A stretch of DNA of 47,472 bases. Origin: a bacterium (lineage in GTDB: Bacteria; Planctomycetota; Planctomycetia; Pirellulales; UBA1268). The stretch covers positions 1-47,472 of the forward strand of contig JAPOJV010000008.1 of assembly GCA_029978085.1 (NCBI GenBank), in the 5' to 3' direction. A model generated the notes under the pieces. The model saw nothing but the letters and a program-made list of their open reading frames with translations, had not been told where the DNA came from and did not search any database. Each line of letters opens with the position of its first letter. Within the stretch, counting starts at the first letter, position 1. Below are positions 1 to 47,472 of the stretch, one piece after another. A program made the position numbers and the translations under genes.

Positions 1-46
1 ACGCGGCGCAGGCGACGATCATCACGACCAGCTTTTCGATCGACAT
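1..46 (-). CDS. Partial CDS, N-terminus of a hydrophobic protein
   Basis: Only the first 15 codons lie in the window. An ATG at 46 is preceded by a GGAG ribosome-binding site about 8 bases upstream. The readable residues begin MSIEKLVVMIV and are strongly hydrophobic, so the product probably starts with a signal peptide or membrane anchor. The family cannot be recognised from this fragment. Confidence 0.6.
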   Translation of the reverse strand, partial: MSIEKLVVMIVACAA

Positions 47-129
47 GGCTATTTCTCCGGTGGGCGAAACACGATTCCTCTGCCCACGCATTAGAGACAC
101 TCACCGGCCAGCGTCCAAGTCGCTGTCGC

Positions 130-258
130 CCGGTCACGCCGTGACCGGAAACAACCTGTCACGGCGTGACAGGGCCACGGTAGCCCGGTCACGCCGCAAC
201 CGGAAACAACCTGTCACGGCGTGACAGGGCCACGGTAGCCCGGTCACGCCGTGACCGG
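130..258. repeat. Tandem paired-palindrome (REP/BIME-like) repeat
   Basis: Two 19-base palindromes alternate with a 55-base period. Type A (CCGGTCACGCCGTGACCGG) is at 130-148, 185-203 and 240-258; the middle copy is decayed in one arm. Type B (CCTGTCACGGCGTGACAGG) is at 155-173 and 210-228. The linkers are also conserved. A single pair in the opposite orientation lies at 2947-2992. The last A copy contains the stop codon of the MEKHLA gene. The arrangement resembles REP/BIME elements; no REP-associated transposase gene is visible here. Confidence 0.85.
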
Positions 259-735
259 TGTCCACTCGCTGAACGTCGCGGCCTGGCCGCGGTGGGTGCC
301 CTCCGCGTCGATGAGGTTCCACACGATCGCCCGTTCAATTCGAAACCGCTTCCCGGTGGAGGAGATCCGCACGCCCGAGTAGTCGTCCACGTAGCCGTCA
401 CGCCGCGTCCGCTCGAGCAGCCGGGTCCGTTCGTCGCGGTGCATCGGCTCCGCCGTCAGCCGCGACGGCGTCCGCGTGAACTGCTCCGGCGTCATCTCCC
501 AGAGGGCGAGCGCGGCGGCGTTGCCGTAGTTCAGGATCGGGTCAGCCTGGGTGCCGTGCGAGACGACGACGAACGGCGCTTCGAACAGCCGTTCGGCCTG
601 ATCCCGCGGCGAGCCTTCCCGCGACACGAGCTCACGGCCGAGCAGGTTCGCGAACGACGAAAGCAGAAGGCCGGCCTGAGTGATCCACTCAGGCCGGCCC
701 CAGAAATCTGTGTCGTCGATGCGTACGACCGTCAC
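244..735 (-). CDS. MEKHLA domain protein (PAS-like)
   Basis: A 163-residue protein. From about residue 50 to the end it matches the MEKHLA family, a PAS-related domain: APFVVVSHG, YGNAAALALWEM, the PSRLTAEPMHRDER stretch, DDYSGVRIS and a terminal AATFSEWTP. No membrane segment or output domain is present. The GTG start at 735 follows the PEP-CTERM stop by only three bases (TGA CGC GTG), so the two are probably translationally coupled and share the sigma-54 promoter near 1511-1525. The final codons and the stop lie inside a 19-base repeat palindrome. MEKHLA domains are thought to sense or bind small ligands, but the ligand is unknown. A role as input to the adjacent sensorless activator is inference. 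Confidence 0.85.
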   Translation of the reverse strand: MTVVRIDDTDFWGRPEWITQAGLLLSSFANLLGRELVSREGSPRDQAERLFEAPFVVVSHGTQADPILNYGNAAALALWEMTPEQFTRTPSRLTAEPMHRDERTRLLERTRRDGYVDDYSGVRISSTGKRFRIERAIVWNLIDAEGTHRGQAATFSEWTPVTA

Positions 736-738
736 GCG

Positions 739-1458
739 TCAGCCCGCGGCAGCAGCGTCAGCCGCCACCTTCCGCCGCCGCCAGCCCACCAGGCCTGCCA
801 GTCCAGCACCGATCGCTGCCAACGCATAGGTCGACGGCTCAGGCACGGCCTGGACGCTGATGGAGAGATTGCTAATCGCATTGTTTGTAATCCAACCCGC
901 GCCATCAGTGTTCGACTTGGAATTCCCCGGATACGAATAGCCACTAGAATTTTGCGCACTTGGCGCAACAGCTGCGTTGGAGCCGAGCCAAGTGAAATAG
1001 TTTCCACTCGCAGCGCCCGCTGCTTCGAGAGTGATCCAGTAGGTTGTGCTGGCTGCCAGTTGGACAAGCCCCATGCCGAACGTGTATTGACCATTCGGAC
1101 CGAGGGTCTGTTGCGCTGAGGCAAGAACACTGCCGGTGGGAGAACCAGAAGAATCCGCCACCAGCTTCACTAACGCGTCATTCTCCGGAGCCACGTCGCC
1201 GAGAGCAAATACGACCGACTTAAACTTCAAGAACTCGGGGTTTGTGCCCGTTACGAAAGGAACGGCAAAAGAATTACCAGTCGAACCCGAAACTGTGGAT
1301 CCCACTTGGGCCGTGGCGAAAGTGGTGAATGGATCCGAGGCGGTCGATCCAAGGTTGCCGAACACGACATTCTCCGTTACCGGAGCGGCATGAGCGACCG
1401 ACGCCCCAAGGGCCACAAAACAAACGAGCGTCTTGATGAACGAGCGATGGGACATCAT
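739..1458 (-). CDS. PEP-CTERM sorting domain protein, probable choice-of-anchor type
   Basis: A 239-residue exported protein. The ATG at 1458 (ATGATG pair) gives a classic signal peptide, MMSHRSFIKT followed by LVCFVALGAS, with an AHA cleavage site near residue 24. The middle resembles choice-of-anchor ectodomains rich in Gly, Ser, Thr and Asn. The C-terminal 36 residues carry VPEPST, a hydrophobic helix and the WRRRK cluster of a PEP-CTERM signal, which is recognised by an exosortase (not encoded in the window). The frame stays open to 1587, but that upstream extension would cover the sigma-54 promoter and lacks signal-peptide character, so 1458 is preferred. It is the first gene of a pair with the MEKHLA gene. 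Confidence 0.88.
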   Translation of the reverse strand: MMSHRSFIKTLVCFVALGASVAHAAPVTENVVFGNLGSTASDPFTTFATAQVGSTVSGSTGNSFAVPFVTGTNPEFLKFKSVVFALGDVAPENDALVKLVADSSGSPTGSVLASAQQTLGPNGQYTFGMGLVQLAASTTYWITLEAAGAASGNYFTWLGSNAAVAPSAQNSSGYSYPGNSKSNTDGAGWITNNAISNLSISVQAVPEPSTYALAAIGAGLAGLVGWRRRKVAADAAAAG

Positions 1459-1510
1459 CTGGCGGCATCCGTGAATGGAGTTGTCGGAATCGTTTCCGCC
1501 GAACTCAGAG

Positions 1511-1525
1511 GCAAACCGTGTGCCA
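1511..1525 (-). promoter_or_regulatory. Sigma-54 (-24/-12) promoter for the PEP-CTERM/MEKHLA pair
   Basis: On the minus strand the sequence reads TGGCAC-ACGGT-TTGC, with GG-N10-GC spacing exactly as required for RpoN. The -24 element is at 1525-1520 and the -12 element at 1514-1511, which predicts a transcription start near 1500 and a leader of about 40 bases before the ATG at 1458. The divergent neighbour encodes a sigma-54 activator, and a perfect inverted repeat lies 140-180 bases upstream, the usual enhancer distance. Confidence 0.75.
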
Positions 1526-1616
1526 CGGCTAGCCCCGCTCCTGTTTTGTCTTTGAATGACAAAAAACCACGGGAAATCTTCATCCACGCCTAGGCGCGCG
1601 GGGCAGGCCAGATCGC

Positions 1617-1705
1617 TCGCAATTCGCCGTTCCGGCGAACCAATTTCACTGGGATCGCGAATTGATTCACAGGAATTGCGAACTCAATTCGCAATTCCTG
1701 TGAAT
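1617..1705. promoter_or_regulatory. Candidate activator-binding (enhancer) region with perfect 18-bp inverted repeat
   Basis: An 18-base arm at 1665-1682 (ATTCACAGGAATTGCGAA) is perfectly complementary to 1688-1705 across a 5-base spacer. The core TCGCAATTC recurs at 1617-1625 and 1689-1697, and inverted at 1673-1681. The region lies between the sigma-54 promoter and the divergent activator gene. It could serve as activator binding sites, as an autoregulatory operator, or as both. Confidence 0.6.
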
Positions 1706-1790
1706 TCTGATAGTCTCATCCCGACTCTCGGGTAGGTGGGAGCAGCGGCGGCGAGAATCCGCCGGGATATCACGCAGGAGCGCGTGTTTC

Positions 1791-2924
1791 ATGGCCGGTG
1801 ACACATCTTCGACTACCGCGGCCTCCCCGTCCCCGTTCAGTCGCGCCCGGGCGTCCCGCGCGGAGAAACGCTGGCCGCGGCTCGCAAGCGCGGCAAAGTC
1901 GGTCCGCCAACTGGAGGAGTCGATCCAGCAGGTGGCCGGGTTCGACTGCTCCGTGCTGATCACCGGCGAGACCGGCTGCGGCAAGGAGGAGGTGGCCCGA
2001 GCGATCCACGCCTCCGGCCCGCGGTCGACGAAGCCTTTCGTGGCGTTGAACTGCAGTGGCCTCGTGGCAGACCTGGCGGAGAGCCAGCTCTTTGGCCACG
2101 AAAGGGGCTCCTTCACCGGCGCCATGGGGTCAACGCAGGGCGTCTTTCGCGCGGCCAATGGAGGCGTGGTCTTCCTCGACGAAATCGGGGAACTGCCGCT
2201 CGAACTCCAGCCGAAGCTGCTGCGGGTGCTGCAACTGTGGGAGGTCACGCCCGTCGGCTCCACCGACGTCCACCGCGTGGATGTGCAGGTGATCGCCGCC
2301 ACGAATCGAGACCTCGAGTCACGGGTCGAAACGGGGGCGTTTCGGGAAGACCTCTTCTACCGGCTCAACACGATCCATCTCGCCGTACCGCCGCTTCGCG
2401 AACGCCGCGAAGACATCCCCCGGTTCATCGAGCACTTCTCGTCCCACTATGCCCGCGAATACGACCGGCCGCTGTGGGTGCCCGAGCCACCGCTGATCGC
2501 CCGGCTCGTCAATCACCCCTGGCCGGGCAATGTGCGGCAGCTGGCCCAGATGGTGCAGCGGGTTTACGTGTTGGAGGATCGCCGCACTGAATTGCTCGAC
2601 GCCCTGCTCGTTGCTCCACAAAGCCCGGCGTCAACGCCTCTGCAGTCAGCATCCGCCGGCACCGCAGATGCACCGGCCGGAAGTCCACCGACCGAAGACG
2701 TCCCGACCGACGAGCCGGCCGTGCCCGTCTATAACCTCGTCGAACTCCGGCGGCTCGCGGTGCGTCAGGCGATGGTGGCCACCGGTGGCCACCGCAGTCA
2801 GGCGGCCGAACTCCTCGGCGTGTCGCTCAACACGATGACGCGACTCGTCGCCGAGTGCTGCCCAGAACACGCGGCCTCACGGGCCGGCCGCAAGCGCAGC
2901 GTGACGACGGCGAAGCCGCGGTGA
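1791..2924 (+). CDS. Sigma-54-dependent transcriptional activator (AAA+ and Fis-type HTH, no sensor domain)
   Basis: A 377-residue enhancer-binding protein that would remodel RNA polymerase-sigma-54. The AAA+ domain has Walker A GETGCGKE (59-66), the sigma-54 contact loop GSFTGA (106-111, the A-to-S form of GAFTGA), Walker B VVFLDE (126-131) and REDLFYRL (185-192). A linker rich in Pro, Ala and Thr (about 275-312) leads to a Fis-like helix-turn-helix near 329-352. There is no receiver, GAF or PAS domain; the roughly 35-residue N-terminus is too short, so the protein resembles PspF in layout. It is divergent from a PEP-CTERM/MEKHLA pair carrying a sigma-54 promoter, its likely target. The control input is unknown. 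Confidence 0.93.
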   Translation: MAGDTSSTTAASPSPFSRARASRAEKRWPRLASAAKSVRQLEESIQQVAGFDCSVLITGETGCGKEEVARAIHASGPRSTKPFVALNCSGLVADLAESQLFGHERGSFTGAMGSTQGVFRAANGGVVFLDEIGELPLELQPKLLRVLQLWEVTPVGSTDVHRVDVQVIAATNRDLESRVETGAFREDLFYRLNTIHLAVPPLRERREDIPRFIEHFSSHYAREYDRPLWVPEPPLIARLVNHPWPGNVRQLAQMVQRVYVLEDRRTELLDALLVAPQSPASTPLQSASAGTADAPAGSPPTEDVPTDEPAVPVYNLVELRRLAVRQAMVATGGHRSQAAELLGVSLNTMTRLVAECCPEHAASRAGRKRSVTTAKPR

Positions 2925-2946
2925 GCGCATCGCAACTCGGTGTGGC

Positions 2947-2992
2947 CCTGTCACGCTGTGACAGGCAGGGTTTCCGGTCACGGCGTGACCGG
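2947..2992. repeat. Inverted single copy of the paired-palindrome repeat
   Basis: A type B palindrome (2947-2965, one mismatch between arms) and a type A palindrome (2974-2992) are separated by 8 bases, in the opposite orientation to the array at 130-258 and with the same flanking GGGCTACC. It lies between two convergent genes, so it could also act as a bidirectional transcription terminator. Confidence 0.8.
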
Positions 2993-3031
2993 GCTACCTC
3001 GGTAACGGGCCTACGGATGCGAGTTCGATAC

Positions 3032-3700
3032 TCATGCGGCCGGCTGCGTTGCAACCGGCGGCTCGATGGACGGAGCCGGGGCCGGGCGGAAGAACCCGGC
3101 GAACGCGAGCCAGGCCGAAGCCGCCAGGAGCAGGCAGCCGCAGCCGATGAACACGGCCGCCCACGGGCTCCGCCTCACCCGCACCCGCCGCACGGCGTGC
3201 CGCACGCGGCGGGTTACGTCGGCCCAGCCCTCCGGTGAATTCCTGGCACCGATCGCCACGAGGCTCATGCTCCGCATGCCGCCTCGGCCGTCGAGGTGCA
3301 CCTGCACCCCCCGCCCCGGCAGCGCCACCGTTTCGCCTGCCCAGCGAGCCTCCGGGTCGAGCCGCGATGCGATCTCCGCCACGACGGGCCGCAGTTGATC
3401 GAGGGACACGTTGTAGACCACCAGCCGCGGCCGCGTGGCGAGCACGACGACCGCAGTCAGAAACGCAAAACAGACCAGCGGCACGACGAGCCGCCACGGC
3501 CAGGTCGTGCCCGCCGGCTGCAGGAGATCGAGCGGCCCGGCGATCATCGGCCCTGCCACCGCCGCTGCCAGCAGCATCACGTCGAGCCCGCCGGCGATCG
3601 CGACCGGCCGGCGGCGCAGGTGAAGCAGGCCGACGGCGAGCAGATAGAGCCCCGGCGTCAGGAGAACGACCCACAGCGGAATGGATGACTCGAACGGCAT
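3032..3700 (-). CDS. Hypothetical membrane protein
   Basis: A 222-residue protein that I cannot assign to a family. It has about four hydrophobic segments: residues near 7-25 (LWVVLLTPGLYLLAVGLL), near 35-50, near 65-85 (LVVPLVCFAFLTAVVVLAT) and near 185-205 (AVFIGCGCLLLAASAWLAF). The stretch between the third and fourth is soluble, about 95 residues long and basic near its end. The ATG at 3700 follows the stop of the upstream 32-codon gene by two bases (TGA TC ATG), which indicates coupling. An ATG at 3730 would overlap that small gene. Confidence 0.65.
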   Translation of the reverse strand: MPFESSIPLWVVLLTPGLYLLAVGLLHLRRRPVAIAGGLDVMLLAAAVAGPMIAGPLDLLQPAGTTWPWRLVVPLVCFAFLTAVVVLATRPRLVVYNVSLDQLRPVVAEIASRLDPEARWAGETVALPGRGVQVHLDGRGGMRSMSLVAIGARNSPEGWADVTRRVRHAVRRVRVRRSPWAAVFIGCGCLLLAASAWLAFAGFFRPAPAPSIEPPVATQPAA

Positions 3701-3702
3701 GA

Positions 3703-3801
3703 TCACCCGGCCGCCCGCCAGGCCATCCACGCGAGCACCGCCAGCCAGGCAGCCTCCGCAACGAGGGCCGCCACGAGCGCTGGACTGACGAGCCGCGTCA
3801 T
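3703..3801 (-). CDS. Small single-pass membrane protein, 32 aa
   Basis: ATG at 3801, stop at 3705-3703. The product starts MTRLVSPALVAALVAEAAWL and is hydrophobic over almost its full length, ending in WRAAG. A good ribosome-binding site (AGTGAGG) lies 6-7 bases before the ATG. The gene fits exactly between the Minf_1886-type gene and the following membrane-protein gene, and its stop is two bases from that gene's start. Function unknown; it may be a small partner of the downstream membrane protein. Confidence 0.5.
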   Translation of the reverse strand: MTRLVSPALVAALVAEAAWLAVLAWMAWRAAG

Positions 3802-3814
3802 GACCAGCCTCACT

Positions 3815-4303
3815 TCAGACGGAGTCGGGCGCGACGAACGACAGATCGCGGGAGAACCCGTCGCCAAACTCGTACACGTCGTGGAAGTCTTCCCGCTTGT
3901 CGGAACGGGTTTTCCGCATCTGGCCGATGTCGATCATGTTGAACACGATCTCGCCAAAGTCCGCCGTGCTGCGAATGCCCCACGTGGAGAGCACTTTCGG
4001 TGCGAGGTAGCCATATTGCTGGAGCCCATAGAGCCGTGCCGCCTCGCAGAGCTGCTGACCCGACACGTGCTGCTCTGCCTGCCGGCGGCGGCCCTTGCCC
4101 CCCCGCGACCGTGGCTTGGGGGCCGGCTCGGCCTCACCGCTCCGCAGCGACTCCAGTTCCTCGAGGGCCGGCTCCTGCCCGAGCCCCAGCGACTCCTGGG
4201 CGAACGACAGGGCCTCGAGCACGAACAGGTAGGCTTCGAGTGTGTACCGCTGATCCTGCTTGAGCAGCTGAAACAGCGGGTGCTTGGGATCGACGATCGG
4301 CAT
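3815..4303 (-). CDS. Minf_1886 family conserved protein
   Basis: A 162-residue soluble protein starting MPIVDPKHPLFQLL with a GAGG ribosome-binding site five bases upstream. The N-terminus (DQRYTLEAYLFVLEAL) and C-terminus (VLSTWGIRSTADFGEIVFNM, then FHDVYEF) match a family of uncharacterised proteins found mainly in Planctomycetes and Verrucomicrobia. A lineage insertion of about 30 basic, Lys/Arg/Gly-rich residues (PKPRSRGGKGRRRQ) sits in the middle. Function unknown. The frame is open far upstream to 5584, but that stretch is antisense or shifted relative to TIGR03009 and is not part of the gene. Confidence 0.85.
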   Translation of the reverse strand: MPIVDPKHPLFQLLKQDQRYTLEAYLFVLEALSFAQESLGLGQEPALEELESLRSGEAEPAPKPRSRGGKGRRRQAEQHVSGQQLCEAARLYGLQQYGYLAPKVLSTWGIRSTADFGEIVFNMIDIGQMRKTRSDKREDFHDVYEFGDGFSRDLSFVAPDSV

Positions 4304-4353
4304 CGGCGCCTCGGTGGGACGGGACCGGGCGAAGTATATCGCGCCCCGGCCAC

Positions 4354-5250
4354 CTACGGCTGCGGCCGGCCGTCTTCGAGGATGTAGGTGTAGCCGAACG
4401 GCGTCACCGGCTTGGCGAAGTCGCGGATCAGGTCGAGCCCCTTGTCGATGAGATTCGTGGTGGGGTCGAACTGGTAGACGTCGCGGTCCTGCCCGCCGGG
4501 CTTGAAGATCTGGATCGCGAATGGCATCAGGTCGCGGCTCTGCAGGATCAGTTCGACCTTGGCGAAGTTCGCTGCGTCGGCCTGGTAGCGGGGCAGCGCC
4601 TCGAGCCAGATCTGGTCGGCCACGCCGGGAGGCGTGATGAGCCGCATCCAGTACCGCTTCTTGAGCGTGTCGGCCTTCGCTCCGAAGACGAACGGCAGGG
4701 GGCCGTCGCTGATCGCCTTGCCCCGCATCTCGGGCGGCAGCTTCGTCTCGCGAAGCTGCCGTTCCGTGTGCCGAAACTCGTAGATGCTCTCGCCGTTGCA
4801 CACCCAGTGCTCGCCCGCCTCGCCGCCGCGAGTCTCGTAGCGGCGCTGCTCCGGGCTCCACTGCTTCGATTCCTTGACGCGAAACAGCCCCTTGTCGGGC
4901 GCGGCGTACTTGAGTTCGCCCGTGCTCTCGGCGAAGGCCAGGCGGTCGCCGGTGGCGTCGGCCGGGCTCCAGGCGTTGTACTCCCATTTGCGAAAGGTGC
5001 ACGACCAGGTGCGGACGGCGTTGTTGCGGGTCTCCCAGGCGGCGAGCAACTGGTCGAGCGCGGCCTGCTCCTGCGGCGAGAGCGAGGGGGGCTGCGGCAC
5101 GGCGGGAGGGGTGACGGCGGCCACGCGGGGCTGCTGCGGCGGTGGCTGGACAGGTCGCGCCGGTTGCGGTGCCGGCTGTCCGTAGACGACCGTGGCCGGA
5201 ACACAGGCGACGCAGGCCAGCGCAACGAACAGGGCGAACGGACGACGCAT
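4354..5250 (-). CDS. TIGR03009-type secreted protein
   Basis: A 298-residue exported protein of a planctomycete-specific family of unknown function whose fold resembles outer-membrane lipoprotein carriers. It has an N-terminal signal peptide (MRRPFALFVALACVACVPAT), a Pro/Gln-rich linker (about 27-60), then the family domain with WSCTFRKWEYNAW, GLFRVKESKQW, HWVCNGESIYEF and a C-terminal FGYTYILED. The ATG at 5250 has GGAG about 9 bases upstream; an ATG five codons earlier (5265) is also possible. Probably acts in the periplasm-like compartment. Confidence 0.85.
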   Translation of the reverse strand: MRRPFALFVALACVACVPATVVYGQPAPQPARPVQPPPQQPRVAAVTPPAVPQPPSLSPQEQAALDQLLAAWETRNNAVRTWSCTFRKWEYNAWSPADATGDRLAFAESTGELKYAAPDKGLFRVKESKQWSPEQRRYETRGGEAGEHWVCNGESIYEFRHTERQLRETKLPPEMRGKAISDGPLPFVFGAKADTLKKRYWMRLITPPGVADQIWLEALPRYQADAANFAKVELILQSRDLMPFAIQIFKPGGQDRDVYQFDPTTNLIDKGLDLIRDFAKPVTPFGYTYILEDGRPQP

Positions 5251-5352
5251 GGTGGCGAACTCCATCTGGCAAACCTGGCAGTCGGGGGACTCTACAGGCC
5301 ACGCCCGCGGCCCGCGAGGCCGATTCCAGGCCGAATGCCGGCCGTATTCCGG

Positions 5353-7332
5353 TCACGTCCCTGCGGCGGCCCTCAATTCCCCGAGTTCGCGGGCGAACCC
5401 GCCGGAGAGGATCGGAAACCGACACCAGGTCTTCGGGTCGAGATTTTCGTCGTCGAGGTGAAACGATGGAGCGTACCGCTCCCGCTTCCACTGGTTGCGG
5501 CTCCAGAGCACGAAGAACCGCTCCGTCCAGATCGCGAGTTGCCGCGGCGCGTGATGCGGAAACTCCACGGCCAGCCGCTGCCATACCTCGAGCGGCGTCT
5601 GTTTGTCGCGGATTGCGAACCGCTCCGCTGCATCGAGCACGTCGTAGGGCATGAGGTCGGCCTCGTCGGTCTGCCCGGCGGCCGGCGGCCGCAGTTCAGC
5701 CGTGGGCGCCTGCACGTTCACGGCCGCGAGCGCCCGCACCGGACCGATGCCCTCCGGCCCAGCCCGCTCCAGCCACACGAGCCAGCGGCGCAGATAGGCC
5801 TTGTCGATGCCCGCGATCGGCGCGATGCCGCCGGAGGTGTCGCCATCCATGGTGGCATAGCCCACCGCGGCCTCCGAACGGTTGCTCGTCGACACGAGCA
5901 GGCCGCCGGTGAGGTTGGCGAGCATCCACACGCCCGGCGCACGGACGCGGGCCTGGATGTTCTGCAGGGCCACGTCGTCGCGGTCCCATGTCAGCGACCG
6001 CCCGACCGCCTCGGCCACGAGCTTCTCGTAGCCGCGGACGAGCGGCTCCACGTCGAACTCGTGAAACGTGCCCCCCAACGCCTCGGCGAGGCCGCGGGCT
6101 GCAGCCCGCGTGACCGGCCCTGAGTTGGCCGTCGACTGATAGACACACATCAGCGTGGCGGCGATGAGCGACCGCACGCTGCCGTCCACCGCGTCGCCCC
6201 TGCCCAGCCGGACCGCGGCTCCGGCAACGGTGAGCTCGTTGCTCGCCAGCCGCATGGCGAGCGCCACGAGGCAGGCCACCGCCGAAGAGTCGGCGCCACC
6301 GCTGGCCGACACCACGAACCCTCGCGACCGGCTCTTGCGCAGATAGTCGAACAGCCCGAGGGCGACGGCTCGCGTGAACTCCTCTTCCTTGACGTGCGGC
6401 CCGCGTTCCCAGGCATCGCGGCGATCGCCCGGCTCGTCTCGAGCCGGTGTCAGCGTCGGCGGCGCGAACGGCACGGCGACACACGCCTCACCATCGTCGA
6501 CCGCAGCCGCCGGCGCCCTCGCCTGCACGAGCCGGTTGGCGTCGACGTCGATCACGGCCGTCGTGAGGGCCTGGTCGCCGAAGGGAAACCGTCGACCGGC
6601 CGCCACGATCGTGCCGCCCGAGGCCACGATCACGCCTCCGTCATAGATCGCCCGCCCCGCCTCGTTGCCCGCGAGGTTGGCATACACGTAGGCGGCACCG
6701 AAGGCCCGCGAGCCCTCGACCACGAATCGCCGCCGGATCTCGTCCTTGCCAAACGCGAAGTGGCTCGCCGAGGGGTTCACAATCACGTCGATACCGCGGG
6801 CCGCCAGACTCGCGCCGGGGCGGCTCGCCACCCAGGCGTCCTCGCAGATCTCGAACCCGATCCGCACGCCACCGCAGTCGAAGCGGAGATCGCCGATCGG
6901 CACGGTCGTACCGTCGACCGTAAGCCGATCGACCCGGCCCCGCGTCCAGGGGCGAAACCAGCGCGGCTCGTAGTGGATGCCCTCGCCGGCGAGGTGTTGC
7001 TTGCAGACGACGCCTGCCAGCCGGCCATCGACCAGCAGCGCCACGGCATCGTAGACCGCATTCTCGAACCGCACCGGCAGGCCGACCGCCACGGCCATGC
7101 CCGTCGTCTGCGGCAGGATCTCGCCGAGCACCCGCCAGGCCATCCGCTGGACGCCCGGCGAGAGAAACGCGTCCTCGCAGCCATACCCGCTGATGCAGAG
7201 CTCCGGCAGGCAGAGTACCGACACCCCGGCGGCGCGGGCCGCAGCGATCGCCGCGTTGATCCGGTCGCGATTGCCGTCCCAATCGAGCGGCGTCTGGTTG
7301 ACCGCCGCGCCACCGACGCGAATCAGGTGCAT
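5353..7332 (-). CDS. nadE: Glutamine-dependent NAD(+) synthetase
   Basis: A 659-residue two-domain enzyme (EC 6.3.5.1) that amidates deamido-NAD in the last step of NAD biosynthesis. The N-terminal nitrilase-type glutaminase domain shows the Glu-Lys-Cys triad: E44 (LPELCISGYG), K111 (CKQHLAGEG) and C163 (FEICEDAW). The C-terminal synthetase domain has the ATP-binding P-loop SASGGADSS (342-350), and further on STSNRSE and the DGDTSGG region. The length is normal for the fused form. The ATG has GAGG seven bases upstream. A repeat element lies immediately upstream. Confidence 0.96.
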   Translation of the reverse strand: MHLIRVGGAAVNQTPLDWDGNRDRINAAIAAARAAGVSVLCLPELCISGYGCEDAFLSPGVQRMAWRVLGEILPQTTGMAVAVGLPVRFENAVYDAVALLVDGRLAGVVCKQHLAGEGIHYEPRWFRPWTRGRVDRLTVDGTTVPIGDLRFDCGGVRIGFEICEDAWVASRPGASLAARGIDVIVNPSASHFAFGKDEIRRRFVVEGSRAFGAAYVYANLAGNEAGRAIYDGGVIVASGGTIVAAGRRFPFGDQALTTAVIDVDANRLVQARAPAAAVDDGEACVAVPFAPPTLTPARDEPGDRRDAWERGPHVKEEEFTRAVALGLFDYLRKSRSRGFVVSASGGADSSAVACLVALAMRLASNELTVAGAAVRLGRGDAVDGSVRSLIAATLMCVYQSTANSGPVTRAAARGLAEALGGTFHEFDVEPLVRGYEKLVAEAVGRSLTWDRDDVALQNIQARVRAPGVWMLANLTGGLLVSTSNRSEAAVGYATMDGDTSGGIAPIAGIDKAYLRRWLVWLERAGPEGIGPVRALAAVNVQAPTAELRPPAAGQTDEADLMPYDVLDAAERFAIRDKQTPLEVWQRLAVEFPHHAPRQLAIWTERFFVLWSRNQWKRERYAPSFHLDDENLDPKTWCRFPILSGGFARELGELRAAAGT

Positions 7333-7347
7333 GGGCGCCTCATGTCA

Positions 7348-7503
7348 GTCAACTGGCGTGGGTTCGGGGCTGCCCATGCCCCGTCGCCGGACGCTCGCTA
7401 CGAACATCCTGTTCTTCGCTCGCTCGGATGCCGCCTTCGCTTCGGCATCCTGGCTGCGCTCGGCGGCATACGCCGGTTCCTGGGGCACGGGCAGCCCCTC
7501 ACG
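7348..7503. repeat. 155-bp dispersed element with terminal inverted repeats, copy 1
   Basis: Near-identical to an inverted copy at 33244-33398. Near its ends it carries 17-base inverted repeats: GGGGCTGCCCATGCCCC at 7366-7382 and GGGGCACGGGCAGCCCC at 7482-7498. The first 55 bases (GTCAACTGGCGTGGGTTCGG onward) and the last 20 are conserved between copies, while the centre diverges. No coding sequence inside. It fills most of the 237-base gap between speA and nadE; the remaining bases show nothing else. It resembles a MITE or a REP-type element. Confidence 0.8.
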
Positions 7504-7569
7504 CGTCCCGGGAGGGGCGACTGAACGCAGACCCACATTTGCTGTGGCTACGAAATCTGCGCGTGGCAC

Positions 7570-9489
<1,920 letters not shown>

Positions 9490-9571
9490 CCGTTGACTGC
9501 CTCCTGACGATCCGGCTTCGCACCGCAAGTGTAACGTCGGTGATCGGCGAGGCCATGCCAATCCCGTCGGC

Positions 9572-10933
9572 TCAGACCGTCACCCGCGACCACCGCAGTC
9601 GTGAGAAGATGATGAGCATCGCGACACCGCGCACGGTGAGGTCCGCCGCCATGGCATACCAGGCGCCGACCACGCCCAGATCACAGCCACGGATCATGCC
9701 CCAGCCCCCCGGCAGTTCGACTTCCGGCCACGCGAGCACGAGGGCCAGCGGCAGCCGGATCGCGGCGAGTCCCAGGAAATTCACGATCAGGGGCGGACGA
9801 GTCGCCCCGCCGCCCCGGAGGCCTCCGGAGCAGACCATCAAGAGGGCGAGCGGGGGCTGGGCGAAGGCCACGATCCGCACGAGGGCCGCCGCCAACGCGG
9901 CCAGGTCGGGCTGCCGGCCGGCGCCGCCGGTGAACCACGAGGCGAGCGGCCCGGCCCACCCGAGAAACAGCAGCCCGACCGACGTCATCAGCCCGCAACA
10001 GGCCGCGGCGGCCAGCCAGACACTCCGGCGGGCCCGCCGTTCGTCTCGGGCGCCGAGCGCTTGCCCGACGAGCGTGGCCGCGGCCACACCGAACGCACTG
10101 CCGGGCAGGAAGGCAAGCGACTCGATCGTAATCGCGACGGCGTGGGCGGCCGCGTCGATGTTGCCCAGCCGGTTGACGATGCCCAGAAAGGCGAGGTGAC
10201 AGGCGGCATTGGCGAACGCATCGATCCCGGCCGGCAGCCCCACATGGAACAGCCGCCGAAGCCAGTCGCGGCTGGGCCACCAGTCGGACCACGCCGGCCG
10301 CACGCCGAACGTTTTGCGGCTCATGACCGCCACGACACACGCGGCTCCGCAGACATGGCCAGCGAGCGTGCCCCAGGCGAGGCCGTCCCAGCCCAGCCGC
10401 GGCAGGCCGAGGGCTCCGATCCCCAGGGCAAAGCTGAGGCCCGCGTTAACGAGATTGACGACCGACATGGCCACGAGCCCCGCGAGCATGTCACCGGCCC
10501 CGCGGAGCACTGCGACACCCACGTGGATCACGAGCATCGCCGGCAGCCCAGTCAGCACGATCGCCAGATAGCGGTCGGCGAGCACCGCGCTGTCTGGTGG
10601 CAGGCCGAGCAGGCTGCTGAGGCCGGCGCCGCCGTAGCCGATGGCGGCTGTCGCCACAGCCGTCACCGCGCCGCCGATCAGAAACGCATGGGTGGCCGCC
10701 CGCCGGGCTCCGGCCAGATCACCCGCGCCCACGTGCCGCGCCACCAGCGCCGTCGCGGCGACCGCTGGAATCGCGAACATGACGGGCAGAAAGCCGAGTC
10801 CATAGGCCGCCAGACCGACCGCCGCGAGCGGCTCAGCTCCGGGAAACAGGTTGCCTGCGAGCCACTTGTCGACGAAGCCCACGGAAAGGGCGAGTACCTG
10901 TTCGACGAGCACGGGCAGCACCAGCCACAGCAC
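9572..10933 (-). CDS. MATE family efflux transporter
   Basis: About 453 residues with some 12 hydrophobic helices in two similar halves, the layout of multidrug and toxin extrusion (MATE) exporters. It begins VLWLVLPVLVEQVLALSVGF and contains ALVARHVGAGD, GLPAMLVIHVGVAVLRGAGD and, in the second half, AATLVGQALGARDERRA, which are typical of the family. No ATG is in frame before the first helix; GTG at 10933 is the best start, with another GTG a few codons on. The frame continues upstream into DUF1501 but that part is not transporter-like, and a hairpin separates the two. Substrate unknown. Confidence 0.85.
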   Translation of the reverse strand: MLWLVLPVLVEQVLALSVGFVDKWLAGNLFPGAEPLAAVGLAAYGLGFLPVMFAIPAVAATALVARHVGAGDLAGARRAATHAFLIGGAVTAVATAAIGYGGAGLSSLLGLPPDSAVLADRYLAIVLTGLPAMLVIHVGVAVLRGAGDMLAGLVAMSVVNLVNAGLSFALGIGALGLPRLGWDGLAWGTLAGHVCGAACVVAVMSRKTFGVRPAWSDWWPSRDWLRRLFHVGLPAGIDAFANAACHLAFLGIVNRLGNIDAAAHAVAITIESLAFLPGSAFGVAAATLVGQALGARDERRARRSVWLAAAACCGLMTSVGLLFLGWAGPLASWFTGGAGRQPDLAALAAALVRIVAFAQPPLALLMVCSGGLRGGGATRPPLIVNFLGLAAIRLPLALVLAWPEVELPGGWGMIRGCDLGVVGAWYAMAADLTVRGVAMLIIFSRLRWSRVTV

Positions 10934-10967
10934 CCCCCTCGCGGTGCCGGGAGGGCCGGGAACACGG

Positions 10968-10997
10968 GCGGCCCCCGCCGTTTCCGACGGGGGCCGC
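10968..10997 (-). terminator. GC-rich hairpin between DUF1501 gene and MATE gene
   Basis: A perfect 10-base stem (GCGGCCCCCG with CGGGGGCCGC) surrounds a 10-base loop, 40 bases past the DUF1501 stop. There is no U-run after it on either strand, so termination efficiency is uncertain; it could also be a stabilising 3' hairpin. Confidence 0.45.
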
Positions 10998-11037
10998 GAC
11001 TGTGAGATTCCGGAAGACCGATCGGCCGGCGGATGGC

Positions 11038-12315
11038 TCAGGCGAACAGTTCCTTGATGACCTTGCCGGAGTTGGCGATCTTCATCGGCCGGCCATTCTT
11101 GGCGGTGAACGTCGTCTCGAGCGAAATGCCGAGGGACTTCAGCACGCTCGCCATCAGATCCTGCGACGTGTAGGGCTCGGTCACCACCTCCTTGCCGTCG
11201 GCGCTGGTCTCGCCGACGACGATGCCCCGCTTGAAGCCGCCGCCGCCCACCACCGTGCTCCAGCTGCGGGCCCAGTGATCGCGGCCGCCGCCGCCATTGA
11301 TGTTCGGCGTGCGGCTGAACTCGCCCATCCACATGATCACGGTGTCGTCGAGCATGCCACGATCGGACAGGTCGCTCACCAGCGCGCTCATCGCCTGATC
11401 GAGCACGGGCAGTTTCTGGTCACGGAGCGTCGTGAAGATGTCGGCGTGGTTGTCCCAGCCGCCGAGGTCGACCTCGACGAACGGCACGCCCCGTTCGACG
11501 AGCCGCCGAGCCAGGAGGCAGCCACGGCCGAAGCCGTTTTCGCCGTACTTCTCCAGCATCTCCTTCGGCTCCTTGGAAACCTTGAAGGCGTCCATCTGGC
11601 TGCTCGACATGAGCTTCGTGGTCTTCTCGAGCACCTTCTTGTGCTCCAGACTCGCGCCGCCACGCTTCTCGGTGATGAACTTGTCTTCGATCGCCGAGAG
11701 CATCGCGAGCCGCTGCTCGAGCCGTGCCCGGTCGATACCGCCGTCGAGATTCCGCACGTTGCCATTGGAATCGACGACGAACGGCGCCCATGTCATGCCG
11801 AGGAAGCCGGCGCCCACGCTGCCGCCACCGACAGATACAAAGGGCGGAATCTCGAGGTCGGCGACCTGATCGGCGAGCTCATGCGCGATCACCGAGCCGT
11901 AGCCCGGATACTCGACGTTGGGGTTCGGCACGTAGCCGGTATGCATGTAGTAGCGGCCACGCATGTGGTCGGCCTCGCGGGTGCTCATCGACCGCACGAT
12001 GGCCATGTGGTGCATCTGCTTGGCCATGAGCGGCATGTGCTCGCTGATCGCCACGCCGTCGGCGCTCGTCGAGATTTGCTTGAACTCACCGCCCGTCGGC
12101 GCGCCCGGCTTGAGGTCCCAGATATCCATGGTGCTGGGGCCGCCTCCCATCCACAGCAGAATGGCGGACTTGTGCCGCTTCTTCATGTCGGCGGCGTTGG
12201 CCAGGAGGGTGTTGGTGAACGCCGTCGCCGGCGTCGCAAGCGCTGCGGCCCCCGCCAGGTGACTCACGAAGTGCCGCCGGGACATGCCGTCTGGAACACC
12301 GAACAGGCGAGACAT
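11038..12315 (-). CDS. DUF1501 domain protein, Tat-exported
   Basis: A 425-residue protein of the large planctomycete DUF1501 family, related to the alkaline phosphatase/sulfatase superfamily. A Tat-type signal with MSRRHFVSHLAGAAAL precedes the body: ILLWMGGGPSTMDIWDLKPG, HMPLMAKQMHHMAIVRSM, DLGGWDNHADIF and MWMGEFSRTPNINGGGGRDH, which contain the family's metal-binding-type Asp and His residues. The ATG at 12315 has GAGGAG seven bases upstream. It lies directly after a DUF1549/DUF1553 gene; the two families are nearly always paired, and their function is thought to be in handling complex substrates but is unproven. Confidence 0.93.
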   Translation of the reverse strand: MSRLFGVPDGMSRRHFVSHLAGAAALATPATAFTNTLLANAADMKKRHKSAILLWMGGGPSTMDIWDLKPGAPTGGEFKQISTSADGVAISEHMPLMAKQMHHMAIVRSMSTREADHMRGRYYMHTGYVPNPNVEYPGYGSVIAHELADQVADLEIPPFVSVGGGSVGAGFLGMTWAPFVVDSNGNVRNLDGGIDRARLEQRLAMLSAIEDKFITEKRGGASLEHKKVLEKTTKLMSSSQMDAFKVSKEPKEMLEKYGENGFGRGCLLARRLVERGVPFVEVDLGGWDNHADIFTTLRDQKLPVLDQAMSALVSDLSDRGMLDDTVIMWMGEFSRTPNINGGGGRDHWARSWSTVVGGGGFKRGIVVGETSADGKEVVTEPYTSQDLMASVLKSLGISLETTFTAKNGRPMKIANSGKVIKELFA

Positions 12316-12435
12316 GGTGACGCTCCTCAAAAATTGGGTCGGTCTCGATTCACCGGCTGCGCTGGATCATATCGACTTTTCCGCCAGAAATCACGACTGA
12401 CCGGAGCCGAAGACGGCTCGGACCGCCCGAGAAGA

Positions 12436-14145
12436 TCAGTGATTAATGATGAATTCGTTGGAGTTGAGGACGGCCCACCAGATGTCCTGGAGGGCCCCCG
12501 CCACGTCCCCCTTCCGGGCCACGAGCAGGGCGTTGGCCGCCGCCGTTTCGTTCTTCGACGGCTTGCGGGCGAGGGCGGCCTTGTAGAGCGTTTCGACCTT
12601 GGCGGCGTTTGGGATCGATTGTCCCGCCACCTTGTCGAGGAAGCCCCCCTTGCCCGTACTCGTCGCCTGCTTGATGAGCTCGCCGTTGAACATCATGAGC
12701 ACTTGCGGGATCGACCCGTTGAACGTCGTGGCCTCGTCCCCCTCGTCGGTGCCGAAGGCGATCACGAACTGCGACATCCATGTGTCCTTCTTGCGGGCCC
12801 CCTCTTCGCCGGCCGCCTTGTCGGCCTCCGTGGCAGTGAGGAGCGACTCATAGAGTTGCTCCGCCTGCATCTGCCGGAGGTAGAAGTGGCTGAACTTCGG
12901 CTTCTCACCTACCGACGGATCGTCACTCGCGTTCTTGGCGGACATCTTGCTCGACAGCGAGTAGGGCTTCGAGAGCACGATCCACCGCATGAGCTCCTTC
13001 AGGTCGAAGCTCTGCTCGCGGAACCGCTCCGCGAGACCGTCGAGCAGTTCCGGATGCGACGGCGGATTGTGGTCGCCCAGGTCGTCGACGGGCTTCGTGA
13101 AGCCATAGCCCAGGAAGTGACCCCAGATGCGATTGACGATCGCCTTGGGAAAGTTCGGGCTCGTCTTGATCAGCTTGGCCAGCTCCTGCCGACGATTCGC
13201 GCCATAGGGCGTGCCGTCTTCCATCTTCCCGGGCAGGTACCCGGTCTTCGAAATCTCCGTCCCGTCGATGAACACGGGATAGGCCACCTTCATCAGTCCG
13301 TTGCGCAGCTCGTAGTAGAGCTCAGCCTCCTCGGGATTCTTGCCTTCCCCCTCGAAGTCTTGATCGACGAGCTCCACGAACTGGACTGCGCCGCTTCCCT
13401 CCTCGCGATTCAGCGACCGCGTCTGCCGAAAGAAGGCGTTGAGCTCCCAGAACTGGTTCTGCTTGCCTTTGTTGAATGGATGATTGTGGCACTGCGTGCA
13501 CTGCACCTGCACGCCGAGAAAGATCTGGGCGGTCTTGGCCGTGGCCTGCACGCCGTTCTCCACGCCCATCTCCACCATTTTCCCGCTGAGGAAGTTGGCG
13601 GCTCCGTTGAAGCCGGGGAGGCCCTTGCGGTTGGTGTTGACGCCCGTCGCCGTCACCAGCTCCTCCATGAACTGGTCATACGGAATGTTCTTCGCGAGCG
13701 CCCGCCGCAGCCACTGCCGCATGCCCGGTCGGCTCACCTGCTCGTTTTGCGTGTCGCGACCGATGAGGACCGTCGTCCAGACATCGGTCCAGTTGCGGGC
13801 GAACTCATCCTCGTATTCCTCGCCGAGCAGCCGCTCGACCAGCTCGGCCCGCTTCGTGGGCGTCGAGTCGTGAACGTACCGGTCGAGCTCCGCCACGGAC
13901 GGGATGCGGCCCACGAGATCGAGGTACACCCGGCGGCACCATTCGCCGTCGGTGGCAGCCGCAGCGGGCTGCAATCCCGCGTCGGACCAGCCGGCGGTGA
14001 TCTGTTCGTTGATGAACCGCACCGGCTCAATACCGAAATGTTCATCAGCGGCCCGGGCCGGAAGAGTTGCCGCCCCGGCGACGAGGATCACGGTCACCCG
14101 GAGCGACACGGCCGCGAAACGCCGCATGCAATTCGAACGGCACAT
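12436..14145 (-). CDS. DUF1549/DUF1553 domain protein
   Basis: A 569-residue exported protein. A signal peptide (MCRSNCMRRFAAVSLRVTVI, ending near residue 33 at ARAAD) is followed by DUF1549 with YLDLVGRIPS, FARNWTDVW and a CxxCH motif at C216-C219-H220 (QCTQCHNHPF), a potential covalent haem or metal site. DUF1553 follows with NRIWGHFLGYGFTKPVDDLG, LMRWIVLSKPYSLSS and the typical C-terminus DIWWAVLNSNEFIINH. It lacks the extra N-terminal cytochrome c domain found in larger family members. GAGG lies six bases before the ATG. It is upstream of the DUF1501 gene, its usual partner. Confidence 0.93.
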   Translation of the reverse strand: MCRSNCMRRFAAVSLRVTVILVAGAATLPARAADEHFGIEPVRFINEQITAGWSDAGLQPAAAATDGEWCRRVYLDLVGRIPSVAELDRYVHDSTPTKRAELVERLLGEEYEDEFARNWTDVWTTVLIGRDTQNEQVSRPGMRQWLRRALAKNIPYDQFMEELVTATGVNTNRKGLPGFNGAANFLSGKMVEMGVENGVQATAKTAQIFLGVQVQCTQCHNHPFNKGKQNQFWELNAFFRQTRSLNREEGSGAVQFVELVDQDFEGEGKNPEEAELYYELRNGLMKVAYPVFIDGTEISKTGYLPGKMEDGTPYGANRRQELAKLIKTSPNFPKAIVNRIWGHFLGYGFTKPVDDLGDHNPPSHPELLDGLAERFREQSFDLKELMRWIVLSKPYSLSSKMSAKNASDDPSVGEKPKFSHFYLRQMQAEQLYESLLTATEADKAAGEEGARKKDTWMSQFVIAFGTDEGDEATTFNGSIPQVLMMFNGELIKQATSTGKGGFLDKVAGQSIPNAAKVETLYKAALARKPSKNETAAANALLVARKGDVAGALQDIWWAVLNSNEFIINH

Positions 14146-14212
14146 GACACCCTCGCGGAAAAGATGGGGGAGCCGAAAGCGACCTGCCCCAAAATTCTAC
14201 CGCGTTCGGGTT

Positions 14213-14794
14213 TTACGTGCGAGCCGGACGGGCCGATTCGACCTTCGGTGCCACGGATCGCCCGCCAGCCACATCGGCACCGACGAACTCGAGCATCGCC
14301 CGGGGGCCGGCATCTCCCAGCCGCGGCGTTGCCAGCTTCAGAATCCGGGTGTAACCGCCCGGACGATCGACGAATCGCGGGGCGATCTTCTCGAACAGGA
14401 TCCGGGCCGCCTGCTTGTCACCGAGCAACTGGATCACCCGCCGGCGGGCGGTCACGGCCGGCGACATGGCATGCGCCCACTTTCGCCACTGGTCACTCTC
14501 CCGCCACTGCTTCCAGGCGGCCGAGTCCCGCTCGGCCGCTGTGCCGAACTCACGGGCCTTGTCTGCCGCCGCCAGTCCGCGCTTGGCAATGGTGATGCAG
14601 CGCTCGACGAGTGGACGCACTTCCTTGGCCTTGGCAACCGTGGTCACAATTCGGCCCGCGACCTTCGGCGCCCCTACCTCGCCGGCTTCCGCGTCGCGCT
14701 CGGTGAGCATCAAGGCCGAGGCCAGATTCCGCAGCAGGGCACGCTGGTGAGAGGGGCTCCGGCCGAGAACACGGCCTTTCCGACGGTGACGCAT
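14213..14794 (-). CDS. rplQ: Ribosomal protein bL17
   Basis: A 193-residue large-subunit protein; most bL17 are about 120-130. The N-terminus MRHRRKGRVLGRSPSHQRAL and the later RILFEKIAPRFVDRPGGYTR are canonical. The extra length comes mostly from an insertion at about residues 78-112, rich in Trp, Arg and Ala (ERDSAAWKQWRESDQWRKW), plus a short C-terminal tail. It is the last gene of the alpha operon, after rpoA. AAGGA precedes the ATG. Confidence 0.95.
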   Translation of the reverse strand: MRHRRKGRVLGRSPSHQRALLRNLASALMLTERDAEAGEVGAPKVAGRIVTTVAKAKEVRPLVERCITIAKRGLAAADKAREFGTAAERDSAAWKQWRESDQWRKWAHAMSPAVTARRRVIQLLGDKQAARILFEKIAPRFVDRPGGYTRILKLATPRLGDAGPRAMLEFVGADVAGGRSVAPKVESARPART

Positions 14795-14874
14795 GGGTTG
14801 GTTCCTTCGTTCGTGATTCTGGTGGGGAGACTCGATGCGACAGAGGCACTGCCATCAGGGCCGACGTGCATCCA

Positions 14875-15864
14875 TCAGGCGTTGGCATCGGCCGGCACGG
14901 CCATGCCAAGGTGCAGCCCAAGCTCCCGCAGTTTTTCCTCGACCTCAGTGAGGGTCGTCTCGCCGAAATTCCGCATTTCGAGAAGCTCTTCCCGGCTGCG
15001 CGACACAAGCTCACGCAACGACGCGATGCCGGCCTCCTCCAGACAGTTGTTGGCCCGCAGCGACAGCCGCAGGTCCGACACCATCATCCCGAGCCGACTT
15101 TCCAGCGGTGCCTCGACGCTGAACACGCCGGCCGCGGACGGGAGTGCCAAGCCGGGCCCCGGCTGGGTGTAACCGACGAACGGGTTGAGGTGCTTCCGGA
15201 GGATCTTCGCGGCTTCCACGAGCGCCATCTCAGGCGTCACGGTGCCGTTCGTCCAGATTTCCATCGTGAGCTTGTCGTAGTTGGTCTTCTGGCCGACACG
15301 GGTCTCTTCGACCTCGTACTTCACCCGCGTGACGGGACTGAACACCGCGTCGACCGGGATGATCCCGATCTCGTGGGACGCCTGAGCCTGCTCGCTCGAG
15401 GGCACATAGCCGCGGCCGTTTTCCACGACCATCTCCAGCTCGAACGGCACGTCGTCGGTCAGCGTGGCCAGCACAAGATCCTTGTTCACGATCTCGACAG
15501 CCTCGTCGACCTGGATGTCGCCACCCGTCACCGGCCCGCGGGTCGACTTCTCAACGCGGATCACGCGGGTCGAGTCGCTGTGGTTCTTGACCACGAGGCT
15601 CTTTACGGCGAGGACGATGTCGGTGACGTCCTCCACCACACCCTTGATGGTCGTAAACTCGTGGAGCGCGCCAGACAGTTTGATCTGCGTGACGGCACTT
15701 CCCTCGAGGCTCGAGAGGAGCACTCGACGCAGGCTGTTGCCCACGGTGGTGCCAAAGCCCCGCTCGAAGGGCTCGGCAACGAACTTGCCGTAGGTGGGAG
15801 ACAGCGTCTTGGCGTCGGCGGTGACCGACCCAGGAAGCTCCAGACCTCGCCAGCGGATATGCAT
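14875..15864 (-). CDS. rpoA: RNA polymerase alpha subunit
   Basis: A 329-residue protein. The N-terminal assembly domain contains [20 protein letters not shown] and [14 protein letters not shown]; the C-terminal helix-hairpin-helix domain that binds UP elements and activators contains [20 protein letters not shown] and [16 protein letters not shown]. The length is normal. The ATG has AAGGAG six bases upstream. It lies between rpsD and rplQ as in the classical alpha operon. Confidence 0.98.
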
Positions 15865-15947
15865 GCCAAACTCCTTCGATTGCGTATGTTGCGTGTTGCC
15901 TTGCTGCGTCGACCGCTATTCGAATCGACCGCCTATCAGGTGAAATG

Positions 15948-16574
15948 CTACTTGGAGCACAACTCGATGATCAGATTCGCTTGCACGGGAAGCGAGATGT
16001 CGTCAGCCGCCGGCAGACGATCGACCCGCCCCTCGGGAACCGCCCCCTCGCCGCGCGAGAGAAAGCCCGGCACGTCGCGACGAAAATCGGCCAGCGCCGC
16101 GTGCACCAACTGCAGGCTGCGAACCCGGTTCTTGACGCGAACGAGATCGCCAGCCTTCACCAGATAGCTGGGGACGTCGACACGGCGGCCATTCACCGTG
16201 ATGTGGCCATGCATGACCATCTGTCGGGCGGCAGCCCGCGAGGCCGCAAAGCCGAGGCGGTGCACCACGTTGTCGAGCCGCCGCTCCAGGAGCGACATCA
16301 GCGTCTCCCCCGTATTGCCCTTCCCCCGCACAGCGCGGGCGAAGTAGGTGCGAAACTGCCGCTCGAGCACGCCGTAGAAGTGCTTGACCTTCTGCTTCTC
16401 ACGGAGCCGAAGTCCGTAGTCAGTGGCTTTGCTCCGCCGCTTCTGCACCATACCCGGGGGCGTGGCCCGCCGCTCGAAGGCGCACTTCGGCGTGTCGCAG
16501 CGGTTTCCCTTGAGAAACAGCTTCAGTCCGTCGCGACGACAGAGCCGGCAGACCGGCCCGGTAATACGTCCCAT
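15948..16574 (-). CDS. rpsD: Ribosomal protein uS4, zinc-binding form
   Basis: A 208-residue small-subunit assembly protein. The N-terminus has four cysteines (CRLC, then CDTPKC about 13 residues on), the zinc-binding C+ form. The S4 RNA-binding domain follows with ERRLDNVVHRLGFAASRAAA and HGHITVNGRRVDVPSY. It lies between rpsK and rpoA in the alpha operon. Confidence 0.97.
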   Translation of the reverse strand: MGRITGPVCRLCRRDGLKLFLKGNRCDTPKCAFERRATPPGMVQKRRSKATDYGLRLREKQKVKHFYGVLERQFRTYFARAVRGKGNTGETLMSLLERRLDNVVHRLGFAASRAAARQMVMHGHITVNGRRVDVPSYLVKAGDLVRVKNRVRSLQLVHAALADFRRDVPGFLSRGEGAVPEGRVDRLPAADDISLPVQANLIIELCSK

Positions 16575-16645
16575 GATGCTCGCTTATCCGTCTATGAAAC
16601 AGAACCTGTGATTGAAAATCGGACCGCCCCGGCGGCGAATCCGCG

Positions 16646-17023
16646 TCAGACCCGCCGCTTCTTGGGCGGGCGGCAGCCGTTGTGCGGCAAGGGAGTGATG
16701 TCTTCGATGCTCTTGACGTTCATGCCGGCCGCCTGCAGCGCCGTGATCGCACTCTCGCGACCGCTTCCGGGCCCCTTGACCCGCACCTCGAGCTCTTTGA
16801 CACCGTACTTCGCAGCCTTTTCCGCCGCCTGCTGAGCCGCACACTGACCGGCGAAGGGAGTGCCCTTGCGACTGCCCTTGAAGCCGCAGGTGCCACCGCT
16901 CGCCCAACACAGAGTGTCGCCGCGGGTGTCGGTGATCGTGACGGTCGTATTGTTGAAGCTGGCCGTGATGAACGCGATTCCCGCGGTCACGCTCTTCTTC
17001 TTGGTTTTCGCTGCCTTCGACAT
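16646..17023 (-). CDS. rpsK: Ribosomal protein uS11
   Basis: A 125-residue 30S platform protein. Characteristic stretches are [24 protein letters not shown]-type [19 protein letters not shown] and the C-terminal [17 protein letters not shown]. Normal length. It lies between rpsM and rpsD. Confidence 0.97.
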
Positions 17024-17095
17024 GCTCGCCTGCTCTCGATGCCTGGAATGCCGACCCGCTCCCGCGAGCCGAACGAATGAAAGATACCCGCGGGA

Positions 17096-17479
17096 TTACT
17101 TGAGATCCTTGACGCCCTTCTTGCCGGCAACCGTCTTCTTCGGCCCCTTTCGGGTGCGGGCATTGGTGCGGGTGCGCTGACCACGAACCGGCAGGCCGCG
17201 GCGATGACGCAGGCCACGATAGCTCCCGATGTCCTTCAGCCGGGAGATATTCTGCGCGACCTGCCGACGCAACTGCCCTTCCGCGACGTAATCCTTGTCG
17301 AGCAAGGCGGCGATCCGCGCCAGCTCATCCTCATGAAGATCGCGGGCCTTGCCCATCGGATCGACGCCCGCCTTATGGCACAGCTCACGGGCAACCCGCG
17401 AACCGACCCCATAGAGGTACTGGAGCGAGAAGACCGTTTTCTTCTCGGAGGGGATGTCGACACCCATCAAGCGAGGCAT
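17096..17479 (-). CDS. rpsM: Ribosomal protein uS13
   Basis: A 127-residue 30S head protein starting [20 protein letters not shown], matching the family start, so ATG 17479 is chosen although the frame is open to 17587. The H2TH region ([16 protein letters not shown]) and the C-terminal [18 protein letters not shown] with its basic tail are intact. It follows rpmJ. Confidence 0.96.
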
Positions 17480-17660
17480 GGCACGAATTCCGGAGACCGA
17501 TGAACCAACGCGTAAACAGACAGAAACGAAAGCCGAAAAAACCAACGCCGGGAGCGACGTCGCACGACCGCGAGCGACATGCGACACCCGGACACGGCAG
17601 ACGAGCCGCGACCGGCGCCGGCGACATCACTCCGCCGAATCACCGTCCGCTCCACCCGAC

Positions 17661-17774
17661 TCACCCCTGACGCTGCTTGTGACGAGGATCCGAGCAGACC
17701 ACGAACACGACGCCGCGGCGCCGGACGATCTTGCACTTCTCGCACATGCGACGGACGCTGGCGCGAACCTTCAT
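17661..17774 (-). CDS. rpmJ: Ribosomal protein bL36, zinc-binding form
   Basis: A 37-residue protein starting [20 protein letters not shown]. The zinc ligands C11, C14, C27 and H32 are all present and the length is exactly that of the family. It opens the alpha-operon segment, downstream of the promoter at 17833-17862. infA, which often precedes it in other bacteria, is absent here. Confidence 0.95.
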
Positions 17775-17832
17775 AAAAAACGCTCGTGACTGCGACCGAT
17801 GGCAGGGTTGGAGGTAGAAACGGGAGTCCCAA

Positions 17833-17862
17833 ACTATAGTTCACAGCCTTGGGCGTTCACAA
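17833..17862 (-). promoter_or_regulatory. Sigma-70-type promoter for rpmJ-rpsM-rpsK-rpsD-rpoA-rplQ
   Basis: On the minus strand TTGTGA (17862-17857) and TATAGT (17838-17833) are separated by 18 bases, which predicts a start near 17826 and a leader of about 50 bases before rpmJ. The -35 box lies inside the right-hand part of the preceding terminator-like hairpin. Confidence 0.5.
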
Positions 17863-17891
17863 GGGGGTGGCTTTTTTCTCGGTGAACGCCC
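17851..17891 (-). terminator. Hairpin after map, probable terminator
   Basis: Ten-base arms (GGGCGTTCAC at 17851-17860, GTGAACGCCC at 17882-17891) flank a 21-base loop. It starts about 25 bases past the map stop and separates the S10-spc section from the alpha section. No U-run follows the stem on the minus strand (an A-run sits inside the loop), so partial termination or read-through is likely. Confidence 0.5.
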
Positions 17892-17914
17892 ACTTCAGCC
17901 GCCCTTTCCCCGCC

Positions 17915-18715
17915 TCACGCCTTTGCCCCGACGGTCTCGCCGGCGGCCGGGGGGGATGTGAGCACCACTGGGCCGCCGTCCGTAATGGCGACCGTGTGCT
18001 CGAAGTGAGCACTCGCCTGCCCATCGACGGTCGACTGCGTCCAGTGATCGGCAAGCACCCTGACCTTTTTGGAACCCATGTTCACCATCGGCTCCACCGC
18101 GATCACCAGCCCGGGCTCCAGCTCGAAGTCGTGATTCCGCCGAAAGGCGGGGGTGCAAAAGTTGGGCACCTGCGGATCTTCGTGCATCGACCGTCCAATG
18201 CCATGCCCCACGAAATTCTCCACCACGGAGAAGCCATGGTCGCGAACATACTTGGCCATTTCAGCGGCCACATCGCTCCACCGGTTCCGTGTGGCCATCA
18301 GGTCGATGGCAAGCCCGAGCACACCCTTTGTGCAATCGAGGAGCTGCTGCACCCGCGGCTCGACATCGCCCACCGGATGGGTGTAGGCCGAGTCACCACA
18401 CCAGCCCCCCAGGCTGCAGCCGGTGTCGATGCTGATGACGTCGCCCGACACGAGCACCCGGGATCCCGGGATGCCGTGCACCACCTCGTCGTTCACCGAG
18501 ATACAGCAGCAGGCGGGGAACGGCACCTTCCCCGGCACACCTTTGAAGAGCGGCACGGCCCCGTGCTCGCGAAAAAACGCCTCGACGGCCGCATCGATCT
18601 CGCCGGTCGTGACGCCCGGCCGCACGAGTGACGCCGCCACCTGGTGGGCGCCCCAGACGACGAGACCGGCACGGCGCATCAGCGCGATCTCACGAGCCGA
18701 ACGCAAATTCACCAC
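17915..18715 (-). CDS. map: Methionine aminopeptidase, type I
   Basis: A 266-residue enzyme (EC 3.4.11.18) that removes the initiator methionine. The metal ligands line up as D97 (SIDTGC), D108 (WCGDSA), H171 (VGHGIGR), E208 (VEPM) and E239 (FEHTVAI). Normal length, no N-terminal extension. It follows adk, as in the classical secY-adk-map order. Confidence 0.97.
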
Positions 18716-18778
18716 GACGACACGAACCTCCGAGGAACCGGCATGCGAATGACCGGCGTTGCCTTGAGTATATCGGCT

Positions 18779-19354
18779 TTACCGCCGCCGCGATCGCGTC
18801 CGAAACCGTTCAACTGCCTGCCGGACCCGCTCGAAGATCTCGTCGGCCGATCCGAGGCCGTCGATGCTCGCGAGCTTCCCTTGCCTGGCGTAGTAGTCGA
18901 GCAGCGGAGCCGTCTGCTCCTCGAAGCTCACGATCCGCCGCGAAAAGATCTCCGGATCGTCGTCCTCGCGTTTCCGGGCGAGCATGCGCCGCACCAGTTC
19001 GTCCCGCGGCACGGCGAGCTCAATCACGCCGTCCACGCTCATCGCCCGCCGCTCGAGCAGTTCGTCGAGCGTGGCGGCCTGGGCCAACGTCCGCGGAAAA
19101 CCGTCGAGCAAACAGCCTTCGCGACAATCGGGCGACTGAAGCCTCTGGCTCACCATGCCGACGATGATTGAATCGGGGACGAGTTGACCATGCTCCATGT
19201 AACTGGCGGCCTGCCGCCCTGCCGCCGTGCCTTCTCGCACCGCCCCGCGCAGCATCTCACCGGTCGACAGATGGGGCACCTGCAGCATGCCAGCCAGCCG
19301 CTGGCACTGAGTGCCCTTCCCTGCTCCGGGAGGTCCGATGAGGATCAGCCGCAT
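18779..19354 (-). CDS. adk: Adenylate kinase, short form
   Basis: A 191-residue enzyme (EC 2.7.4.3) that interconverts AMP plus ATP with ADP. P-loop GPPGAGKGTQ (residues 7-16), AMP-site STGEMLR and DGFPRT. The lid is short, between RKREDDD and FSRRI, with no zinc cysteines. The ATG at 19354 starts the canonical MRLILIGPPG; the frame is open further upstream but overlaps secY. Confidence 0.97.
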   Translation of the reverse strand: MRLILIGPPGAGKGTQCQRLAGMLQVPHLSTGEMLRGAVREGTAAGRQAASYMEHGQLVPDSIIVGMVSQRLQSPDCREGCLLDGFPRTLAQAATLDELLERRAMSVDGVIELAVPRDELVRRMLARKREDDDPEIFSRRIVSFEEQTAPLLDYYARQGKLASIDGLGSADEIFERVRQAVERFRTRSRRR

Positions 19355-19386
19355 GACGCGCCCGCGTGGAAAGAGGGCCTGGGCAA

Positions 19387-20748
19387 TCAGCCCTTCTCCA
19401 GCAGACCGGTGTAGTTGCGCATCACCAGGTGGCTGTCGATCTTTTGGACGAGATCGAAGGCGACGCTGACCGCGATCAGCAGGCCCGTGCCGCCATAAAA
19501 GCTCGCGATCTGCGCCGGAATGCCCAGGGCTCCACCCACGATTGTGGGAATCACCGCCACGAGCGCCAGAAAGCCGGCCCCCACGTAGGTGATCCGCTCC
19601 ATCACCCGCTCGAGGTAATCGGCCGTCCGCTTGCCGGGCCGGTACCCCGGGATGAATGCCCCGAAGTTCTTCAGGTTGTCGGCCATCTCCTTCGGGTTGA
19701 AGGTGATCGCCGTCCAGAAATAACAAAAGAAGTAGATGAGCGCGATGTAGCAGACGTTGTAGAGATACGACTGGCCACGGGTGAACGAGTCGTAGAGCGA
19801 GCGCAGCAGGTCGCTGCCCGGGAACGCGCCGCTCAGATACTGGAAGAACATCTGCGGAAAGAGCAGGAGCGAACTGGCGAAGATGATCGGCATCACGCCG
19901 GCCTGGTTGACCCGCAGCGGAAGGTACTGCCGCGTGCCGCCATAGACCCGGCGGCCGCGAACATGCTTCGCACTCTGCGTCGGAATCCGCCGTTGCCCCT
20001 GGGTCATGAACACGACGCCCGCCACGACACCCACGAACAGCGCCGCGAGCACGAGCAACGTCTCGATCCCCAGTTTGCCGCCACCGCCTCCGAGTTCCCA
20101 GCTGGTATCGCTGCCCAACTCAACGAGTGCGCTGGGCATGGCCGCCAGAATGCCCGCCATGATCAGGAGGCTGATCCCGTTCCCGATGCCGAACTCGTCG
20201 ATCTGCTCACCGAGCCACATCAAAAAGATCGTGCCGGCCGTCATCGTCATCACGGCCACGAACTGCCAGACGAACGGCAGGCGGCCATCGACGAGGAAGC
20301 TCGACTGGATCAGCGACTGTTCGCCCACACGCTGCGATGAGAGGAACGCCACGTAGGCCCAGCTCTGCACGATACAGATCAGCACCGTGGCATACCGCGT
20401 GTACTCGTTGATCTTCTTGCGGCCCGCCTCACCCTCTTTCTGGAGTCGCTCCAGCGGCGGCCACACCGTGCCGAGCAGTTGGAAGATGATCGAGGCCGAG
20501 ATGTAGGGCATGATGCCGAGGCCGAAAATCGTGGCCTGCGAGAGCTGGCTCGCCGAAAACACGGCCACTGTCCGCAATAGATCGCCGATGCCGCCCGTCT
20601 GCTCGGCGAATGCGGTCATCGCCTGCGGATCGACGATCGGGAGCGGCACCTGCCAGCCCACGCGGTAGATCGCAAGAAGGCCGAGCGTCAGCAGGATTTT
20701 CTGCCGCAGCTCAGGAATCGTGAAGATGACGCGAAGTTTTTCCAGCAC
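19387..20748 (-). CDS. secY: Preprotein translocase subunit SecY
   Basis: A 453-residue, ten-helix channel subunit of the Sec translocase. Starts at GTG with GAGGAG eight bases upstream: MLEKLRVIFTIPELRQKILL. The plug and helix 2 region (LSQATIFGLGIMPYISASII), GNGISLLIMAG and the cytoplasmic loop containing RRIPTQSAKHVRGRR are intact. It lies between rplO and adk and serves export of the many signal-peptide proteins in this window. Confidence 0.98.
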   Translation of the reverse strand: MLEKLRVIFTIPELRQKILLTLGLLAIYRVGWQVPLPIVDPQAMTAFAEQTGGIGDLLRTVAVFSASQLSQATIFGLGIMPYISASIIFQLLGTVWPPLERLQKEGEAGRKKINEYTRYATVLICIVQSWAYVAFLSSQRVGEQSLIQSSFLVDGRLPFVWQFVAVMTMTAGTIFLMWLGEQIDEFGIGNGISLLIMAGILAAMPSALVELGSDTSWELGGGGGKLGIETLLVLAALFVGVVAGVVFMTQGQRRIPTQSAKHVRGRRVYGGTRQYLPLRVNQAGVMPIIFASSLLLFPQMFFQYLSGAFPGSDLLRSLYDSFTRGQSYLYNVCYIALIYFFCYFWTAITFNPKEMADNLKNFGAFIPGYRPGKRTADYLERVMERITYVGAGFLALVAVIPTIVGGALGIPAQIASFYGGTGLLIAVSVAFDLVQKIDSHLVMRNYTGLLEKG

Positions 20749-20792
20749 GGATCAGGCTCCTCGGAGAGTCGCGCTCAGGGCGCCGTCAGAGC

Positions 20793-21299
20793 CTACCCGC
20801 CGGCGGGCTTCTTCCGCGATGCCTGTTTTACGTTCCGCTTTACCGGAGCCGGTCCAGGCAGCACGGTCACCGTGCCGCCGGCAGCCTCGATTTTCTGGCG
20901 GGCCTGGGCACTGAAATGATGGGCCGACACCTTCAGGGCCTTCGTGACGGTGCCGTTGCCGAGCACCTTCAGCTGCTCCCAGATCCCGGACGCGAGACCG
21001 GCAGTGCGAACAGTTTCCGGCGTCACATCGGCACCAGCAGCGAACGCCTGCTCCAGCGACTCGACATTCACCGCCTTCACGATCCGGGCGTGCGAGTTGT
21101 TGAAACCGCGCTTCGGGATTCGCCGGATCAGCGGCATGCCGCCGCCTTCGAAGATCGCCGGAGCCGACCAGCCGGCCAGCTGGCCTTGGCCCTTGTTGCC
21201 CCGGCCGGCGTAGCGGCCGCGGCCCGAGCCCGGTCCGCGGCCGACCCGCAGACGCTTGGTGTTCTTGTGGATGCCCTTGTTGACGTCGTTGAGCTTCAT
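20793..21299 (-). CDS. rplO: Ribosomal protein uL15
   Basis: A 168-residue 50S protein. The glycine-rich N-terminus (RVGRGPGSGRGRYAGRGNKG) and IFEGGGMPLIRRIPKRGFNN are canonical; a basic tail of about 20 residues extends the C-terminus. rpmD, which normally lies between rpsE and rplO, is missing: only 42 bases separate them. Confidence 0.97.
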   Translation of the reverse strand: MKLNDVNKGIHKNTKRLRVGRGPGSGRGRYAGRGNKGQGQLAGWSAPAIFEGGGMPLIRRIPKRGFNNSHARIVKAVNVESLEQAFAAGADVTPETVRTAGLASGIWEQLKVLGNGTVTKALKVSAHHFSAQARQKIEAAGGTVTVLPGPAPVKRNVKQASRKKPAGG

Positions 21300-21341
21300 G
21301 ATTCGGTACTGGATTCAGTCCGTGGTCGGACGGGGTTGGAT

Positions 21342-21833
21342 TCAGGAGAGCGACACGCCGCGCAGCCGCTCGACATCGGCCTTCGTCCGCAGTTGCTTGA
21401 GTGCGTCGAGCGCCGCCTTCACGAGATTGACGGGATTCGTCGAGCCGTGGGCCTTGGTCAGAACGTCGTGGATGCCCGCCGACTCGCAGACGGCTCGCAC
21501 CGCCGCGCCGGCGATGATGCCGGTGCCGGGACTGGCCGGCAGGAGGATGACCTTGGCGGTCTCGTACCGACCCTCAACGCGATGCGGGATCGTGCCTCCC
21601 TCGACCGGGACCTCGATGAGGTTCTTCATGCCGTCCTTGATCGCCTTTTCGACGGCGGGCGGAACCTCGTTGGCCTTGGCGTAGCCGCAGCCGACCTTGC
21701 CACGGCCGTTCCCCACGACGACGAGGCCGGCGAAGCTGAACCGCCGGCCACCCTTTACGACCGTGGCGCACCGCCGCACCTTCACGACCTTTTCGACGAA
21801 CTCGCCGGTTCGAGATTCCTTACCAGTCGACAC
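21342..21833 (-). CDS. rpsE: Ribosomal protein uS5
   Basis: A 163-residue 30S protein with GTG start. Domain 1 RRFSFAGLVVVGNGRGKVGC and domain 2 LLPASPGTGIIAGAAVRAVCESAG, LTKAHGSTNPVNLVKAALDA are typical. GGAG lies about 9 bases before the start. Next to rplR. Confidence 0.97.
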   Translation of the reverse strand: MSTGKESRTGEFVEKVVKVRRCATVVKGGRRFSFAGLVVVGNGRGKVGCGYAKANEVPPAVEKAIKDGMKNLIEVPVEGGTIPHRVEGRYETAKVILLPASPGTGIIAGAAVRAVCESAGIHDVLTKAHGSTNPVNLVKAALDALKQLRTKADVERLRGVSLS

Positions 21834-21868
21834 GTTGGAGACTCCAGATTCCGAGGTTCTTCAGTTCG

Positions 21869-22237
21869 TCAGAATTCGAGGCCGGCGGCCCGCGCCGCAT
21901 CCGCCAGGGCCGCGACGCGGCCGTGATACTTGAACTCGCCGCGGTCGAAGCAGACCTGCGTCACGCCCGCCGCCTTCGCCCGCTCCGCGACCGCACGGCC
22001 GATCGCTTCGGCAGCCTGCTTGTTGCCGCCGAAGGCCACGCTGTCCCGCAGTTGCTTGTCGCGGGAGCTGGCCGATGCCAGCGTGCGACCCGTCGCGTCG
22101 TCGATGACCTGCGCGTAAATGTGCTTGTCGGTACGAAACACCGTCAGCCGCGGCCGCTCGGCCGTGCCGCGAATGAATCGGCGAACGCGATGGCGGCGCC
22201 GCAGGCGCTGCCGGAGGATGGTGCGAGCGTGTTCCAT
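21869..22237 (-). CDS. rplR: Ribosomal protein uL18
   Basis: A 122-residue 5S-rRNA-binding protein: [29 protein letters not shown] and the C-terminal [20 protein letters not shown]. Normal length. It lies between rplF and rpsE. Confidence 0.97.
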
Positions 22238-22320
22238 GATAAATCAGTTCCGGATCAAAGTGAGAAGGTGTGTCGCGGTGGGATGGTGTGTCGTGGAGCG
22301 GCGGACGATCTCGGGCAGCG

Positions 22321-22866
22321 TTACTTGGTGACCGCCTTGCCCGCCTTCCGGCGAACCTGCTCATTCTCGTAGCGAATGCCCTTGCCCTTGTAGGGCTCCG
22401 GCTTCCGCAGGGCACGCACTTCCGCGGCGAACTGGCCCACCAGTTGCTTGTCGATGCCCTTGATGGAAACGTGCGTCTGGTCGGGCACGGTGACCGTGAG
22501 GCCGGCCGGAATCGGCACCTGCAGTTCGTTCGCGAACCCGACCCGCAGCTGCAGCGTGTTCTTCTGCAGGGCGGCGAGATAGCCGACGCCGACGATCTCG
22601 AGCTTCTTCTCGTAGCCCTTGGAAACGCCCTCGACCATGTTGGCGGCCAGGGCACGCGTCAGTCCGTGCACCGACCGTGCGATGCGGTTGTCACTGCCGC
22701 GGGTGACGGCGATCTCGCCGGCGGTCGCGTCGACGGAGACGGACACTGCCGGATGGAGACGCTGCTCCAGCTTGCCGAGCGGTCCTTCGACCGTCAGCAC
22801 GCCGTTCGCCACGACCGCCTTCACACCCTTCGGAATACTGACTGGAGATTTGCCAATCCGGGACAT
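22321..22866 (-). CDS. rplF: Ribosomal protein uL6
   Basis: A 181-residue 50S protein starting MSRIGKSPVSIPKGVKAVVA; an AGG-rich site precedes ATG 22866. The C-terminal signature includes KPEPYKGKGIRYENEQVRRK. Two repeated alpha/beta domains as usual. The frame is open upstream into rpsH, but the family start fixes this ATG. Confidence 0.97.
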   Translation of the reverse strand: MSRIGKSPVSIPKGVKAVVANGVLTVEGPLGKLEQRLHPAVSVSVDATAGEIAVTRGSDNRIARSVHGLTRALAANMVEGVSKGYEKKLEIVGVGYLAALQKNTLQLRVGFANELQVPIPAGLTVTVPDQTHVSIKGIDKQLVGQFAAEVRALRKPEPYKGKGIRYENEQVRRKAGKAVTK

Positions 22867-22885
22867 CGCTGCCTGACCTTTCGCA

Positions 22886-23281
22886 CTACCACAGTTCGCA
22901 GAGGACTTCGCCGCCCAGCTTCCGCTGCCGGGCCTCGCGGTCGCTGACCACGCCGCTCGACGTCGAAAGAATCGAGATTCCGAGACCGCCCAGAATCGGA
23001 CGGAGGCGGGCCGACCGGCTATAGACACGTCGGCCCGGCGTGCTGACCCGCTTGATGTGCCGGATGAGCCGTTCACCATTGGGTCCATACTTCAACTCGA
23101 GCTGCAGATGGGGCACCGGCTGGGAGTCGACTTCTCGCCAATCCCAGATGAATCCCTCGCGCTTCAGCACCTCGGCCACGCCGCGCTTCACCTTTGAAAT
23201 CGGCACCTCGACGGTGGCGCGCTCGACTCGCACCGCGTTGCGGATGCGGGTGAGCATGTCGGCGATCGGGTCGGTCATCAT
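22886..23281 (-). CDS. rpsH: Ribosomal protein uS8
   Basis: A 131-residue 30S protein, starting at the first or (more like the family) second of two adjacent ATGs: MTDPIADMLTRIRNAVRVE. The C-terminal ILSTSSGVVSDREARQRKLG is the family signature. It lies between rpsN and rplF. Confidence 0.97.
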   Translation of the reverse strand: MMTDPIADMLTRIRNAVRVERATVEVPISKVKRGVAEVLKREGFIWDWREVDSQPVPHLQLELKYGPNGERLIRHIKRVSTPGRRVYSRSARLRPILGGLGISILSTSSGVVSDREARQRKLGGEVLCELW

Positions 23282-23347
23282 GTCAGGAGAACCCTTTCCT
23301 TCATCTCTCGCTCAACGTGTCTTGTCTTCGGCTTCGCTTCGGCCCAC

Positions 23348-23533
23348 TTACCAACTGGCCTTCTTGACGCCCGGAATGCAGCCCTGATCGGCCAGTTTCC
23401 GGAAGCAGATCCGGCACGTGCCGAACTTGCGATAGACAGCCCGCGGCCGGCCACACAGCATGCAGCGGCGAACGACCCGGGTGGAATACTTCGGCTTGCG
23501 AGCAGCGGCCGCGATCTTGGATTTACTTGCCAT
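23348..23533 (-). CDS. rpsN: Ribosomal protein uS14, zinc-binding short form
   Basis: A 61-residue protein with CMLCGRPR and CRICFRKLA, the two CxxC pairs of the zinc (C+) form, and the usual GVKKASW terminus. AGGA precedes the ATG. It lies between rplE and rpsH. Confidence 0.97.
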
Positions 23534-23539
23534 CGTTTC

Positions 23540-24139
23540 CTATGCCTCGCCGTCTTTCTTCAGGGGCATGCCCATCGCCCGCAGAAACTCTCGCGCCTCG
23601 TCGTCGGTGCGGGCCGACGTGACGAGCGTGATGTTCATGCCCTGCGGACGCGTGTATTTGTCGGGGTTGATCTCCGGAAACACCATCTGCTCCGAGAGGC
23701 CCAGGCTGTAGTTGCCGTTGCCGTCGAACGCGGTGCTCGAGAGACCGCGGAAGTCGCGGACCCGCGGCAGAGCGAGCGACACCAGCCGGTCGAGAAACTC
23801 GTACATCCGTCGGCCGCGGAGCGTCACCTTGCAGCCGATCGGCAGATTTTCGCGGAGCTTGAATCCCGCGACGGCAGCCTTCGACAGGGTGGAGATCGGC
23901 TTTTGTCCGGTGACCTGCGTGAGGGCGCCGAGCGCCTCCTCGAGGTACTTTTTCTCCGTGACGGCAACGCCCACGCCCATGTTCACGACAATCTTCTCGA
24001 GCTTCGGGATCGAGTGCGGGTTGTCGCGGCCGAGCGCCTTTGCCAGCTGCGGTCGCACCGTGTTTACGTAATGCTCGAGCATCCGCGGCGTGCCCGCTGG
24101 GGCCGTCGTCGCCGGTTCTGCCTTCGTCTTCTTCGCCAT
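23540..24139 (-). CDS. rplE: Ribosomal protein uL5
   Basis: A 199-residue 5S-rRNA-binding protein: IPKLEKIVVNMGVG, GCKVTLRGRRMYEFLDRLV, GNGNYSLGLSEQMVFPEI. It has about 15 extra residues rich in Lys, Ala and Thr at the N-terminus. Its stop is six bases before the rpsN start. Confidence 0.97.
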   Translation of the reverse strand: MAKKTKAEPATTAPAGTPRMLEHYVNTVRPQLAKALGRDNPHSIPKLEKIVVNMGVGVAVTEKKYLEEALGALTQVTGQKPISTLSKAAVAGFKLRENLPIGCKVTLRGRRMYEFLDRLVSLALPRVRDFRGLSSTAFDGNGNYSLGLSEQMVFPEINPDKYTRPQGMNITLVTSARTDDEAREFLRAMGMPLKKDGEA

Positions 24140-24204
24140 CGAACTCGTTCCTCAGTCGCTCGTGTCTCGTCTATCGTGGGCCGGATGGAGGCCCGCCCTT
24201 CCGC

Positions 24205-24567
24205 TCAGCCGCCTGCCGCCTTCGCCCGGGGCCGCCGCAGCGTGCCCTGGTCGGCACCGCACTTCTTGCAGGCCCGCACCTTCGAACCGTCGGCGGTCAG
24301 CTTCGCGGCCAGCCGCGTGGCCTTGCCGCAGGCGGTGCAGACATACAGCACGTTGGATGCGTCGATCGGCATCTCCTTGCTCAGCCGCCCGCCCTGCGGG
24401 TTCTTCTGACTGCGCTTGATGTGGCGATAGACGCGGTTCACGCCTTCGACCACCAGCCGTTGGCCGCCGTCGGGTCGCTTCGCCGCCAGCACACTGAGCA
24501 CCTTGGCCCGCGTGCCCTTGGCATTGCCCGTCCGAACTTCCACCGTGTCTCCGGACTTGATCAGCAT
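24205..24567 (-). CDS. rplX: Ribosomal protein uL24 with zinc ribbon
   Basis: A 120-residue 50S assembly protein. The KOW-motif N-terminus [20 protein letters not shown] and EGVNRVYRHIKRSQKNPQGG are canonical; the C-terminus keeps two CxxC pairs (CTAC, CKKC), a zinc ribbon. The ATG at 24567 shares one base with the rplN stop (TGATG), so the two are coupled. Confidence 0.96.
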   Translation of the reverse strand: MLIKSGDTVEVRTGNAKGTRAKVLSVLAAKRPDGGQRLVVEGVNRVYRHIKRSQKNPQGGRLSKEMPIDASNVLYVCTACGKATRLAAKLTADGSKVRACKKCGADQGTLRRPRAKAAGG

Positions 24568-24935
24568 CACACCACCTCGCTCGCCAGGCTCACGATCTTC
24601 ATGAAGTTGCGGTCGCGAAGTTCGCGTGCCACAGCGCCGAAGATGCGGGTGCCCTTGGGATTCTTCTCGTTGTCGATGATCACGCACGCATTCGTATCGA
24701 ACCGCACGTAGCTGCCGTCGTCCCGCCGGGTCGGCTTCTTGCACCGCACGACCACCGCCTTGACGACCGCCTTCTTCTTGACGTCGCTACCGGCGATCAC
24801 GCTCTTCACGCTGCAGACGATGATGTCACCCAGGCCGGCGGTCCGCTTGCGGCTACCGCCGAGCACCTTGAAACACATCACTTCCTTGGCGCCCGTGTTG
24901 TCTGCGACGACGAGTCGCGTTTGCATCTGAATCAT
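24567..24935 (-). CDS. rplN: Ribosomal protein uL14
   Basis: A 122-residue 50S protein: [20 protein letters not shown], the [11 protein letters not shown] strand, [16 protein letters not shown]. Its start overlaps the rpsQ stop by four bases (ATGA) and its stop overlaps the rplX start. Confidence 0.98.
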
Positions 24936-25285
24936 GTGGAGGCCCCTTCCGTGCCAGCAGCCCGCGCTTCCTCGGCCTTGGCGGCCGTTTCACGCAGCTT
25001 GGTTGCTCGGGCACCGCTGCGGAGCGAGGCCACGTCGACCGCCGTGCTCTTCGCAACCACCCGCACGAGCTCCCACCGCTTGAGCCGGCTCTTCGGCCGG
25101 CACTCGATGATCTCAACGAGGTCGCCGGGGGCAGATTCCTCACGCTCGTCGTGCACATGGCACACCGTGCGGCGATGCAGGATCCGGCCATACTTCGGAT
25201 GCCGGATGATCCGCGGGATCTCGACACGGCGGGTCTTGGCGGCCGCCGCGCTCGTCACCGTTCCTGTTTCAACTCGCTTGGGCAT
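24932..25285 (-). CDS. rpsQ: Ribosomal protein uS17
   Basis: A 117-residue 30S protein; most are about 85. The OB-fold core includes [17 protein letters not shown] and [20 protein letters not shown]. The C-terminus has about 35 extra residues, Ala/Lys/Glu-rich and probably disordered. Its stop overlaps rplN by four bases. Confidence 0.96.
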
Positions 25286-25338
25286 CGATTCCTACCTTTG
25301 ACTTCCGCTGTGCGATTTCGTTTGGGGTGATTCGGGGT

Positions 25339-25692
25339 TCAGGTTCCGCTCTGCGTCCGCTTCTGCACCGTCCGCCGCCGGGCCACATCGCCCTGCCCAC
25401 GGGCCTTGAGCTTGGCACGGCCCGAGGCCTTCCGGCGTCGGGCATGCTTCTCGTGCTGCGGTGCATCGGCCGCCTGGACCGCCGCTGCGCTCGAGCCGAC
25501 CGGCTGCCCCCGCTGCACCAGGATCGTCTGGCAGCGGGCGATCGTGCGGCGGTGCTTCTTCACCTCCGAGGGTGCCGCGAGCTTTTCCGTCTGGGCCTGG
25601 AGCCGCAGACGGAACAGCGATTCCGCCGCGTCCTTCCAGACGAGACGAATCTGCTCGTCAGCCATGTCTCGGAGTTCTCGTACCTTCGTCAT
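25339..25692 (-). CDS. rpmC: Ribosomal protein uL29 with long C-terminal extension
   Basis: A 117-residue protein; uL29 is normally 60-70. The helical core (MTKVRELRDMADEQIRLVWK to about residue 65, with EVKKHRRTIARCQTIL) matches the family. The remaining 50 residues are a basic, Ala/Lys/Arg-rich tail. GAGG precedes the ATG. It lies between rplP and rpsQ. Confidence 0.93.
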   Translation of the reverse strand: MTKVRELRDMADEQIRLVWKDAAESLFRLRLQAQTEKLAAPSEVKKHRRTIARCQTILVQRGQPVGSSAAAVQAADAPQHEKHARRRKASGRAKLKARGQGDVARRRTVQKRTQSGT

Positions 25693-25699
25693 GATGTCC

Positions 25700-26116
25700 T
25701 CACATTGCCCGCCGCTTCACGAACCGAACCCGGAGCGGCATCTTGTGCGCCAGTCGCGCCATGCAGATTCGGGCCGCCTCTTCCGTCACGCCACCAATCT
25801 CGTAGAGGATCATGCCCGGCTTGATGACCGCGGCCCAATACTCCGGTTCGCCTTTCCCCTTTCCCATTCGAGTTTCGAGCGGGATCGAGGTGATCGACTT
25901 GTGAGGGAACACGCGCACGAAGAGCCGTCCCTCCGTGCGGAGGTACTGCTGGGCCGCAATACGGCCAGCCTCGATAGTCGCGGCGGGAAGCCAGCCCGGC
26001 TGCTCGGCCTGGAGGCCGAAGTCGCCGAAGACGACGCGGTTGCCCCGCGTGGCCTCACCTCTTATACGACCTCTTTGGCTTTTTCGGTGCTTGACCCTCT
26101 TGGGCATCAGCGCCAT
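25700..26116 (-). CDS. rplP: Ribosomal protein uL16
   Basis: A 138-residue 50S protein: MPKRVKHRKSQRGRIRG at the N-terminus (from residue 4), GRLFVRVFPHKSITSIPLET and GKGKGEPEYWAAVIKPGMIL. The first 62 bases overlap the end of rpsC in another frame on the same strand. Even the internal ATG at 26107 leaves a 53-base overlap, and the family N-terminus is needed, so the overlap is real. Confidence 0.96.
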   Translation of the reverse strand: MALMPKRVKHRKSQRGRIRGEATRGNRVVFGDFGLQAEQPGWLPAATIEAGRIAAQQYLRTEGRLFVRVFPHKSITSIPLETRMGKGKGEPEYWAAVIKPGMILYEIGGVTEEAARICMARLAHKMPLRVRFVKRRAM

Positions 26117-26750
26117 CGCCAGTCTCCTCGTACATGCCTTGGTTGACCCACACTTGAATTCCGATGTTGCCCTGCGCGGTGGGGGCCTCGCAGAACCCGT
26201 AATCGATTTTGGCCCGCAGCGTTGAGAGCGGCATCGAGCCCGCGATCGACTTCTCGCATCGCGACATCTCCGCCCCGCCGAGCCGTCCCGCCAGTTGAAT
26301 CTTCACACCCTTCGCGCCGGCATCCATCGTCGAATCGATCGCCCGCTTCAGCGTGCGGCGAAACGCGGCCCGCTTCACGAGCTGATCGGCGATGTCCTCC
26401 GCGATGAGCTGGGCCTGGATTTCGGGCCGGCCCACTTCCTCAACCTTGAGATTGACCCGCCGGCCGAGCAGCTCCTGGAGCTCCTCCTGCAGCCGGTCGA
26501 CCTCTTGACCCTTGCGGCCGATGATGACGCCCGGACGCGCCGTGTGGAGGATGACCTTCACTTCGTCGCGGGTCCGCTCGATCTCAACCTTCGGAATCGC
26601 CGCCGCTCGGTACTTCGTCTTGAGGAACTTCCGCACCCGCACGTCCTCGAGCAGAAGCGACTTGAAGTCCTTCTTCGCGGCGTACCAGCGGCTCTTCCAC
26701 GGCTCGGTGATGCCGGTGCGGAACCCGACGGGATGTACTTTCTGGCCCAT
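26055..26750 (-). CDS. rpsC: Ribosomal protein uS3
   Basis: A 231-residue 30S protein: MGQKVHPVGFRTGITEPWKS, the KH-domain RPGVIIGRKGQEVDRLQEEL, and GAKGVKIQLAGRLGGAEMSR. The C-terminal 20 residues (GADAQEGQAPKKPKRSYKR) form a basic tail encoded inside the overlap with rplP. AGGAAG precedes the ATG. Confidence 0.97.
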   Translation of the reverse strand: MGQKVHPVGFRTGITEPWKSRWYAAKKDFKSLLLEDVRVRKFLKTKYRAAAIPKVEIERTRDEVKVILHTARPGVIIGRKGQEVDRLQEELQELLGRRVNLKVEEVGRPEIQAQLIAEDIADQLVKRAAFRRTLKRAIDSTMDAGAKGVKIQLAGRLGGAEMSRCEKSIAGSMPLSTLRAKIDYGFCEAPTAQGNIGIQVWVNQGMYEETGDGADAQEGQAPKKPKRSYKR

Positions 26751-26791
26751 AACAAATTACTTCCTAAGCGAATGCTTCCTGTGTGGCCGCC

Positions 26792-27154
26792 TCACTCCGC
26801 GGCGGGAGCAGTGGTGTCTGGGGAGACCGAGTCGAGCTTCACCTTGATGTGCGACATCCGCCGCTTGATCCCGAAGGCCATGCCGCGGGCACGGGGGCGG
26901 ATCCGCTTGAACATCGGACCGCCGTCGATGCGGGCGTCGACCACCACCAGGTCGTCGACACCGGGCGCCTGCTGGTGCTCGGCATTGCCCAGGGCGCTCT
27001 TGATCACCTTCTCCAGCATCCGAGCGCCACGATGGGGCTGGAATCGCAGAATGTCGAGCGCCTCGTCGGCGAACTTGCCGCGTACGAGGTCGGCCAGCGC
27101 CCGCACCTTGCGGGGACTGATCCGTGCGTATTTGTGAGTTGCTGTGTAAGCCAT
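26792..27154 (-). CDS. rplV: Ribosomal protein uL22
   Basis: A 120-residue protein lining the exit tunnel: MAYTATHKYARISPRKVRAL and the C-terminal hairpin GPMFKRIRPRARGMAFGIKR. ATG 27154 with GAGGG upstream is the family start; the frame is open further but covers rpsS. Confidence 0.97.
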   Translation of the reverse strand: MAYTATHKYARISPRKVRALADLVRGKFADEALDILRFQPHRGARMLEKVIKSALGNAEHQQAPGVDDLVVVDARIDGGPMFKRIRPRARGMAFGIKRRMSHIKVKLDSVSPDTTAPAAE

Positions 27155-27186
27155 GGTTTCCCTCGACCGGCCCGCAGGCCTCACCG

Positions 27187-27471
27187 TCACTTGCCCGCCG
27201 GGGCTTCCTTCACCTTGCCGCCATGGCCGCGGAACGTCCGCGTCGGGGCGAACTCGCCGAGCTTGTGACCGACCATGTCTTCGGACACGAGCACTTTCAA
27301 ATGCTGCTTGCCGTTGTGCACCATGAACGTGAGACCGATGAACTCGGGCACGATCGTGCACGACCGCGACCAGGTCTTGATCGGATCACGCTTGCCGGAG
27401 GCGAGCTGTGCCTCGACCTTCTCGAACACCCGAGGGTCGACGTACGGTCCCTTTTTTGCGCTGCGTCCCAT
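27187..27471 (-). CDS. rpsS: Ribosomal protein uS19
   Basis: A 94-residue 30S head protein: [52 protein letters not shown]. Its start is four bases after the rplB stop; the ribosome-binding site AGG overlaps the end of rplB. Confidence 0.98.
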
Positions 27472-27475
27472 GTGA

Positions 27476-28333
27476 TTACCTCAGCTTCAACTGCCCGTAC
27501 CGCCGGCTCTTCCGCCGCCGAATGATCGCGGCTCCCGATGGCTTCCGCGGCTTCCGCGTGCCGCCGCCCTTGGCGCTCTTGCCCGTGGGGCTCACCGGAT
27601 GACGACCGCCCTTTGTCCGCCCTTCACCACCACCGTGCGGGTGGTCGATCGGATTCATCGCCGTGCCGCGGACGTGCGGGCGAATGCCCATCCATCGGCT
27701 TCGGCCCGCCTTGCCCAAACGGATGTTCATGTGCTCGCCGTTGCCGATCACACCGATCGTGGCCCGACAGGCCGCAGGCACACGGCGAATTTCACCGGAA
27801 GGCAGCGTGATCTGGGCCCACTGGGCCTCGCGGGCCACGAGCACGGCGGCCGAACCAGCAGAGCGACAGAGGCGACCGCCACGGCCGGCCTGCATCTCGA
27901 TGTTGTGGATCTGCATGCCCAGCGGGATCGCGGACATCGGCAGGCAGTTGCCCACCTCCGGCGGCGCCTGATCCCCACTCTCGATGGTCCGGCCCACCAC
28001 GAGCCCGTCGGGCGCGAGGATGAAACGCTTCTCCCCATCGGCGTAGCTGATGAGGGCCACGCGACAGGTGCGATTGGGGTCGTACTGAATGGAATGCACC
28101 TTACCGGGCACGCCATCCTTGTTCCGACGGAAGTCAATCAGCCGGTAATGCTGCTTGTGGCCGCCGCCACGATGCCGGGCCGTGATCTTGCCCTGGTTAT
28201 TGCGGCCGCCGGTCTTCCGCTTGCGGAACCGCAGCCCCTTCGGCACCTCGGCGCCGGGCGTCAGCTCCGCGAAGTCCGACACGCTCGCGCCGCGGCGGCC
28301 GGGACTGGTCGGGTTGTACGTGCGAATGCCCAT
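27476..28333 (-). CDS. rplB: Ribosomal protein uL2
   Basis: A 285-residue protein near the peptidyl transferase centre: [40 protein letters not shown] and the catalytic-region [20 protein letters not shown], with the key histidine. Normal length. It lies between rplW and rpsS. Confidence 0.98.
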
Positions 28334-28361
28334 GATTGTCGGTTTTCTGCGTGTCGGTTTT

Positions 28362-28682
28362 CTAGAAGAGGTTGATCTTGAAGTCGGGCTTCAGCTTGAC
28401 GACGGCCTTCTTCCACGCCTTCGTGCTTGTCTGCCGGGTCCGGCTCCGCCGCATCTTGCCGATCCGGTTTTGCACGGCCACCTTGTCGACCTTGACGTTG
28501 AACATTTCCTCGACGGCTCGGCGAATGTCGGCCTTCGTCGCCTCGGCCACAACCTCGAACGAGTAGGCGTTGTGGCGATTGGCGCGGTGCATCCCCTTCT
28601 CCGTCACGAGCGGACGGAGAATGACCTGATGCGGGGCGAGCCGAGGCGTCAACGTCGGAGCTGGGGGAACTGGCACTGCCAT
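28362..28682 (-). CDS. rplW: Ribosomal protein uL23
   Basis: A 106-residue exit-tunnel protein: [49 protein letters not shown]. It has about 15 extra N-terminal residues rich in Pro. It starts six bases after the rplD stop, with GGAGG 11 bases before the ATG. Confidence 0.97.
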
Positions 28683-28688
28683 GGCTTT

Positions 28689-29405
28689 CTACGCCTCCTT
28701 CCCGGCCTTGACGGCCTTCTTCGTCGCCTTCCGAGCAGTCGCCGGCTTCGCCGACTTCTTGGCCGCCGCGGGCTTCGCCACCGCCTTGGCCGTGGCGCGG
28801 AACGCGTCGATGGCCGCAGTCGTCATCACGATCGACCGTGGCGTGAGAATCGCCCAGGCGTTGAGCTCGGCGACCGGGGCGACCGACACACCGGCGATGT
28901 TGCGAGCACTCTTCCAGAGATTGGCGTCGTGCTTCTCGGGAGCGACGAGCACCGTCTTGTCGCCAAGCCCGAGCGTCTTGAGCAGTTTCGCCACGACAGC
29001 CGTCTTCGGAGCCGCCGCAGGCAGGGACTGCACGAGCTTCACTTCGTCGTCGGCAATCCGGGCGGCAAGCGCCATCCGCGTCGCAGCCTGCAGCGCCTTC
29101 CGCGGCATCCGCCATCCGAAGTCGCGAGGACGCTTTGCAAAGATGTGACCGCCGCCCCGACGCGTACCGCTTCGCCGCGCGCCGGCACGTGCGTTGCCCG
29201 TGCCCTTCTGGCGATACAGCTTCTTGGTCGAGCCGGCCACCTCGCCGCGGGTCTTCGTCTTCTGCGTACCCTGGCGCTGGTTGGCCTGATACATGACCAC
29301 CGCATCATGGAGCAACTGCTTGCTCACCGTGGGGGCCAGTTCAGCGGGATCAATCTCGTAAGAGCCGACCTGCTTGCCGGCGATGTCGTAGACCGCGAGG
29401 TTCAC
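28689..29405 (-). CDS. rplD: Ribosomal protein uL4
   Basis: A 238-residue 50S protein: QKTKTRGEVAGSTKKLYRQK, GTGNARAGARRSGTRRGGGH (the exit-tunnel loop). The last 35 residues are a Lys/Ala-rich tail. The start is GTG and overlaps the rplC stop (GTGA). In other bacteria L4 represses the S10 operon; no leader site can be confirmed here. Confidence 0.96.
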   Translation of the reverse strand: MNLAVYDIAGKQVGSYEIDPAELAPTVSKQLLHDAVVMYQANQRQGTQKTKTRGEVAGSTKKLYRQKGTGNARAGARRSGTRRGGGHIFAKRPRDFGWRMPRKALQAATRMALAARIADDEVKLVQSLPAAAPKTAVVAKLLKTLGLGDKTVLVAPEKHDANLWKSARNIAGVSVAPVAELNAWAILTPRSIVMTTAAIDAFRATAKAVAKPAAAKKSAKPATARKATKKAVKAGKEA

Positions 29406-30175
29406 TTGGCACCAGCCTTCTTCTTGCCGGCCGGAGCAGCCGCCCCGACCCTCTTGATCTTGTTGGTCTGCCGCACGACGACGTAGCTGCCGTTGGGACC
29501 AGGAACAGCACCGCGGACCAGCAGCAGGTTGTTGTCCTTGTCGATCCGCACGAGCTTGACGTTCCGCATCGTTGACTGTTCGTTGCCGTAGCGGCCCGCC
29601 ATCCGCTTGCCCTTGAACACACGGGCCGGCGAGGTGTTCATGCTCGTGCCACCCTGATGGCGATGCACCTTCTTGACGCCGTGACTGGCCCGCTGGCCCT
29701 TGAAGCCATGCCGCTTCATCACGCCCGCCGTGCCCCGCCCCTTCGTGGTGCCGGTCACATCGACGAACTCGACGCCATCGAACAACTCGACGGTCAGCAC
29801 CTGGCCGACCTCGGCTCCGTCATAGACGCCACGCAACTCCCGCACAAACCGCTGAGGCTCGCAGTTCGCCTTGGCAGCGGCAGCGACGCCGGCCTCGGCG
29901 AGCCGCTTCGACCGCCGGCTGTCGAGCTTGGCCACCTGACCACGCACCGACTTACTGGCGAGCCGCCGGGGCTTGTCCTTGAATCCGAGCTGCACGGCCG
30001 AATAGCCGTCGCGATCGGCGGACCGCACGAGCACCACAGGGCACGGGCCAGCCTCGATCACGGTCACAGGGACCACGACGCCATCGGCATCGAAAATCTG
30101 GGTCATACCGACCTTGCGGCCGAGCAGACCCTTGCGCCCAGCTTTGTCCGGCACTGACTTCGTCGTTGCAGCCAT
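29402..30175 (-). CDS. rplC: Ribosomal protein uL3
   Basis: A 257-residue 50S protein: GLLGRKVGMTQIFDADGVVV, FVDVTGTTKGRGTAGVMKRH, ASHGVKKVHRHQGGTSMNTS. ATG 30175 is preferred over 30253; the upstream residues do not resemble the family. It has about 15 extra residues before the conserved start, and 35 residues rich in Lys and Ala near the end. A 259-base spacer separates it from rpsJ; apart from a small hairpin (30258-30275) I see nothing in the spacer. Confidence 0.95.
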   Translation of the reverse strand: MAATTKSVPDKAGRKGLLGRKVGMTQIFDADGVVVPVTVIEAGPCPVVLVRSADRDGYSAVQLGFKDKPRRLASKSVRGQVAKLDSRRSKRLAEAGVAAAAKANCEPQRFVRELRGVYDGAEVGQVLTVELFDGVEFVDVTGTTKGRGTAGVMKRHGFKGQRASHGVKKVHRHQGGTSMNTSPARVFKGKRMAGRYGNEQSTMRNVKLVRIDKDNNLLLVRGAVPGPNGSYVVVRQTNKIKRVGAAAPAGKKKAGAK

Positions 30176-30434
30176 GATTTCGATCGCTGTAAGGGATTCA
30201 TGGCCGGAGAAAACGGATGCTGCCGACGCCCGCTGAACGAACGCCGCACGCACCTGCCTTCGATCACGCTCGAAGCCGTGGGCTGCGGGAGCACCCCGAA
30301 TCGCTCCTCACCCTCGCGGGCGGAACGACCTGGGCCTTACCCACAACGCCTTCCAAGCATGCCGTGCCGTGTACTCCAACAATTCCTGATGAATTCGCCT
30401 TTCGAAGCCGCGACCACGCGGCCCCGACTGAACG

Positions 30435-30770
30435 CTACCTCGATGATGCCTTGATCTTGATGTCGACGCCCGCAGGCAGGCTCAGCTTGTTGAGCGCCTC
30501 GATCGTCTTGGCGGTCGCCTGCACGATGTCGATCACCCGCTTGTGGGTGCGAATCTCGTACTGCTGCCGCGCCTTCTTGTCGATGTGGGGGCTGGAGAGC
30601 ACCGTGTAGCGCTCGATCCGGGTGGGGAGCGGAATCGGACCGTGGACCTCAGAATTGGTCCGCTTGGCGGTATCGACGATCTCGGCCGCGCTCTGGTCGA
30701 GCACGGCGTGGTCGTAGGCCTCCATGCGGATGCGAATGATTTCCTGCGTCGGACCGGCCACGTCATGCAC
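30435..30770 (-). CDS. rpsJ: Ribosomal protein uS10
   Basis: A 111-residue 30S protein, also a NusB partner in antitermination: [53 protein letters not shown] 30770 gives MHDVAGPT; GTG at 30761 has better spacing to GGAG. It is the first gene of the ribosomal block, behind the promoter at 30953-30981. Confidence 0.96.
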
Positions 30771-30844
30771 TCCAGTTCGCGATCGGGTCGGCTGCCGTAC
30801 TCAACAGCCCGAACCCGGCTCGCATCCATTGTTCGCAGCCAGCC

Positions 30845-30890
30845 GCGGGACAAAGCCCGCGCCGACCGAAAAGAAGCCCCGCGAAGGGCC
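30845..30890 (-). promoter_or_regulatory. Leader hairpins upstream of rpsJ, possible attenuator
   Basis: In the predicted 175-base leader a short GC stem (30876-30889) is directly followed on the minus strand by TTCTTTT (30875-30869), like a weak intrinsic terminator. A second hairpin with 5-base arms (GCGGG/CCCGC, 30845-30860) lies just after it. The arrangement is compatible with attenuation of the S10 operon; no specific protein-binding site is recognisable. Confidence 0.3.
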
Positions 30891-30952
30891 CTGTTCCAGC
30901 CCGCCAGCGCCCATCCGGGAGGAGGGCAGGCGAAGCCGCGTGTGGGTCGTGG

Positions 30953-30981
30953 AATCTAAATGTCGGCCGAAGCGATGTCAA
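30953..30981 (-). promoter_or_regulatory. Sigma-70-type promoter of the rpsJ (S10) operon
   Basis: On the minus strand a perfect -35 (TTGACA, 30981-30976) is 17 bases from TAGATT (30958-30953). The predicted start near 30946 gives a leader of about 175 bases before rpsJ. It lies in the 255-base gap between the EF-G gene and rpsJ, so the ribosomal operon can be transcribed separately from EF-G. Confidence 0.7.
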
Positions 30982-31025
30982 CATGCTGGAATTTTCAGGC
31001 CCGCCGGCATAATCCGCGCGAGCAC

Positions 31026-33140
31026 TCAGACAAATGCGTCGGCCGTTTCCGCCGGAGCCGGTCCATACCGCAGGGGGGCCATCGTGAAGCTGGCCCGCCC
31101 CTGACTGACGCTCCGCACGGCCGCGGAATAGCCGAACATGCTCGCCAAAGGCGCCTCGGCCGTGAGCACGTTCACGCCGCCGCGGATTTCCGTCGCCGTG
31201 ATGATCGCCCGGCGCTGCTGAAGATCGTTGATCACGTCGCCGAGATGCTCTTCCGGCACCGTCACTTCCACCTTCATCAGCGGCTCGAGGAGCATGCTGC
31301 CCGCCTCGGCCAGCATCCGATCGACCGCCTCGGCGGCCGCCATCCGTACCGCCACGTCCGACGGCGGTGGATCGGGAATCTGGCTCTCCAGCACGACGAT
31401 CCGCACGGCCCACAACGGACAGCCCTTGAGCCCGCCCCGCTCCGCACTTTCCCGCACCGATTGCGTCATCGTGGCGGCCAATTCCGCGAGCGACTCGCTC
31501 TCCGGAAACCAGCCCTGCTCCACCGTCACGCCCCCCTGCTCCGCCACCGGTTCCGCCCGCAGCGTGACCGTGGCCTGCAGGTTCTGGCCGCCGATCTGCC
31601 GATTGATGCTCGCACTCACGGTGACGGCCTTCGCGAGCGTTTCCTTGTAGCTCACCCGCGGCTTGTGCACCCGGCAATGGAGGTTGAAATCCCGCTCCAG
31701 TCGATGGCGGATCACCTCGAGATGCAGCTCACCCATGCCGGAGATCAGCGTCTGCCCCGTCTCCTCGCTCTCAATCGCGCGGAACGTGGGATCCTGCCGC
31801 TTCATCATCTCGAGCGTCTCGGCCAGCTTCTTCCGCTCGAGGCTGGTCTCGGGCTCGATCGCCATCGAGATCACGGTCTCGGGGAACTGGATCGTCTCCA
31901 GCACGATCGGATGAGCGGCGTCGCAGAGCGTGTCGCCCGTGATGCTCGCCCGCGGACCGATCACGCCCACGATGTCGCCGGCCGATGCCTCCTCGATCTG
32001 CTCGCGGCGATCGGCCTGCACGTGCCAGAGCTGGGCGACGTTCTCCTTCTTCTGCCGCAGCGGATTCCAGGCCCGACTCCCCGCCTTGAGCGTGCCCGAA
32101 TAGACCCGCACGAACGACAGATCGCCGTGCTTTTCCGCGACGATCTTGAAGACCAGCCCGCAGAACGGCTCCTTGGGATCGGGCTTCCGGGAGACCGTCT
32201 TCGGCGGCCCCTTCTTGGGGTCGAGCGTCGCCGGATCGAGCCCCGTCACCGGCGGCACGTCGGCCGGACTCGGGAGATACCAGGCCACCGCGTCGAGCAC
32301 CGGCTGCACGCCGATGCAGTCGAGGGCCGAGCCGGCGAGCACCGGCACCACCTGCCGCGCGATCGTCGCCTGGCGGATCGCCTTCCGCATGAGTTCCGGC
32401 GGGATCGGGGCCTCGTTCATCGCCAATTCGGCGATCTCGTCGGAGAAGTCGAAGAGCGTCGATACCAGGTGCTCCCGGTATTCAGCGACCACGTCGGCGA
32501 GTTCGTCCGGAATCGGCCCCCGGGCGATGGCCGTGAGGGCTGCGCCGCCGGCAAGCGCCTCGTCTTTCGGCGGAAACGTCAGCAGCTGCATCTCGACGAG
32601 ATCGACGAGCCCGCGAAACGGATCCTTCACGTGCGGCGGCCCCAGGCCCAGCGGCACGTGTAGCACGAGCGGCTTGGCCCCGAGCCGCTTCTCGATCTGA
32701 TCGACCGTGCCGAAAAAATCGGCCCCCTCGCGATCGAGCTTGTTGACCAGCGCGATCCGCGGCACGCCGTACTTGTCCGCCTGCCGCCAGACCGTCTCGC
32801 TCTGGGCCTCCACGCCCTCCCGGGCCGAAAACACGACGACCGCCCCGTCGAGCACCCGCAGGCTCCGCTCGACCTCGGCCGTGAAATCGACGTGCCCGGG
32901 CGTGTCGATCAGGTTCACGTTCACGTCCCGCCACTGGAACGACACGGCGGCCGAGTAGATCGTGATCCCGCGTTCCTGCTCCTCGGGGTCGAAGTCGGTG
33001 ATCGTGGTGCCCCGATCGACCTCACCGAGCCGGTGGCTCGTCTTCGTGAAAAAGAGCATCCGCTCCGTGAGCGTGGTCTTGCCGGCATCGATGTGGGCCA
33101 CGATGCCGATATTGCGAATGGATTCGAGCGAGCGGGGCAT
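31026..33140 (-). CDS. fusA: Elongation factor G, spdEFG2-like (EF-G2mt-related)
   Basis: A 704-residue five-domain translational GTPase: P-loop AHIDAGKTT, switch II DTPGH, NKLD, and domain IV/V signatures ISGMGELHLEV and the C-terminal SMFGYSAAVRSVSQGRASFT. The G domain is closer to mitochondrial EF-G2 and its bacterial 'spd' relatives than to classical EF-G: TTITDFDPEEQERGITIYSA, AAVSFQW, VWRQADKYGVPRIALVNKLD and GAKPLVLHVPLG. In spirochaetes and mitochondria that subgroup works mainly in ribosome recycling. Assignment to the subgroup is from memory of motifs. tuf, rpsL and rpsG are not adjacent. Confidence 0.9.
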   Translation of the reverse strand: MPRSLESIRNIGIVAHIDAGKTTLTERMLFFTKTSHRLGEVDRGTTITDFDPEEQERGITIYSAAVSFQWRDVNVNLIDTPGHVDFTAEVERSLRVLDGAVVVFSAREGVEAQSETVWRQADKYGVPRIALVNKLDREGADFFGTVDQIEKRLGAKPLVLHVPLGLGPPHVKDPFRGLVDLVEMQLLTFPPKDEALAGGAALTAIARGPIPDELADVVAEYREHLVSTLFDFSDEIAELAMNEAPIPPELMRKAIRQATIARQVVPVLAGSALDCIGVQPVLDAVAWYLPSPADVPPVTGLDPATLDPKKGPPKTVSRKPDPKEPFCGLVFKIVAEKHGDLSFVRVYSGTLKAGSRAWNPLRQKKENVAQLWHVQADRREQIEEASAGDIVGVIGPRASITGDTLCDAAHPIVLETIQFPETVISMAIEPETSLERKKLAETLEMMKRQDPTFRAIESEETGQTLISGMGELHLEVIRHRLERDFNLHCRVHKPRVSYKETLAKAVTVSASINRQIGGQNLQATVTLRAEPVAEQGGVTVEQGWFPESESLAELAATMTQSVRESAERGGLKGCPLWAVRIVVLESQIPDPPPSDVAVRMAAAEAVDRMLAEAGSMLLEPLMKVEVTVPEEHLGDVINDLQQRRAIITATEIRGGVNVLTAEAPLASMFGYSAAVRSVSQGRASFTMAPLRYGPAPAETADAFV

Positions 33141-33243
33141 GGGGGGGCCTGAGGCGGGCTGAACGCGGGCGGGACTGCCAGATCATTCCCTAGCCGCAGC
33201 CGCGCGCCAACTCAATCAAACCGCTTCTTGCTGACAATACGGC

Positions 33244-33398
33244 CGTGAGGGGCTGCCCGTGCCCTGGGAGCCGGCGTGTGGCGGCAAGCGAAGGCAGGAT
33301 GCCGAGAGCGCAGCCGCCACCGAGCGAGCGAAGGCATGGATGCCGTAGCGAGCGTCCGGCGACGGGGCATGGGCAGCCCCGAACCCACGCCAGTTGAC
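33244..33398. repeat. 155-bp dispersed element with terminal inverted repeats, copy 2 (inverted)
   Basis: The reverse complement of the element at 7348-7503. The end repeats are at 33249-33265 and 33364-33380. The conserved outer 55 bases (ending in CCACGCCAGTTGAC) stop 10 bases before the argS stop codon. It occupies most of the 267-base gap between argS and the EF-G gene. It contains no coding sequence. Confidence 0.8.
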
Positions 33399-33407
33399 GC
33401 AACCCCG

Positions 33408-35255
33408 TCACATCCGGTCGACGGTGCCGATGCCAAGGAGTTCGAGGCCCTTGCGGAGGACGCGGCCGGTGAGGTCACAGAGGGCCAGACGGCTGTCGCG
33501 GTCGGCGGCGTCGGCCTTGAGCACCGAGAGCTCGTCGTAAAAGGTCGAGTAGCAGCCGGCGAGGTCATAGAGGTAGGCCGTGAGGACGTTGGGCCGGTAG
33601 TCCGACTCGACGTCTTCGAGCGCCTCGGAGAATCGCAGGAGTTCCAGGGCCAGGGCCCGCTCCCGCGGATGAGGGATGCGAACCTCGCGGCAGGCACCCC
33701 GGAGAGCGGCGCGGTCGATGCCCCCCTTGGCGAAGATGCCCTCGACGCGGGCTGCGGCGTACTGCATGTAGGCTGCCGTGTTGCCCGTGAGCTGGAGCAT
33801 CTTGTCGAAGCTGAAGACGTAGTCCGTCGTGCGGTTTTGGGAGAGGTCGGCGTACTTGATCGCGCCGATGCCGACCGCCTCGGCGACCCGCTGGCGGTCG
33901 GCCGCCGAGAGGCCGCCGCGGGCCTCGTCGCCCGACTCCACGACCGCGGCCGCCCGCTCCACGCCCTCGTCGAGCAGGGCCTCCAGGCCCACCGTGTCGC
34001 CGGCCCGGGTCTTGAACGGCCGGCCGTCGTCGCCGAGCACCGTGCCGAAGGCCACGTGCACGAGCTGCACTCCTTCGATGCCCCAGCGCCGCGCGGTCTC
34101 AAACACCTGCTCGAAGTGCTGCCCCTGGCGATGGTCGACCACGTAGAGGATGCGGTCGGGCTGCCAGTGCTCCAGCCGCCATTTGATCGTCGCCAGGTCC
34201 GTAGTGGCGTAGAGAAACGCCCCGTCGGCCTTGCGGATCAACAGCGGCGGCGCGTCGTCGCCGGCCAGAAACACACCGATCGCCCCGCGGCTCTCCCGGG
34301 CCAGCCCGCGGGCCACGAGGTCATCCACGACGCCGGCCAGAAACGGCTGAAAGAAGCTCTCCCCCAGCGTGTGGTCGAAGGAGACGTGGAGCCGAGCGTA
34401 GATCCGGTCGATCTCGGCCCGGCAGACGGGCATGAACCGCTCCCACAGGGCTCGGTTTTCGGGGTCGCCCTCGTGGAGCTTTGCCGTCTCGGCCAAGACC
34501 TCGCGGGCCGCCTCGGGATAGCGGGCGGCGAGGGCCGCCGCCGCGGGATCGGCGGCGAGCTCGTCGGGCTTGGCGTCAGCCACCTTGCGCACGAGTCGGT
34601 AGAGGCGGCCAAGCTCGGCCGTGGGGTCGGCGGCGAAGGCCGCGTCGTCGCGGCAGTGCTTCCAGCCCCAGAGGATCATGCCGAACTGCGTGCCCCAGTC
34701 ACCGAGGTGGTTGTCGGTGATCACGTGGTGGCCGCGGAACCGCAGGATGCGGGCCAGCGCGTCGCCGATCACCGTGGAGCGGATGTGCCCCACGTGCATC
34801 GGCTTGGCCACGTTCGGCGAGCTGTAGTCAACGACGATCGTCGCGGGCCGCGCGACCGGCGGCACGCCGAGCCGCTCGTCCCGCACGGCGGCGGCGAGGG
34901 CCGCGGCCAGGGCCGAGTCCCGCACCCGCACATTGATGAACCCGGGGCCGACGGGGTCGCCCGGTGGCTCGAACAGGTCGGCATATCCGGGAACCGCAGC
35001 GAGCCGCTCGATGATCGCGACCGCCACGTCGCGGGGCTTGCGGCCGGCCGGTTTGGCCAGCGTCATCGCCATGGTGCCCGAGTAATCGCCGAACTTCGCG
35101 TCGGCCGTCTCTCGCACCTGCTCGGCCAGCGTGGCCACGTCCGCCGGCGGGAGCACGACGATGCCATCGGCCGCCAGCTGCTCCAGCGCGCGGGCGAACA
35201 TCCGCCGCAAGGCGGCCCGAAAGGCCGTCTGGGGATGCTCGGCAGCGGCGGTCAT
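33408..35255 (-). CDS. argS: Arginyl-tRNA synthetase
   Basis: A 615-residue class I synthetase (EC 6.1.1.19). The HIGH motif is HVGH in SSPNVAKPMHVGHIRST; the KMSKS position reads FKTRAGD, as is common in ArgS. DNHLGDWGTQFGMILW, the C-terminal anticodon-binding domain and the terminal LLGIGTVDRM are typical. Its ATG overlaps the rsfS stop by four bases (ATGA). Confidence 0.97.
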   Translation of the reverse strand: MTAAAEHPQTAFRAALRRMFARALEQLAADGIVVLPPADVATLAEQVRETADAKFGDYSGTMAMTLAKPAGRKPRDVAVAIIERLAAVPGYADLFEPPGDPVGPGFINVRVRDSALAAALAAAVRDERLGVPPVARPATIVVDYSSPNVAKPMHVGHIRSTVIGDALARILRFRGHHVITDNHLGDWGTQFGMILWGWKHCRDDAAFAADPTAELGRLYRLVRKVADAKPDELAADPAAAALAARYPEAAREVLAETAKLHEGDPENRALWERFMPVCRAEIDRIYARLHVSFDHTLGESFFQPFLAGVVDDLVARGLARESRGAIGVFLAGDDAPPLLIRKADGAFLYATTDLATIKWRLEHWQPDRILYVVDHRQGQHFEQVFETARRWGIEGVQLVHVAFGTVLGDDGRPFKTRAGDTVGLEALLDEGVERAAAVVESGDEARGGLSAADRQRVAEAVGIGAIKYADLSQNRTTDYVFSFDKMLQLTGNTAAYMQYAAARVEGIFAKGGIDRAALRGACREVRIPHPRERALALELLRFSEALEDVESDYRPNVLTAYLYDLAGCYSTFYDELSVLKADAADRDSRLALCDLTGRVLRKGLELLGIGTVDRM

Positions 35256-35668
35256 TCAGCCGTCACTCCGGCCGTTTCCGCGGGCAACGGCACCTGCTTC
35301 GCGTCGCTCCAGAGCTGCTCGATATCCCAATACTCCCGAGCCTCCGCATCGAACAGGTGCACCATCACGTCGCCGTAGTCGAGCACGATCCAGCGGCCTT
35401 CCTCGTAGCCCTCGCCGCCACGTTTGCGATCGTGCAGTTCCGCCTTCATGGCCTTCTCGATTTCGTCGGCCATGGCATGGATCTGCCGCCGGCTCGAACC
35501 GGTGGCGACGACGAAGTAGTCGAACACGGGCGTGAGGCCGCGGAGATCGAGGATCTTCACGTCCGAGCCCCGCGTCTCGACGGCCACCCGTGCCGCGAGC
35601 AAGGCCCGCTGCCGACCGACGTCAGGACGGGTCGATGCGGCTGCCGATTCCTGGCGAGTGGGTGTCAC
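35252..35668 (-). CDS. rsfS: Ribosome silencing factor RsfS
   Basis: About 138 residues. It binds uL14 (encoded in this window) and blocks subunit joining on starvation. Signatures: KILDLRGLTPVFDYFVVATG, SSRRQIHAMADEI, RWIVLDYGDVMVHLFDAEAR, EYWDIEQLW. No ATG lies between the coaX stop and the conserved region; GTG at 35668 is the most likely start although no clear ribosome-binding site is present. Overlaps argS by four bases. Confidence 0.93.
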   Translation of the reverse strand: MTPTRQESAAASTRPDVGRQRALLAARVAVETRGSDVKILDLRGLTPVFDYFVVATGSSRRQIHAMADEIEKAMKAELHDRKRGGEGYEEGRWIVLDYGDVMVHLFDAEAREYWDIEQLWSDAKQVPLPAETAGVTAE

Positions 35669-35720
35669 GGGGGGGGAGAATCCGGAGGGGTGCGAATGAC
35701 TGAGCCGAATTCTATCCGCC

Positions 35721-36560
35721 TCACGCCCCGACGCGAACCGAACTGTCGCGAACGGCAGCGAGCCCGATTCCGGCCAGCACGAGATCGGGAATCTCGATCG
35801 CACCCGGCAGCGCGTCGCGAACCACGCCGCGGGAGCCGCCGGTCAAAAACAGTTCCGCGTTGCCGCCACTGGCAGCCTGGGCCTCGGCCACGAGGCGGGC
35901 CACCGCGCCCCGCATGCCCCAGCCGATGCCGGCCGCGATCGCCTGCTGCGTCGAACGGCCCGGCATCGCCGGCGGCAGGTCGTGGTCGAGCGCCGCCACT
36001 TCCGGCAGCCGGCTCGTGCCCTCGGCGAGGGCCCGGGCCAGGAGTGCCGGACCGGGAAGGATCGCGCCTCCGAGAAATCGTCCGTCTGGATCGACCATGT
36101 CGACCGTCGTCGCGGTGCCGCAGTCGACCACGATCGCGGCCCGCCCCGGCTGGGCAAGCACCGCGGCCGCGGCAGCGCCGGCCACGCGGTCGATGCCGAC
36201 CCGCTGCGGCTCGGCAACGGCGACCTCGATCGGCAGGGGCGCGTGCGTGATTCGCTGCTGCCGCACCGGGTGCCGCCGCGTGACCGTGAGCTCGGCAATC
36301 ACGGCCTCGAGCCGGGCTGCCGCCGCATGATGGACCGCGGCCACGAGCACCACTGCCGGCCCGGCGGCGGCCGCCTCCAGCCAGGCGGCAAAGTTTTCGG
36401 GCCGGAAGTCTCGGCTCACGAGATCCTGCCGGCGGCTGATCACAGGCAGCTTCCGCGGGGCGGCCGGCTCGACGACCGCCGCAAGCTTGATCCGTGTGTT
36501 GCCAACGTCGGCGAGCAGCACGGTGTCGGCCATGCCGGACGGACCCGCCGCGCCACTCAT
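35721..36560 (-). CDS. coaX: Type III pantothenate kinase
   Basis: A 279-residue ASKHA-fold kinase (EC 2.7.1.33), first step of coenzyme A synthesis. Phosphate-1 motif ADVGNTRIK, GIDRVAGAAA, phosphate-2 DCGTATTVD, FLGGAILPGP and LTGGSRG. The start may be 36560 (ATGA overlap with the obgE stop) or the ATG nine codons later, which sits closer to the family N-terminus. Confidence 0.95.
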   Translation of the reverse strand: MSGAAGPSGMADTVLLADVGNTRIKLAAVVEPAAPRKLPVISRRQDLVSRDFRPENFAAWLEAAAAGPAVVLVAAVHHAAAARLEAVIAELTVTRRHPVRQQRITHAPLPIEVAVAEPQRVGIDRVAGAAAAAVLAQPGRAAIVVDCGTATTVDMVDPDGRFLGGAILPGPALLARALAEGTSRLPEVAALDHDLPPAMPGRSTQQAIAAGIGWGMRGAVARLVAEAQAASGGNAELFLTGGSRGVVRDALPGAIEIPDLVLAGIGLAAVRDSSVRVGA

Positions 36561-37555
36561 GCCGTTCCCTTCCGATCAAGTTCGCTCACGACGGCCCGCA
36601 GGAGGGTGTCGAGTCCCTGGCCGGTGACCGCACTGATCCCGATCACGTCGCGGCCGATGTCGCGGGCCAGCGCCTGCCGCACGTCGTCGGAGCCCGGCAG
36701 TTCGCACTTGCTCATCACGACCACCTCCGGCCGCTCGCCCAACGCGGCATCGTACCGCACGAGTTCCTCGCGAATCGCCCGATAGTTGGCCAGTGGATCG
36801 CTGCCGTCGATCGGGCAGGGCTCGACCACGTGCACGAGGATGCCGGCCCGCTCGACGTGCCGGAGGAATTCGTGGCCGAGGCCGACCCCCGCATGGGCAC
36901 CCTCGATCAGGCCCGGCAGGTCGGCCAGCACGAAGCTCCGGTCGCGGGAAATGGCCACGATCCCGAGGATCGGGGCCTTCGTCGTGAAGGCGTAGTCGGC
37001 GATCTCGGGCCGGGCCCGCGAGAGCCGCGAGAGCAGCGTGCTCTTACCGGCATTCGGCTTGCCGACGAGGCCGACGTCGGCGATCACCTTGAGTTCCAAC
37101 AGGAGGCGACGAACCTCCCCCTTCTCGCCGGGCGTGCACTCCCGCGGCGCCCGATTCGTGGACGTCTTGAAGAACAGGTTGCCCCGGCCTCCGGCCCCCC
37201 CCTTGGCGGCCACGATCGACTCGCCGGCCGTGGCCAGGTCCTTGATCACGAGGCCGCTGGTCTCGTCGACCACCATGGTGCCCGGGGGCACGAGCAGTAC
37301 GAGGTCGTGGGCGTTTCTCCCTTGGCAATTGGCCGGGCCGCCCGCCTCGCCCGAGTCCGCCTTCCATTGCCGGCGATGGGCGAGTGCAGCGAGGGAATCG
37401 ACGCCCGCCCGCGCCTCGAGGATCACGCTGCCGCCCGTGCCGCCGTCGCCGCCGTCGGGACCGCCGAGCGGCACATATTTCTCGCGCCGGAAGCTGCGCA
37501 TGCCGCGGCCACCGTCACCGGCTACCGCTTCGATCTGGACGCGGTCGACGAACAC
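36557..37555 (-). CDS. obgE: GTPase Obg
   Basis: A 332-residue ribosome-assembly GTPase with a glycine-rich N-terminal fold (VAGDGGRGMRSFRREKYVPL, GGDGGTGGSVILEA, GGAGGRGN) and a G domain with GKPNAGKST, DLPGLIEGAHAGVGLGHEFL and SKCE. The start is GTG, 12 bases after the rpmA stop. The rpmA-obgE pairing is conserved across bacteria. Confidence 0.97.
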   Translation of the reverse strand: MFVDRVQIEAVAGDGGRGMRSFRREKYVPLGGPDGGDGGTGGSVILEARAGVDSLAALAHRRQWKADSGEAGGPANCQGRNAHDLVLLVPPGTMVVDETSGLVIKDLATAGESIVAAKGGAGGRGNLFFKTSTNRAPRECTPGEKGEVRRLLLELKVIADVGLVGKPNAGKSTLLSRLSRARPEIADYAFTTKAPILGIVAISRDRSFVLADLPGLIEGAHAGVGLGHEFLRHVERAGILVHVVEPCPIDGSDPLANYRAIREELVRYDAALGERPEVVVMSKCELPGSDDVRQALARDIGRDVIGISAVTGQGLDTLLRAVVSELDRKGTA

Positions 37556-37567
37556 ACAGTGCCGGCG

Positions 37568-37822
37568 TTAGGCCGACGCACCGGCGACCACGTTCACTCG
37601 CCGGCCTTCCTGGTCGAAGAGCACCACGCCGTCGCTCAGGGCGAAGAGCGTGTAGTCGGTGCCCATGCCGACGTTCTTGCCGGGATGGAACTTGGTGCCC
37701 ACCTGACGGATGAGGATGTTGCCGGCCCGCACGGCCTGGCCGCCGAACTTCTTCACACCCCGTCGTTGGGCATTCGAGTCGCGGCCGTTGCGGCTGGAAC
37801 CCTGACCTTTTTTATGTGCCAT
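37568..37822 (-). CDS. rpmA: Ribosomal protein bL27
   Basis: An 84-residue 50S protein: [51 protein letters not shown]. No cleavable N-terminal extension; the frame is open upstream but the family start is at MAHKK. rplU, its usual partner, is not next to it. Confidence 0.97.
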
Positions 37823-37915
37823 CTCTCGTTGCTCCTGCCGCCGAACCGCGAAACTGCGGAAAACTGAATCTGGTGGAAACCGAACGGTGCCCGGGGCCAG
37901 TCTGGCCACCCGTGG

Positions 37916-39688
37916 CTACCTGCCTGGAATCATATCCTCGTATCGGAAAATCCAGGCATGGTCAATGCCCTCGTGCACTCCCGCGGCGTCGGCATAGAGG
38001 GCGGCCCCCCCGGGGCCGAACAGGCCTCGGAGCACAGCCTGCCGCTTTTTCGCGTCCGGCTCGCCGGCCACCGCCGGCTGTAGAGCGGCAAACGCCGACC
38101 GCGCGTCCCCAGTCGTGAGCTGCCGATGATCCACCCCCAGGGCGTCGAGGGCCAAGGCCGCCCGAGCGGCAGCGAGTTGCCGCCGGAGCCACTCGACACG
38201 GCGGCCCGCCGCACCAAACGCCTGATCCGCAGCAGCTGCCCGCGCGGATGCCGACGGCAGCGATTCGAGCTGTCGCAGCACCTTCGCCAGGGATGTCAGC
38301 GGCCGGGCGGCAAACGCCTCGGGGTCGAGGTCGGCGGCGGCCAGCGCCTCCTCGCGGAGCCGATCGCGTTCAGCATCGACGGGCCCCGCAGCGGCCCGCG
38401 CCAGTTCCTCGAACACGTCCGATCCCTGCTCGCCGAAGATCTGCCCGACCACCGCGCCACGATCGACCGGGTTGGGGAGTTGCTCGAGCGCCACAAGCAC
38501 CGCGGCCAGCGGCAGCAGACTTGGCGCCGCCTCCTCGCCCTCCGGCTCCAAGAGATCCGTCCACGAGAGTTTCAGCCGCTCGAGGCCGGCGTCGGGAGCC
38601 TGGCCGCCGGACTGCATGCGGCCGATGGCGTCGAGGAGCCGGCCACCGAGAGCCATGCGTTCGAACATTCCGGCGAACCCGATGCTCATTTCCTCGTCGT
38701 CGTCCCGCCGATCGTCCCCCGGCCGCCAGAAGTCGAGCCGCAGGGCCTGGAGCGTCTGCTCCATGCCCGCGCCGGGCACGGCATCGGCGGCGATCACCGA
38801 CTCGGCCCGCTTGCGCCAGCGGATCGCGTTCGTCAGGCCGCGGATGTAGATCGAAAAAAAGTCGATCCGCGGGTCGACGCCCTCCCATACGGCCACGCCC
38901 CACCGCTCCTCGCCCGGCTGCAGTTCCTCGGCCGCCATCGCAGCGCTGTCGAGCAGAGGGCGGCTCGGGTCCTCCCGTTCCTGGATGGCGGCCAGCGCCG
39001 AGGGCACGACGCGGTCGAGATAGGCACGGTAGGCGACGGCAGCATCGTCGGGCTCCACCGGCTCCCGGCTCTCGAGCACGAACTGCGGCAGGAATCGAAC
39101 GGCAGCCTCGAACGGCTCGGTCCCGCGGTTGAGCGGATTCTCCGCATCGATCACCGCCCGGCGGCCACCGACGTTCCGGACTCTGTAAACGAGATACCAG
39201 ACTCGCTTCCGCTGCATCTTCTCGGCCGACTGGGGCACGTCGATGTCGATCGTCCGCGGCGGCTTGAAGGCGAACTCGAGGCACCAAATATCCCGGGACG
39301 ACTCGCGGTCGCGACCTCGGGCAGAAAGCGTGCCGCCAACCGGCGCCTGCTTCGGCGTCCATTCAAGGTCGGGCCGCGCCGTGATGTCCGGGATATCGCC
39401 GCGCAGAAGCGTGTCGGCTGCAGAGCGATTCGGAGCGATGACCGTCAACGCACCGGGAGCCAACTGCCGAAACCCCGGCGGCTGAGCCTGAGCACCAGAC
39501 GAACAAGCAAGCATCGAAAAAACGACGATCGCTCCGCACCACCACAACGGGTAGGCGAGGGGGTCGGTGCAAGCTCGAGGAGCATGTGGACCGAGTCTTC
39601 GAGGTCCCGCGACGAGACTTGTACCGCCCCCGAGCCGGCGCCGCCCTATGGTCCCGGCATTTTCAGCGACTAGCGACGAATCCGGCAT
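37916..39688 (-). CDS. Large exported protein of unknown function
   Basis: A 590-residue protein that I cannot assign to a family. A basic N-terminus of about 48 residues is followed by a hydrophobic segment (LWWCGAIVVFSMLACSSGAQ) and an Ala-Gln-Ala cleavage-like site, so it is probably exported or anchored by its N-terminus. The mature part has beta-rich sequence (VWYLVYRVRNVGGRR, FLPQFVLESREPVEP) and then, from about residue 330, a helical Ala/Leu/Arg/Glu-rich half. The ATG has GAGGGAG upstream. It lies before rpmA-obgE in the same direction. A hairpin with an A/T stem (39721-39744) lies just upstream. Confidence 0.75.
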   Translation of the reverse strand: MPDSSLVAENAGTIGRRRLGGGTSLVAGPRRLGPHAPRACTDPLAYPLWWCGAIVVFSMLACSSGAQAQPPGFRQLAPGALTVIAPNRSAADTLLRGDIPDITARPDLEWTPKQAPVGGTLSARGRDRESSRDIWCLEFAFKPPRTIDIDVPQSAEKMQRKRVWYLVYRVRNVGGRRAVIDAENPLNRGTEPFEAAVRFLPQFVLESREPVEPDDAAVAYRAYLDRVVPSALAAIQEREDPSRPLLDSAAMAAEELQPGEERWGVAVWEGVDPRIDFFSIYIRGLTNAIRWRKRAESVIAADAVPGAGMEQTLQALRLDFWRPGDDRRDDDEEMSIGFAGMFERMALGGRLLDAIGRMQSGGQAPDAGLERLKLSWTDLLEPEGEEAAPSLLPLAAVLVALEQLPNPVDRGAVVGQIFGEQGSDVFEELARAAAGPVDAERDRLREEALAAADLDPEAFAARPLTSLAKVLRQLESLPSASARAAAADQAFGAAGRRVEWLRRQLAAARAALALDALGVDHRQLTTGDARSAFAALQPAVAGEPDAKKRQAVLRGLFGPGGAALYADAAGVHEGIDHAWIFRYEDMIPGR

Positions 39689-39933
39689 GGCAGCTCCCTC
39701 GCGGAGAATCGTAGCGATTTCCCGTTCTTTTCCGAAAAAACGGGCATCTTTCTCATTTTCCGCAAACTTCCTTGCCTGCCCATGTTTCCCAAATCACAAT
39801 TACGGCATCTCCGATCCAGCATCCGACTGCTCGTTCCCTGGCCCTCCGCGGACCGATGAGCAGATGGGGTTGGGCCGGTCAACGCCCCGTGGTACACGCC
39901 CGACAGACAAGCCATTCGGGCCCCAAGCTCGCC

Positions 39934-40224
39934 ATGCTCCAGAAAAACCCGCTCTGTCCGCCCCTTCCGAGCCAGTCGCCGCGGGCGGCCGTGTCCGCGA
40001 CCGCCGCCGCTTCCGCAGGGCGGTTCGTGTCGGCCGATGACTTCGACGCCACGGGCGTGTTGGCCGGGATGGATCCGTGCGAATCGCGGTACTGGTGGAT
40101 GCCGGAAATGTATGGCCCGGACGCCGAGGCCGCGGTCGGCGGGCAGCCGCTCGCCGATGCCCTGTCGCGGGGCCCGCGTCAGGCCACGAGGCGTTCCACG
40201 TCGCGGGCCACGGCCGCAGCCTGA
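39934..40224 (+). CDS. Hypothetical protein, 96 aa
   Basis: Not recognised. It starts MLQKNPLCPPLPSQSPRAAV; the central part (SADDFDATGVLAGMDPCESR, YWWMPEMYGPDAEAAV) has composition and third-position GC like real genes here. No clear ribosome-binding site. The last 46 bases run convergently into the end of parA. The 245 bases before it back to 39688 show only the hairpin at 39721-39744. Confidence 0.35.
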   Translation: MLQKNPLCPPLPSQSPRAAVSATAAASAGRFVSADDFDATGVLAGMDPCESRYWWMPEMYGPDAEAAVGGQPLADALSRGPRQATRRSTSRATAAA

Positions 40225-41027
40225 TCGATCTCCGCCGCCAGGGCCTGATAGTCGGCTGCACCGTGTGACTCCGGCGCGTAGTCGAAGATCGACTGCCCGA
40301 AACTCGGTGCCTCGGCCAGGCGGATGTTCCGGCGAATCCGGGTCTCAAACACGGTGGCATCCCGCCAGGCTGGATGGGCCGTGGCGGCGGCGGTGAAGAA
40401 ATCGGCCACGTCGCGGCCAATCTCGCTGGCGAGGCGGGTGCCGCTCTCGTACATGCAGAGCACCACGCCCAACAGCCGCAGCCGCGGATTGACGTGCTCC
40501 GACACGAGCTCGATCGTCTCGAGGAGTTTGCTCAGTCCGTGGAGCGCGAGAAAGTGGGGCTGCAGTGGGAGGAGCACCTCGTCGACGGCGGCGAGTGCGT
40601 TGAGCGAAAGCAGGCCGAGCGAGGGGGGGCAGTCGACCACCACGTACTCGAAGCGGTCGGCGGCGGCCGCGGCCTCCCCGCACCGGGGGTCGGCTGCCAG
40701 CCTCTGACGCAGAATCGATTCCCGCCCCGGCCGGCCGGCCAGTGCCATTTCCACTGCCGAGAGGTCGATGTGCGACGGCACCACCCAGAGGTTGTCGCCC
40801 GCCGGCACCGTGGCCGCCGCCAGGGGCTGACCGCCCGTGAGCACATCGAAGGCCGACGCGGGGTGTGCCCCGGGCGTGACGCCCGCATGGATCGTGGCAT
40901 GCGCCTGCGGATCGAGATCGATCAGACAGACCCGACGGCCCGCCCGGGCCAGCGCCACGGCCAGATTGACGGACGTGGTGGTCTTGCCCACGCCCCCTTT
41001 TTGATTGGCGACGGCGATCGCGCGCAT
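40179..41027 (-). CDS. ParA/Soj family partition ATPase
   Basis: A 282-residue deviant-Walker ATPase: IAVANQKGGVGKTTTSVNLA (K signature at residues 10-18), VCLIDLDPQAHAT, VVVDCPPSLGLLSLNALAAV. It begins at ATG 41027. In chromosomes it would act with ParB in origin segregation, but no parB lies beside it, and orphan homologues position other cargo. No recognisable ribosome-binding site before the ATG. Confidence 0.92.
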   Translation of the reverse strand: MRAIAVANQKGGVGKTTTSVNLAVALARAGRRVCLIDLDPQAHATIHAGVTPGAHPASAFDVLTGGQPLAAATVPAGDNLWVVPSHIDLSAVEMALAGRPGRESILRQRLAADPRCGEAAAAADRFEYVVVDCPPSLGLLSLNALAAVDEVLLPLQPHFLALHGLSKLLETIELVSEHVNPRLRLLGVVLCMYESGTRLASEIGRDVADFFTAAATAHPAWRDATVFETRIRRNIRLAEAPSFGQSIFDYAPESHGAADYQALAAEIDQAAAVARDVERLVA

Positions 41028-41143
41028 GGCTGATGAATCCGGCGTGACGGGCGGCCGAAGGCCGACGCCGCACCCGCGCGCCAGCCTGCCGCTGCGGGCG
41101 GAGAGTAGGCTGCCGAGCCCGCCCTCAAAAGACCGATTCCGGG

Positions 41144-41683
41144 CTATTTCTCGGCGGCGAGCGCGGCCAGCCAGGAGCGAAGCCCCTTCTCTATTCGCCC
41201 CAGTCCCACTCGGCGATCCCGTCCGGCCACGGCCAGGGTCCCGCCGGCCGGATCGAAGTCGATCACGACCACGGTGGCGGGAGCGGCGGCTGAAGCCTCG
41301 CCATAGAAGGCGAATGCCGCATCCCATTCGGCTCCCGTGGAGGCAGGCCGCTCCCAGTCGAAGTTTGCGTCCTCGACGAGGCCGCGGCGGAGGTGCACCA
41401 ACCCCGGCGCTCGGCTGATGTCGGTGCGTATGGCGGTCTCGAGCGCGGGCTGGGCGTCGGCGGACGCGGGGGGCGTCCAGAGTTCCACGCGGGCGGCGGC
41501 CTGGACCTGCCGGGCCGCATCACTCCCATACAACTCAAGGCATCGCCGCGTCTGCCGCCACTGAAACCAGATGGCGAAGCAGGCGAGCAAGACGCCGAGC
41601 AGCACGAGCCCAGCGACCAGCGGCCGGCCGCTGGGCTGCCGCGTGTGAGTCTGGGCGTTCGGTGACTGCATCGAATGCTGCAT
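41144..41683 (-). CDS. Hypothetical membrane-anchored protein
   Basis: About 179 residues, not recognised. A short N-terminus (from M of MQHSMQSPNAQ; the second ATG at 41671 is equally possible) is followed by a single membrane helix, PLVAGLVLLGVLLACFAIWF, then a 125-residue domain outside or inside with VHLRRGLVEDANFDWERP, TVVVIDFDPAGGTLAV and a Lys-ending helix. The gene is upstream of parA on the same strand. Confidence 0.6.
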   Translation of the reverse strand: MQHSMQSPNAQTHTRQPSGRPLVAGLVLLGVLLACFAIWFQWRQTRRCLELYGSDAARQVQAAARVELWTPPASADAQPALETAIRTDISRAPGLVHLRRGLVEDANFDWERPASTGAEWDAAFAFYGEASAAAPATVVVIDFDPAGGTLAVAGRDRRVGLGRIEKGLRSWLAALAAEK

Positions 41684-41762
41684 GCAGGCACTGTATACTC
41701 GCGTTCCCGATTGGCCGATCCCAACCGGCGGCCGTCCCTTCCGATCATGCGGAGTCTTGCGG

Positions 41763-41990
41763 ATGCCCAATGCCTTCGATCCTTACCGGGAAGCACTCGT
41801 CGTGGAGCAGCAGACCGTGTGGCCCGACACCTATGAGGATTGGCCCGCGGCCGACAAGCAGCGGGTCGAGGCCCTGCTGCACGCCAGCCCCAGCGAGGCG
41901 GCGGAACTCGACTACGTCCGCCAGCACACCGGCTTTGCCCGCGTGATCACCGTCACCTCGGCGGACCTCGACCGCGTGAGCGTCGCCTGA
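41763..41990 (+). CDS. Small conserved-looking protein, 75 aa
   Basis: Starts MPNAFDPYREALVVEQQTVW with GGAG eight bases upstream. Acidic, soluble, no known motif. It is separated from aroB by two bases, so they are probably co-transcribed and coupled. Function unknown. Confidence 0.75.
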   Translation: MPNAFDPYREALVVEQQTVWPDTYEDWPAADKQRVEALLHASPSEAAELDYVRQHTGFARVITVTSADLDRVSVA

Positions 41991-41992
41991 CC

Positions 41993-43126
41993 GTGGCCGT
42001 CATCCGTCTGCACCTGCCGGCCGCCGCGGACCCTGATTCCGCAGGAACGGGCGCAGGCTCACCCCCCGACCGCTCGTATGACATCATCTGCGGCCGCGGC
42101 ATCCTCGATCAGGTCGGCGACCGGCTGACCGCTGCCGGCGTCCGGCGTGCCGTGGTGGTGAGCGACGCGGCGGTGGCGGCATCCCACGCCCGCCGGGTGT
42201 CCGAATCGTTGGCTGCCCGCGGAATTCAGGTCATTCCCGTCGAAATCCCCTCGGGCGAGGCCTCGAAAAGCCTGTCCGAGGCGGGCAGGGTGTGGGGCAT
42301 CCTGGCCGAGCGGGCCGTGGATCGCAGCACCCACATCGTGGCCGTTGGCGGGGGCGTTGTCGGTGATCTGGCCGGCTTCGTGGCGGCCACTTTCGCCCGC
42401 GGTATTCCCGTCTGGCAGGTGCCCACCACACTCGTCGCCCAGGTCGACAGTGCCATCGGCGGTAAAACAGGTATCAATCTCCCCGCCGGCAAGAACCTGG
42501 TGGGGGCGTTCTGGCAGCCGAGCGGTGTCTTTTCCGACATCGACACCCTGGCCACGCTCCCGAACCGTGAATACCTGAGCGGACTGGCCGAGGTCGTGAA
42601 ATACGGCATGATCTTCGACCCCGGCTTTTTTGCCTGGCTGGAGGCCCACGCCGCCGAACTCGTGGACCGGTCTCCGGAACCGCTCGCCCACGCGGTCGAA
42701 CGATCGGCCGCCCTGAAGGCTGCGGTCGTGGAGCGGGACGAGCGGGAAATCACCGGCGCCCGGGCAGCCCTCAACTACGGCCACACGTTCGCCCACGCCT
42801 TCGAGACCGCCGCCGGCTACGGCCGGCTTCTGCACGGGGAGGCCGTGGCCATCGGCATGAGCTGCGCGGCCCGACTGGCGGCAGATATGGGCCGAATCGC
42901 GGCCGATATCCCCGGCCGACAGGATGCGATTCTGACCAGCCTCGGCCTGCCCATCTCGCTGGCTGGGGTGGGTCCGCTCGCGGCAGATGAGCTATTGGCG
43001 ATCATGGCCCGCGACAAAAAGTCGGTCGGGGGCCGGCTCCGGTTCGTGCTCCCCTCGCGGATCGGGGCCGTTGACCTGGTCGCCGACGTGGACGAGCCGC
43101 TCGTCCGCCGGGTGCTGGCCGGCTGA
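41993..43126 (+). CDS. aroB: 3-Dehydroquinate synthase
   Basis: A 377-residue enzyme (EC 4.2.3.4), second step of the shikimate pathway. NAD-binding VAVGGGVVGDLAGFVAATFA; VPTTLVAQVDSAIGGKTGIN; NLVGAFWQPSGV; metal-binding LNYGHTFAHAFE and LHGEAVAIGM. The start is GTG, two bases after the preceding stop. About 30 extra residues precede the domain. Confidence 0.97.
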   Translation: MAVIRLHLPAAADPDSAGTGAGSPPDRSYDIICGRGILDQVGDRLTAAGVRRAVVVSDAAVAASHARRVSESLAARGIQVIPVEIPSGEASKSLSEAGRVWGILAERAVDRSTHIVAVGGGVVGDLAGFVAATFARGIPVWQVPTTLVAQVDSAIGGKTGINLPAGKNLVGAFWQPSGVFSDIDTLATLPNREYLSGLAEVVKYGMIFDPGFFAWLEAHAAELVDRSPEPLAHAVERSAALKAAVVERDEREITGARAALNYGHTFAHAFETAAGYGRLLHGEAVAIGMSCAARLAADMGRIAADIPGRQDAILTSLGLPISLAGVGPLAADELLAIMARDKKSVGGRLRFVLPSRIGAVDLVADVDEPLVRRVLAG

Positions 43127-43172
43127 CACCCCCTTGGCCCCCATGGGGCCGGTGGGCTCCAGCGACCACCCC

Positions 43173-43232
43173 TGGAGCGAATCGCTCCACCTCCCGGTCG
43201 CTAGCGACCAGTGACTGGAGCGAATCGCTCCA
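43173..43232. promoter_or_regulatory. Tandem palindromes, candidate enhancer sites
   Basis: TGGAGCGAATCGCTCCA (8-base arms around one base) is repeated exactly at 43173-43189 and 43216-43232, 43 bases apart (about four helical turns). Between them is the perfect 14-base palindrome GGTCGCTAGCGACC (43196-43209). They lie 146-205 bases before a candidate sigma-54 promoter, which suits binding of an activator. They also follow aroB by about 50 bases and could contribute to termination. Confidence 0.5.
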
Positions 43233-43377
43233 CCCAGCGCGGGCGGCTGTGACGCGCACTCCCCTCGCCGGCGGCCGGATCGCACTCGCGGAAAACCCAT
43301 TTTTTCAGCGGCAAACGCCCCATGCGCGGCCTCGGCGAGCAGGTCGCGCCGGCACAAAACGAATGGCGGGCCGACTT

Positions 43378-43392
43378 TGGCACGCCGTCTGC
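43378..43392 (+). promoter_or_regulatory. Candidate sigma-54 promoter for the receiver-like cluster
   Basis: Reads TGGCACG-CCGT-CTGC followed by A: GG-N10-GC spacing is exact and only the first base of the -12 TTGC differs. The predicted start is near 43404, about 97 bases before the first small gene. The upstream palindromes are in enhancer range. Confidence 0.5.
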
Positions 43393-43439
43393 ATTGGAGA
43401 GCAGGCGTCGGGTGGTCACCCCAGTGAAGGTCACCCGGC

Positions 43440-43462
43440 ATCGGCGATCAGACATCGCCGAT
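43440..43462 (+). other. Stem-loop in the leader of the cluster
   Basis: Nine-base perfect arms (ATCGGCGAT, ATCGCCGAT) with a 5-base loop CAGAC lie about 38 bases before the ATG at 43501. It may affect translation or mRNA stability. Apart from this hairpin, the palindromes and the promoter, the 374-base gap from 43127 to 43500 shows nothing. Confidence 0.45.
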
Positions 43463-43500
43463 CGTGTTGCGTGTGCCCTGCTGGAAACGAGGAAGTGCTC

Positions 43501-43620
43501 ATGAACGTTACCGCCCATGCCTTCAGTCGTGCTGATGCGTATCGGTCGCTGACCCGCACGGACCTGTGCCTGTGCGTCCTGCCGATCGCGGTGTTTCTGT
43601 CGATCGTCTCGCTTGTCTGA
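43501..43620 (+). CDS. Small membrane peptide, 39 aa
   Basis: Starts MNVTAHAFSRADAYRSLTRT and ends with a hydrophobic helix of about 18 residues (LCVLPIAVFLSIVSLV). GAGGAAG lies about six bases before the ATG. First gene of the plus-strand cluster. No family recognised; a single-pass peptide with the short soluble part first. Confidence 0.6.
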   Translation: MNVTAHAFSRADAYRSLTRTDLCLCVLPIAVFLSIVSLV

Positions 43621-43691
43621 TCACGGCTCTCGAGAGAGCTGTGACTCGTCGCCTCTTCTGATTTCGCTTTCGCTCTTCCGGAGGATTCAGC

Positions 43692-43805
43692 GTGCTTGCC
43701 ACCCTTGCCTGCGATGTGTCGTCGGTGCTCCGTTCCGCACCTTCGGTGATCGTCAGTTGCCTCATGGCGGTTTTCGCTGTCGTCATTGTCACGGTCATCG
43801 GCTGA
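43692..43805 (+). CDS. Small membrane peptide, 37 aa
   Basis: Starts at GTG: MLATLACDVSSVLRSAPSVI, then the helix VSCLMAVFAVVIVTVIG to the end. GGAGG lies about seven bases upstream. Second gene of the cluster, same layout (soluble stub, C-terminal membrane helix) as the first. No family recognised. Confidence 0.55.
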   Translation: MLATLACDVSSVLRSAPSVIVSCLMAVFAVVIVTVIG

Positions 43806-43852
43806 ACGACTCCCGTTCGCGAAGCCCACCGCTCACCACAGAGATCTTTCCG

Positions 43853-44350
43853 ATGGAAACCCCCGCTGCATTCGATTCGTCGCCGAGCCTTCACGCGGCC
43901 GGAATTCGTGAGATCGTGATCGTGGACAACTCGTGCGATCGCTACGGCGATTTCGTGCGGGCCGCCCAGGATGGCGAGGTTGGCCTTCACTTTTGTGTAG
44001 ATGGGCGGTCTGCAGTGCGTCTCGCGCGTCGATTCCGCGCTGATGCGTGGCTTGTGTCCGCCGATCTGCCCGACATGTCCGGCTTCGACCTCCTCGACAT
44101 GCTCTCGCCGCACGTCTTGCAGGGCGACGTCGATCCGATGCTGTCGGGCGCCCGGATTTCACTGGATCGCATGGGCGAGGGCCTGAGGGCCGGGATTTTC
44201 ATCGTGTCGGATAGCTACCGCCTGGTGGACGAGCAGCGAGCCCTGGCGTCCGGTGTCTCGGGATACCTCGTGCGGCCGGTGACGCTCGACGTCATTCGGA
44301 ATTCCCGCCGGCCGGCGACCGCCACGGCATCGGCCCTCGATCCTGCCTGA
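43853..44350 (+). CDS. Receiver-like protein without the phospho-acceptor (pseudo-receiver 1)
   Basis: A 165-residue protein whose residues 18-150 follow the response-regulator receiver pattern: IVIVDNSCD (D25 where the acidic pocket lies, but N26 instead of a second Asp), ADAWLVSADLPDMSGFDLL, GIFIVSDS and LVRPVTLDVI. Aligned without gaps, the phospho-acceptor Asp is S69 and the conserved Lys is R141. It can thus not be phosphorylated in the usual way. No output domain. About half its residues match the protein at 44971-45510. It has a loop insertion near 85-112 relative to its paralogue. Confidence 0.75.
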   Translation: METPAAFDSSPSLHAAGIREIVIVDNSCDRYGDFVRAAQDGEVGLHFCVDGRSAVRLARRFRADAWLVSADLPDMSGFDLLDMLSPHVLQGDVDPMLSGARISLDRMGEGLRAGIFIVSDSYRLVDEQRALASGVSGYLVRPVTLDVIRNSRRPATATASALDPA

Positions 44351-44440
44351 CGGCGGATCTCATCGTCTCTTCTTCTCTTCACGTTTTTCATCCGTTTGAC
44401 ATCTCTTCGCTCGATTTCATTCGTCTGGGGGTTTTGAGCT

Positions 44441-44887
44441 ATGGGGGCAATTCGTTCATCGGTTCAGACGTGGAGCCAGGTGCTGGCTCTGATTGCTGCC
44501 GCGGTCATGAGCGTGGGTAGCTTCGTCCAGACAGCACGTGCCGAAGGCGTGCTCGGGAGCGGGGCGTTCGTTTCCGGTGGGCTACAAGAGGATGGGTCTT
44601 TGACCGATGCTCTCGGCAGCACGCACCTTGAGGCTCCGGCAGTGGCCGAGCCATCTCGCCCGGCCAGCAGCCGCATGGCGATCCGCCCCGCCTCGCCCGA
44701 TGAGCGGGCCGATGCCGGCGGCGACTTCTTCCGCCTTTCGAGGATTGCCCTGCCGCTCGTGCTGCATTCGACGGTCGGCGAGCCGGCCGATGCGGTTGTC
44801 ATCGCGAGCAGCGTCCGCCCGATGACCGGCACGATGGTCGGCCTGCGTCCCCATCCGCGGACGTGGGGGAGCACGCTCGGCCGCTGA
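44441..44887 (+). CDS. Small exported protein, 148 aa
   Basis: A signal peptide (WSQVLALIAAAVMSVGSFVQ, then TARA with likely cleavage after residue 34) is followed by a 114-residue mature part, which includes ADAGGDFFRLSRIALPLVLH and VGLRPHPRTWG. No family recognised. It lies between the two receiver-like genes. Confidence 0.7.
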   Translation: MGAIRSSVQTWSQVLALIAAAVMSVGSFVQTARAEGVLGSGAFVSGGLQEDGSLTDALGSTHLEAPAVAEPSRPASSRMAIRPASPDERADAGGDFFRLSRIALPLVLHSTVGEPADAVVIASSVRPMTGTMVGLRPHPRTWGSTLGR

Positions 44888-44970
44888 CGCGGGCCGGGAC
44901 GTTTCCCGCGGCCTTTCCCGGATCCCAACACCTCATCATTCAACTCATTTCCTTCGTCAAGGAATCTCAC

Positions 44971-45510
44971 ATGCACTCTTCTGCCCATGACGCCCCCATG
45001 ATTGGCTCCGATCTCGGCCTTTCGGCCCCCAACGTGGTCGTCGTCGACCCCCGATTCGATGCCTACAGGCAACTCGCCGCCAGCGCCCGGCTGGGGCGGA
45101 TCGGCCTCCACTTTCGCTCGAGCGGCGCCGACGCGATCAAACTCGCCCGGCGGCTGCGAGTCGATGCCTGGCTAATCGCGCCGGACCTCGACGACATGTC
45201 GGGCCATGACCTGGTGCAACTGCTCAAAGAACGGCACGCCGGCGAGGACTTCGCCAAGGTGGCGATCGTCGCGGCTTCGGGCACGACGGGCCGCCAGAAG
45301 GCGATCGCCGAGCGGGAGGCGATCGAATGCGGCGCCGACTCGCTGGTCTCGCACCCGATCACCCTCCGCGATCTGGAGCGGCTCCTCGATCTGCCCGTCG
45401 AGGAGCGGTCGAGGGTGTTCGCCGACACGGGTGCCTCTCGGGCATTCATCACGCTTCCGGTCGGCGTCGGGGCAGCGGTCGTCGCGATCGCCGTCCTCAT
45501 GCTCGGCTGA
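44971..45510 (+). CDS. Receiver-like protein with C-terminal membrane tail (pseudo-receiver 2)
   Basis: A 179-residue protein, paralogue of 43853-44350: VVVVDPRFDAYRQLA, IGLHFRSSGADAIKLARRLR, VDAWLIAPDLDDMSGHDLVQ, KVAIVAASGT, SHPITLRDLERLL. The phospho-acceptor position is A70, the second acidic-pocket Asp is P27 and the conserved Lys is H128. Residues 158-179 (AFITLPVGVGAAVVAIAVLM to the end) form a membrane helix, so it is tail-anchored with the receiver fold in the cytoplasm. AAGGA precedes ATG 44971. Confidence 0.78.
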   Translation: MHSSAHDAPMIGSDLGLSAPNVVVVDPRFDAYRQLAASARLGRIGLHFRSSGADAIKLARRLRVDAWLIAPDLDDMSGHDLVQLLKERHAGEDFAKVAIVAASGTTGRQKAIAEREAIECGADSLVSHPITLRDLERLLDLPVEERSRVFADTGASRAFITLPVGVGAAVVAIAVLMLG

Positions 45511-45546
45511 TTCGATCACCATGTGTTTTCATCAGGAGCTTTGCGC

Positions 45547-46023
45547 ATGAACTCTTCGAACCGCGCTCACGTCGGGTTGCGACGTCGTTCGCCAGCCAAC
45601 AGGTCTCGCTCGGTGCAGCCTTTCATGTCGCTCGCGTGCGGCGGATGGCTGCTGGCGGTATCAGCCGGTCTGCCCGCTCTCGCGGAGGGGCTTGGGGGGA
45701 TCTCGGAACTGGGCCCGACGCCGACGGGCCTGGCTGCGACGGCCTTCCTCAATCCCCTGCCCGCACAGCCTCTGGCTGGGTTGCCCTCCCGCGATACCGC
45801 AGCCGCGACCGTGAAGCCACCGGTGTCGTGGCGACCGCGGTCGCCAGCGGAGCGGCTGCTGCCCGAACCAGGCAACATCGATCCGTTTCCCCACACGCGC
45901 CGCGCGGTGCCCCTGCTGGTGCCGGACGTCATCGAGGTCACCTCGCAGAGGCCGTTGCCGGCACGCGCGATGCGTGGCCCATCGGTCGGCGTGCCATGGC
46001 GGATTCCGGGCTCCACCCCGTGA
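45547..46023 (+). CDS. Proline-rich exported protein, 158 aa
   Basis: A basic N-terminus (about 26 residues) and hydrophobic core (MSLACGGWLLAVSAGLPALA) with an ALA cleavage site at residue 47. The mature part is rich in Pro, Ala, Leu and Arg (LPAQPLAGLPSRD, WRPRSPAERLLPEPG). AGGAG lies nine bases before ATG 45547. The stop overlaps the next start (GTGA). No family recognised. Confidence 0.68.
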   Translation: MNSSNRAHVGLRRRSPANRSRSVQPFMSLACGGWLLAVSAGLPALAEGLGGISELGPTPTGLAATAFLNPLPAQPLAGLPSRDTAAATVKPPVSWRPRSPAERLLPEPGNIDPFPHTRRAVPLLVPDVIEVTSQRPLPARAMRGPSVGVPWRIPGSTP

Positions 46024-46307
46024 TCGCAGGGGCTCGCCATCGATTCCTTCGAGGCGTCCGCGCAGCCGCCGTTGCTGCTGTGGTGGCTGCATGCGGCGTG
46101 ATCGTCGCCCCGCGGTCGGCACTCGCCCAGAACGACTGGCAGTTTCCCGATCCGTATTTCGGTGTGCCCCAGCCCGCGAACCCGGCCGCGCCATCGATTC
46201 AGCGGCGTTACCGCACCGAGATCGGGCCGCCGGCCGTGCGTCGCCCGGCAGAGCAGCCGCGGCATCCGCAGCGCTGGCGGCGGCATCGCCCGCCGCGCGA
46301 CCGCTGA
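46020..46307 (+). CDS. Small basic exported protein, 95 aa
   Basis: GTG start overlaps the preceding stop by four bases. Signal peptide (FLRGVRAAAVAAVVAACGVI, cleavage after SALA near residue 36), then a 59-residue mature part with QNDWQFPDPYFGVPQPANPA and an Arg/Pro/His-rich end. An upstream ATG at 45996 in the same frame is possible. No family recognised. Confidence 0.6.
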   Translation: MIAGARHRFLRGVRAAAVAAVVAACGVIVAPRSALAQNDWQFPDPYFGVPQPANPAAPSIQRRYRTEIGPPAVRRPAEQPRHPQRWRRHRPPRDR

Positions 46308-46331
46308 TTCGTGTGCCATCGGGGGAGCGTG

Positions 46332-47472
46332 ATGCGACATGCCGCAGCCACAGCCCCGAGCCGCTGGCGACGAGTGATCGTCGCGGTGCTGCTCACTGCA
46401 GCCTGGCTCGCCCCCGCGACGTGCCAGGCGATCGTCGGCAGCGATTCGTCTGCCACCACGTTCACCGGCACCTACGTCAACGACGTGATCGGTGCAGGCA
46501 CCTTCTACAACCTGGGATTCGGTGGCAGTAGCGCGATCGTGGCCAACATCGAGGCTGGCACGATCTGGAACGGCCACGAGACACTGACGGGGCGTGTCTC
46601 GCAGTTCATTGCTGATCCGGCAATCGTGGCCACGGGAACCACGCAGCTTGGCCAGTTCGACTGGCACGCCACGATGGTGGGCCAGGCGCTCGGTGGCACC
46701 GGCCTCTACACCTATCAGGACGGCATCGCGCCGACGGCGCAGCTCTGGTCGGGGGCGATCGCGACGCAGTGGCAGGGGAGTGGATTTACCGGCAGCTTCG
46801 CCGCCACCGACGCGAGCTTTTTTTACCCCTACGTGACCGCGATGCGAACGGGCATCGTATCGGGCTCGTCCACACTCAGGGCCAAGGTGGTGAATAGCAG
46901 CTGGGGGTACACCGACTCCGCGGGCGAGACTGACCGGACGATCGCAATCGATGCGCTGACACGCGAGAACAACGTCGTGACCGTGATCGCCGCCGGCAAC
47001 GCAGGGCCGGCCAGCAACACGGTGGGCGGCCCCGCCTCGGGCTACAACGGCATCGCCGTGGCCGCCACGACCGGAGCAATGACGGCCGCTCCGTTTTCGA
47101 CCGTGGCCGAATTTTCCAGCCGCGGCCCAGGCGACTTTTACAACCCGGTGTCGGGGACGACCGTGCTGAACGTCCGGCCCACGGTCGACATCGCCGCCCC
47201 CGGTGATGAACTCACGCTGGCCCTCTACGGCGGCACGACCGGCGGCAACAAGACGGGCGTGAACCCCTGGCCCAGTCCGGCGTACTACGCGGGACTGATG
47301 AACGGCACGAGCTTCGCCGCTCCGATCGTCGCCGGCGGGGCCGCCCCCATGATCGTGTGCGCACACCACGCCCACCCCTTGCCCTGCCGGGGTAACCGGG
47401 CGGCAACGCCCGAAGGCGGCTACCTCCGCACCGCCCGTCGCCGTGCTCGGCGGGTCTTCTTGATGTCGGCGC
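46332..47472 (+). CDS. Subtilisin-like S8 serine peptidase, interrupted or cut by the window end
   Basis: Signal peptide (VIVAVLLTAAWLAPATCQA) then an S8 domain. H112 (DWHATMVGQALGG), the oxyanion N223 (IAAGNAGP) and S327 (NGTSFAAPIVAGG) are in place; the catalytic Asp position carries E74 (ANIEAG). The family resemblance ends at residue 341 (position 47354); the frame stays open to the window end but the translation becomes Arg/His-rich and unlike a protease. So the readable enzyme is 46332-47354. It lies directly downstream of three small exported proteins. GGGGGAG precedes the ATG closely. Confidence 0.78.
   Translation, partial: MRHAAATAPSRWRRVIVAVLLTAAWLAPATCQAIVGSDSSATTFTGTYVNDVIGAGTFYNLGFGGSSAIVANIEAGTIWNGHETLTGRVSQFIADPAIVATGTTQLGQFDWHATMVGQALGGTGLYTYQDGIAPTAQLWSGAIATQWQGSGFTGSFAATDASFFYPYVTAMRTGIVSGSSTLRAKVVNSSWGYTDSAGETDRTIAIDALTRENNVVTVIAAGNAGPASNTVGGPASGYNGIAVAATTGAMTAAPFSTVAEFSSRGPGDFYNPVSGTTVLNVRPTVDIAAPGDELTLALYGGTTGGNKTGVNPWPSPAYYAGLMNGTSFAAPIVAGGAAPMIVCAHHAHPLPCRGNRAATPEGGYLRTARRRARRVFLMSA
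47355..47472. other. Structured GTGTG-starting sequence interrupting the subtilase (possible group II intron 5' end)
   Basis: Beginning at GTGTGCGCACACC, the sequence no longer encodes subtilase. It contains a 6-base stem closed by a GNRA tetraloop (CGGGCG-GCAA-CGCCCG, 47397-47412) and other short GC stems. Group II introns start with GUGYG and are rich in such hairpins. Only 118 bases are available, so an insertion sequence or another structured element is also possible. Confidence 0.4.

Follow-up and report, generated by a model that had tools for sequence, protein, structure and literature searches.

In phage-shock regulation, PspF, a sigma-54 activator without a receiver domain, is controlled in trans by PspA. 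Receiver domains may also occur in a degenerate form, and one such case is FrzS, an aspartate-less receiver protein with an alanine at the phosphorylation site, as given in the accessible part of PMC4395418. According to the accessible part of PMC12632262, the FrzS pseudo-receiver binds SgmX, whereby type IV pili are activated, and the working mode of bacterial pseudo-receivers is there called an open question. Sigma-54 sites at PEP-CTERM genes, finally, have been reported in Proteobacteria (PMC1569441, accessible part). The planctomycete locus discussed below holds a group of genes, namely A, C, and E, that looks like an undescribed accessory to the PEP-CTERM anchoring system.

The window, i.e., the whole stretch of DNA that was analysed, is the entire contig C128 (47472 bases), part of a 3.3-Mb draft genome. 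Eight open reading frames, A to H, lie on its plus strand at 43501-47354; all are present, as a preliminary description of this DNA had claimed, with short gaps or overlap (71, 47, 90, 83, 36, -28, and 24 bases from A to H in order). Compared with the closest relative (L029, genome G010), dN/dS is 0.24 for A, 0.16 for B, 0.13 for C, 0.34 for D, 0.18 for E, 0.25 for G, and 0.23 for H; values of 0.13-0.34 point to purifying selection and thus to real genes rather than chance frames. F has a 53%-identical homologue at the same position in L029. When the window's reading frames were searched against Pfam, A, B, D, F, and G gave no match above cut-off. Searching with C recovered relatives that are metagenome genomes of planctomycetes, for the most part from lakes. 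Many are fragmented, and their genes were called with a self-made, simple codon-usage caller, so that start positions in them are approximate.

C (43853-44350) encodes an aspartate-less receiver that is soluble and carries, behind alpha3, an insert specific to the family; it lacks a membrane anchor and sometimes occurs alone. E (44971-45510) encodes an aspartate-less receiver followed by a predicted C-terminal membrane helix (tail anchor). Both match Pfam Response_reg under the cut-off of 30.2 bits (C with 24.6 bits, E with 27.9 bits). In the AlphaFold models, C is a complete (beta-alpha)5 receiver fold and E a receiver fold with a hydrophobic helix (residues 167-178) at its extreme C-terminus; the closest PDB structures to both are ordinary receiver domains. 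The two proteins are paralogous (99.7% profile match) and form separate, well-supported groups.

None of the 56 C and E sequences has an aspartate at the phosphoacceptor position, at the end of beta3. It is replaced by Ala (15), Ser (10), or Asn (4) in the C copies and by Ala (26) or Ser (1) in the 27 E copies. All 56 have lost the second of the acidic residues after beta1, and the lysine before the beta5 proline is missing in all but 5. Retained are the beta5 proline itself, the glycine that follows beta3, and acidic residues in the turn from beta3 to alpha3. C and E are thus no two-component response regulators as defined by the phosphoacceptor aspartate at the end of beta3, and their phosphorylation by the usual route is not possible; having the (beta-alpha)5 fold without this residue, they are aspartate-less receivers in the sense used in the accessible parts of PMC4395418 and PMC12632262. 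The preliminary description had already spoken of degenerate receivers, one of them at the membrane. The degeneracy holds in every copy, and the membrane position agrees with the helix predicted for E.

The alanine found in 26 of 27 E copies is also what FrzS has at this site, and some C genes adjoin pseudopilin-like genes (L094, L095). C and E could thus be positional scaffolds of the FrzS kind, which position a surface structure at a single place in the cell, with PEP-CTERM proteins as its parts. Most sites, however, are without pilus or motility genes, and A and E suggest a general placement in the membrane, which makes such a role improbable in our view.

Two micropeptides precede C. A (43501-43620; 39 aa) ends in a membrane segment of the pattern LTxxDxxLCxxPIxxFLSIVSLV, is under purifying selection, and shares its phylogenetic profile with C and E. 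B (43692-43805; 37 aa, GTG start) likewise ends in a membrane segment (SSLLVSCLxAxxAVxxVVxG) and is found at the same position in eight other genomes. In G031 (L161, L162), several micropeptides resembling A directly precede PEP-CTERM genes, without any pseudo-receiver; a sigma-54 site was looked for before these G031 peptides and none was found.

The core of the cluster is A, C, and E. Within one freshwater Pirellulales family, A together with C and/or E is found again and again, in more than 10 unrelated neighbourhoods, and among 36 genomes of that family, A is present in 23 of the 24 that have C or E and in 0 of the 12 that do not. The single exception is G004, where the contig begins inside C. 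Homologues of E occur in 35 of 60 relatives, the strong ones being confined to the window's own family; matches at the level of the order are weak and mostly against long receiver-containing frames. At the aroB site the genes keep the order A-(B)-(D)-C-E, the cls/hemL site holds A-E plus a small PEP-CTERM gene (c13), and further neighbourhoods carry A-C-E, A-C, or C or E singly. In G023, G026, G029, and G033, aroB faces a PAP2 phosphatase gene directly, with no A, C, E, or H between them, and these empty sites mark the borders of the inserted stretch. The PAP2 phosphatase and the DevB/DevA/DevC-like transporter were considered as module parts and rejected, as they face aroB directly where A, C, E, and H are absent.

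The preliminary description had treated all eight genes as one unit, to be abandoned if they did not co-occur elsewhere. Conserved co-occurrence stands, since the core recurs in related genomes; the unit as a whole does not, since B, D, and F vary among lineages and G and H are also found without the core. The same description had pointed to the absence of a local histidine kinase or DNA-binding output, and indeed there is neither at the cluster.

D (44441-44887; about 148 aa) and F (45547-46023) are both predicted exported proteins. Judged by profile comparison, D belongs to a family that we call c30 and F probably does as well, as a divergent paralogue of D: the L029 copy of F matches the c30 profile (E 1.5e-4), and the match of the window's F is not significant (E 1.2). 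G (45996-46307) is a small exported basic protein with the mature N-terminus QNDWQFPDPYFG. It is family-specific, present in single copy, often near aroB, and has a conserved mature start, QNDWQ(F/Y)PDP (also in L066, L147, L149, and L152). We rejected G as a core part because this single-copy gene is present in genomes without A, C, and E; its occurrence near aroB in such genomes makes it a neighbour instead.

Two links go beyond the preliminary description, namely a sigma-54 promoter and a PEP-CTERM neighbour. The predicted sigma-54 (-24/-12) promoter, TTGGCACGCCGTCTGCA, lies at 43377-43393 on the plus strand, about 123 bases upstream of the start codon of A. The 7-mer TTGGCAC is strongly enriched upstream of A (34 of 56 stretches, against at most 9 in shuffles) and is, by its sequence, the -24 part of this putative promoter. 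The longer motif TGGCAC-N6-TGC occurs 48 times in the 680 kb of fetched loci; 40 of these occurrences are just upstream of a module's first gene, where about 0.07 would be expected, and the remaining 8 are as many as the composition background predicts. Among the 45 module operons whose upstream DNA is intact, 43 have the site (40 exact and 3 near matches); it is lacking only in L034 and L040. The GG and GC doublets, the -24/-12 spacing, and the conserved position before the operon are thus all those of a sigma-54 promoter, as far as sequence can tell. C standing alone has its own site at L061, L065, and L097.

PII is a classic sigma-54 target. The whole genome of the window has 3 perfect TTGGCACRNNNNNTGCW sites, namely at the A/C/E operon, at a PII gene, and at a gene with TPR and RNA polymerase alpha C-terminal-like domains, and finding PII genes with the same motif supports its reading as a sigma-54 site. 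The conserved TPR/alpha C-terminal-like gene is preceded by the motif at G000:C73 (L194), G017:C85 (L199), and G008:C73 (L202), as well as at G035:C180 (L210) and G029:C97 (L223). Another sigma-54 operon (L196, L204, L209) encodes a protein of 161-167 aa that belongs to no known family and is followed by a PEP-CTERM gene in L196 (FGE-sulfatase-like) and L204. The 161-aa gene preceding the FGE-like PEP-CTERM protein in G017 and G008 was considered as a further pseudo-receiver and rejected, as it has no profile similarity.

Not only the module has this motif: it is found upstream of PEP-CTERM genes in G008 and G017 as well. At the other end of the window, a sigma-54 activator without a receiver domain (Sigma54_activat, Fis HTH; 1791-2924, plus strand) is divergent from a PEP-CTERM gene (739-1587, minus strand) with its own sigma-54-like site (1511-1525, minus strand). 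Between the two lies a long inverted repeat (TTCACAGGAATTGCGAA ... TTCGCAATTCCTGTGAA; 1666-1704), possibly an activator site. The activator matches TIGR02915 only under its cut-off. This arrangement, the sigma-54 promoter that the A/C/E operon shares with other PEP-CTERM genes, and the proposal (in the accessible part of PMC12632262) that pseudo-receivers act on partner systems all speak for the main rival explanation, a regulatory feedback. Serving as decoy receivers or as heterodimer partners, the stand-alone aspartate-less receivers would here influence, in trans, a sigma-54 activator or the kinase belonging to it, and the operon would in this way tune PEP-CTERM gene expression. The receiver-less activator is 41 kb from the operon, however, and any link between them hypothetical, and a purely transcriptional role would explain neither micropeptide A nor why E has a membrane anchor; we consider the feedback unlikely.

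PEP-CTERM tails, which were called partly by pattern and partly by Pfam, are rare, with 17 matches in the window genome. The end of a PEP-CTERM-like reading frame is found within 4.5 kb of the module at 26 of 54 sites, a count that overstates the number of independent events since orthologous sites are not independent, and it lies on the module's strand every time; many of the other sites, that of the window included, are interrupted by the end of a contig. Each of the three modules of G035 has a PEP-CTERM reading frame at most 1.3 kb away, downstream in two cases and just upstream in the third; a downstream partner has a chance probability of about 0.013 per site. The same-strand partners come from unrelated families, i.e., subtilases, an FGE-sulfatase-like protein, a passenger-repeat protein, and small c13 proteins. 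That A/C/E, the sigma-54 promoter, and a PEP-CTERM partner are genetically linked is what we observe, and we hold it with high confidence.

A and its companions might nonetheless merely share a sigma-54 regulon and a neighbourhood with the PEP-CTERM genes and have a role of their own. No PEP-CTERM gene was found near the module at the aroB sites of G015, G018, and G031 or at L061, L063, L064, L065, and L097, and at three of these (L061, L065, L097) C stands alone under its own sigma-54 site. Such independence is quite unlikely given the same-strand adjacency to unrelated PEP-CTERM proteins in independent neighbourhoods, including 3 of 3 sites in G035.

In the window, the PEP-CTERM partner is H (46332-47354), the N-terminal part of a subtilase matching Pfam Peptidase_S8. 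The gene is truncated by the contig end; its remainder starts contig C124 (L138) and has at its end a PEP-CTERM tail (C124:676-753) that matches PF07589 above cut-off and has the PEP motif, membrane segment, and basic tail of this class. Next on C124, as is also seen in relatives, comes a PAP2 phosphatase gene in convergent orientation. The last bases of the window (about 47355-47472, some 118) align to no homologue, with the divergence starting just after the catalytic serine motif, and we regard them as a contig-edge tail. The idea that this end holds an intron or an inserted element was rejected, as there is no Rfam match, the end is not repeated in the genome, and C124 continues the gene; the contigs of several relatives likewise break inside H. 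In this putative protease, the aspartate position of the Asp-His-Ser catalytic triad that marks S8 enzymes reads Glu (NIEAG/NLEAG) in 20 of 20 homologues, with the Pfam S8 match and a GTSFAAP motif present. The motif N(I/L/V)EAG-x-x-WNGH occurs in homologues including L066, L067, L059, L031, L032, and L060, and the family's serine motif is retained in every copy that includes this stretch of the gene. A sequence search found no solved relative of H. The preliminary description was right to place a subtilase here, yet this is just one of several kinds of PEP-CTERM partner and also occurs without the core.

The genome also encodes an exosortase (TIGR02602 above cut-off at C220), which does not adjoin the cluster and has no core genes around it. 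As a discriminating profile, exosortase presence was rejected: it is found almost throughout the order and so says nothing specific. TIGR02602 gave no match in G035 and G020, although both have modules.

Our preferred reading of the linkage is a sigma-54-controlled, membrane-tethered, phosphorylation-independent scaffold serving the co-expressed PEP-CTERM proteins, a mechanism that we infer and, taken as an entire statement, put forward tentatively, at somewhat less than even confidence. C and E would be fixed protein-binding modules that are not phosphorylated and whose quantity is set by sigma-54 transcription. E, tethered by its last helix to the inner membrane on the cytoplasmic side and packing against A (and B), would recruit C. 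The resulting scaffold could then hold or deliver the co-made PEP-CTERM precursor before exosortase removes its basic cytoplasmic tail. The cluster's role in surface assembly or as a signalling scaffold, as first suggested, is likewise something we infer. Going further, a tail-anchored pseudo-receiver, a soluble partner, and a dedicated membrane micropeptide might together be a new kind of adaptor, one that handles PEP-CTERM precursors at the inner membrane and in which the acidic pocket (where the phosphorylation site was lost) perhaps binds the precursor's basic tail; we think this rather unlikely.

Among known systems, the phage-shock pair PspF/PspA resembles the possible logic of the feedback explanation, in which a receiver-less activator meets a separate membrane-associated regulator. 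On the other hand, there is no recognised relation to PspA, and the tie between the window's activator and the A/C/E operon is hypothetical. Like the aspartate-less receivers in the accessible parts of PMC4395418 and PMC12632262, C and E combine the receiver fold with the lack of a phosphoacceptor aspartate. They differ from the pseudo-receivers described there in having no effector domain and in that the tail-anchored member is paired with genes for a micropeptide and surface proteins. A conserved effector-less pair, with one member in the membrane, a defined class of partner, and a defined promoter type, makes the pseudo-receiver question testable. With the PEP-CTERM/exosortase (EpsH) sorting system and its regulation by PrsK/PrsR (PMC1569441, accessible part), the locus shares PEP-CTERM substrates, a genomic exosortase, and sigma-54 promoters at substrate operons. 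In contrast to that system, the cluster is without PrsK/PrsR, and C and E have neither a phosphoacceptor nor ATPase or DNA-binding domains. The accessible part of that paper does not name A, C, or E among its components. For planctomycetes, the three genes are new candidates for an accessory role in PEP-CTERM anchoring.
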